This document shows positions 1 to 29,082 of a stretch of DNA of 29,082 bases, piece after piece. The DNA comes from a virus. The DNA lies in the IMG/VR virus record IMGVR_UViG_3300044609_001857, positions 1 to 29,082 of that record; one strand, written 5' to 3'. The notes below the pieces were generated by a model that saw nothing but the letters and a program-made list of their open reading frames with translations, was not told the origin of the DNA and ran no database searches. The translations under genes were made by a program, and so were the position numbers. How positions within the stretch are numbered: the stretch's first letter is position 1; the number at the start of each line of letters is the position of its first letter.

Positions 1-923
1 AGGCACTCGCCCTGTCATTTGTCATTTGCTCCCCGCTTGTTGCCGAGGAAGGCGGCGCGGGTCACTATATGCCCGGCGGCATGGGAACGCTCATCGATAC
101 GCCACCCACCAAGCCGGGCTGGGTCGCCGAAGCGATCTACATGCACTACTCCGGCGAGGCTTCGATCAGCCGCTCGTTTCCCATCGCGGGACTTCTGGCG
201 GCCGGCATCGAGGCCACGAGCGATGCCGCCATGGTCGGGGGATTCTATACCTTCGAGCAAATGCTCTTTGGCGCGCATTACTCCGTCGGCGGATTCCTTC
301 CCGTCGTCTCCATGGAGGTCGCCGCGTCGCTGGACACGCCGGTGGGCAAGGTGTCGCGCACGGACTCCGTCACCGACATCGGGGATATCAACGTCGTTCC
401 CGCCATGCTGGCGTGGAAGTCGGGCTCTTGGCAGTTCGATGCCTTGCTGACAATCTATGCTCCGACCGGTGATTTCGAAACGGGACGCCTCGCCAACACC
501 GGCCTGAACTACTGGACCTTCGAGCCTACCGTCGGCATCAACCACAACAATGAGAAGACGGGACTCAATTTCGCGCTGCACACCGGAATCACGCTAAACA
601 CCGAGAATAACGATACCAGCTACAAGAGCGGATCCGTCCTGCATACCGAGGCGAGCATCACCCAGCTTCTGCCTCTCGGGAGTGGCTATCTCGGAATCGG
701 CGCAAACGCCTTCCTTTACGAACAAATCACGGCGGACAGCGGATCTGGAGCTCGGCTCGGCAGCTTTAAAAGCAGATCCATCGGCATCGGCCCCACCTTG
801 AGTTACTTCCTGCCCATCGGAGAGAATACACTCGCAACCGAAGTGAAATGGATGCCCGAACGCAACACCGATAACCGTATGGAAGGTGACAGCTTCTGGC
901 TGAAACTTGTTTATCAATTCTGA
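1..923 (+). CDS. SphA/MetA-pathway-like exported protein, 3' part
   Basis: The reading frame is open from the left edge, so the true start lies outside the window. The first residues form the end of a signal peptide: a hydrophobic run (ALALSFVICSPLVA) followed by EEGGAGHYMPGG. The mature protein of about 290 residues is rich in alternating polar and aromatic beta-strand segments and ends in a terminal Phe (KLVYQF), as outer-membrane barrels do. The GHYMPGG...IDTPP..PG opening and overall length match the SphA-like family named after the meta-pathway of phenol degradation (PF13557), whose members are thought to sit in the outer membrane. The substrate cannot be read from sequence. It is a host gene left of the mobile element. 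Family fairly sure, function unknown. Confidence 0.75.
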   Translation, partial: ALALSFVICSPLVAEEGGAGHYMPGGMGTLIDTPPTKPGWVAEAIYMHYSGEASISRSFPIAGLLAAGIEATSDAAMVGGFYTFEQMLFGAHYSVGGFLPVVSMEVAASLDTPVGKVSRTDSVTDIGDINVVPAMLAWKSGSWQFDALLTIYAPTGDFETGRLANTGLNYWTFEPTVGINHNNEKTGLNFALHTGITLNTENNDTSYKSGSVLHTEASITQLLPLGSGYLGIGANAFLYEQITADSGSGARLGSFKSRSIGIGPTLSYFLPIGENTLATEVKWMPERNTDNRMEGDSFWLKLVYQF

Positions 924-952
924 TTCCCGATAAAATCAAGCACGAGACCCGC

Positions 953-1186
953 ATGATCCTCTCATCCGCAGTTGGGATTGAGGATGAGAGGCGCAAGGGC
1001 TTATGGTTGCGGCGTTTGAAGGTAAAACCGAACGAAAAATTGGTTCACCCATTGGGTGAAGGAGACCTGGATTTCAAATTCCTGCCCGCAGGTGGGCAAT
1101 TCCACCTACGAGGCAGCGATGAAGCGCTCACCGCCTATGGCGGCTTGGTGGCGTGGGATCACTTTCTGCAACATTGCGGAGTGTAA
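953..1186 (+). pseudogene. IS1380-type transposase N-terminal fragment
   Basis: This short open frame ends in a stretch reading DEALTAYGGLVAWDHFLQHCGV, then stops. The pattern 'LTAYGGL...(F/W)..FL...G(L/V)' is typical of the start of IS1380-family transposases, which are normally more than 400 residues long. Only about 50 recognisable residues remain and there is no DDE catalytic core. The true start is unclear and no terminal inverted repeat was found. The coding remnant stops exactly where the first copy of an 80-bp repeat begins (1187). I infer a relic of an insertion sequence. The call rests on one motif. Confidence 0.45.
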
Positions 1187-1267
1187 CCCCCTTTTCCCCT
1201 TCCCAGACCGGCTCTCCAGTGTATTCTCCGCCTTAGGTGAAAAAGCAAATTCCTAGCAATCAACCCA
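1187..1267. repeat. 80-bp imperfect direct repeat, copy 1
   Basis: This stretch aligns over about 80 bp with 2648-2729, at roughly three quarters identity by eye. It shares a C/T-rich start, the words ACCGGCTCT, CAGTG, ATTCTCC and GAAAAAGC, and the ending TCAACCCA/TCATCCCA. It starts directly after the stop of the transposase scrap and ends about 30 bp before the dehydrogenase gene. It has no obvious internal dyad and does not look like an attC site. Confidence 0.7.
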
Positions 1268-1295
1268 ATTCCAACCACACGACCATAGCAACTTT

Positions 1296-1904
1296 ATGAA
1301 AACCGTCATTCTCATCGGCGCCAATGGCAAAATGGGCCAAGCGGCCTTGACCGGACTCAAGAACCACAGGGTCATCACGGCAAGCCGTTCCGGCAACGGC
1401 TGTGACCATACCGTCGATATCACCAGCACAGCCTCAATCAGGGAACTTTTCGGTAAGGTCGGCAAATTCGATGCGGTGGTCAACACGGTAGGCCTCTGCG
1501 AATACGCCCCTTTCAGCGATATGACGGACGAACAGTGGGACACGACCGTCCGGAGCAAAATGCTCGGCCAGATCAATCTGGTGAAAGTAGGGCTGGAATA
1601 CATAAGCGACAGCGGCTCGTTCACACTGATTTCGGGCATCCTCAACGTGAAGCCGATTCCCCTGGGAATCGCTGACGCCACAACCAGCGGTGCGATCGAT
1701 ACCTTCGTCCAATGCGTTGCCCATGAGCTTCCCCGTGGCATCCGCATCAACGTTGTCAATCCGACGATTCTCGAAGAAGCGTGGGGCGTCTACGGCGAAA
1801 TGATGCCGGGCTTCCAGCCGGTTCCGGGCGCTCTTGTCGGCAAGGCCTTCGAGCGCTCTGTCGACGGTTTCATCACCGGCAAGGTGCTGTTCGTGGATGC
1901 ATAG
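1296..1904 (+). CDS. Atypical short-chain dehydrogenase (SDR)
   Basis: A 202-residue NAD(P)-binding Rossmann protein. The cofactor loop GANGKMG is at residues 8-14. A basic patch ASRSG after strand 2 suggests NADP(H) preference. NTVG near residue 63 takes the place of the usual NNAG, and LISG carries the serine. The classical YxxxK catalytic pair is absent, and the equivalent region reads ADATTSGAID. This matches a known subgroup of short SDRs with the conserved wording GQINLV...SFTLISGIL...ELPRGIRINVV and no YxxxK. It therefore looks intact rather than decayed. The substrate is unknown. The ATG at 1296 has no Shine-Dalgarno sequence. It sits among fragments and appears to be the only intact gene between 924 and 2735. 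Confidence 0.88.
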   Translation: MKTVILIGANGKMGQAALTGLKNHRVITASRSGNGCDHTVDITSTASIRELFGKVGKFDAVVNTVGLCEYAPFSDMTDEQWDTTVRSKMLGQINLVKVGLEYISDSGSFTLISGILNVKPIPLGIADATTSGAIDTFVQCVAHELPRGIRINVVNPTILEEAWGVYGEMMPGFQPVPGALVGKAFERSVDGFITGKVLFVDA

Positions 1905-1923
1905 CGAAGAGGACAGTAGTACA

Positions 1924-2034
1924 ATGGGCGTGGACAGCATGCCTAACGAGAGCGCCAGTGGTTCCGGCGCGGCCTACGTGTTCGTGCGCAGCGGGACGAC
2001 ATGGAGCCAGCAGGCCTACCTCAAGGCCAGCAAT
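1924..2034 (+). pseudogene. FG-GAP repeat protein fragment
   Basis: About 37 residues that read like one blade of an FG-GAP/integrin-type repeat protein: NESASGSGAAYVFVRSG followed by TTWSQQAYLKASN. In intact proteins this unit recurs many times and forms a beta-propeller in large secreted proteins. Here a single partial unit is left, without signal peptide or further blades. It is joined in frame to a transposase fragment at about 2035, so the open frame is a chimera made by rearrangement. Codons before 1924 overlap the end of the dehydrogenase and are unlikely to be translated. Confidence 0.65.
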
Positions 2035-2298
2035 CAGTTAGTTCGTTATTACGGCTGGTATTCCAACAAGATGCGGGGGCAACGGCTCAAGCAAGATGCC
2101 CAGAAAGAGGCCGAGCGTGAAAGCGCGGAAGGGGAGTCCCCGGCACTCGGCACCCCGGAGGTGATCGATGTTTCCGGATTCGTTTCGCGCCGCCGCCCAT
2201 CCCGCAAATGGCGAGACCTCATCCAGAAAGTCTGGGAGGCCGATCCGCTCCTCTGCCCGACCTGTCATGAAACAGGCTCGCTCATCAGAGAGGCCTGA
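2035..2298 (+). pseudogene. IS91-type (Y2) transposase C-terminal fragment
   Basis: The frame continues from the FG-GAP scrap into the C-terminal end of an IS91/IS801-type rolling-circle transposase. RYYGWYSNKMRGQR is followed by a charged linker, then a WRDLIQKVWEADPLLCP segment with a CxxC. Intact relatives carry 'LI.KVYEVDPLLCPKCGG' followed by a few more residues. Here the end is altered (HETGSLIREA, stop). The N-terminal zinc finger and the HUH/tyrosine nuclease domain are missing, so it cannot be active. IS91-type elements can mobilise neighbouring DNA, which may explain the mixed gene scraps here. Confidence 0.75.
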
Positions 2299-2388
2299 TT
2301 CCTTCCCCAACTCCCAAAAAGCGATTTCCTATCAGAGAGTTGCCGGATCATTCATCCAGTCCCCCGTGTCTCACCACATCCATCCCGG
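2299..2388. other. Short non-coding gap
   Basis: This lies between the transposase fragment and the end of the truncated cutA gene on the other strand. I see no gene, terminator or repeat in it. Confidence 0.6.
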
Positions 2389-2655
2389 TTATCCCCCGGT
2401 CACCTCAGCAATCCATTCGGCATAGGGGCCCGTAACCGCTTCCGGATGGATTTGGAGGATTTCCGGAACTTCATAGGGGTGCAGTTCGGCAAGGCGCGTC
2501 ATGCAGGCCGGTGCCGTGGCGCTCCCAGTCTTCAGGAGGACGATCATCTCGGACGACTCCTCGATCCCACCCTTCCATCGGTAGAGTGACCGGGCCCCCG
2601 GCAGCAGGTTGGCGCATGCAATCAGGCGCTCTTCAAGCAGGCGCGAACCCCCCAT
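2389..2655 (-). pseudogene. cutA: CutA1-like protein, 5'-truncated
   Basis: The frame encodes the body of a CutA1 divalent-ion tolerance protein: LLEERLIACANLLPG, SLYRWKGGIEESSE, ...LLKT, and LAELHPYEVPEIL. Intact CutA proteins are about 105-115 residues and begin with a strand and helix carrying a Thr/Cys-containing loop. Here that first segment of about 20 residues is absent. Translation could start only at an ATG at 2655, inside the flanking 80-bp repeat, giving 88 residues. The frame stays open further upstream, but that part translates the repeat and not CutA sequence. CutA is a trimer, and loss of strand 1 probably prevents folding. I treat it as a host gene broken at the repeat. Confidence 0.8.
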
Positions 2656-2729
2656 TTTCCCATCCCACACCGGCTCTTCAGTGCATTCTCCACGCAGGGC
2701 GAAAAAGCTATTCCGAGCATTCATCCCAC
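2648..2729. repeat. 80-bp imperfect direct repeat, copy 2
   Basis: This is the second copy of the repeat at 1187-1267, in the same orientation. It replaces the 5' end of cutA on one side and ends 6 bp from the stop codon of the leftmost phage-arm gene on the other. It therefore marks the boundary between host scraps and the mobile element. It is not a perfect att-type duplication, because identity with copy 1 is only about three quarters. The matching right-hand att site is not expected within the window. Confidence 0.7.
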
Positions 2730-2735
2730 ATCCGT

Positions 2736-2891
2736 TCAACCTGCCAGCTTCTGGGCGATGGCGATTGCGCCCTTGCGGTAGACCGTGACGGCGAGCAGTT
2801 CGCCATTCAGATAGATCGCCCAAAACCTTGTGGCATATCCGCCCTTGGCGAAGTATCGGGTCACGATGATGTCGGGTGATTTGGCATTCAT
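2736..2891 (-). CDS. 51-residue hypothetical protein
   Basis: A small frame starting MNAKSPDIIVTRYFAKGG and ending AIAIAQKLAG. The ATG at 2891 overlaps the TGA of the upstream HTH gene (ATGA), which is strong evidence of a real, translationally coupled gene. The middle (YATRFWAIYLNGELLAVTVYRKG) looks like a two- or three-stranded sheet and the end like a helix. I do not recognise a family. It is the last gene of the leftward operon and ends 6 bp before the 80-bp repeat. Compact proteins of this kind are common next to excisionase genes in mobile elements, but its role is unknown. Confidence 0.6.
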   Translation of the reverse strand: MNAKSPDIIVTRYFAKGGYATRFWAIYLNGELLAVTVYRKGAIAIAQKLAG

Positions 2892-3145
2892 GAGTTTTGG
2901 GCCATGCGGTTGATTGCAGCTTCCACTTCGCTAACTCGGAACCTTACGGCCTTTCCCAATTTGATGTAGGGAATCAGTCCGGCTTTGCGCCAGTTATAGA
3001 GACTGCGTCTGCATACGCGGAGGTAGGTGCTGGCTTCCTGCTCGGTCATCAGTGCATGGCGCGCGGACTTCCAAGGCGAGGTGCTTGAATTGAGCGTCAT
3101 GGGCTCGTGGCTAAAGAACTGGATGTTGAGAGGTTGATTTTTCAT
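2888..3145 (-). CDS. Excisionase-like helix-turn-helix protein
   Basis: An 85-residue protein with a MerR/HTH_17-type winged helix in its second half: MTEQEASTYLRVCRRSLYNWRKAGLIPYIKLGKAVRFRVSEVEAAI. The order 'T..EAA..L.V....(L/V).W...G.IP.IKLG..VRFR..E(V/I)' is the standard excisionase-type DNA-binding pattern. The first 33 residues are low in conservation, and a later start at the Met before TEQEAS is possible. It is coupled to the 51-residue gene downstream and follows the unknown gene at 3149 with a 3-bp gap. It probably controls excision or transcription of the element. No integrase gene is visible beside it, so the partner may be elsewhere. Confidence 0.8.
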   Translation of the reverse strand: MKNQPLNIQFFSHEPMTLNSSTSPWKSARHALMTEQEASTYLRVCRRSLYNWRKAGLIPYIKLGKAVRFRVSEVEAAINRMAQNS

Positions 3146-3148
3146 CGC

Positions 3149-3571
3149 TTAGTTTTCATTGGCTGAGTTGAAGCATTCCTTCGCCCACTCGTGTGCGGCC
3201 TGTGTGATGGTGGTGATGAAATTCTCCTGATCACCTGCGAGGGCGTTCTCCCCCATCAGGTCGAGGTAGCTATTGAGTGCTGACACCACGGCTGCCTCCA
3301 AGAGGATCTGCGGATCGTCGTGTTCGAGTGTGGTTTCCCAATAGCCGATGCGTTCGCGCAGTGCTGGGAATGATTGGGTGCTTGGCAGGCGCCGTTCGCG
3401 CAAATGGTCGTTTGTGAGCACTTGTGAGCCGACGTTGGCCACTGCGGGTTTGAATGGATTGGATTTCGCACAGGCCCACAGAAGGGCGTGAACATCCAAT
3501 TTTCGGCACAGGTTGATGGTTTGGATGGTCGGGTTTCCAATGGTCACTAGGTATCTTGTTTTCTTCTTCAT
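3149..3571 (-). CDS. Hypothetical phage-arm protein (140 aa)
   Basis: The chosen ATG at 3571 gives MKKKTRYLVTIGNPTIQTINLCRKLDVHALLWACAKSNPFKP. Further upstream the frame runs into the GATase gene and reads as low-quality sequence, so the longer version is unlikely. The protein looks mostly helical after residue 50 and ends in an acidic/amide stretch (AHEWAKECFNSANEN). I recognise no domain. It sits 28 bp downstream of the GATase and 3 bp before the HTH gene, so it belongs to the same leftward operon. Confidence 0.7.
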   Translation of the reverse strand: MKKKTRYLVTIGNPTIQTINLCRKLDVHALLWACAKSNPFKPAVANVGSQVLTNDHLRERRLPSTQSFPALRERIGYWETTLEHDDPQILLEAAVVSALNSYLDLMGENALAGDQENFITTITQAAHEWAKECFNSANEN

Positions 3572-3599
3572 ATGTTGGTTTGGGGGTGATGGATTTCGA

Positions 3600-4241
3600 T
3601 CAGAAGTTGGGGAGTTCATCGTCATCGAGGTCGGCAAAATAGGCTTCCTCGTCGCTGAACAACGTGGGCTTGGAGCGCAGGAAATCGGGTCGCGCATCGC
3701 GCACGGGCATGAAGTGGAGGTTGCTCGCCATCATCCCACGGAAGTGCCGCCAATTGCCGAAGAGTTCGGTGAAGTCGCGATCGAAGAACACATAGCGGCC
3801 TGGCAGTTTGTGGAGGGAATCCATGCCGCAGAGATCGACCAGCGAGGCAGCCACACGCGTGTCGGAAAGCAGCCCGTCGGGCATCCGGTGCTTGGGCATG
3901 CGGCGCAGGGTTTCGCGCCATTGGCACCAAGTGCCGTTGTGGAAGAGCACCGCGCGGGCGTGGCCGGTGAGGCGGGTGGACGCGCGGGCTGATATCGGGA
4001 ATGGATGGCAGAGTTTGGGAGTCACCTCCCCCACGCTCGCCCATCGAAAGTGGATGATGATTTCGCCGGGCAGATCACCAATCAGGCGTTCGACCTCATC
4101 CGGATCGAGGCCTTTGCTCCATCGCACCTCGCCATTTTCCCGCCATGCCACACCGGCACCGTGGGGGTTGGCAGCGTGGCAGGCGTCGATGGTTGCGCGG
4201 TCTGGGCGCACGTTCTCTGGGCATACAAGGATCACACACAT
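3600..4241 (-). CDS. Class II glutamine amidotransferase-like (Ntn-hydrolase)
   Basis: A 213-residue protein whose second residue is Cys (MCVILVC). That Cys would become the N-terminal nucleophile after Met removal, as in class II glutamine amidotransferases. Other visible family signs are NPHGAGVAW (25-33), HFRWASVG (64-71, the HxRxAxxG block), CHPFP (78-82) and LFHNGTW (99-105). There is no attached synthetase or isomerase domain. The protein probably cleaves an amide (glutamine or a related gamma-glutamyl bond) and passes on ammonia, or hydrolyses or remodels a peptide amide. The gene starts 14 bp after the amidoligase gene, and this pairing is known from phages and fits one reaction path. 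The C-terminal 70 residues (FLRSKPTLFSDEEAYFADLDDDELPNF) are acidic and unassigned. Confidence 0.85.
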   Translation of the reverse strand: MCVILVCPENVRPDRATIDACHAANPHGAGVAWRENGEVRWSKGLDPDEVERLIGDLPGEIIIHFRWASVGEVTPKLCHPFPISARASTRLTGHARAVLFHNGTWCQWRETLRRMPKHRMPDGLLSDTRVAASLVDLCGMDSLHKLPGRYVFFDRDFTELFGNWRHFRGMMASNLHFMPVRDARPDFLRSKPTLFSDEEAYFADLDDDELPNF

Positions 4242-4255
4242 GGCAGTCGGAGGGA

Positions 4256-5200
4256 TCAGAGGTTGGCGAAGGGAAAGCGGGCGTCGAAGCGGCGGCAGAG
4301 CCGTTGGGCAATGTTGCGGTAGGCATCGAATTCCGAATGGAGCGGACCGATGAGACCAAGTGCAACTGGCCGCTTACTGCCGGTCCACCCGAGGTAATCC
4401 CAAAGGTAGATCAGTGCGTCTTTGGCGGTGGCCGTGCGTTTCGCTTGGGTCTTGTTCTTCTTGAATGAACCAAGGCAATCCACCTCGGCGGCCCGGCGGC
4501 AAAGCCCCAACACCGTGGCAAGGTGGTGAAGAAGTTTTTGGCGGTTGAGCGTGCCGGCAAAGACCCGGAATTCGATCACTCCGTGGGTGAAGAGTTTTTG
4601 GAAGTTGATCATTCCCCTGCCGCACTCGCGTGCAGCGCTTAACTTGCGCTTGGGGTCCTTGCGGCGGTGCATCTGGCGAACCAATTTCCCCACATCATCT
4701 CCGAGCATGTGGCTATAGCGGTTGAGGTGGCGGCCAGTGCCCGTTTGGCCATAGAGGCTCATGGCGTGCCAGCGGGTGATGTGAGCCAGCTTGCGGGCAA
4801 AGTCGCTCATCGCTTGCAGGTCTTCGGTGCCAATGATGGAGGCGACGCCCACGGTGATGTGGCAACCGCACGACGCGTTGACGTTGGCACCGATGGCATT
4901 GGCCCATTCGACGAATTCAATGAGGTGTTGCACTCCATCACTGCCACTGAGGATGGGTGAAACAAATTCGCATGCCGTACGGTCGGCACGGGCACGAATG
5001 GATCCATCGCGTTCAGCCCGCCAACACTCGCCATTGAATGTGGGCGCGTTGAGGGGCGCGGTGGATCCGGTGGCAACACCAGCTCTTACACTGATGCCGT
5101 TGTGGTAATTTCCGACCACCACGCCGGAGAGCACGGGGATGGTGGTTTCGAGTTCAACTCCGAAGGTAATGGCTTCGGCCTTCTTATCTGATGGTTTCAT
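4256..5200 (-). CDS. Amidoligase family protein (COOH-NH2 ligase)
   Basis: A 314-residue protein with the amidoligase (PF12224-type, glutamine-synthetase-like fold) signature blocks in order. FGVELET is at 13-19 (metal/ATP-binding glutamates). A WRAERDGSI...CEFVSPIL segment corresponds to 'W....D.S...E.VSP.L'. CGCHITVG carries the central His, and IEFRVFAGT the E.R pair near residue 210. Enzymes of this group use ATP to join a carboxylate to an amine. Their targets include peptides, small metabolites and, by proposal, modified nucleic acid or cell-surface groups. The gene follows a leader repeated in front of the ligase operon (5215-5336) and is directly followed by the GATase. Start ATG 5200 lacks a clear Shine-Dalgarno of its own, but the AGGAGG of the leader lies about 45 bp upstream. 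Family fairly secure, substrate unknown. Confidence 0.85.
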   Translation of the reverse strand: MKPSDKKAEAITFGVELETTIPVLSGVVVGNYHNGISVRAGVATGSTAPLNAPTFNGECWRAERDGSIRARADRTACEFVSPILSGSDGVQHLIEFVEWANAIGANVNASCGCHITVGVASIIGTEDLQAMSDFARKLAHITRWHAMSLYGQTGTGRHLNRYSHMLGDDVGKLVRQMHRRKDPKRKLSAARECGRGMINFQKLFTHGVIEFRVFAGTLNRQKLLHHLATVLGLCRRAAEVDCLGSFKKNKTQAKRTATAKDALIYLWDYLGWTGSKRPVALGLIGPLHSEFDAYRNIAQRLCRRFDARFPFANL

Positions 5201-5237
5201 TTAGGATCTGGTGTCGGAGGGATGTGCGTTCCGACAT
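5184..5237 (-). CDS. Possible 17-residue leader peptide (copy A)
   Basis: A tiny frame, MSERTSLRHQILNETIR, begins at an ATG preceded by AGGAGGAAGG, the best Shine-Dalgarno match in the left arm. It overlaps the amidoligase start out of frame, so ribosomes ending here could re-initiate there. The first nine residues are identical in the second leader (6451-6489). However, that part lies within a 41-bp DNA identity, so peptide conservation cannot be separated from DNA conservation. Confidence 0.35.
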   Translation of the reverse strand: MSERTSLRHQILNETIR

Positions 5238-5336
5238 CCTTCCTCCTGCCAGCCATCCGCGCGTTTTGTCGCGCGCCATCCGCATCCATATTTTTCACCA
5301 TTTTGATCGCCGCCCGCGCGTTGGCATGCGGATTGG
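5215..5336 (-). promoter_or_regulatory. Duplicated leader, copy A
   Basis: Positions 5215-5255 are identical over 41 bp to 6467-6507, and 5319-5336 are identical over 18 bp to 6583-6600. The stretch between is partly similar. Read on the minus strand it contains a dyad GGATGT-CGGAACGC-ACATCC (5220-5239) able to form a 6-bp stem with an 8-nt loop, directly overlapping an AGGAGG Shine-Dalgarno and ATG. Both copies stand immediately upstream of a minus-strand gene, so a shared 5' regulatory leader is the simplest reading. No -35/-10 pair is convincing. Confidence 0.6.
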
Positions 5337-5345
5337 ACAGGCGCA

Positions 5346-6233
5346 TCAGGCGCTCATGTCCCAAGTTTCGCGGAAGCCGATGAACTTCGGAAACCGTGGC
5401 GCTTCTTTGGCACCGCTGGGCTGGTGGCTGAACTTCACCACGCGGCCAATCAGATCATCCTTGCGCATCCAGAGCGTGATACGGTCGATCCCGCCGATGA
5501 CATGGTTGTAGCCCAAGCGGAATTCGACGCCAGTGAATAGGTGGCGCACTACGAAGCCGCCAAGTTCGCCGCGACCGATCATGCCTGCCTGGCTCATGCT
5601 TCGCTTCGTACGGCCGAAGGCATCAAGTTCCGCTGCGTTCTGGTTGCTCATGCCCTCGTATGTGGACAACACGACGGCCTCCGCATCCTCGAAGCGTTTG
5701 ATCTTGAGCAACCATGCCTCGCGATCAGTGGACCGCCCGCATTTGTAGGGTGAATCCAGCGTGCGGACCATCACGCCCTCGTATCCGGCAGCGATGCACT
5801 CTTCCTCGTATGCGACCAGTTCGGCGACGTTGTGGATGAGGGTCGGCAGCACTTTCACGATGCACACCCAATTCGGCAGGGCGGCAAGTTGGTTCATTCT
5901 CTCCACATAGGGCGTGGTGACTGAATCGGCAACGTAGTCAAAGACATGGAAGACAAAATCCGGCTGACCATCACGGGCGCCGATGGCACTGGTGGTTTGA
6001 TTGAAGGTGCCGTCGCGTAGCATGAGTTCACCGTCCACACCATCGGGCAGGTTGGCCTCGATCCACTCGCGCACGAAGCGGTTGGAGATTGGCTTGAATG
6101 AGCGTGTCAGCGCTTTGCCACCGACCTTCAGACAACGAATGCCGTCGAGTTTTGGCGTGGCAAGCACGGGGAATGGAAGTTGGTCGGGCCGCTCGCACTT
6201 GCTGGCGAGCATCGGCTTGGTGATCGCGTTCAT
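5346..6233 (-). CDS. Minimal ATP-dependent DNA ligase
   Basis: A 295-residue phage-type ligase. Motif I KLDGIR (28-33) supplies the lysine that is adenylated. FVFHVFDYV is motif III, EGVMVR motif IV and WLLKIKRF motif V. The C-terminal part (about 200-295) has the length of an OB-fold domain. There are no accessory DNA-binding or nuclease domains, as in T7-like ligases. It seals nicks in duplex DNA during replication or repair. I prefer the ATG at 6233 because MNAITKPMLASK matches the usual 'KPMLA' opening. A TTG at 6260 overlapping the previous stop (TTGA) would add nine residues and would couple it to the upstream gene. It lies between two copies of the leader, with the amidoligase operon downstream. 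Confidence 0.88.
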   Translation of the reverse strand: MNAITKPMLASKCERPDQLPFPVLATPKLDGIRCLKVGGKALTRSFKPISNRFVREWIEANLPDGVDGELMLRDGTFNQTTSAIGARDGQPDFVFHVFDYVADSVTTPYVERMNQLAALPNWVCIVKVLPTLIHNVAELVAYEEECIAAGYEGVMVRTLDSPYKCGRSTDREAWLLKIKRFEDAEAVVLSTYEGMSNQNAAELDAFGRTKRSMSQAGMIGRGELGGFVVRHLFTGVEFRLGYNHVIGGIDRITLWMRKDDLIGRVVKFSHQPSGAKEAPRFPKFIGFRETWDMSA

Positions 6234-6256
6234 GGCAGAGAGGGTGAGTTGTAAAC

Positions 6257-6454
6257 TCAATCGTTGCGCAGGGCGTCGGTGATTTCCTCGTCATCGTAGC
6301 CGTCGATGGCATCGGAAAAAAGAAGGCGCACCGAGTGGATGTGCTTGGTGCTTTTGTTCGAGAACTCAATGTCGGAGATGAGTTGCTGCTGTTCGGTGGG
6401 GCTCAGTTTGGCGAAGGCGCTCAGGGCGTTCAGGAAGTATTCAATGTCGTTCAT
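6257..6454 (-). CDS. Small acidic hypothetical protein (65 aa)
   Basis: MNDIEYFLNALSAFAKLSPTEQQQ opens two predicted amphipathic helices, and the tail DGYDDEEITDALRND is strongly acidic. The frame is open further upstream, but that part translates the leader repeat. The ATG at 6454 is preferred because it overlaps the stop of the leader ORF (ATGA). It ends at the alternative TTG start of the DNA ligase, so the two genes form one unit. No family recognised. The helix-plus-acidic composition would suit a protein-binding or DNA-mimic role, but that is only a guess. Confidence 0.6.
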   Translation of the reverse strand: MNDIEYFLNALSAFAKLSPTEQQQLISDIEFSNKSTKHIHSVRLLFSDAIDGYDDEEITDALRND

Positions 6455-6489
6455 GGTTCTGTGTGCCGGAGGGATGTGCGTTCCGACAT
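6451..6489 (-). CDS. Possible 12-residue leader peptide (copy B)
   Basis: MSERTSLRHTEP, initiated after AGGAGGAAGG and ending in a TGA that overlaps the ATG of the 65-residue gene. The arrangement is that of a coupled leader peptide. It shares its first nine residues and its Shine-Dalgarno with the copy before the amidoligase. Expression is unproven. Confidence 0.35.
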   Translation of the reverse strand: MSERTSLRHTEP

Positions 6490-6600
6490 CCTTCCTCCTG
6501 CCAGCCACCCATCGCGATTGTCGCGCACCATCCGCACGTCAGTTCGCACCATATTGGTCGGCCATTTTTCGCGGCATACCATCGTTGGCATGCGGATTGG
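6467..6600 (-). promoter_or_regulatory. Duplicated leader, copy B
   Basis: The second copy of the leader at 5215-5336, with the same 41-bp block (6467-6507), the same hairpin (6472-6491) and the same 18-bp block (6583-6600). It also holds the near-palindrome GCATACCA-TCGT-TGGCATGC (6574-6593), which copy A has only on one side. It precedes the 65-residue gene and the DNA ligase. Confidence 0.6.
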
Positions 6601-6627
6601 GTAGATAAAAATGCCGCAGACAAGACT

Positions 6628-6708
6628 TCTTGACAGCCTCAGCTAATCCAAGGATATCTACATTTAAGCATATTTACATCAATCAACATTTTTCTTTAAT
6701 TAATCATC
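6628..6708 (+). promoter_or_regulatory. Candidate promoter of the AT-rich gene
   Basis: TTGACA at 6628-6633 is followed, about 19 bp on, by TATCTA and then an AT-rich leader with no Shine-Dalgarno before the ATG at 6709. Unlike the TTGACA elements of the late genes, this one is far (75 bp) from the start codon, so it fits a -35 box. The -10 match is poor. Confidence 0.35.
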
Positions 6709-7452
6709 ATGTCACCGAAATCCCAATGCATTGCTGATATCTGCGAGTTCCCTCCATTACCATGGACTCTACTCCAGGCGCTTTTCAAGGCTCAAGAACG
6801 ACGAATATTTCGGCAAGCACTTACAAAATCAAATTGGTTTCACTATAGACCATCTATAACCCCAATGGATTTTCACGACTATTTAATAAACCGATCCCAA
6901 ATAATCGAAAATTGGTTTCACTTCAGCAATATTGAAGATGCTTCTGGCCTCAACAATCGAAGGCTTTCTATGGACAGCAAAAAAAAAGTATATTTTTCGT
7001 ATGGTTACAGTGGTTTGAATTTATCTGAGCTTTGCGAACCAAGAACTGAATCAATCGAACCATATCTTCCAACGGCCTACTATATTTTTCGCTTATGCCA
7101 TCAACACAAAAGTATTGAAGACTGCATTTGGACAATTTGCCGAATACCTCAACTCAAATCCAAATCAGCCCCGGCATTTATTCTCCCGGACTGCGAGTAT
7201 GAATTCCATAGGAAAAATATATCGGTAGACAATATTCGAGATCATTTAATAAAACATCCAAATTTATTAAAAAATTGGCTTAGTCTTTGCAATAATTATG
7301 CTCAAGTATACCAAGATCAAAAGGATAAAAGTATGTATGTATATTATGGACCAAGGAAAGAAAAAACCTCTTCAGATTGTTATGCTCTAGTAGCTGAGCA
7401 AATAATCGATCTCTGCGATCTCGTGGTCAATTATAGAGAATCTAAAAATTAA
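6709..7452 (+). CDS. AT-rich unknown protein with internal repeat
   Basis: A 247-residue protein on the strand opposite to its neighbours and clearly much richer in A/T than the rest of the window, with many AAA, ATT and TAT codons. It contains two related halves. Residues about 52-140 begin DFHDYLINRSQIIENWFHFSN and pass through KKKVYFSYG. Residues about 172-245 begin DNIRDHLIKHPNLLKNWLSLCNN and pass through KSMYVYYG. No signal peptide, membrane segment or catalytic motif is visible, and I do not recognise the family. Odd composition, own promoter and opposite strand are what one expects of a moron, an independently acquired gene carried by a prophage, often for host defence or fitness. The function is open. 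Confidence 0.7.
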   Translation: MSPKSQCIADICEFPPLPWTLLQALFKAQERRIFRQALTKSNWFHYRPSITPMDFHDYLINRSQIIENWFHFSNIEDASGLNNRRLSMDSKKKVYFSYGYSGLNLSELCEPRTESIEPYLPTAYYIFRLCHQHKSIEDCIWTICRIPQLKSKSAPAFILPDCEYEFHRKNISVDNIRDHLIKHPNLLKNWLSLCNNYAQVYQDQKDKSMYVYYGPRKEKTSSDCYALVAEQIIDLCDLVVNYRESKN

Positions 7453-7547
7453 TTCCTCAACATTGGAATAAGGAACACAATTATTCTCGAAGTCGCCAGT
7501 CGGCATAAGGATTAGACGGAATAAGAAAAAACCATTAGGATAAAAGC
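7453..7547. other. AT-rich intergenic stretch
   Basis: No gene. It contains GGCATAAGGATTAGAC (7504-7519), which resembles the GGCATGCGGATTGG element of the two leaders, and a run of A-rich sequence before the ATG at 7548. It may hold the promoter of the following small gene, but no clear -35/-10 pair is seen. Confidence 0.35.
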
Positions 7548-7784
7548 ATGAACGAGAACGACGACGTAATCGCACATGATCCAATCGAAGACGATCCGGT
7601 AATGGGGCCTCTCGTAAAACAAGCCGAAGAGGAAGCAATCGCAGCCTTAGCAAAGGAAGGCATCATGCTGAACATGGGACACTGCTACGCGGTTTGGGGA
7701 AAACAAAAACAGATTCTCAAGGAGCGTCACGGCATCGATTGGAAGGCGCCGGATGAAATGAACCCGATGATCATATTTGATTGA
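7548..7784 (+). CDS. Small conserved-looking protein (78 aa)
   Basis: The protein is acidic at the start (NENDDVIAHDPIEDD). An amphipathic helix follows (PLVKQAEEEAIAALAKEG), then HCYAVWGKQKQILKERHGIDWKAPDEMNP. The 'G.C...W...K.ILKE..GI.W..P.E.NP' pattern is typical of short phage or plasmid proteins of unknown function. It has normal base composition, unlike the AT-rich gene 95 bp upstream, so it was probably not acquired with it. There is no good Shine-Dalgarno before ATG 7548. Function unknown. Confidence 0.6.
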   Translation: MNENDDVIAHDPIEDDPVMGPLVKQAEEEAIAALAKEGIMLNMGHCYAVWGKQKQILKERHGIDWKAPDEMNPMIIFD

Positions 7785-7831
7785 TCGCCAGTTCTCAATG
7801 CAAGAGGTGAGAAGACCTAGCAAATCGTCCA

Positions 7832-8113
7832 TCAATACTCACTCGGCAGCAAGATCGTCGTCGTCGACCTGTCGTGCTCGGTGATGATGTAGAGCCGGTC
7901 GCCAGCGGGTGTGCGGTAGCAACTCAATAGCCGGAACCCATCGTCGAGCGCTTCATCATTTGTTCTGCGATCCTCGTCGCAGAGTGCTTCGCCCCAATCT
8001 CCGCAGTGGTGGCGTCGCAGGTATTGGGTCAGGTCGACATCGAGTGCGATGGCACCGGGGGTGGCGAATATTTTACCCAGCGGGAAGCGGGGTTGCATCA
8101 GGTGTATGCCCAT
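7832..8113 (-). CDS. FPLG...ATPGA family plasmid/phage protein
   Basis: A 93-residue protein with the recurring pattern RFPLGKIFATPGAIAL, then RHHCGDWGE, DEDRRTNDEAL, GFRLLSCYRT and ITEHDRSTTTILLPSEY. I know this pattern from short conserved proteins on plasmids, integrative elements and phages, where it has no assigned activity. The compact alpha/beta layout with conserved GDWG and DR..T suggests a folded single domain. It lies 25 bp downstream of the MgsA-C-like gene in the same direction, and such genes often lie near one another in mobile elements. Family recognition is good, function unknown. Confidence 0.75.
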   Translation of the reverse strand: MGIHLMQPRFPLGKIFATPGAIALDVDLTQYLRRHHCGDWGEALCDEDRRTNDEALDDGFRLLSCYRTPAGDRLYIITEHDRSTTTILLPSEY

Positions 8114-8138
8114 GGGGATTTCAGTGGTTGGGGGTTAG

Positions 8139-8696
8139 TTAGGAATCAATGAGGTTGTCGAACAGGCCGGGAATGAAGGGCGCTAGGGCGTCTTGCTCCT
8201 GGCGGAAAAACTCGGCTTTGGTTTTGCCCATCCTACGGCCCTGCGGCGTGTGGCAGTCATATGCGTAGTCGGGTATGGGAACGTATTGACCCGCCTGTTC
8301 GAGTTCGTCGGTCAGCGTGGAAGCATCAAGCCCGGCCTGCTGGTCATAGACGAAGTTTTGAAGATGGTCGGCATCGCGGCTCTTCTTGGCCATGCAGAGA
8401 AGGATGATCGCTTTGGATATGAAGATGCGCCCCTTGGGTTTTCCTTTGGGCACATGCTGATTGATCTCGGTGTAGCTGTCGTGCAGGGCCTTTGTTTCCG
8501 CCGTGAGGATTCCCCAGCAGTCTTCTGCGCTCACAGTGAGCAAGCGCCGCCAGACATACTGACCAAATCCACTGGCCCAAAGTTCAAGTGCCCAGTAGCC
8601 GGCAAGTTTGGCATCGCCGCGCCGAATGGCTTTCTGCATGGCGCTGGAAACCGCTGGGAATGAATATCCGCGTATGGTGTTGAGGTGATAACTCAT
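8139..8696 (-). CDS. Stand-alone MgsA/RarA C-terminal-like protein
   Basis: A 185-residue protein whose first half (GYSFPAVSSAMQKAIRRGDAKLAGYWALELWASGFGQYVWRRLLTVSAEDCWG) matches the C-terminal helical domain of the RarA/MgsA clamp-loader-like ATPases. In those enzymes 'S..QKAIR.GD...A..W..EL...G...Y..RRL...A.ED.G' forms the tetramerisation and replication-fork contact region. The AAA+ ATPase part is missing. Conserved late blocks include PIPDYAYDCHTPQGRRMGKT. Free-standing versions occur on plasmids and phages and probably act with DNA replication or repair, perhaps by replacing or blocking host RarA. ATG 8696 is preceded by a 57-bp gap after the glycosyltransferase gene. Confidence 0.75.
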   Translation of the reverse strand: MSYHLNTIRGYSFPAVSSAMQKAIRRGDAKLAGYWALELWASGFGQYVWRRLLTVSAEDCWGILTAETKALHDSYTEINQHVPKGKPKGRIFISKAIILLCMAKKSRDADHLQNFVYDQQAGLDASTLTDELEQAGQYVPIPDYAYDCHTPQGRRMGKTKAEFFRQEQDALAPFIPGLFDNLIDS

Positions 8697-8753
8697 GGTC
8701 TACCATGGTCTCGCAGTGAAACACTTGGGGAAAGCAGTATTGATCACCATTTT

Positions 8754-9545
8754 TCAGACCTTCACTGATTGGCGGCGTGGTGCGTCCATCGAAACGCGGT
8801 CCTGGCTCTTGTAGTTTTCGAGGCGGATGTGGGCCTTCCATTTGCGCTTGAGGTAGCGCTTCTCGGTGGCAATGCGTTCCTCACTGCGAAACAAGCTGTT
8901 GCCCCCAAGGTTCTTGTCGCGCTCTTGCACGAAACAGAACCTCGCTTCGTTCCAGACAAGGCGGTTGTCCATCAACTCCTGGAGCGTGGCATCGATGTCG
9001 CACTTGCACTTGAGAAGCTCGTCCCACTTCGGTACGCCGCCATTCTCATCGCGCACCACACCCACAGCCCCGCCGACCCAATGGTTCACGCCAAACGGAT
9101 CATTGCGTTGAAGGAGCCTGGGATCGCTTCGTTGGTGCCAGCCAAACAAACGGGCCCCTGCCCCACGCGCTGACCATGCCGAGTTCTCGATCATCGCTTG
9201 GGTTTCTTCGATCGACAGTTTTCTACACCTGAGGCTGACCATGCAGACGCAGGCTGAAATGTCATCGTCGAGCATGACGATCGCATCATCAGTGAAGTGT
9301 TTCAAAACCCAGTTCCTCACCGCGCTGATGCCGGCAATCTCATCGGGAATGGTTTCAATCTCCAACCCGGTGTGGGCGTAATGTTCAGCTTCGCTTGCGG
9401 GAACCAGCAGCGTTGCCGTGGGAAACAACTTGTGGCTCGTGATCGAGCGGCTCCGGCTTCGGCTTAGAATCAAGAGCCTGAGTTTCAGCGGGCGCAATTC
9501 CGGCCATGCTGGCACGGCGGCAGAGTTCGAGGAGTCGTTTTCCAT
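8754..9545 (-). CDS. TAGT-like glycosyltransferase (GT-A fold)
   Basis: A 263-residue protein (start ATG 9545). It has the opening LRLLILSRSRSRSIT, then LVPASEAEHY, IPDEIAGISAVRNWVLKHF and a VMLDDDIS acidic triad at 93-95. This order matches the TET/JBP-associated glycosyltransferases (TAGT) of phages, in which the DDD binds metal and sugar nucleotide. A later GVNHWVGGAVGVV and DIDATLQELMDNRLVW fit acceptor and catalytic loops. Known relatives are thought to glycosylate hydroxymethylated bases in DNA. No TET/JBP oxygenase or hydroxymethylase is in the window. The first 160 bp overlap the ParB-like gene out of frame, so the two are coupled. An earlier ATG (9599) lies deeper in ParB and would add low-complexity residues. 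Confidence 0.75.
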   Translation of the reverse strand: MENDSSNSAAVPAWPELRPLKLRLLILSRSRSRSITSHKLFPTATLLVPASEAEHYAHTGLEIETIPDEIAGISAVRNWVLKHFTDDAIVMLDDDISACVCMVSLRCRKLSIEETQAMIENSAWSARGAGARLFGWHQRSDPRLLQRNDPFGVNHWVGGAVGVVRDENGGVPKWDELLKCKCDIDATLQELMDNRLVWNEARFCFVQERDKNLGGNSLFRSEERIATEKRYLKRKWKAHIRLENYKSQDRVSMDAPRRQSVKV

Positions 9546-10164
9546 GGATAACACGGCCGAGGCCGATTTTTTTGGTTCTGCGGGTGATGGAGTAGTCAAC
9601 CTCTCCCACCCCCATCAGTTGGAGTGCCTGCATCCAGTCACGCAGGTCGTGGAACATGAAGACGAGGTAGTCGTGGTGTTCGAACGCCTGGCATTCCATG
9701 CGTGGAATCATTTCCATTTCGTCCTCCGGGTTGGCGGCTTCGTCCATGAGCTTGCGGATCTCATCGTCCATGAATCCGGTGAGCTCGAGGTCGAAGCTTG
9801 GATCGGATTCGCCAATCGATTTGAGAACCCGGCGCAATTCGTCCTCATCGAGTTCGGCCAATTCCGACAGGCGGTTGTCGGCCAGAAGATCGGCAAGCTC
9901 CTCCGCCTCACTTGCATAGTCCTGCTCATCCACTGGGATTGTTTCGCACCCAATCAAAAGTGCGGCCTCCAAGCGGCCATGCCCCCGAACAATCAGCCCG
10001 GAGCGCTTGGATACGGTGACGGGATTGCGCCACCCCTGCTCCTGGATGATCGACGCGAGAAGTTGGATTTGGTGGGCGCTGTGGCGGTTCGGGTTAACCG
10101 GGTTGGGTTTCAGCGTGTTGGGATCAAGGAGGCGAGTGTGGGCGCAATGCACGGGAATGCTCAT
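9385..10164 (-). CDS. ParB-like nuclease-fold protein
   Basis: A 259-residue protein. Residues 10-100 form a ParB/sulfiredoxin-fold domain: LKPNPVNPNRHS, ASIIQEQGWRNPVTVS, and LIVRGHGRLEAALLIG with the GHGR motif. An acidic helix (EEAEELADLLADNRLSELAELDEDELRRVL) follows. After that comes a second part with EHHDYLVFMFHDLRDWMQALQLMG and VDYSITRRTKKIGLGRVIHGKRLLE, a C-terminal extension seen in phage ParB-like proteins. No methyltransferase is fused to it. Phage proteins of this kind often sit with DNA-modification genes and may direct or gate modification. ATG 10164 is preceded by TTGACG with a 14-nt gap. It is the first gene of the leftward set and its end overlaps the glycosyltransferase by about 160 bp. 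Confidence 0.85.
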   Translation of the reverse strand: MSIPVHCAHTRLLDPNTLKPNPVNPNRHSAHQIQLLASIIQEQGWRNPVTVSKRSGLIVRGHGRLEAALLIGCETIPVDEQDYASEAEELADLLADNRLSELAELDEDELRRVLKSIGESDPSFDLELTGFMDDEIRKLMDEAANPEDEMEMIPRMECQAFEHHDYLVFMFHDLRDWMQALQLMGVGEVDYSITRRTKKIGLGRVIHGKRLLELCRRASMAGIAPAETQALDSKPKPEPLDHEPQVVSHGNAAGSRKRS

Positions 10165-10292
10165 GCCCCCTGCCCCGCCGTCAACTATAGCCCCCGGACC
10201 CTTGACACTGCACAGGCGTTCATTCCTAGTCGGGGCCGCAAGCGGAGCAGCTTGAATTCAACTGGTACGACCATCGTAGCAAGGCGGAAAAA
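10165..10292. promoter_or_regulatory. Divergent control region between the two arms
   Basis: This 128-bp gap separates the leftward arm from the rightward late operon, so both are probably transcribed from here. On the plus strand TTGACA lies at 10202-10207, followed 17 bp later by CCTAGT, a weak -10. On the minus strand TATAGT (10184-10189) could be the -10 for ParB and runs straight into TTGACG. No strong dyad or terminator is visible. Confidence 0.4.
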
Positions 10293-10589
10293 ATGACAGA
10301 CCACGAAATCAAACTGGAATTCATCCGTCTTTCCCCAGAGGGCAGCCGATTGCAGGTCAAAACGATTTCATGGGATGGTCAGGACCCCACGGAAGCATGG
10401 CTTGATTACGAGCGCATTTCTAAAGATGCGAGTCCAGCCGCTGTCGATGCGGCGATGAACAAGGCATTGGCCGACGAACGATATTTCAGCCGATGCCAAA
10501 AGTGCCAAACGCTCAACCCAATCGGCTGGATGAACGATTCAGGGATTTGTCAGAGCTGCGCTGAGCAATTTTTGGGCATTGCGTATTGA
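10293..10589 (+). CDS. Zinc-ribbon protein preceding terminase (98 aa)
   Basis: A small protein with a C-terminal CQKC...CQSC knuckle pair (residues about 68-91) that should bind one zinc ion. The N-terminal half (IKLEFIRLSPEGSRLQVKTISWDG) looks like beta strands. It is the first gene of the rightward operon, 29 bp before the small terminase subunit. In lambda-like phages, short DNA-binding proteins at this position can act at the packaging site or as late regulators. No family name is recognised and the role is inferred from position only. Confidence 0.65.
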   Translation: MTDHEIKLEFIRLSPEGSRLQVKTISWDGQDPTEAWLDYERISKDASPAAVDAAMNKALADERYFSRCQKCQTLNPIGWMNDSGICQSCAEQFLGIAY

Positions 10590-10618
10590 TGTCGAGTTGA
10601 CGAGTCGGCAAGCGGCGG

Positions 10619-11224
10619 ATGGATGCCGTTTCCCCTGACATTGCCAAAAAGCTCCTTTCTCGCGACTTCGCCAACCTGATTGGCAGGGTCCAGAAAGGCG
10701 GCAAGCTGACTCGTACAGAACGCGCCATGCTGCAATCCATGGCCACTGGCAGCGGAGCGGCCCCAAGCACTGCATCCAGCTATGTGGAACTTGCTGCCGT
10801 GCTGGGCGTGACACGCCAGTCGATCAATACATGGAAAAAACGCAAGGACTCGCCAAAGCCAGCCTCCAACGGCATGCATGATGTGTCGGAGTGGAAGGAG
10901 TTCATGCGTCAAAACGAACTCAAGGGTGGCGAGCCACTCACTCAAGATGGCGCCGACATCGAAACATCGCTCAAGGCAAGGAAGCTGCTCGCTGAGGTGG
11001 AAGAGCGGGAATTGCGCGTAGGAATCAAGCGCGGTGACTATGTGGCGGTGGAGGAAGTTCGCCAGACATGGACGGAATTCGTTGCGCAGGCAAAAGCCAT
11101 GCTTCGCAAGAAATTCGAGCAGGAACTCCCGCCGATCCTATCGGGCCTCGACGCCACCGGCATCCAGGAGGAATCACGGCGGGCCATCGATGAAGTTTTG
11201 TCCATCCTGCACCAAGGCGAATGA
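10619..11224 (+). CDS. Terminase small subunit (Nu1-like)
   Basis: A 201-residue protein. A helix-turn-helix around residues 55-75 (SYVELAAVLGVTRQSINTWKKR) would recognise the packaging site. It is followed by a linker and a long charged helix (about 110-190) with KARKLLAEVEERELRVGIKRGDYV, the usual dimerisation and large-subunit-binding region. Its length and order match Nu1-type subunits. The start ATG 10619 lies 16 nt after a TTGACG element. The stop overlaps the large-subunit ATG (ATGA), so the pair is translationally coupled. Confidence 0.9.
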   Translation: MDAVSPDIAKKLLSRDFANLIGRVQKGGKLTRTERAMLQSMATGSGAAPSTASSYVELAAVLGVTRQSINTWKKRKDSPKPASNGMHDVSEWKEFMRQNELKGGEPLTQDGADIETSLKARKLLAEVEERELRVGIKRGDYVAVEEVRQTWTEFVAQAKAMLRKKFEQELPPILSGLDATGIQEESRRAIDEVLSILHQGE

Positions 11225-13044
11225 AATCAGTCGAACCGGCACACTCGAAGTTGCGAGGGATCTGGCGTGATGCATGGCGTCCACCAGATCGCCGCCCCCC
11301 ATGGGCGTGGTGTGAGGACCACATTTCCTCCATTCCCTATTCACCGATTCCCGGTCGTTTCCGCTCGGCCAACTCACCATGGATGCGTGAGCCGATGGAG
11401 GCGCTGGTGGATCCAAAAATTCGAATCGTGAGCATCATCGCTGCCATTCAGAGCGGTAAAACCAGCGTTGGGGAATTCGGCCTTGCCCACATCATCGCCA
11501 ACCATCCGGGGCCAACGCTGTGGCTCGATCAAACCGATGACGATGCCAAGGACCAGAGTGAAAGCAGGCTCCAGAAGCTCTTTGACGAATGCCAGCCGGT
11601 GAAATCCCTCTACCCGGCCAACCGCCACAAAAGGAGGCTTTCGACAATCCACTTCAACAACGGCATGACGCTCTGGGTGTTGGGGGCGCACAACAAGACC
11701 AACCTCCAACGCCGCTCGATCCGTTGGCTTATTTGCGATGAAACATGGCGATACCCGCAGGGGCACATGACCGAGGCCGAAGCCCGCGTCACCGCATTTG
11801 GCTGGCTTGGCAAGTGCCTCTTCATGAGCCAAGGCGGAGAGGAAGACGACGACACCCACCGCAAGTTTGAAACCACCGACATGCGCGAGTGGACATTTGC
11901 TTGCCCGCATTGCCATCACCGACAGCCGTGGAAATGGGAGCAAATCGAATGGAGCAAGGACGCACGCGACGAATCAGGCGAGTGGGATTTCCAAAAAGTG
12001 CGCGAAACCACATCGATGCGATGCGAATCGTGCAACCACTACTTCGAGGATAGCGATAGGTCGCGTCGTGAACTCAACCTCACCGGGAAGTATGTGGCGA
12101 CAAACCCCAACGCCACGAAGGAAAATGCCGGGTTCCATTGGAATGCCCTATGCGCCATGAGCTGGGGCCGCTTGGCCGAACTTTATCTCCGGGCCAAAGC
12201 TGCTGCCAGACGGGGTGATGTGAGCCTCATCCAGCAGTTCTATCAAAAGCGTCTTGCCCTCGCATGGCGGGAATACCTCGAGGACTACAAGCTCGACATC
12301 GTGCCGGGCGGCTACCTCAAAGGTGAGTCATGGGATGGCGAGGCCGGCGTGGATGCGCATGGGCGCTTGGTGCCGTCAGGACAAACATCAGCCTGCCCAT
12401 TGCGGATCCTCACCGTGGACTGCCAAATGGACCACATGTTTCTCGTCGTTCGGGCATGGGCCGAGGATGGATCAAGCCGCCTGATTTGGGACGAGCGTGT
12501 GCTTACCTACACCGATGTCGCCAGCGTCCAGGAGAGATTCGGCGTTCATCCCAACCTGGTTTTCATTGATGCCGGATATGCCACCTACGATGTCTACCGC
12601 GAATGCGCATCACATGGATGGACCGCACTCATGGGCGACAAGCGGGCGACATTCACGCACAAGGTGAAAGGCCGCAAGTCGATCGAACGCTTTTATTCAC
12701 CTCGCCGCAAAGTGGTCCTCGGCCGCGGACAGAGCTGCTCGGTGTTTTATTGGAGCAACCTCAACATCAAGGACACGCTTGCCCGACTTCGCCGCAATCA
12801 AAACCCGGACAATGGCCCGGTCTGGGAGGTGCCAGACGACATCGATGAAGAATACCTCGCCCAAATGGAAAGCGAACACCGCATCAAAAAAAGCGGCAAA
12901 TGGATGTGGGAGCGGATCGGATCAAGGCCAAACCACCTGTTTGACTGCGAGGCCATGCAGGTAGCAGCCGCCACCATGCTCAAGATCGTGGGAAGAGAGT
13001 CACAATCTTCCGTTCAATCCAACCCACCCGAAGACGACGCATAG
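11221..13044 (+). CDS. Terminase large subunit (GpA-like)
   Basis: A 607-residue packaging motor of the lambda GpA type (PF05876). AAIQSGKTS (74-82) is the variant Walker A, and LICDET (170-175) is Walker B with the catalytic glutamate. CPHC/CESC (228-231 and 268-271) form a zinc ribbon between ATPase and nuclease parts. ILTVDCQMDHMFLVV and VFIDAGYATYDVY carry the aspartates of the RNase-H-like nuclease, which cuts the concatemer. The length is normal for the family. A lambda-type cos or similar end-making mechanism is likely. The gene overlaps the small subunit by 4 bp and is followed by a 65-bp gap holding the TTGACA of the next gene. Confidence 0.95.
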   Translation: MKSVEPAHSKLRGIWRDAWRPPDRRPPWAWCEDHISSIPYSPIPGRFRSANSPWMREPMEALVDPKIRIVSIIAAIQSGKTSVGEFGLAHIIANHPGPTLWLDQTDDDAKDQSESRLQKLFDECQPVKSLYPANRHKRRLSTIHFNNGMTLWVLGAHNKTNLQRRSIRWLICDETWRYPQGHMTEAEARVTAFGWLGKCLFMSQGGEEDDDTHRKFETTDMREWTFACPHCHHRQPWKWEQIEWSKDARDESGEWDFQKVRETTSMRCESCNHYFEDSDRSRRELNLTGKYVATNPNATKENAGFHWNALCAMSWGRLAELYLRAKAAARRGDVSLIQQFYQKRLALAWREYLEDYKLDIVPGGYLKGESWDGEAGVDAHGRLVPSGQTSACPLRILTVDCQMDHMFLVVRAWAEDGSSRLIWDERVLTYTDVASVQERFGVHPNLVFIDAGYATYDVYRECASHGWTALMGDKRATFTHKVKGRKSIERFYSPRRKVVLGRGQSCSVFYWSNLNIKDTLARLRRNQNPDNGPVWEVPDDIDEEYLAQMESEHRIKKSGKWMWERIGSRPNHLFDCEAMQVAAATMLKIVGRESQSSVQSNPPEDDA

Positions 13045-13109
13045 CTCCACCGCTTGGCTGCGATTGGCCTGCCTGATCGTCGTCCTCCGTTGACACAGGT
13101 CGCGATTGC

Positions 13110-13370
13110 ATGGCGCGAGGATTATTCGTCACAGGTTTCACCGTAGCGGAGGTGCTCGCCATACAGAGCCGTGCCAAATCGCTCCTGCTGGATGGCAAGA
13201 CGATCATGAGTTGGAACGATTCGGACACCAATGTGACCAAGCAATTCACCATGCCCGTGGACCAAGTGCTGGAGGAATGCGCCCATGCCCTGCGAATCCT
13301 TGATCCATTCGCATATGGCAAATCCCAGCGTGTGGCCGCATCCAGCGTATCCGGATACCTCGCCAAATGA
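13110..13370 (+). CDS. gpW-like head-tail connector protein
   Basis: An 86-residue protein between large terminase and portal, the exact place of gpW in lambda. FTVAEVLAIQSRAKSLLLDGKTIMSWNDSDTNVTKQFTMPVDQVLEECAHALRIL has the helix, beta-hairpin, helix layout of gpW, which binds the portal to complete the head before tail joining. The start ATG 13110 follows TTGACA by 14 nt. Its TGA overlaps the portal ATG (ATGA). It is about 18 residues longer than lambda gpW. Confidence 0.7.
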   Translation: MARGLFVTGFTVAEVLAIQSRAKSLLLDGKTIMSWNDSDTNVTKQFTMPVDQVLEECAHALRILDPFAYGKSQRVAASSVSGYLAK

Positions 13371-14785
13371 GCCGCATCAGATCCATCGCCAAACTCGTCA
13401 TCCCGCCGGTTTTACAACCCAAGGCATGGGGATCGCCCTACGAGGCTGCCAATTGGTCGCCACGCCGTGGATTTGTGCCGGGCGCAATGCCCACCGACGC
13501 TCGCAATGAACTCACACCGGGCGTTCGTACCGAGTTGGTGCGCAAATCCAGGTACCTCCACAAAAACAGCGGATTCGCTCGGGAATTGGTGGCCAACATG
13601 GCGATCTACTCAACTGGCGATGGCATCAGGACCCAAGCACAGTCGCCGGATTCAGGTTGGAACCGCGCAGCCGAGGAATACTTCTCCCTGTGGTCCGCCC
13701 GTTGTGAAGTCACCCGGCGGTTCTCATTTGAGGAATGCCAAGCGCTTGTCTGCCGTGGCATGGACATCGACGGCGAGTATTTCGTACATAAGACACGCAA
13801 CGCACAAGGCGAGCCACGCATCCAATTGATCGAATCACACCGAATTGGCGACCGCCTCGGATCCACCCAAACCGTGGATGGAGTCGGCCTCGATGGCTGG
13901 GGCGCACCGATCTTTTACCGCGCCATCGAAGACAATGGTGACTTTAGGGACCTGCCGTCCGAAGCGGTGCTGCACATTCACGAACCCGAATGGGCCGGCG
14001 GAGTGAGGTGCCATCCAACCATCCAGCATTCCATCAACCACGTGCTCGATGAAATCGAATTGCTCGCCCTTGAAAAACACGCCGTCAAAGACAATGCCGA
14101 TGTGGCGAGGGTGCTTAAAACGGCACGCGGCGAACTCGATGATACGGGTGACTTCGTCGTCGGCGATGGCGCGACCGGCAATGAGCAAAGCGACCCATTG
14201 TCACTGCAGCGAATCGTCGGCGGAAAGCTCGTGGCGCTCAAACCGGATGAATCGATCGAAAGCTTTCAGTCCAACCGCCCGTCCCCCACTTTCACGGGAT
14301 TTTTGGAACACCTCAGAAGGGATTCAGCTCTGGGCGTGATCCCGTTCGAGTTCGCGGCTGACTCAAGCAAGATCGGTGGCGCTGGCGTGAGACTCGTGGT
14401 GGCCAAGGCAGACCGCCGCTTTTCATTCCGACAGATGATTCTCGAGCGCCGCTTGATCAGACCCGTTTGGTCCTATGTGATCGGCGATGCCATCAACCGC
14501 GGACTGCTCCCCCCAATCGAAGGCTGGTGGAAGATTTCCACTGTCCCGCCAAAACGTGTCACCGTGGACGCCGGGCGTGAAGCCCAACAAAACCGCGCCG
14601 ATGTGGAAATGGGTCTCAAAACCTTATCCGACCACTACGCAGAGCTGGGCGCCGACTTCGGCGAGGAAATCGAGCGCAGGGCCGCCGATGCCAAGCTCAT
14701 CCTGGAAACAGCCACGAAATACGATGTGCCGGTGGGCATGCTGTGGAAGGTGGCTGGAGAGGTGCACCAAGTCGCAACTGGTTAA
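13367..14785 (+). CDS. Portal protein (lambda gpB-type)
   Basis: A 472-residue portal of the lambda family (PF05136). Recognisable parts are the N-terminal WSPRRGFVPGA...NELTPGVRTELVRKSRYLHKNSGFARELVANMAIYSTGDGI and HKTRNAQGEPRIQLIESHRIG. The late GVIPFEFAADSSKIGGAGVRLVVAKADRRF is also typical of this family. Twelve copies should form the DNA channel at one vertex of the head. It overlaps the upstream gpW-like gene by 4 bp. In lambda the protease/scaffold gene follows at once. Here a 2-kb toxin-antitoxin cassette comes between. Confidence 0.93.
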   Translation: MSRIRSIAKLVIPPVLQPKAWGSPYEAANWSPRRGFVPGAMPTDARNELTPGVRTELVRKSRYLHKNSGFARELVANMAIYSTGDGIRTQAQSPDSGWNRAAEEYFSLWSARCEVTRRFSFEECQALVCRGMDIDGEYFVHKTRNAQGEPRIQLIESHRIGDRLGSTQTVDGVGLDGWGAPIFYRAIEDNGDFRDLPSEAVLHIHEPEWAGGVRCHPTIQHSINHVLDEIELLALEKHAVKDNADVARVLKTARGELDDTGDFVVGDGATGNEQSDPLSLQRIVGGKLVALKPDESIESFQSNRPSPTFTGFLEHLRRDSALGVIPFEFAADSSKIGGAGVRLVVAKADRRFSFRQMILERRLIRPVWSYVIGDAINRGLLPPIEGWWKISTVPPKRVTVDAGREAQQNRADVEMGLKTLSDHYAELGADFGEEIERRAADAKLILETATKYDVPVGMLWKVAGEVHQVATG

Positions 14786-14907
14786 GAAGACTGGAAAGCC
14801 TCGTAACGAAAAACTATGCGCGTCCATGTCGAAGACGAAAATGACATCCCAATTTCGACTCCCATACCGTCACTCCGCCGGCGTCATTCTATTTGGTGCA
14901 ATGCGAT

Positions 14908-14964
14908 GATACACTCAAAATGAAAAATACACTTGCAAAGTGTATCCAAGAATAATAGTGTATC
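14908..14964. promoter_or_regulatory. Nested palindromic operator of the AbiE-like cassette
   Basis: An inner perfect inverted repeat ATACACTT-GCA-AAGTGTAT (14927-14945) and outer half-sites GATACACT (14908-14915) and AGTGTATC (14957-14964) share exactly the same centre (14936). The half-sites are 18 bp apart on each side. This matches AbiEi-type antitoxins, which bind two inverted repeats cooperatively to repress their own operon. A weak promoter, TTGCAA (14933-14938) with TAGTGT 17 bp later, would lie inside the operator and start transcription almost at the ATG. Confidence 0.7.
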
Positions 14965-14968
14965 CCCA

Positions 14969-15943
14969 ATGAAGCGCACCCTGCCAGCTCTGGTAGAATA
15001 CCTTGAAAAGCTGACCGGCAGCCCCGTGGACCTCGCACCTGCCGAACCTCGGAGTCTGCCTCTTTTCCTGCGTGAACGCTTTCAACTCCACCAAGGAGAC
15101 ATCTTTGGTCGAAGCTTTATCTTCGCCATCGACAGGTGGGGCGAGCAAGACCCATCCGCCGTCAACTACGCCAATCTAACCGAGTGCTTGAGTGGCCATC
15201 TGGGAGATTCAGTCGTTCTGGTCCTACCTGGCCTCGCCCCGCACATTCGCCAAGGCCTCATCCGCTTGGGGCGTCCGTTCATCGTTCCCGGCAGTCAGAC
15301 CTTCCTGCCCACCGCCATTATCGATCTGCGGGAGCGGCAACCTGGCGTACTTCCCACCGCAAAAACACTCAGCCCGGCGGCTCAATGTGTCCTCCTCTAC
15401 CATCTGGAGCGAGAGAGCATCCACCATTGGCCACTGCAAAAGGTGGCCGAAGCCGTCGGCTACTCGCCCAACATGCTCATTAAAGTGAAGCGCGAACTGG
15501 AAGCAGCGGAACTTTGCGATCCCGTGCGCAACGGCCGCGTTGTCACCCTGCGCTTTCATGTCGAGCGTCGGGCACTGTGGCAAAAGGCCCTGCCTTGGCT
15601 GGCCTCGCCGGTCCGCGCCACCCACTGGGTCCGTTGGGAACAACCACCAACGCAAGCCCTCATGGCTGGCATGACAGCACTCAGCCACGCAACGATGATC
15701 GTCGATGACCGCACGCCCGTGTATGCCCTTCATCACAAGGCATCCAAAGACAATGCTTTCGAAATCTGTGCCGACCGCATCGATGCCACGGCCAGACTCG
15801 AAATTTGGAATTACAACCCGCGATTGCTCACCATCCGCGAGGAAATGGTGGATCCCCTTTCGCTCTTTCTCAGCCTGCGACACGATCCAAATGAGCGCGT
15901 TCAGGACCAACTCGAAACACTCATCGAACAATTCCCATGGTAA
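14969..15943 (+). CDS. AbiEi-like antitoxin / autorepressor
   Basis: A 324-residue protein. Its central winged helix (about 145-195: LSPAAQCVLLYHLE...PLQKVAEAVGYSPNMLIKVKRELEAAELC) is of the MarR/AbiEi type. The sequence after it (RRALWQKALPWLASPVRATHWVRW...LMAGMTALSHATMI) follows the pattern of regulators paired with nucleotidyltransferase toxins. I set the start at ATG 14969, because a TTG at 14933 would place coding sequence on the operator. The gene has no Shine-Dalgarno and may be read from a nearly leaderless message. It overlaps the next gene (ATGGTAA), as toxin-antitoxin pairs do. In known AbiE systems the antitoxin neutralises indirectly and represses the operon. It lies within the phage late operon but carries its own control. 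Confidence 0.75.
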   Translation: MKRTLPALVEYLEKLTGSPVDLAPAEPRSLPLFLRERFQLHQGDIFGRSFIFAIDRWGEQDPSAVNYANLTECLSGHLGDSVVLVLPGLAPHIRQGLIRLGRPFIVPGSQTFLPTAIIDLRERQPGVLPTAKTLSPAAQCVLLYHLERESIHHWPLQKVAEAVGYSPNMLIKVKRELEAAELCDPVRNGRVVTLRFHVERRALWQKALPWLASPVRATHWVRWEQPPTQALMAGMTALSHATMIVDDRTPVYALHHKASKDNAFEICADRIDATARLEIWNYNPRLLTIREEMVDPLSLFLSLRHDPNERVQDQLETLIEQFPW

Positions 15944-16716
15944 GAGGACTCGACCTGTTGCGCGAACGCATGAAACCGCATGAGGGCTCCATCGTGTTGA
16001 TCGGTGGTGCGGCCTGCGACGATTGGTTCTCCCGCCAATCACTCCAGTTCCGTGCCACCCAGGATCTGGACATCGTCCTTATCGTGGAGCTGCTCGGTGC
16101 TGGAGCGATCGAAACCCTCCGCCGTTTCATCCGCGATGGCCAATATGAAACTCGCGCCCGCAGCAACGGCAAACCTGAGCTCTACCGCTTTGCCAACCCC
16201 AAAGACCCGCGTTTCCCTAAAGAACTCGAACTGTTTAGTCGTGGACCGGAAAACATCGACCTCGCTCCTGGGGAAACATTGCCGGTCATCACTGATGAGG
16301 ATTATCACAGCCTGTCTGCCATACTTCTGGATGATAGATACTATGAGTTGATTCGCGTTCACCACGACATCCATGATGGACTTCACTTCGCCAACGCCAC
16401 TTCCCTGATCCCACTCAAGGCCTTCGCATGGCTCGACTTGAAGCGCCGCACGGCCGAAGGCGAAAAGATAGATTCACAAAAGATCAAGAAACACCGCGCC
16501 GATGTCTTTCGCCTTGCCGCTACGCTTCCTGCCGAACCGGGCCCCGAATTGGCGGTAGAAATTCGCAAGGACCTTGGCCGCTTCATGCAGGCCTTCCCAC
16601 CGGACTCCACGGATTGGCAAGGCATCCTCGCCGCAGTCAAAGGCACCGTGGGTGTGAACCTGTCCTCCACAGCTCTGCGTGATGCCATTTTCTCTTACTT
16701 CCGCCTAACCGACTAG
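15937..16716 (+). CDS. AbiEii-like nucleotidyltransferase toxin
   Basis: A 259-residue protein with a nucleotidyltransferase-fold signature. IVLIGGAACDDWF (19-31) is followed by RATQDLDIVL (about 40-49), which supplies the DxD metal-binding aspartates, and a third acidic residue is expected later. The wording SLIPLKAFAWLDLKRRTAEG...KKHRADVFRL (about 150-195) is the helical part typical of AbiEii/MNT-like proteins (PF08843-type). Such toxins transfer nucleotides, reported for tRNA or GTP binding, and stop growth on phage infection. ATG 15937 overlaps the antitoxin stop. The gene is followed by a terminator, so the cassette is a closed unit. Confidence 0.75.
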   Translation: MVRGLDLLRERMKPHEGSIVLIGGAACDDWFSRQSLQFRATQDLDIVLIVELLGAGAIETLRRFIRDGQYETRARSNGKPELYRFANPKDPRFPKELELFSRGPENIDLAPGETLPVITDEDYHSLSAILLDDRYYELIRVHHDIHDGLHFANATSLIPLKAFAWLDLKRRTAEGEKIDSQKIKKHRADVFRLAATLPAEPGPELAVEIRKDLGRFMQAFPPDSTDWQGILAAVKGTVGVNLSSTALRDAIFSYFRLTD

Positions 16717-16800
16717 AATCTAGCCTAAGGGTCTGGGTTGCTTGGGCTGACTCCGACCTGCCGGAAACGCTGATCGTTTGCTTTAACCCTTAGATTTTCG
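16717..16800. other. Intergenic spacer with long-range complementarity
   Basis: AATCTAGCCTAAGGGT (16717-16732) can pair with ACCCTTAGATT near 16785-16796, bridging about 50 bp. It could form a loose stem after the toxin gene. No coding signal. Confidence 0.3.
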
Positions 16801-16810
16801 CAACGCAGGG

Positions 16811-16834
16811 GGCGGGCTTTCGGGTCCGCCTTTT
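16811..16834 (+). terminator. Rho-independent terminator after the AbiE-like cassette
   Basis: GGCGG and CCGCC arms (16811-16830) around a loop with TTTCGGG, followed by TTTTGCTTT. It should end transcripts of the toxin-antitoxin pair, but it also lies in the path of the late operon, so partial read-through or antitermination is implied. Confidence 0.7.
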
Positions 16835-16866
16835 GCTTTGGCTTGCGTTGACACCAACGCTTGGGA

Positions 16867-18141
16867 GTGAACCCCATCCTCTCCCAAAGCCGTGAATGGT
16901 TGATTCAGCCCGAAGCACTTCGTTCAATGGCCATCGCGGCCAGAAGCTTCGACAGCGGAACCATCAATCTTGCCGCCAACAAATCCAGCAGTCCCCTGCT
17001 CACCATCGACAAGGGCGTCGGAGTGATCGCCATTGAAGGTCCGATTGTTCGCAAGCCGGATATCTTTGCCCGAGTCCTCATGGGGGCGACTGACGCTCTG
17101 GAGATCGGTGATGTGATTCGTGAAGCCTCCGAGCGTGACGACATCAAGGCGGTGTTCCTCGATATCGACTCTCCTGGAGGAACAGTGGCGGGCACACCGG
17201 AACTTGCTGCCGCTGTGGCAGCACTCAACGAGCGCAAGCCGGTCTATGCCTTTTCATCGGGCCTCATGGCCTCTGCCGCCTACTGGATCGCGAGCCAAGC
17301 CCGCGCAATCTACGCCACTCCATCAGCCCAAGTAGGATCCATTGGTGTGGTGCAGGCAGTGGTCGACGATTCCGGTGCGCTCGATCGGGATGGCATCAAG
17401 GTCGAGGTATTCTCGGTCGGCAAGTACAAGGCCATGGGTGCACCAGGAACCAGCCTCACCGACGATCAACGCGACCTCATTCAATCGAACCTCGCTGAAA
17501 TCGCCGAAGAATTTCATACCGCCGTCTTGGCGCGCGGCCGATCGATTCCAGCCGAAGCCATGGAAGGCCAAACATTCAGTGGACGGCAGGCTCAACGCTT
17601 CAACCTCGCCGGCATGGTTTCAGACCGCGCCGAAGCCATGAGAAGACTGAGAGTTTATCACTCGTCGGTTGACACGGAATCCAGGGCGATGACCGCAACA
17701 CTCGAAGACCAACTCGCTGAAGCGCGCACCCAGGTGGAAACCATCACCCGCGACTATCAGGCCCAGACCGAACTCATGAACGAGACCTCAGCTTCACTCG
17801 ATTCGCTGCGCGGCGAAGTGGAGCTGCTCACCGCCGAGATCGAAATACTCAAAGCGGAGCGCGACGGCTCGATCGATCAAAATACAGCGATGCAGGCACG
17901 AATTGCCGAGTTGCAAGCGTCCAAAGACGATTTTGAAAAACGCGTTCAAGTCGAAGTCGCACGCGTCGTGGCCTCAACCGGAACCACCATGCCGGCCAAC
18001 GTCACACCTGCTGGCGACCAACAAAAATCGGAAGAGCTGCAAGCCCAATTCAAAGCCATCAACGACCCGACCGAACAAACCGCCTTCTGGCGCAAACTCA
18101 CCCCAGAACAACAAGCCCTGATCCTCAAACACAACGCATAA
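16867..18141 (+). CDS. S49 (SppA-like) head protease fused to scaffold
   Basis: A 424-residue protein like lambda gpC. Residues 50-270 form a ClpP/SppA-fold protease: FLDIDSPGG (98-105), nucleophile Ser136 in GLMASAAYW, and the general base lysine in KYKAMGAPG (about 188). Residues from about 275 onwards are a long charged coiled coil ending in a proline/glutamine-rich tail, the scaffold on which the shell assembles before being digested. I choose GTG 16867, 13 nt after TTGACA. A TTG at 16861 would be only 7 nt away. The gene is separated from the portal by the AbiE-like cassette. Confidence 0.9.
   Translation: MNPILSQSREWLIQPEALRSMAIAARSFDSGTINLAANKSSSPLLTIDKGVGVIAIEGPIVRKPDIFARVLMGATDALEIGDVIREASERDDIKAVFLDIDSPGGTVAGTPELAAAVAALNERKPVYAFSSGLMASAAYWIASQARAIYATPSAQVGSIGVVQAVVDDSGALDRDGIKVEVFSVGKYKAMGAPGTSLTDDQRDLIQSNLAEIAEEFHTAVLARGRSIPAEAMEGQTFSGRQAQRFNLAGMVSDRAEAMRRLRVYHSSVDTESRAMTATLEDQLAEARTQVETITRDYQAQTELMNETSASLDSLRGEVELLTAEIEILKAERDGSIDQNTAMQARIAELQASKDDFEKRVQVEVARVVASTGTTMPANVTPAGDQQKSEELQAQFKAINDPTEQTAFWRKLTPEQQALILKHNA
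17689..18141 (+). CDS. Nested scaffold protein (Nu3-like internal start)
   Basis: An in-frame ATG at 17689, codon 275 of the protease gene, would give a 150-residue protein beginning MTATLEDQLAEARTQ and consisting of the coiled-coil scaffold only. It is preceded by TTGACA at 17669-17674 with a 14-nt gap, the same arrangement seen before eight other genes here, and by GGG just upstream. Lambda makes its scaffold Nu3 in the same way from inside gene C. The separate product is inferred. Confidence 0.65.
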   Translation: MTATLEDQLAEARTQVETITRDYQAQTELMNETSASLDSLRGEVELLTAEIEILKAERDGSIDQNTAMQARIAELQASKDDFEKRVQVEVARVVASTGTTMPANVTPAGDQQKSEELQAQFKAINDPTEQTAFWRKLTPEQQALILKHNA

Positions 18142-18145
18142 TCCA

Positions 18146-19042
18146 ATGGCCAACACACTTACCAACGTCAAAGACATCAAGGTCGCACAGCGGGCGCTCA
18201 TGCCCTTCATGTCGAACCTTCTGCCCGTCACCGCATTTTCAACCGACTTCAGCCCGCTGCCTGCCGACAAGCTCGACACGGTGCGAGTGCCATTGGTTGG
18301 TGCCCCAAGCACCTCCAGTGACTTCTCGGGCGATTACTCAGCAAACGCAGACTCCACGGTGACTGTGGTGCCGGTCACCCTCAACCGTCACAAGTACAAG
18401 ACCGTCCATGTAACGGCTAAGGAGTCATCGGAAACCGCGCTCAATGTGCTGGAAACCCTAGTCGAAGCAGCCGCCCAACAACTCGCCCAGGATGTGCTGG
18501 TCGATATCTTCAGCTGCATCACCTTGGCAAACTTCGGTGCGCCGGGAATTCCCGCCCTTGCTGCCACCGGCTTCGATTACAAAAAGGTGCTCAGCCTGCG
18601 CGAAGCCTGCGGCAATGCCAAAATGCCGCCCAACCCCCGTTCGCTGGTCCTTGATTCCGGCTACTACACCAACATGCTTGCCGATGACGTGGTTGCCAAG
18701 AGCTTCAACCTGAACCTCAACGCCCCTGCCGTCACCGAGGGCATGGTCAAGCGCATCGCTGGATTCAACCTCCATGAAACAACGTTGATTCCGTCGGACA
18801 ACGCGGAAAAACTCGTTGGTTTCGCCGCTCACTCCAGTGCCATTGCGGTGGCCATGCGCTACCTCCAACCGGTGGCCGATTACCAACAGGCTGGAGCCGT
18901 GACAGACCCAACCACGGGCATGACCTTCGGATATCTCCGATTCACCGACACCCGTTCCAACAAGGTCTTTGTCACCCTCGAATGCCTCTATGGCTTCTCC
19001 CCCGCAAAGACCGATGCCCTCAAGCGCATCGTAAAACCATAG
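18146..19042 (+). CDS. Major capsid protein
   Basis: A 298-residue protein directly behind the protease/scaffold gene (4-bp gap), the position of lambda gene E. It opens MANTLTNVKDIKVAQRAL. The central KYKTVHVTAKESSETALNVLETLVEAAAQQLAQDVLVDIF suits the long spine helix of the HK97 fold. SLVLDSGYYTNMLADDVV and GFNLHETTLIPSD suit the P and A domains. No accessory domain is fused. Several hundred copies would form the shell. A strong terminator follows, as expected for the most heavily expressed gene. Confidence 0.88.
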   Translation: MANTLTNVKDIKVAQRALMPFMSNLLPVTAFSTDFSPLPADKLDTVRVPLVGAPSTSSDFSGDYSANADSTVTVVPVTLNRHKYKTVHVTAKESSETALNVLETLVEAAAQQLAQDVLVDIFSCITLANFGAPGIPALAATGFDYKKVLSLREACGNAKMPPNPRSLVLDSGYYTNMLADDVVAKSFNLNLNAPAVTEGMVKRIAGFNLHETTLIPSDNAEKLVGFAAHSSAIAVAMRYLQPVADYQQAGAVTDPTTGMTFGYLRFTDTRSNKVFVTLECLYGFSPAKTDALKRIVKP

Positions 19043-19064
19043 GTCATTTTGATGTGTGGGATAG

Positions 19065-19098
19065 ACACCCTCTCCGGGCAACTGGAGGGGGTGTTTTT
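19065..19098 (+). terminator. Strong terminator after the capsid gene
   Basis: ACACCCTCTCC pairs with GGAGGGGGTGT across a short loop and is followed by TTTTTGTTT. It would uncouple capsid level from the tail genes. The tail genes then need read-through. Confidence 0.85.
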
Positions 19099-19129
19099 GT
19101 TTCCGGGCGATTGACACAGCAACAAGGGC

Positions 19130-19438
19130 GTGAACCCGATCCAAGCCGCGACGGCCGAAGCATTTCATGAGATCCTCCAGGAGTCGGGCGTGCCGGTGGC
19201 CATCAACGGAACGACTTACCTCGCCACCGTATCGACCAACCCAATTCAGATCGAACTCGAAGAAGGCGGATACCGCCAGGATGGATCTATGGTGGTGAAG
19301 ATGCTGGTAAGCCACCTCAACACTCCCCTGCCCAAGTTCAACGACACCGTCATAATCGGCGAAACTCGCTATAAAATTGAGGAGATTACGCGCAAACCAG
19401 GCTCAGGGATCATCAGATACTTGGTCAACAGGAGGTAG
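19130..19438 (+). CDS. Head-tail joining protein (FII-like)
   Basis: A 102-residue protein with a start GTG 13 nt after TTGACA (19111-19116). It is mostly beta strands (ATVSTNPIQIELEEGG, DTVIIGETRYKIEEITRK, IIRYLVNRR), with an N-terminal helix. Size, fold pattern and position after the capsid gene suit lambda FII, which caps the head and binds the tail. Sequence motifs are weak, so the assignment is positional. Confidence 0.6.
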   Translation: MNPIQAATAEAFHEILQESGVPVAINGTTYLATVSTNPIQIELEEGGYRQDGSMVVKMLVSHLNTPLPKFNDTVIIGETRYKIEEITRKPGSGIIRYLVNRR

Positions 19439-19443
19439 GAATC

Positions 19444-19833
19444 ATGAACCAGATCATCGAAGATTATTTGGCCGCGTGGATTGATGGGGCGGATATCGAT
19501 CCAAAACCTGAAATCCTGACAGGAACATCCAACGAAGTACGCGAGCCTGAATCCCATGCCGCCCTGGTATTGGCGGACAATATCGATCACGTGGTGGGCC
19601 CGCTGTACCGCGCCAGCATCAAGGTCGTCATTTCATCGCCAACCGACAATCGCAGCGAGCATTCAGCCATCACCAGCGCGATCAAGATGCTCATGAGTGC
19701 TCCATGCCCACCCGCATCCGGCTTCAGCTCAGCCGGTTTCAAGCAAACAAGCTACACCACTGCCGTATCAGGTGACGGGCGATGGCTGTCCACATTCGAG
19801 GGAGTTCTTGGTGTGGTGTGGGATGCCGGTTGA
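19444..19833 (+). CDS. Tail terminator-like protein (gpU-like)
   Basis: A 129-residue protein: helix IIEDYLAAWIDGAD, strands around YRASIKVVISSPTDNRS, helix AITSAIKMLMSA, then strand-rich TTAVSGDGRWLSTFEGVLGVVW. This alternation fits the gpU tail-terminator fold that caps the tail tube. It is one of few genes here with a textbook Shine-Dalgarno (AGGAGGT, 19430-19436, overlapping the previous stop), 7 nt before the ATG. Its TGA lies within the TTGACA of the next gene. Confidence 0.6.
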   Translation: MNQIIEDYLAAWIDGADIDPKPEILTGTSNEVREPESHAALVLADNIDHVVGPLYRASIKVVISSPTDNRSEHSAITSAIKMLMSAPCPPASGFSSAGFKQTSYTTAVSGDGRWLSTFEGVLGVVWDAG

Positions 19834-19850
19834 CATGCGTCCATGGTGCG

Positions 19851-20165
19851 ATGCCAGCAACATTTGGAGTCATCAACACGCACGACCTTGAGCCCCAGAG
19901 CGGGCATGTGAGCGAGTCCAGCATGGATTCGTCCGTTGAGGTCGCCACCATCCGCGACGAGATGGGGCTGACCAAATACGCCGGCCCCAAGCCGCTCATC
20001 ACGCGCAACGTGACCATCTCAGGCAAAGGCCTTCCCAACTTTTCCGATGTGGCAGTCGGCAGCATCACAGCGCAACAGGTCTTCATCACCTCGGTGAAAC
20101 GCAGCGAGAGCAACGACGACTTCCCCGAGTTCGAGATCGAAGGAGTCATCTACGAGGACGCATAA
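19851..20165 (+). CDS. Tail tube-like protein, paralogue 1
   Basis: A 104-residue protein, ATG 19851 chosen 15 nt after TTGACA. Earlier in-frame codons overlap the previous gene. The C-terminal VFITSVKRSESNDDFPEFEI is nearly the same as that of the next gene (VTVITSVKLSEKNDDFNEFEI), and both contain a preceding beta-rich core (NVTISGKG versus EFTIKGRG). Position and beta content suggest a tail-tube or tube-associated protein. Confidence 0.6.
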   Translation: MPATFGVINTHDLEPQSGHVSESSMDSSVEVATIRDEMGLTKYAGPKPLITRNVTISGKGLPNFSDVAVGSITAQQVFITSVKRSESNDDFPEFEIEGVIYEDA

Positions 20166-20177
20166 CCCACCACTACC

Positions 20178-20513
20178 ATGGCAGTCACTTTCAGCAAAAT
20201 CGGAGTCCAATCCGTCAGCGCCGAACTCATCGAGAGCGTCGAAACCACCAAGTCCCTCGACACCAAGATGATCATGTCGAGCGAGGGTGGATTTGGCGCC
20301 GGCAAGGGCTTTGACCCGAAGTTTGAGTTCACGATCAAAGGGCGCGGCACCACTTCGACCGATGCAGGCGGCACTGCGGCCATGATTCCGGAAGGAATCA
20401 CCGGCGGCGTCACCGTCATCACCTCCGTGAAGTTGAGCGAGAAGAACGACGACTTCAACGAGTTCGAGATCAGCGGCGTGAATTACCCGCAGGCACAAGC
20501 TCTCGGCAATTAA
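20178..20513 (+). CDS. Tail tube-like protein, paralogue 2
   Basis: A 111-residue protein 12 bp after its paralogue. The shared pattern is an N-terminal acidic/Ser-rich segment (SVSAELIESVETTKSLDTKMIMSSEGGFG), a KFEFTIKGRG strand pair, and a C-terminal hairpin with NDDFNEFEISG. A glycine-rich insert (GGTAAMIPEGITGG) is absent from paralogue 1. Two such genes in tandem could give a tube plus an initiator or a decorated second ring. Confidence 0.6.
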   Translation: MAVTFSKIGVQSVSAELIESVETTKSLDTKMIMSSEGGFGAGKGFDPKFEFTIKGRGTTSTDAGGTAAMIPEGITGGVTVITSVKLSEKNDDFNEFEISGVNYPQAQALGN

Positions 20514-20540
20514 ACGGAGCTCCCCCATCAAGATCACCCC

Positions 20541-21008
20541 ATGAAACAAGGAACCACTGTCGCCATCGTGCGCGAGCACGACACGCCGCCAATGAAGAGT
20601 CGCAACACCTCGATGATTGCCGGCGCTATTACTTCCGGTTTCGAATTCGCCACCGAAAAAGCATTCTCCGACACAGTTGAGGATGTGGCAGGCACACCGA
20701 AGCGCACCGTCACTTGGCTGATGAACGCCGCAAAGACTGTCCGTTTTGTTCCAATCCCCAAGGAGGAAGAAATCACATTCTCCGAATTCAAGCGGCGTTT
20801 CCTTTCTCAGGAATGGTGTGAGGCGAACCCCGATCACCCGATCTCATACATGCGCGGAATCATCGAAAACAAGGGTGGGCTCGTCGATAAGATCAAAACA
20901 CTGATGCCCATGCTTTTGCTGCGCAAAGGCAAGCGTGTGGCAATCGTCCCATCCGGCAACGACGAGGCCAGCAAGACCCTGCGCGAAAAGATCCTCTCAA
21001 TCTTCTAA
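20541..21008 (+). CDS. Unknown tail-module protein (155 aa)
   Basis: The protein begins with MKQGTTVAIVREHDTPPMKSRNTSMIAG. It then has strand-rich AGTPKRTVTWLMNAAKTVRFVPI and a helical part EEITFSEFKRRFLSQEWCEANPDHPISYMRGII, and ends KTLREKILSIF. I do not recognise a family. It sits between the tube-like proteins and the G/GT chaperone genes, where lambda has nothing, and ends 4 bp before the next ATG. A chaperone or tail-length accessory is possible. Function unknown. Confidence 0.65.
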   Translation: MKQGTTVAIVREHDTPPMKSRNTSMIAGAITSGFEFATEKAFSDTVEDVAGTPKRTVTWLMNAAKTVRFVPIPKEEEITFSEFKRRFLSQEWCEANPDHPISYMRGIIENKGGLVDKIKTLMPMLLLRKGKRVAIVPSGNDEASKTLREKILSIF

Positions 21009-21012
21009 AATC

Positions 21013-21423
21013 ATGGAAACAAGAGATCAACTTATCGGCCAGGGCATGATCGAGGCCAACAGCAAGACCATCGGCGGCATCAAGCTGCGAGCGTTTTCCT
21101 ACGGCTCGCTCCAGATCTCCCACCTGCTCGGTCTCACAATCTTCACTGGCAACAGCGATGACCTCAGCGAGATCGAGCTCCAACGCCAAATCTCCACCTT
21201 CATCTGGATGCAGTCGGCGCCGCTTGAAGATGTGGTGGCTGCCGTCGCCAACAACACCGCAGGGCAAGCAGTACTCACCTATTCCTTCGGCATCGATTTC
21301 TATAACCTCAGCGACATATTCGCCGAAATCGAACGCATCGGCGCACAGGTCGCCGCCAATGAGGTGCGCGTCGAGTCGAAGCACAAATTGACCAGCGAAG
21401 ACGAGCCGCCGGGAAAGTCCTGA
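21013..21423 (+). CDS. Tail assembly chaperone G-like
   Basis: A 136-residue protein directly before the frameshift overlap with the next frame. Its middle (LRAFSYGSLQISHLLGL...EIELQRQISTFIWMQSAPLEDVVAAV) looks helical, and the tail KLTSEDEPPGKS is disordered. In lambda the G protein coats the tape measure during tail assembly. GGGAAAG at 21411-21417 lies four codons before the TGA and lets some ribosomes slip back by one base into the T frame. Confidence 0.75.
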   Translation: METRDQLIGQGMIEANSKTIGGIKLRAFSYGSLQISHLLGLTIFTGNSDDLSEIELQRQISTFIWMQSAPLEDVVAAVANNTAGQAVLTYSFGIDFYNLSDIFAEIERIGAQVAANEVRVESKHKLTSEDEPPGKS

Positions 21424-21656
21424 ACCCCGGTTGGTGCGCCAGCGTGGTCTACGCAATCGCCAAGGACACCGGATGGAGCGAAGAATACATTCTCTGGTCA
21501 CTGCCGCTGGCGCGAGCCCTTCAGTACTACCACTGCGCCCTGCAGGCCGCTGACCTCTGGACGCTTGAGCCGATCACCGCTCAGAAGATTGAGGAAATCA
21601 TCCCCAGCTCCCTGCTCAACTACATCGAGGGCTTGGTTGACTCATCCGCTGAATAA
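21013..21656 (+). CDS. GT fusion by programmed -1 frameshift
   Basis: Slippage on G GGA AAG (21411-21417, the same heptamer as lambda G/GT) joins 135 codons of G to the frame that continues VLNPGWCASVVYAIAKD and ends at 21656. The fusion is 214 residues. The T part (YAIAKDTGWSEEYILWSLPLARALQYYHCALQA) is helical and lacks a good start of its own, since its first start codon is a GTG at 21444. In lambda the T domain binds the tube protein. The slip is predicted from the sequence, not observed. Confidence 0.75.
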
Positions 21657-22322
21657 ATGGCCAAGACGACAATCGAAACCGACATCAGGCAGTTTCAAGC
21701 AATGGCCGAGAAGCTCGGAAGTTTTTCCAAGCGCGATGGTCGCACGCTCATGGAAGAGCAGGCACGCGGAGTCATCAACAACCTGATGCTCATCACGCCA
21801 CCCAGCAACGGCAAGACGCGCGGTGTTGCAGCCAAGAAGCGAGGCGAGGCAGCAATAGCCAGCGATGTTCGCAACGTCTTTATCGGGTCCACGCCGAAGA
21901 ACTCGGAGGTCAGCAGCATGGCGGAAATGGCCAACATCATGCACACCAAGCGCCGTGGCGGAAACATCCGCATCAAGCGGGCAGTAAAGCCAACTCGCGC
22001 AGCCCGTTCGATGATCACCAACTTCATCAGAGTAAAACAGAAAGGTGTCGGCTACCTCGCATCCGGCTGGGCCTCCGCCGCCCGCAAGCTCGGCAAGATC
22101 CGCGTCCCGAACTGGATCGGGCGGCATGATGCGCCTGGTGACACGGACTTCAAAGTAGTCTCCACCTCCATCACGGCCACCATCAGCAACTTGGTTTCGT
22201 GGGGCAGCGAGGTTCACGGCATCGAGCGCCGCATGGCTTACGCGGTGAGGATGCAGACCGGCAAGATGCGCCGCCGCGTCGATCACTTCGTGCAAAAGGC
22301 CATCAAGGCAGCCAATCGGTAA
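21657..22322 (+). CDS. Tail completion / minor tail protein
   Basis: A 221-residue strongly basic protein with many Lys and Arg. Its start (MAKTTIETDIRQFQAMAEKLGSFSKRDGRTLMEEQARGVINNL) resembles the N-terminal helices of gpZ/HK97 gp10-type tail completion proteins. In lambda, Z lies upstream of U; here the gene lies between GT and the tape measure. The ATG is 1 bp past the previous stop, with no Shine-Dalgarno. Family call uncertain. Confidence 0.5.
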   Translation: MAKTTIETDIRQFQAMAEKLGSFSKRDGRTLMEEQARGVINNLMLITPPSNGKTRGVAAKKRGEAAIASDVRNVFIGSTPKNSEVSSMAEMANIMHTKRRGGNIRIKRAVKPTRAARSMITNFIRVKQKGVGYLASGWASAARKLGKIRVPNWIGRHDAPGDTDFKVVSTSITATISNLVSWGSEVHGIERRMAYAVRMQTGKMRRRVDHFVQKAIKAANR

Positions 22323-22348
22323 GAATTGACACCCACCCGATAGCAGCA

Positions 22349-24211
22349 ATGGCCGCGATCACCACCAAGCTGACCCTCAACACCTCGAACTTCGTTTCGG
22401 GCATTGATCGGTCGAAGAAGTCGGCTGCTTCGTTGAAGTCGTCGATGTCCTCACTTGGGTCTAGCATCGGCACCGCTTTCTCAGGCATCGCCAAAAGCGT
22501 GGGCGCGATGGGCTTGGCTGCTACGGGCGCCGCTGCGGCCATCGGTGGGATTGCCTACAAGCTCATCAGCATCGCAGAAGAGGGTATCCAAGCGGAAAAT
22601 CGCATCAAGAATGTCGTCAAGACCATGGGGCTTTTTGGTTCTCAGTCCGGCGATGTGGCCGACAGGCTCATTAAGGTAGCCGATGCCACTGAGCTTGCCA
22701 CCGGCGTCGATGGCGACCTCATCATGTCGGCACAGGCGAAGCTCGCCACCTTCAAAGAGCTCGCCAAAACCTCTGGCATTACCGGCGGAGCATTTGATCG
22801 AGCCACCCAAGCATCCATCGACATGGCCGCCGTCTTTGGTGGCGATGCGACAACATACGCCGTGCAGCTCGGTAAGGCGCTGGAAGACCCGGAGAAAGGT
22901 CTAGCCGCACTCAAGCGCACCGGCGCGCTGACCGCCAAACAGATCAAAGAAATCTCGGCGGAATTCTCGCAAACCGGCAACCGCGCCAAGGCCTTCGATC
23001 AAGTCCTCAAGGCAATCGAAACGCAGGTCGGTGGATCCGCCAGTGCCACGGCAAGCGGCATGGCAAAGATCAAGGTTTCGATTGGCCAAATGCTTGAAGA
23101 GATCGGTAAGCCGATGTCGGAGGTCTTTTCCAAATTCGCCACCGATGTGGCAAAGATGACGCCGCAAATCGTCGAATCATTGGGCGGCCTTGCTCCTAAG
23201 ATTCGGGAAATTGGCTACACCATCACCGCCGCTCTGGCCGAGGCACTTCAAGGCGACACTAGCCGCATGGTGAAGATTGGTGAGCTTATCGGTGAAGCCG
23301 TCACCATTGGCTTTAAGACCGCTATCACACGCGGATTCATGGAGGCCACGGAATCGGCATTTCGATTCTTTGAAAATCTTCCCGTCGTAAAACAGATCGG
23401 TGATTTTGACCAAAAGCTCAAGGAGTTCCAAAGCTCCAGAGCGGAGCAAGCTGGAATGGAGGTTCCAGAATGGATGAAGCCTAAGCCCAGTGTCAGCGAC
23501 TACATCTCCAAAGGCAAAGGTCGCGTCACCGAAGGTCAGATTGAAGATGGCATCGAAAGAATCCGCAGCCTGTTCAAAGAAATCTCGGTCGCCAACAGCC
23601 CGCAGAAACAAGCGCCGTCTGATTTCTTTTCAAGAGACAGGGCTGCCGCAGAGGCCAAAAGAAACCCCATCCTGCCAACCCAACCCGACGCCCCGCAAGG
23701 CCCGTCAGCAGAGGCGCAAAAGAAGGCCGAGGAACTGAGGATGGCGCAAGAGCAGTACCGCCTCGAAGTCGAGTTGGTGCGGGCAAGAATCGCTGGAGAT
23801 CAAAAGCGGATCGATGCGCTCCAACGCGAGCAGGCAATCCGCGAGGAAATCACTCGGCTCGAAGCGCTGGGCATGACCGGCAAAGATCCCAAAGCCGATA
23901 GCAAACTCGACCCGAAAAAAGCTGAAGAGAAAGCCCGCGAGAGAATCCGCCAGACAGCCGCAAAAATGGTGGACGCCCGTGCCGCCGCTGATCAAGCCGA
24001 TCAAAACAAAAAGAAGGCACCCGTCGATTCTGGTGGAGCGGTCGCCCAGCTCGGCAGCGTCGCCAAGGCGACCAATGTGATGATGGGGCGCAGCGCCAAC
24101 GCTGGAATCTTGGAAGAGAACCGCCGTCAGACCGCCCTGCTGCGGACGATTGAGAAGAATACCAAGACCAAAGGAGAAACCCCGAAAATCCCCGACCTCG
24201 TCTTCGCATGA
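22349..24211 (+). CDS. Tail tape measure protein (short)
   Basis: A 620-residue protein. The N-terminus (ITTKLTLNTSNFVSGIDRSKKSAASLKSSMSSL) is the usual tape-measure opening. It is followed by a hydrophobic glycine/alanine-rich stretch (about 40-75), a helical core rich in Ala (DVADRLIKVADATELATG...), a second region around 290-370, and a charged coiled coil (about 500-590: AQKKAEELRMAQEQYRLEVELVRARIAG). It is clearly shorter than lambda gpH (853), so a shorter tail is expected. The ATG 22349 lies 17 nt after TTGACA. A frame open further upstream overlaps the preceding gene and is rejected. Confidence 0.9.
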   Translation: MAAITTKLTLNTSNFVSGIDRSKKSAASLKSSMSSLGSSIGTAFSGIAKSVGAMGLAATGAAAAIGGIAYKLISIAEEGIQAENRIKNVVKTMGLFGSQSGDVADRLIKVADATELATGVDGDLIMSAQAKLATFKELAKTSGITGGAFDRATQASIDMAAVFGGDATTYAVQLGKALEDPEKGLAALKRTGALTAKQIKEISAEFSQTGNRAKAFDQVLKAIETQVGGSASATASGMAKIKVSIGQMLEEIGKPMSEVFSKFATDVAKMTPQIVESLGGLAPKIREIGYTITAALAEALQGDTSRMVKIGELIGEAVTIGFKTAITRGFMEATESAFRFFENLPVVKQIGDFDQKLKEFQSSRAEQAGMEVPEWMKPKPSVSDYISKGKGRVTEGQIEDGIERIRSLFKEISVANSPQKQAPSDFFSRDRAAAEAKRNPILPTQPDAPQGPSAEAQKKAEELRMAQEQYRLEVELVRARIAGDQKRIDALQREQAIREEITRLEALGMTGKDPKADSKLDPKKAEEKARERIRQTAAKMVDARAAADQADQNKKKAPVDSGGAVAQLGSVAKATNVMMGRSANAGILEENRRQTALLRTIEKNTKTKGETPKIPDLVFA

Positions 24212-24957
24212 GTAGCTCAAACATTAAAATAGAGGGAGCGACAGGCTCCAAAAGCAAGGAAGGCGTCATCCAATGGACGATCCCCTACTATGTCACCAGC
24301 ATCAGTGACGTGTTCAAGGTTGGCACTGGCAAATACGAAGAATGCCAAGAGGTCTCGCGCACCTGGAGCTGCAACAACGATGGCCCTAACCCATCGTACA
24401 TCGTGACCGTGGTCTACGAGGGTGGCAGCGCAGAGTCGGACAAAAACACTTACGGCGACGAGGACAGCTCGGTGTGGAGCCTCGATTTCGAAATCGCCGA
24501 GGAGCCGATCGAGTCGCACTGGAACTTTGAGGAAATCAAAAAGAAGTACGGCGGCAAATGGGGCGACCCGGAAAATGAAGAAGACTGGGTGTTCCCCAAA
24601 GAGCTCCCTGCAGGCACCAGCTCGGGATCGGGACTGGGAGGAAAAAACAAAGTTGGCCCAGGCAATAAAAACCCGATGAAGGGTGTCAAAACCTACCTCG
24701 TCATGAACTGCACCGCATCGGTGAGCTACACGAAAAAAACTCTGCCGAGTGATGTGGTCGATAAGGTCGGTAAACTTTACGGCAAAATCCCCGATGCCCC
24801 ACCCCAGTTTAGATCATTGGATACCGGTGGCAGGAACTGGCTCAAACTTCCGCCGCAAATTTCCAAGCGGGGCAACGTCTGGCAGATCAACGAATCGTGG
24901 AGGCTGTCTGAATATGTCGAATGGCCAAAGGAGGTCTACAAGGACGGGAAAGTTTAA
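24208..24957 (+). CDS. Unknown tail-tip protein A (249 aa)
   Basis: It overlaps the tape-measure stop by 4 bp (ATGA). Beta-rich with many aromatic residues (VIQWTIPYYVTSISDVFKVG, YIVTVVYEGGSAESDK). A Gly/Ser/Asn linker (TSSGSGLGGKNKVGPGNKNP, 133-152) separates two parts. The second ends RNWLKLPPQISKRGNVWQINESWRLSEY. No similarity to lambda M/L/K/I is recognised. Position after the tape measure suggests a distal tail or baseplate protein. Confidence 0.65.
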   Translation: MSSSNIKIEGATGSKSKEGVIQWTIPYYVTSISDVFKVGTGKYEECQEVSRTWSCNNDGPNPSYIVTVVYEGGSAESDKNTYGDEDSSVWSLDFEIAEEPIESHWNFEEIKKKYGGKWGDPENEEDWVFPKELPAGTSSGSGLGGKNKVGPGNKNPMKGVKTYLVMNCTASVSYTKKTLPSDVVDKVGKLYGKIPDAPPQFRSLDTGGRNWLKLPPQISKRGNVWQINESWRLSEYVEWPKEVYKDGKV

Positions 24958-24965
24958 TCGGGCCA

Positions 24966-25607
24966 ATGAACATCAAAGAAATCAAGGTTCAAAAGGGCGA
25001 GAAGATCCAAGCCGCGTGGGAGCGATTGGTGCGTTGGGTCGATACGCTCAAGGTGGTGCCAGGTGATGGCGTGAAGGTGCGCGAAACACCCAAGGGCACC
25101 ATCGTCACGGTGATCAAAGACCCTCAGCCGTACAGGCATCCGTTCAAGGCTGGCGTGAGCGAGTCGGGGGCATCGGTGCGAGCAGGAACCGTCAATGGGC
25201 AAACGCCCTACATCCTCGATGTGGTCACCAAGAATTGGCGGCGAATCGATAACCGCGACGACGACGGCAACAAGTTCGATGTGGAGAAGCCGACGCCGAC
25301 AATGAAGCTGGATTTGAAAAATCATGAGGGCGGCAAGTTCTACATTTCGCTGCGCGTGAAGCCGAATGATGCCGGCACGATCAAAGACCCCAAAACCGAC
25401 TTGAGGGTCGTGCAGTCACCGACGGCGGATGGGCTCAAGGATGGCGCTGGCTACTACCCGCTTGCACTCTTTTACCTCAATGCGTCTGGCACTGCCGTTG
25501 AGGAGTCATTCCAGATCGTCCACCACAACATGCGCTACCTGTATCAGGCGCGGAAATCGACCGAGGGCGAAACAACCGGCAACCGTCACCTCTTTTTCCC
25601 GGTGTGA
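24966..25607 (+). CDS. Unknown tail-tip protein B (213 aa)
   Basis: Begins IKEIKVQKGEKIQAAWERLVRWVDTLKVVPGDGVKV, a helix followed by strands. A beta-rich middle (PFKAGVSESGASVRAGTVNGQTPYIL) resembles short phage adaptor domains. Its end (IVHHNMRYLYQARKSTEGETTGNRHLFFPV) contains several aromatic residues. ATG 24966 lies 8 bp past the previous stop, and the TGA overlaps the next start. The family is not recognised. Likely a structural protein of the distal tail. Confidence 0.6.
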   Translation: MNIKEIKVQKGEKIQAAWERLVRWVDTLKVVPGDGVKVRETPKGTIVTVIKDPQPYRHPFKAGVSESGASVRAGTVNGQTPYILDVVTKNWRRIDNRDDDGNKFDVEKPTPTMKLDLKNHEGGKFYISLRVKPNDAGTIKDPKTDLRVVQSPTADGLKDGAGYYPLALFYLNASGTAVEESFQIVHHNMRYLYQARKSTEGETTGNRHLFFPV

Positions 25608-26680
25608 AAAACATCCCGCTCATTCGCCATGAAACATGGAACTCACTGGTGGACACCATCAGTCGGAGGTTGCCGCTGCGTTTCGAGGCGGGACCTAATC
25701 CCCGCAAGTGGTCTCACCCGTGGAAGATTTCACCATTTTGGGATAACGGAGACGAAGAGAACGGGATCGCGGGTCAATGGCTCTTCAAGATCAAGCCGGG
25801 CTTCGTCAATGGCGTGGAGGTGACAGTGCCAACCCGTGTGAAGCATGCCGGCGAGCGAACGCTGACCCGCCTGACCGAGGCAAAGGAGGACATCAAAGAT
25901 CCTGAGCGGATGGTCGATGCCTTCCTGACTGAATGGCCGCGAGTTGAGATCGGATCGACGCGAGTGATCGGCACCGGAGCGGAACCCACTGGGCTTGTTG
26001 GCAGCGCACTGACCAGCATCAAGGTGGTCTATGAACCCGTGCCGAAGTTCTTTACCAACCTTGGAGTGACGGAGGCGCACATCGAGTTCGAAGGCAACAT
26101 CACCAGCGGATTGACCTTCAAGGATGGGATGGAGGATCCAAAGACTGCCCGCCGCCTGCGGTCTTGCGATGTGTCGCTTTGGAAGGACCGTCCATCGGCG
26201 AAGTTTGAAGTCTATCCAGGCAGCATTCTGGATGGCTCATTTGGTGCCATCTACATCACCTACAACCATTCCGGCGGGATGAAGAAAAACCCCTACCTGC
26301 GGATCAGTGAAAAGTTCGTGCCGCCGATTGAGCCGGAGTCCGAGATGGCACTGCTCGAAGGCATCACTGATCCCGAATTTGATGTGCTCAAGGTGGCCAG
26401 CATCTACTTTGTAAGCCCGCCGGGAGTTGAGCCTGCAGCTGAACTGGATGCCACATGGACGCCCTATGTGAAGTACAACCACTTCTGGAACCTCGCGCAT
26501 TCGCCGCAGAGTATTCCCGATGCCACACCGATTGAACCGATCCGACTCACCACAGCTCTTGCCGGCGGATTGGCCGACATCCTCATTGCCACCATTCTGG
26601 CCCCGCTCAACAACCAGTTGAACCAGGCGCTTCAAATTCTCAAGAGCCGCAACTTGAGAGGAGCGTTCTGGTCGCTATGA
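25604..26680 (+). CDS. Unknown tail-tip protein C (358 aa)
   Basis: It begins at a GTG that overlaps the previous TGA. Strand-rich, with SPFWDNGDEENGIAGQWLFKIKPGFVNGVEVTVP near the start and conserved-looking PYLRISEKFVPPIEPESEMALLEG in the third quarter. It closes with a helix LADILIATILAPLNNQLNQALQILKSRN that could oligomerise. Its size and place suit a baseplate hub or a receptor-binding adaptor. No family recognised. Confidence 0.65.
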   Translation: MKNIPLIRHETWNSLVDTISRRLPLRFEAGPNPRKWSHPWKISPFWDNGDEENGIAGQWLFKIKPGFVNGVEVTVPTRVKHAGERTLTRLTEAKEDIKDPERMVDAFLTEWPRVEIGSTRVIGTGAEPTGLVGSALTSIKVVYEPVPKFFTNLGVTEAHIEFEGNITSGLTFKDGMEDPKTARRLRSCDVSLWKDRPSAKFEVYPGSILDGSFGAIYITYNHSGGMKKNPYLRISEKFVPPIEPESEMALLEGITDPEFDVLKVASIYFVSPPGVEPAAELDATWTPYVKYNHFWNLAHSPQSIPDATPIEPIRLTTALAGGLADILIATILAPLNNQLNQALQILKSRNLRGAFWSL

Positions 26681-26853
26681 GCTTGGACAAAAGAGAACGC
26701 CTCGCCAAAAAACGCAACGACGAGGAAGAGGCCAAAAAGGTTGAGTCAGAGAAACTCAATCCATCATTCCCCTACAAGATGGAGGTCTTCCCATACGACT
26801 TCTTTGGCTACGAGCAACTGACCGCACCGACAGAGGGCACGTCCACAAGTTGA
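26677..26853 (+). CDS. Small charged tail-module protein (58 aa)
   Basis: MSLDKRERLAKKRNDEEEAKK opens a highly charged helix. It is followed by PSFPYKMEVFPYDFFGYEQL with many aromatic residues. The ATG overlaps the previous TGA (ATGA). The stop TGA is part of the TTGACG before the fibre gene. Coupling at both ends argues that it is real. It could be a linker peptide or a small chaperone of the tail tip. Confidence 0.6.
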   Translation: MSLDKRERLAKKRNDEEEAKKVESEKLNPSFPYKMEVFPYDFFGYEQLTAPTEGTSTS

Positions 26854-26872
26854 CGCGAGGGCGGGTGAAAAG

Positions 26873-29082
26873 ATGCAAGTTTTAGCATTCGTCGATCTCA
26901 CCAACCGCAAGCTCAACAGCACCCTTGGGGGAAGCACGCTGACCTTGCCGGAACTGGTGCAGGGCGACGAAATCCGCATAGGCCTGCGCTTTTCGGAGCA
27001 GATTGAAGGCACGGCTACCGAGGTCACCCGCACGCTCAATTCGCTGCGTGCCAGCATTGGCTTGGTGGATGCCAGACCGACCGGCGGGACCTTTCAACTG
27101 CATGTGGATGGCGACCCGGTCGGCTCCCCGCTAGCTTTCGATGCGACCGCTGCTCAAGTCCAAGCAGCTCTCGATGCCGCCTATACTTCGAGCGTCACCG
27201 TGACCGCAAAAGATGGCTCATGGCTGGTCGATGTGGCCAATGCGACCGAGGCAAACCTGCCCATCACCGGCACTTCAGTGAACCTTGAGCCGAGTTGTCA
27301 TGTGCGGGTGCGCTCTTACCTAGTAGGATCGAAGAAACGCCATGAGATCCGCCTGATTCGCTCCCCCTTCGCAGCGACCTCAATTTTCTCAAACATCCTG
27401 CCAGCCATGCCCGAAGTCATTCGGATTCAGGCGGGTGGCAACGACAACACGACCGAATGGGATGAGATCCAAGCCCTCAAGATCAGCCCGTTCTTCCGTG
27501 GCACCTATCAGCTCCGCCGTGGTTACAAACGCTCAGGCGAACTCTCGATCGAGGATGGCGCGGAGGAAATCCAAGAGGCCATCGCCAAGCTTGCAGACGA
27601 TGGAGGTTCTTTCACCGTCAGCAACCCCTCCAACAACACCGCGCACATCACATTTGGTGGTGATATGGGCGGACTGCCGCAGGAGCTACTGGAGGTTGAG
27701 GTTTTCTCAGCGCCACCCGGCGACCCAACATTCGTCCTGAACCTCAACACCGCCGAACTGGCCGACGCGCTGCGTGCCGTCGATAACATCACCACGGCGG
27801 TGCTGGAGGTCGAGATGACCGTCGAGGACGAAAACGATCCCGACACCCTCTACACCATCACGCCGATCCGCGTTCCTGTCCGCATCATCCGCGAACTCAA
27901 CTGGGAGGGATTGGAGACTGCCTCCAACATCGACTGGCTGCGCCCGCCCCATGGTCGCACCTATGTCCCCTTCACCGAGGATCAAATCATCACCGGCAGC
28001 CAACACTATGTGGCCCCGATCGGCGATGGCACCAACACCGAGTACACGCTCACCCACAACCTCGGCACCCGCGACCTGCATGTGACCGTGCGCAAGAATG
28101 ATGGCGAGTCGTCCATCGTCGATCGCCAGTTCTCGCTCGATGGCGAAGACCTCTATGTCTCCTACGCGGTGACCCTCGACAGCGAGGACGATCTCACCAT
28201 CAAGTTCAATAATCCGCCCACGACCAATCAGTATGTGGCGACCATCACCACTGCCGGCCCCATCTCGGCCTTCCAAGCCCACAGCCATACGATTGAGCAG
28301 ATCGAGGGGCTGCACCTGATCCTTGATGACCTCGGCAGCCGCGTGGAGACGCTGGAGACCTTTATCCCAACCGCAGGCGTCTCATCTGAAGACAACAAAC
28401 AAGTATCAGTGGCCTCGTGGGAGTTGCCAAAAATCTTCGAGGTGTTCCCCACCCGCTCGACAGTGGATGCGGACGACGTGGTTTCGATCGAGATCGACAA
28501 GTTGCCGCGAAACGGGGGGCTGCTTCCCGCCAAGTACCTCACCGGATCACCAAGCGTGGCAAACTCCATCCCCACGACACCAAGCCAAAGCGCGGTCTAC
28601 CAATACACCGACACCACCAAAGGTTTGGCGATTCCGGGCTACCTTGGCCGCAAAGGAAAAACCATCTCAGCCCCCGCGTTCTACGCATGGGACGGCCGAG
28701 GGTTTTACCAGGTGGAAAAGATTCGCGAGTCGGAAACGGTTTACTACCCATCTGACTTCAGCCGCGAGCTTTTCAGAATCCATGTGAACGAGAAGCAACT
28801 TCGCTTCGGGAAAACCTTCTTACTGGATTTTTCATTCGTCGCCGCCGTCTTCAACTCCAACACCTCGGTTCATTGGGGCGTGGTGATTGATATTGGCATT
28901 CCCCAAGGCACGCCAACGACACCCAGCAACATCTCCACGGTCAATTTCCTGCCGCCGTCGCTCGATCATTCAATCATGCTCACCAGCGTGCCGTCGGCTC
29001 ATTCGTTTGGCCTGCGCGTGACGAGGAAGCTCGAAAACCTGCTGCCGGTCTACAAGGTCGATCGCGTGCTTTATGGGGCGAC
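26873..29082 (+). CDS. Fibre-like tail protein, 5' part (runs off the end)
   Basis: An open frame of at least 736 codons with no stop before the window ends. Start ATG 26873 lies 17 nt after TTGACG (26850-26855). Two related beta domains occur near 27086-27310 (GTFQLHVDGD...ATAAQVQAALDAAY) and 27500-27720 (GTYQLRRGYK...GAEEIQEAIAKL), as in phage proteins with 'AT..VQ.AL' repeats. A middle part (EYTLTHNLGTRDLHVTVRKNDGE) is a typical tail-fibre shaft or collar sequence. HSHTIEQIEGLHLILDDLG (about 28277-28370) is a trimerising coiled-coil neck. The remaining part would bear the receptor-binding region. Role in host recognition is inferred. Confidence 0.75.
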   Translation, partial: MQVLAFVDLTNRKLNSTLGGSTLTLPELVQGDEIRIGLRFSEQIEGTATEVTRTLNSLRASIGLVDARPTGGTFQLHVDGDPVGSPLAFDATAAQVQAALDAAYTSSVTVTAKDGSWLVDVANATEANLPITGTSVNLEPSCHVRVRSYLVGSKKRHEIRLIRSPFAATSIFSNILPAMPEVIRIQAGGNDNTTEWDEIQALKISPFFRGTYQLRRGYKRSGELSIEDGAEEIQEAIAKLADDGGSFTVSNPSNNTAHITFGGDMGGLPQELLEVEVFSAPPGDPTFVLNLNTAELADALRAVDNITTAVLEVEMTVEDENDPDTLYTITPIRVPVRIIRELNWEGLETASNIDWLRPPHGRTYVPFTEDQIITGSQHYVAPIGDGTNTEYTLTHNLGTRDLHVTVRKNDGESSIVDRQFSLDGEDLYVSYAVTLDSEDDLTIKFNNPPTTNQYVATITTAGPISAFQAHSHTIEQIEGLHLILDDLGSRVETLETFIPTAGVSSEDNKQVSVASWELPKIFEVFPTRSTVDADDVVSIEIDKLPRNGGLLPAKYLTGSPSVANSIPTTPSQSAVYQYTDTTKGLAIPGYLGRKGKTISAPAFYAWDGRGFYQVEKIRESETVYYPSDFSRELFRIHVNEKQLRFGKTFLLDFSFVAAVFNSNTSVHWGVVIDIGIPQGTPTTPSNISTVNFLPPSLDHSIMLTSVPSAHSFGLRVTRKLENLLPVYKVDRVLYGA

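Follow-up and report, generated by a model that had tools for sequence, protein, structure and literature searches.

Results

An AT-rich ORF of foreign composition

The window, an entire virus record of 29,082 bases, contains a single uninterrupted plus-strand ORF of 247 codons between the o83 and o78 ORFs (Table 1). The longest open frame in the surrounding stretch (6601–7493) has 250 codons, as compared to a maximum of 182 codons among 2000 dinucleotide shuffles. The GC content of the ORF is 36.4%, against a mean of 56.6% (sd 2.3) for 31 other ORFs of the window, and its third-position GC is 31%, against a mean of 69%; these 31 ORFs were chosen by us, and o78 (GC 48.9%) was excluded from the mean. 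The sharp difference in composition described in an earlier sequence-only reading is thus real. A second record, IMGVR_UViG_3300034063_001730 (30,836 bases), is identical to the window over 7,273 bases including the ORF, which is therefore unlikely to be an assembly error, and the two records may derive from related samples. An 81-base direct repeat with 79% identity (1187–1267 and 2649–2728) lies outside these common bases.

Table 1. Coordinates of the features in and around the variable slot of the window
Feature	Positions	Strand	Basis
Amidoligase gene, left slot border	4256–5200	-	Amidoligase_2, E 3.6e-10
Slot element, second class B copy, upstream of the amidoligase gene	5204–5340		
Gene for an ATP-dependent DNA ligase, itself a variable slot member	5346–6260	-	Pfam, PHROGs; 18 of the 43 slots have a ligase match
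o83 (start taken as 6454), preceding the ligase gene	6257–6454	-	ORF list, relatives
Slot element, class B copy, upstream of o83	6455–6600		
AT-rich stretch containing the AT-rich ORF	6601–7493		GC 36%; missing in the phage of contig L004/L127
AT-rich ORF, orphan	6709–7452	+	247 aa; open frame, composition, shuffles, no family match
Repeat unit 1 (residues 7–138)	6727–7122	+	34 of 100 pairs identical when aligned to unit 2; shuffles
Repeat unit 2 (residues 139–247)	7123–7449	+	As for unit 1; model of low confidence (mean pLDDT 57)
Class A element remnant, in front of o78	7494–7547		Alignment to the stretch before o78 in L004, L021, L044, L182 and L133
o78, small ORF adjoining the AT-rich ORF	7548–7784	+	Found in relatives without the AT-rich ORF
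o93 (93 aa), right slot border	7832–8113	-	Relatives

Between 2888 and 6454, and again between 7832 and 10164, the likely genes run on the minus strand. The AT-rich ORF is therefore opposite to these genes, as the earlier reading had it, but not to the next ORF on its right, o78, which lies on the same strand. Independently of the AT-rich ORF, a few relatives retain this small, acidic ORF, which matches no family in the libraries searched.

The proposal that the gene has its own promoter-like element was not confirmed by the scan. A sigma-70-like site upstream of the ORF matches at 9 of 12 positions, but such sites are no more frequent than expected by chance (6 in 6200–8200, as compared to 3.8, sd 1.6, in shuffles), and the TTGACA at 6630 has a -10 partner that, read by eye, matches at just 3 of 6 positions. 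No clear ribosome-binding site was seen for the ORF, and the single terminator-like site found is at 6328–6351.

The ORF occupies a variable slot in a phage family

The core gene at 8142–8696 (MgsA C-terminal type) has 103 relatives in viral contigs (80 retained) as well as 54 loci in genome contigs. Nearly all of the 54 genome loci are from Verrucomicrobiota (Akkermansiaceae, Akkermansia, Prosthecobacter, Chthoniobacter and MAGs), with one from an Acidobacteriia MAG, and we infer from these loci that the host of the window phage would be a Verrucomicrobiota-type bacterium. In the contigs inspected, the recurring order is TerS, ParB-like, glycosyltransferase, MgsA-like and o93, followed by ligase and/or amidoligase, and glutamine amidotransferase. 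The o93 gene is restricted to the nearer relatives, and the variable place is that between o93 and the amidoligase gene. The glycosyltransferase gene of the window (8754–9599, minus strand), beside the ParB-like gene, is related to the TET-associated/HMC-DNA glucosyltransferases (Pfam TAGT, E 1.7e-6; PHROG 842, E 1.3e-10), a likeness suggesting that the phage may modify its own DNA with sugar.

A close comparison is provided by contig L004 (= L127), which is 95.6% identical to the window over 6,300 bases on the right and 95.7% over 1,098 bases on the left, with 129 bases between the two matches where the window has 2,145. This phage lacks the ligase gene, o83 and the AT-rich ORF, and keeps o78; the blastn matches of L127 to the window stop at 5348 and restart at 7494. 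In contig L005 (94.7% identity on the right, 91.5% on the left), the slot contains a ligase fragment and another ORF.

We collected 43 contigs, including the window, that carry both o93 and the amidoligase gene; duplicates were removed by hand, and near-identical contigs of other samples were kept. Besides the ligase, the slot measures at most 420 bases in 12 of the 43 contigs and more than 600 bases in 25. A ligase match is present in 18 slots, and 16 of these matches span 800 bases or more. Among the 43 slots the AT-rich ORF occurs in the window alone, and over all of the loci collected the identical copy is its one further occurrence. The lowest 400-base GC contents are 32.5% in L170, 33.8% in the window and 37.0% in L043, indicating that AT-rich cargo occurs elsewhere in the slot as well. 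The L170 slot contains a PIN-like ORF and a 490-aa ORF, which clusters with a repeat-rich ORF of L073.

Ten cargo proteins of the relatives were picked by eye, a non-random choice that shows kinds of genes, not frequencies. Four (two from L022, and those of L039 and L043) are from contigs with o93, and the other six are from contigs of the wider family that lack an o93 match, with the slot equated by position only; the L039, L155 and L166 stretches reach the contig end. Pfam (E up to 0.001) names six of the ten, as a DUF4143/AAA_14 ATPase and a PIN protein (both L022), an HNH protein (L039, with an additional EVE line below the cut-off), HipA (L075), Exo_endo_phos (L057) and Gp49 (L166), and has no match for those of L043, L143, L155 and L083. 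PADLOC (E up to 0.01) places the L022 ATPase under the candidate system PDC-S01 (2.2e-92) and the L155 protein as a type II methyltransferase (4.5e-148), with weak lines for the HNH protein (type IV restriction enzyme, 1e-5), the Gp49 protein (NsnC, 4e-5) and HipA (two lines), and has no match for the other five. Several of the ten therefore match toxin, restriction or candidate-defence families, and the slot also holds ORFs without any link to conflict. Like the AT-rich ORF, seven of the ten lie on the strand opposite to that of the core operon, with L043, L083 and L057 as exceptions.

Elsewhere in the window, two overlapping plus-strand ORFs (14933–16716) lie between the portal-like and protease-like genes and have no Pfam or PADLOC match. 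The second may resemble an AbiEii-kind nucleotidyltransferase, so that the two may form another cargo pair.

A conserved element marks the slot

The slot is marked by the motif CGTTGGCATGCGGATTGG or near variants of it. With up to 4 mismatches, 58 of the 64 contigs with o93 have the motif beyond o93 and, if the contig includes an amidoligase gene, ahead of that gene; in 45 of these 58 the first copy lies 9–16 bases after o93. It is present in 41 of the 43 full slots (two or more copies in 33) and absent from L080 and L135; five contigs have copies outside the slot. Counting both strands, 60 contigs with o93 hold 130 copies, as compared to 3 copies in 3 contigs for the reversed control motif. 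The motif is rare in ten host genomes searched with up to 1 mismatch: five contained a total of 22 matches, some of which lie in contigs already collected as phage relatives, and the other five contained none; the reversed control gave none.

The surrounding sequences fall into two classes, A (56 copies) and B (53 copies), with 3 left over. Class B contains the motif as an imperfect inverted repeat, the arms being separated by a spacer, and its copies lie upstream of o83, the ligase gene or the amidoligase gene in the contigs inspected. In the window, the AT-rich ORF is located between a class B copy and the class A remnant. When aligned, 52 class A and 50 class B sequences exhibited mostly conserved primary sequence with few predicted pairs, and Rfam gave no structured RNA match over the window. 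An integron attC site was considered for the element, compared by eye, and rejected. The element may be a promoter, an operator or a stretch of homology for recombination.

The protein consists of two diverged copies of one unit

The encoded protein consists of two diverged copies of one unit of about 110–130 residues, with 34 of 100 aligned pairs identical. With BLOSUM62 and gap costs of 11/1, the two halves align with scores of 62–66 at three cut points, as compared to maxima of 52–53 among 2000 shuffles of the second half at each cut. With gap costs of 8/1, and taking the best among eight cut points, the observed score is 87 and is reached by none of 500 shuffles of the whole protein, the maximum of which is 66. 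The tandem repeat noticed in the earlier reading is thus genuine, and extends further than had been described. The units share C-I-x2-I-C, D-x-L-I, N-W, D-x-K, Y-x2-Y-G and L-C, the shared positions being mainly hydrophobic, aromatic, Cys, N-W and Y-G, and we recognised no catalytic motif in either. Tandem Repeats Finder detected no tandem array in the DNA; the repeat exists at the protein level, and the duplication is therefore probably old. Inside unit 1, an exact 14-base direct repeat (6831–6844 and 6909–6922, 78 bases apart) encodes N-W-F-H twice. The protein has a pI of 8.3 and no strongly hydrophobic stretch, the highest 19-residue mean being 1.16.

The whole protein folded alone gave a mean pLDDT of 38, and unit 2 predicted with unit 1 in the alignment gave 57. 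Both predictions are too poor to provide a fold, and the helix-helix-strand-strand-helix layout predicted for unit 2 is a hint only. Fold searches with this unit-2 model yielded nothing significant (best E 1.4 in the PDB and 0.45 among viral structures). Its best VIA match had a Z of 2.9, with 4.7 A over 63 residues; RNA polymerase subunit rows at Z 2.2–2.9 were rejected as too weak.

Searches for families and homologues

The protein has no accepted match in Pfam, PHROGs, PADLOC, NCBIfam or the PDB sequences, in agreement with its earlier assignment to no known family, and none of the PADLOC models reached it at E up to 5. DUF7348 for the whole protein (E 0.15) and zf-UBP_var for unit 2 (E 0.08–0.13), the only lines obtained, were rejected as far below the cut-off. 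No match was obtained by tblastn among 50,697 phage and 72,556 plasmid records. Pattern scans, which detect close relatives only, returned just the identical copy from the viral contigs and nothing from the genome contigs.

We also searched genomes at E up to 0.01. The whole protein had no match in 387 genomes from the phylum of an Akkermansiaceae MAG (G003), nor did a two-unit profile in 260 genomes from the family of the same MAG or in 396 from the phylum of an Acidobacteriia MAG (G398); these sets are samples of two phyla, and distant relatives elsewhere are possible. The same query recovered its own copy with an E of 1e-176. With the threshold relaxed to E 1, 10 genomes gave five matches in three genomes (E 0.07 to 0.6), which we judged to be chance: one is short and contains a stop, and four match one stretch of long ORFs. 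One of these long ORFs, by our reading, resembles a glycoside hydrolase.

Homology to a structural or metabolic protein was not seen in the libraries searched. Neither was decay in relatives, but the gene has no relatives in which decay could appear. The layout of the protein may resemble that of the CdiI immunity proteins. PF18593 (CdiI) was sought in one host genome, where the match was below the cut-off, and a control gave matches in 4 of 14 genomes, with 1 above the cut-off; this search does not address the AT-rich ORF.

Discussion

Origin and possible function of the AT-rich ORF

How did the ORF come to lie in this phage, and what could it do there? Its foreign composition, its absence from a phage with about 95.6% identity and the widely varying slot content of the relatives justify calling it a moron. 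By definition, a phage moron has its own promoter and terminator. Like the morons, the AT-rich ORF is a single foreign gene inserted between conserved phage genes, on the opposite strand and with a different composition, and it is present here and missing in close relatives; unlike them, it has no promoter or terminator of its own detected by our scan. We consider it very probable that the gene was acquired, and propose that it entered horizontally as an accessory gene of the moron type, into the variable cargo slot of a Verrucomicrobiota phage family.

We further propose that the gene may serve in the conflict among phage, host and other phages, in a defence, immunity or toxin-antitoxin role. 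The chance of such a function, judged from position, is about even. This role is suggested because the slot of the relatives, or the matching slot of the wider family, carries PIN, DUF4143 ATPase, HNH, HipA, Gp49 and type II methyltransferase proteins. The earlier idea of an anti-phage or immunity function is therefore consistent with the cargo of the relatives, but the protein itself matches no such family. As a guess from its architecture, the protein might bind a partner through two copies of a small domain, and not be an enzyme. The combination of an acquired slot gene, a conflict function and a two-unit binder we rate at slightly below even. Against it stands that the protein has no family, fold or homologue for any function, and the shared Cys/His could also mean a metal site.

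Among the other explanations, a catalytically acting orphan conflict enzyme, such as a restriction-type nuclease or a toxin, is unlikely. The slot of the relatives does contain an HNH endonuclease, a type II methyltransferase and ribonuclease-type toxins, and restriction nucleases are often without recognisable relatives; however, the protein matches no nuclease family or fold, no family-matching methyltransferase or antitoxin adjoins the ORF, and the D-x-K present in each unit is too common a pattern to count. The ORF adjoins genes of early or DNA-modification type (the ligase, the ParB-like gene and a glycosyltransferase related to DNA-sugar enzymes), as would suit an anti-defence or host-takeover gene expressed during infection and not from the prophage. 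Its strand is opposite to that operon, however, and it has no anti-defence match, in libraries that contain few such families; we hold this reading to be fairly unlikely.

A functionless passenger heading to decay would account for the foreign composition, the want of a convincing promoter or clear ribosome-binding site, and the shrinkage of the class A element before o78 to a remnant. The frame is nevertheless intact over 247 codons, and we regard such a passenger as quite unlikely; that the frame is unchanged in two assemblies, from possibly related samples, says little about selection. An ordinary structural or replication protein, diverged beyond recognition, is very improbable: nothing specific favours it beyond the lack of homologues, the composition is unlike that of the 31 ORFs compared, and its absence from a phage with about 95.6% identity that retains the surrounding core genes comes close to refuting it.

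The slot and its element among known systems

Phage hotspots have been described as fixed genome places with accessory genes that differ among phages, defence genes included (PMC9122126, 2022). The present slot is likewise a fixed place with varying accessory genes, candidate defence genes among them. The activity of the systems was tested there, while the content of our slot is predicted from sequence; in addition, the phages and flanking genes are others, and a conserved intergenic element lies at the borders. A narrow literature search, directed at phage hotspots and at the prophages and phages of Verrucomicrobiota, returned, in the portions of the papers covered, none on this slot.

The layout of the class B element resembles that of the start-associated and extended start-associated sequences of the Cluster K mycobacteriophages, which are imperfect inverted repeats of about 17 bp with a variable spacer, near start codons (PMC3203893). 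Both are family-specific intergenic repeats, but the sequences are unrelated, and the present element is clustered in one cargo slot and forms two longer classes.

As a more far-reaching reading, which we consider doubtful, the protein would be the founder of a new family of conflict proteins built from two units, with a role in defence, in immunity or as an antitoxin; the slot would be an unreported defence/toxin hotspot of Verrucomicrobiota phages, and the element would act both as a common control region and as homology through which cassettes are exchanged. Prophage cargo slots are a source of new anti-phage systems. The AT-rich ORF is one candidate, phage cargo of a familiar type that encodes an orphan protein, and the element-marked slot of these Verrucomicrobiota phages is a more useful by-product than the ORF itself: its borders are recognisable by the conserved element, and its cargo can thereby be collected and tested.

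Follow-up and report, generated by a model that had tools for sequence, protein, structure and literature searches.

What does a phage glycosyltransferase (GT) modify when its gene follows that of a ParB-like protein beside the terminase genes? The question arises at a locus in IMG/VR record IMGVR_UViG_3300044609_001857, and the window, that is, the whole stretch of DNA that was analysed, is this entire viral record of 29,082 bases. An initial annotation had read the two genes as a candidate DNA hypermodification module, forming a multi-step system together with an amidoligase/GATase pair.

Genomic context of the pair

The window is a Verrucomicrobia prophage contig. Bacterial-type genes, among them an SDR, occupy its left end, and the remainder is a tailed-phage genome that encodes a GpA terminase, a lambda-type portal, an S49 protease and a match to a P22-like coat protein; a tRNA search of the window found none. 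Closely related sequences occur in genome contigs of Akkermansiaceae, Prosthecobacter and Chthoniobacter, and the host is therefore most likely a Verrucomicrobiota bacterium. The features that concern us are as follows.

10164..9385, minus strand: predicted ParB-fold protein, 259 aa (PHROG ParB families, matches to solved ParB/Noc structures, model)
9961..9984, minus strand: ParB P-motif-like stretch GHGRLEAA, residues 61-68 (residue conservation)
9520..9687, minus strand: ParB C-terminal domain, about residues 160-215, NYxVLxF..xDW ... GxGRVxxG (51 sequences)
8754..9545, minus strand: predicted TAGT-family GT-A glycosyltransferase, 263 aa, ATG 9545 (PF20691, phrog_842, model)
9261..9269, minus strand: GT DDD motif, residues 93-95, predicted metal/nucleotide-sugar-binding DxD (invariant, n = 67)
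8991..9005, minus strand: GT K181-x-D183-x-D185 motif (invariant, n = 67)
9385..9545, minus strand: ParB/GT reading-frame overlap, 161 nt (dual coding in the first ~63 nt)
8139..8696, minus strand: MgsA/RarA C-terminal-domain (MgsA_C) protein, 185 aa (PF12002, 31.9 bits)
10619..13044, plus strand: terminase genes, divergent from ParB-GT; small subunit by position, large subunit GpA (Pfam profiles)
3600..5200, minus strand: GATase_6-like and amidoligase_2-like genes, outside the core unit (PF13522, PF12224)

The large terminase subunit scores 142 bits against GpA_ATPase and 79 bits against GpA_nuclease. Further along, a two-gene insertion (14933-16716) separates the portal from the protease genes; among 80 GT-recruited relatives it was seen in one record (L002) only. 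By eye its second gene is nucleotidyltransferase-like (GG..D and DLD motifs), and an AbiE-like identity, also proposed for the two genes by eye, was dropped for want of any Pfam or PADLOC match.

Identity of the glycosyltransferase

The GT had been taken to start at TTG 9599, which is the mechanical start of the open reading frame; relatives conserve ATG 9545 instead, giving a protein of 263 aa. Its reading as a TAGT-type enzyme was borne out by profile comparison: the window protein scores 28.8 bits against Pfam TAGT (PF20691), about 1 bit over the gathering cut-off of 27.5, in an alignment that spans only the N-terminal half of the profile, and matches phrog_842 (beta-glucosyl-HMC-alpha-glucosyltransferase, BGA-GT) over nearly its whole length (E 1.3e-10; residues 41-270 in the numbering of the longer open reading frame). 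We attribute the marginal TAGT score to sequence divergence. Most of the 67 aligned GT sequences are 20-30% identical to the window protein, 65 of them match TAGT and no other Pfam family (E ≤ 0.001; best 3.6e-17), and the GT of Streptococcus phage Javan291 aligns with most of the profile at 63 bits. Seventeen residues are invariant across the 67 sequences, including D93-D94-D95, K181, D183, D185, G214, G215 and R220, and in the predicted model the DDD motif comes after the strand formed by residues 88-93. To judge from these residues, the window GT retains the catalytic signature of a metal-dependent nucleotide-sugar transferase, a DxD with a downstream acidic pair.

The AlphaFold2 model of the GT (pLDDT 84.9, pTM 0.82) finds its best matches among predicted viral structures (BFVD) in proteins named TAGT and BGA-GT (E 2.8e-14 to 1e-9), with generic viral GT2 proteins appearing only from E ~3e-6. 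Among solved structures the model resembles generic GT-A folds, namely ppGalNAc-T2 (Z 14.1, rmsd 3.9, 218 residues), TarP, WrtF and COLGALT1; these neighbours act on peptides or polysaccharides, and the fold therefore does not decide the acceptor. Comparison of the GT profile with the sequences of solved structures gave nothing useful (best E 0.74). Profiles and model together identify the window protein as a predicted TAGT-family glycosyltransferase. The family takes its name from an association with TET oxygenases. A member from T6-like phages has been assigned the role of placing another glucose on already glucosylated cytosine of DNA (PMC13390438).

The ParB protein and its overlap with the glycosyltransferase gene

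The window ParB is sub-threshold against Pfam ParB_N (E 0.0023), matches PHROG ParB families with E down to 3e-33, and, through a profile of its relatives, reaches solved ParB/Noc/Spo0J chains at E 1e-13; the fold matches of its predicted model (pLDDT 80.8) are ParB, Noc and KorB. An N-terminal ParB domain, predicted to bind NTP, is followed by a helical middle, a C-terminal domain of ~60 aa and a Pro-rich tail. The NTP-pocket motifs GHxR and ADN are kept, G61 is invariant among 51 divergent ParB-TAGT partners, and G61, H62, R64, A67 and A68 are common to all four ParBs compared. Sequence and model thus agree in placing the protein, as a prediction, among the ParB-CTPase fold proteins. It falls short of the full partition-protein model TIGR00180 (22.9 bits, cut-off 58.45), and among phage families its ParB domain comes nearest to the one found in DNA methyltransferase fusions (phrog_498, E 2e-37), with a further match to PADLOC MTase_II (E 8e-20). 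According to a survey of the ParB-CTPase fold, members bind CTP, ATP or GTP, and fusions with N6/N4 methyltransferases are frequent in phages (PMC12704722).

The C-terminal domain of ~60 residues is common to TAGT-linked ParBs, in which a Y, a DW and a GRV..G stretch are near-invariant: Y166 and D176 do not vary at all among the 51 sequences, and W177, G203, R204, V205 and G208 hardly do. A Mom-linked ParB is without this domain, which we regard as a candidate interface with the GT.

Codon-position variability in 52 ungapped relatives was used to examine the overlap of the two genes. Ahead of the overlap, variability is concentrated in third positions of ParB (0.23-0.27), and beyond it in third positions of the GT (0.256). 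The first 63 nt of the overlap vary little at all three positions (0.087, 0.088 and 0.059), while the rest tracks the GT frame. This switch of frame, together with the constraint on all three positions over the initial stretch, shows that the overlap truly codes for both proteins and is no product of a wrong gene call. A frameshift-fused ParB-GT was considered as its explanation and rejected: ATG 9545 is conserved and each frame is independently constrained, so that ordinary overlapping genes are the simpler reading.

Conservation of the ParB-glycosyltransferase pair

The order of a ParB gene followed by a TAGT-type GT gene, adjacent on the minus strand, had been noted at the outset, and it proved both real and strongly conserved. 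It is kept in the relatives examined among ~140 viral contigs, and 17 Verrucomicrobia genome contigs encode the GT too. With the Javan291 GT as bait, 80 further divergent viral loci were recovered; of the 66 that extend far enough, 65 have ParB directly upstream of the GT. With ParB as bait, the GT follows in 85/85 loci, although many of the phages had already been recovered with the GT bait and one recruiting scan used a pattern from the ParB C-terminal domain itself. Conservation of the GT exceeds that of the terminase and portal of the same phage. That this is an artefact of recruitment was ruled out by recruiting window relatives through the terminase instead, whereupon the GT was present in all 27 relatives with enough flank and more conserved than TerL in 41 of 41. 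Wherever the contig extends far enough, Verrucomicrobia phages have the order ParB, GT, MgsA_C, and Microbacterium cluster EC phages have ParB, GT, UDP-glucose dehydrogenase, MgsA_C. Across diverse phages, then, ParB and the TAGT GT are encoded as a co-directional pair that is almost obligate and usually adjoins the terminase genes. A literature search, which covered few subscription papers, found no paper describing the pair.

Such regularity bears on the first of the alternative acceptors. It is common for phage GTs to modify the host envelope, and two structural neighbours of the window GT, TarP and WrtF, act on cell-envelope polymers; the GT might accordingly alter the host cell surface, for superinfection exclusion or receptor masking, with its linkage to ParB a matter of operon convenience. 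However, convenience hardly explains pairing in 65/66 and 85/85 loci, no envelope-glycan gene recurs beside the pair, and the GT belongs by profile to TAGT, so that we consider a cell-surface role very improbable.

The terminase-proximal slot points to DNA as the probable acceptor

At least 48 of 60 divergent loci encode TerL no more than 3.5 kb downstream of ParB and the GT. Other phages fill the same terminase-proximal slot differently. Psychrobacter phage pOW20-A and Verrucomicrobia phage P8625, the latter with a GpA terminase of the window's type, have a ParB-methyltransferase protein there; Psychrobacter phage vB_PmaS_Y8A has ParB-Mom, the gene between ParB and the terminase (5578-6231, annotated as hypothetical) encoding a strong member of the Mom family (PF25680, 188 bits). 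Mom and the N6-adenine methyltransferase families modify canonical DNA bases, adenine N6 in the case of Mom. The published description of phage Y8A names another gene, ORF69, as Mom, and its table gives ORF17 without assignment. N6/N4 methyltransferases are present in just 6 of 40 ParB-TAGT records. The sharing of one slot with ParB-methyltransferase and ParB-Mom is our main argument that DNA is the probable acceptor of the GT.

The possible source of a hydroxylated base

O-glycosylation of DNA normally requires a hydroxylated base, and the thymidylate-synthase family takes in the phage dCMP and dUMP hydroxymethylases. The initial annotation had looked to a TET/JBP oxygenase or a hydroxymethylase elsewhere in the element, an expectation that the searches did not uphold. 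No thymidylate-synthase family member was found in 61 records (21 + 40, one being a ParB-Mom phage included for comparison), among them complete Fireman and Javan291 as well as many IMG/VR records that are fragments; the control was positive in nine genomes. TET/JBP went unmatched in 62 viral records, six host genomes and 388 Verrucomicrobiota genomes, a negative that is the weaker of the two because the search never matched in its control. Pfam scans of twenty Javan291 and Fireman proteins, mostly larger unknown ones, returned no oxygenase, and divergent ParB-TAGT loci have no third gene in common besides packaging and structural genes. The thymidylate-synthase-family hydroxymethylase of a T4-type hydroxymethyl-pyrimidine route is thus not found in the ParB-TAGT phage records searched. 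With no TET/JBP or thymidylate-synthase-type maker, as far as these could be searched for, the acceptor would be a canonical base, unless some unrecognised enzyme supplies it.

Two forms of DNA glycosylation follow from this choice. In one, an enzyme of an unrecognised family, from phage or host, hydroxylates the base before the GT acts. To our knowledge, every characterised DNA glycosyltransferase attaches its sugar either to a base with a hydroxyl group or to a sugar already in place, and many genes of these phages are without a family match; even so, the failure to find either known class of maker (the TET/JBP control being silent), the lack of an oxygenase among the scanned Fireman and Javan291 proteins and the lack of a shared third gene all speak against such an enzyme, and we hold this form to be only tentatively possible. 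In the other, the GT glycosylates a canonical, unhydroxylated base directly, for example at an exocyclic amine, as the sugar counterpart of Mom and the adenine methyltransferases; we regard this form as doubtful.

The missing source of a hydroxylated base also fits an acceptor that is not DNA. The GT might glycosylate a phage or host protein, such as a head protein, the terminase or a host defence protein, with ParB as adaptor or regulator, and it is in keeping with this that the unit adjoins packaging and head genes and that the protein O-glycosyltransferases ppGalNAc-T2 and COLGALT1 are among its solved neighbours. Against it, the T6-like member of the GT's own family is assigned to DNA, and ParBs of this type are otherwise tied, in the same slot, to DNA methyltransferases and Mom; a protein acceptor strikes us as rather unlikely.

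Sugar donors and other neighbours

A UDP-glucose dehydrogenase gene sits within the ParB-GT operon of Fireman, and six Verrucomicrobia phage records have a GalE-like epimerase between late and replication genes (13217-14149 in record L105), which was found neither in the window, whose contig may stop short of the region, nor in the Chthoniobacter record. That these enzymes accompany the pair suggests that the phage shapes its own sugar donor, and it may do so in a clade-specific way. In the prophage record of Chthoniobacter flavus (L101; G001 26078-41028), a biosynthetic-looking run of genes lies between the replication and late genes, radical-SAM-like, PLP-enzyme-like and acyl-carrier-like by eye; two of these genes gave no Pfam match.

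The amidoligase and GATase genes are real by Pfam and conserved across Verrucomicrobia phages. Their proposed place in one multi-step system with the GT had to be given up, since neither gene occurs in complete Fireman or Javan291 or in the vicinity of 80 divergent pairs; as genes specific to the Verrucomicrobia phage clade they were rejected as core components. Nothing links them to the GT, and they may have some other role. In an Anaeroplasmataceae phage, NatCom_34063 (L339), an amidoligase gene lies three genes past a ParB-like gene, and co-occurrence of ParB and amidoligase may thus extend beyond the Verrucomicrobia clade.

The window MgsA_C protein is 45% identical to the protein downstream of ParB, GT and UDP-glucose dehydrogenase in Microbacterium phage Fireman. 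MgsA_C joins ParB and the GT as a third component in the Verrucomicrobia and Microbacterium phage clades, and because it is confined to these two it was rejected as a core component. The protein stands alone, without an AAA+ domain; its GenBank label is AAA-ATPase. A 'clamp loader' of SP-15 matches it, with no recognisable glycosylation genes around and a dCMP deaminase following.

Proposed mechanism and significance

The explanation towards which we lean, by a modest measure, is that ParB-TAGT is a core, terminase-linked unit that glycosylates DNA before packaging and serves anti-restriction. Of the DNA-modification module as first proposed, what stands is a conserved ParB-TAGT unit in a neighbourhood that points to DNA modification; the TET/JBP or hydroxymethylase partner and the link to amidoligase/GATase are not supported. 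In the mechanism we propose, the ParB protein would bind both an NTP and DNA, and would use its C-terminal domain, which is specific to this partner, to bring the GT to replicated phage DNA. The GT would then move a sugar from UDP- or another NDP-sugar onto a base, or onto a group on the base, the acceptor being canonical or supplied by an enzyme of unrecognised type and not, as far as the searches reached, a TET/JBP or thymidylate-synthase-type product. Glycosylation would precede packaging and shield the phage genome from restriction.

In these phages TAGT accompanies ParB and the terminase, with no known base hydroxylase found. Should the GT modify DNA, its acceptor must come from a new base-hydroxylating enzyme, or else a normal base must be glycosylated directly; either chemistry, if true, would be new for phage counter-defence and for DNA-labelling tools, and the direct route would amount to DNA glycosylation without a preceding hydroxylation step. 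Because cultured lytic Microbacterium cluster EC phages have the unit, the acceptor question is open to immediate test.

Comparison with known systems

The TAGT family includes the T6-type beta-glucosyl-HMC-alpha-glucosyltransferase, which, like the window GT, is phage-encoded and has the same sequence family and predicted GT-A fold. Unlike the T6-type enzyme, the window-type GT sits by the terminase with ParB, and whereas T-even phages obtain 5-hydroxymethyl-dCMP from a thymidylate-synthase-family enzyme, none was found in ParB-TAGT phages. Phage fusions of ParB with an N6-adenine methyltransferase (phrog_498; the ParB-CTPase-N6N4_MTase of PMC12704722) have the same type of ParB domain in the same terminase-proximal slot; here, by contrast, the GT is a separate protein, and ParB's own C-terminal domain of ~60 aa replaces the methyltransferase. 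ParB-Mom of Psychrobacter phage vB_PmaS_Y8A has the arrangement seen here, ParB, then a DNA-modifying enzyme, then the terminase, with Mom where the window unit has a GT.

TET/JBP-linked hypermodification loci (Iyer et al. 2013) reportedly include ParB and TAGT. Both components are thus common to those loci and to the present unit, although no TET/JBP was found with the pairs examined, in a search without a positive control. The Microbacterium cluster EC phages Fireman and Quhwah differ from the window in having UDP-glucose dehydrogenase and in lacking amidoligase/GATase, and the cluster EC GT, 26% identical to the window GT, falls below the Pfam TAGT cut-off. These lytic, cultured phages nonetheless have ParB, a TAGT-like GT and MgsA_C in common with the window.
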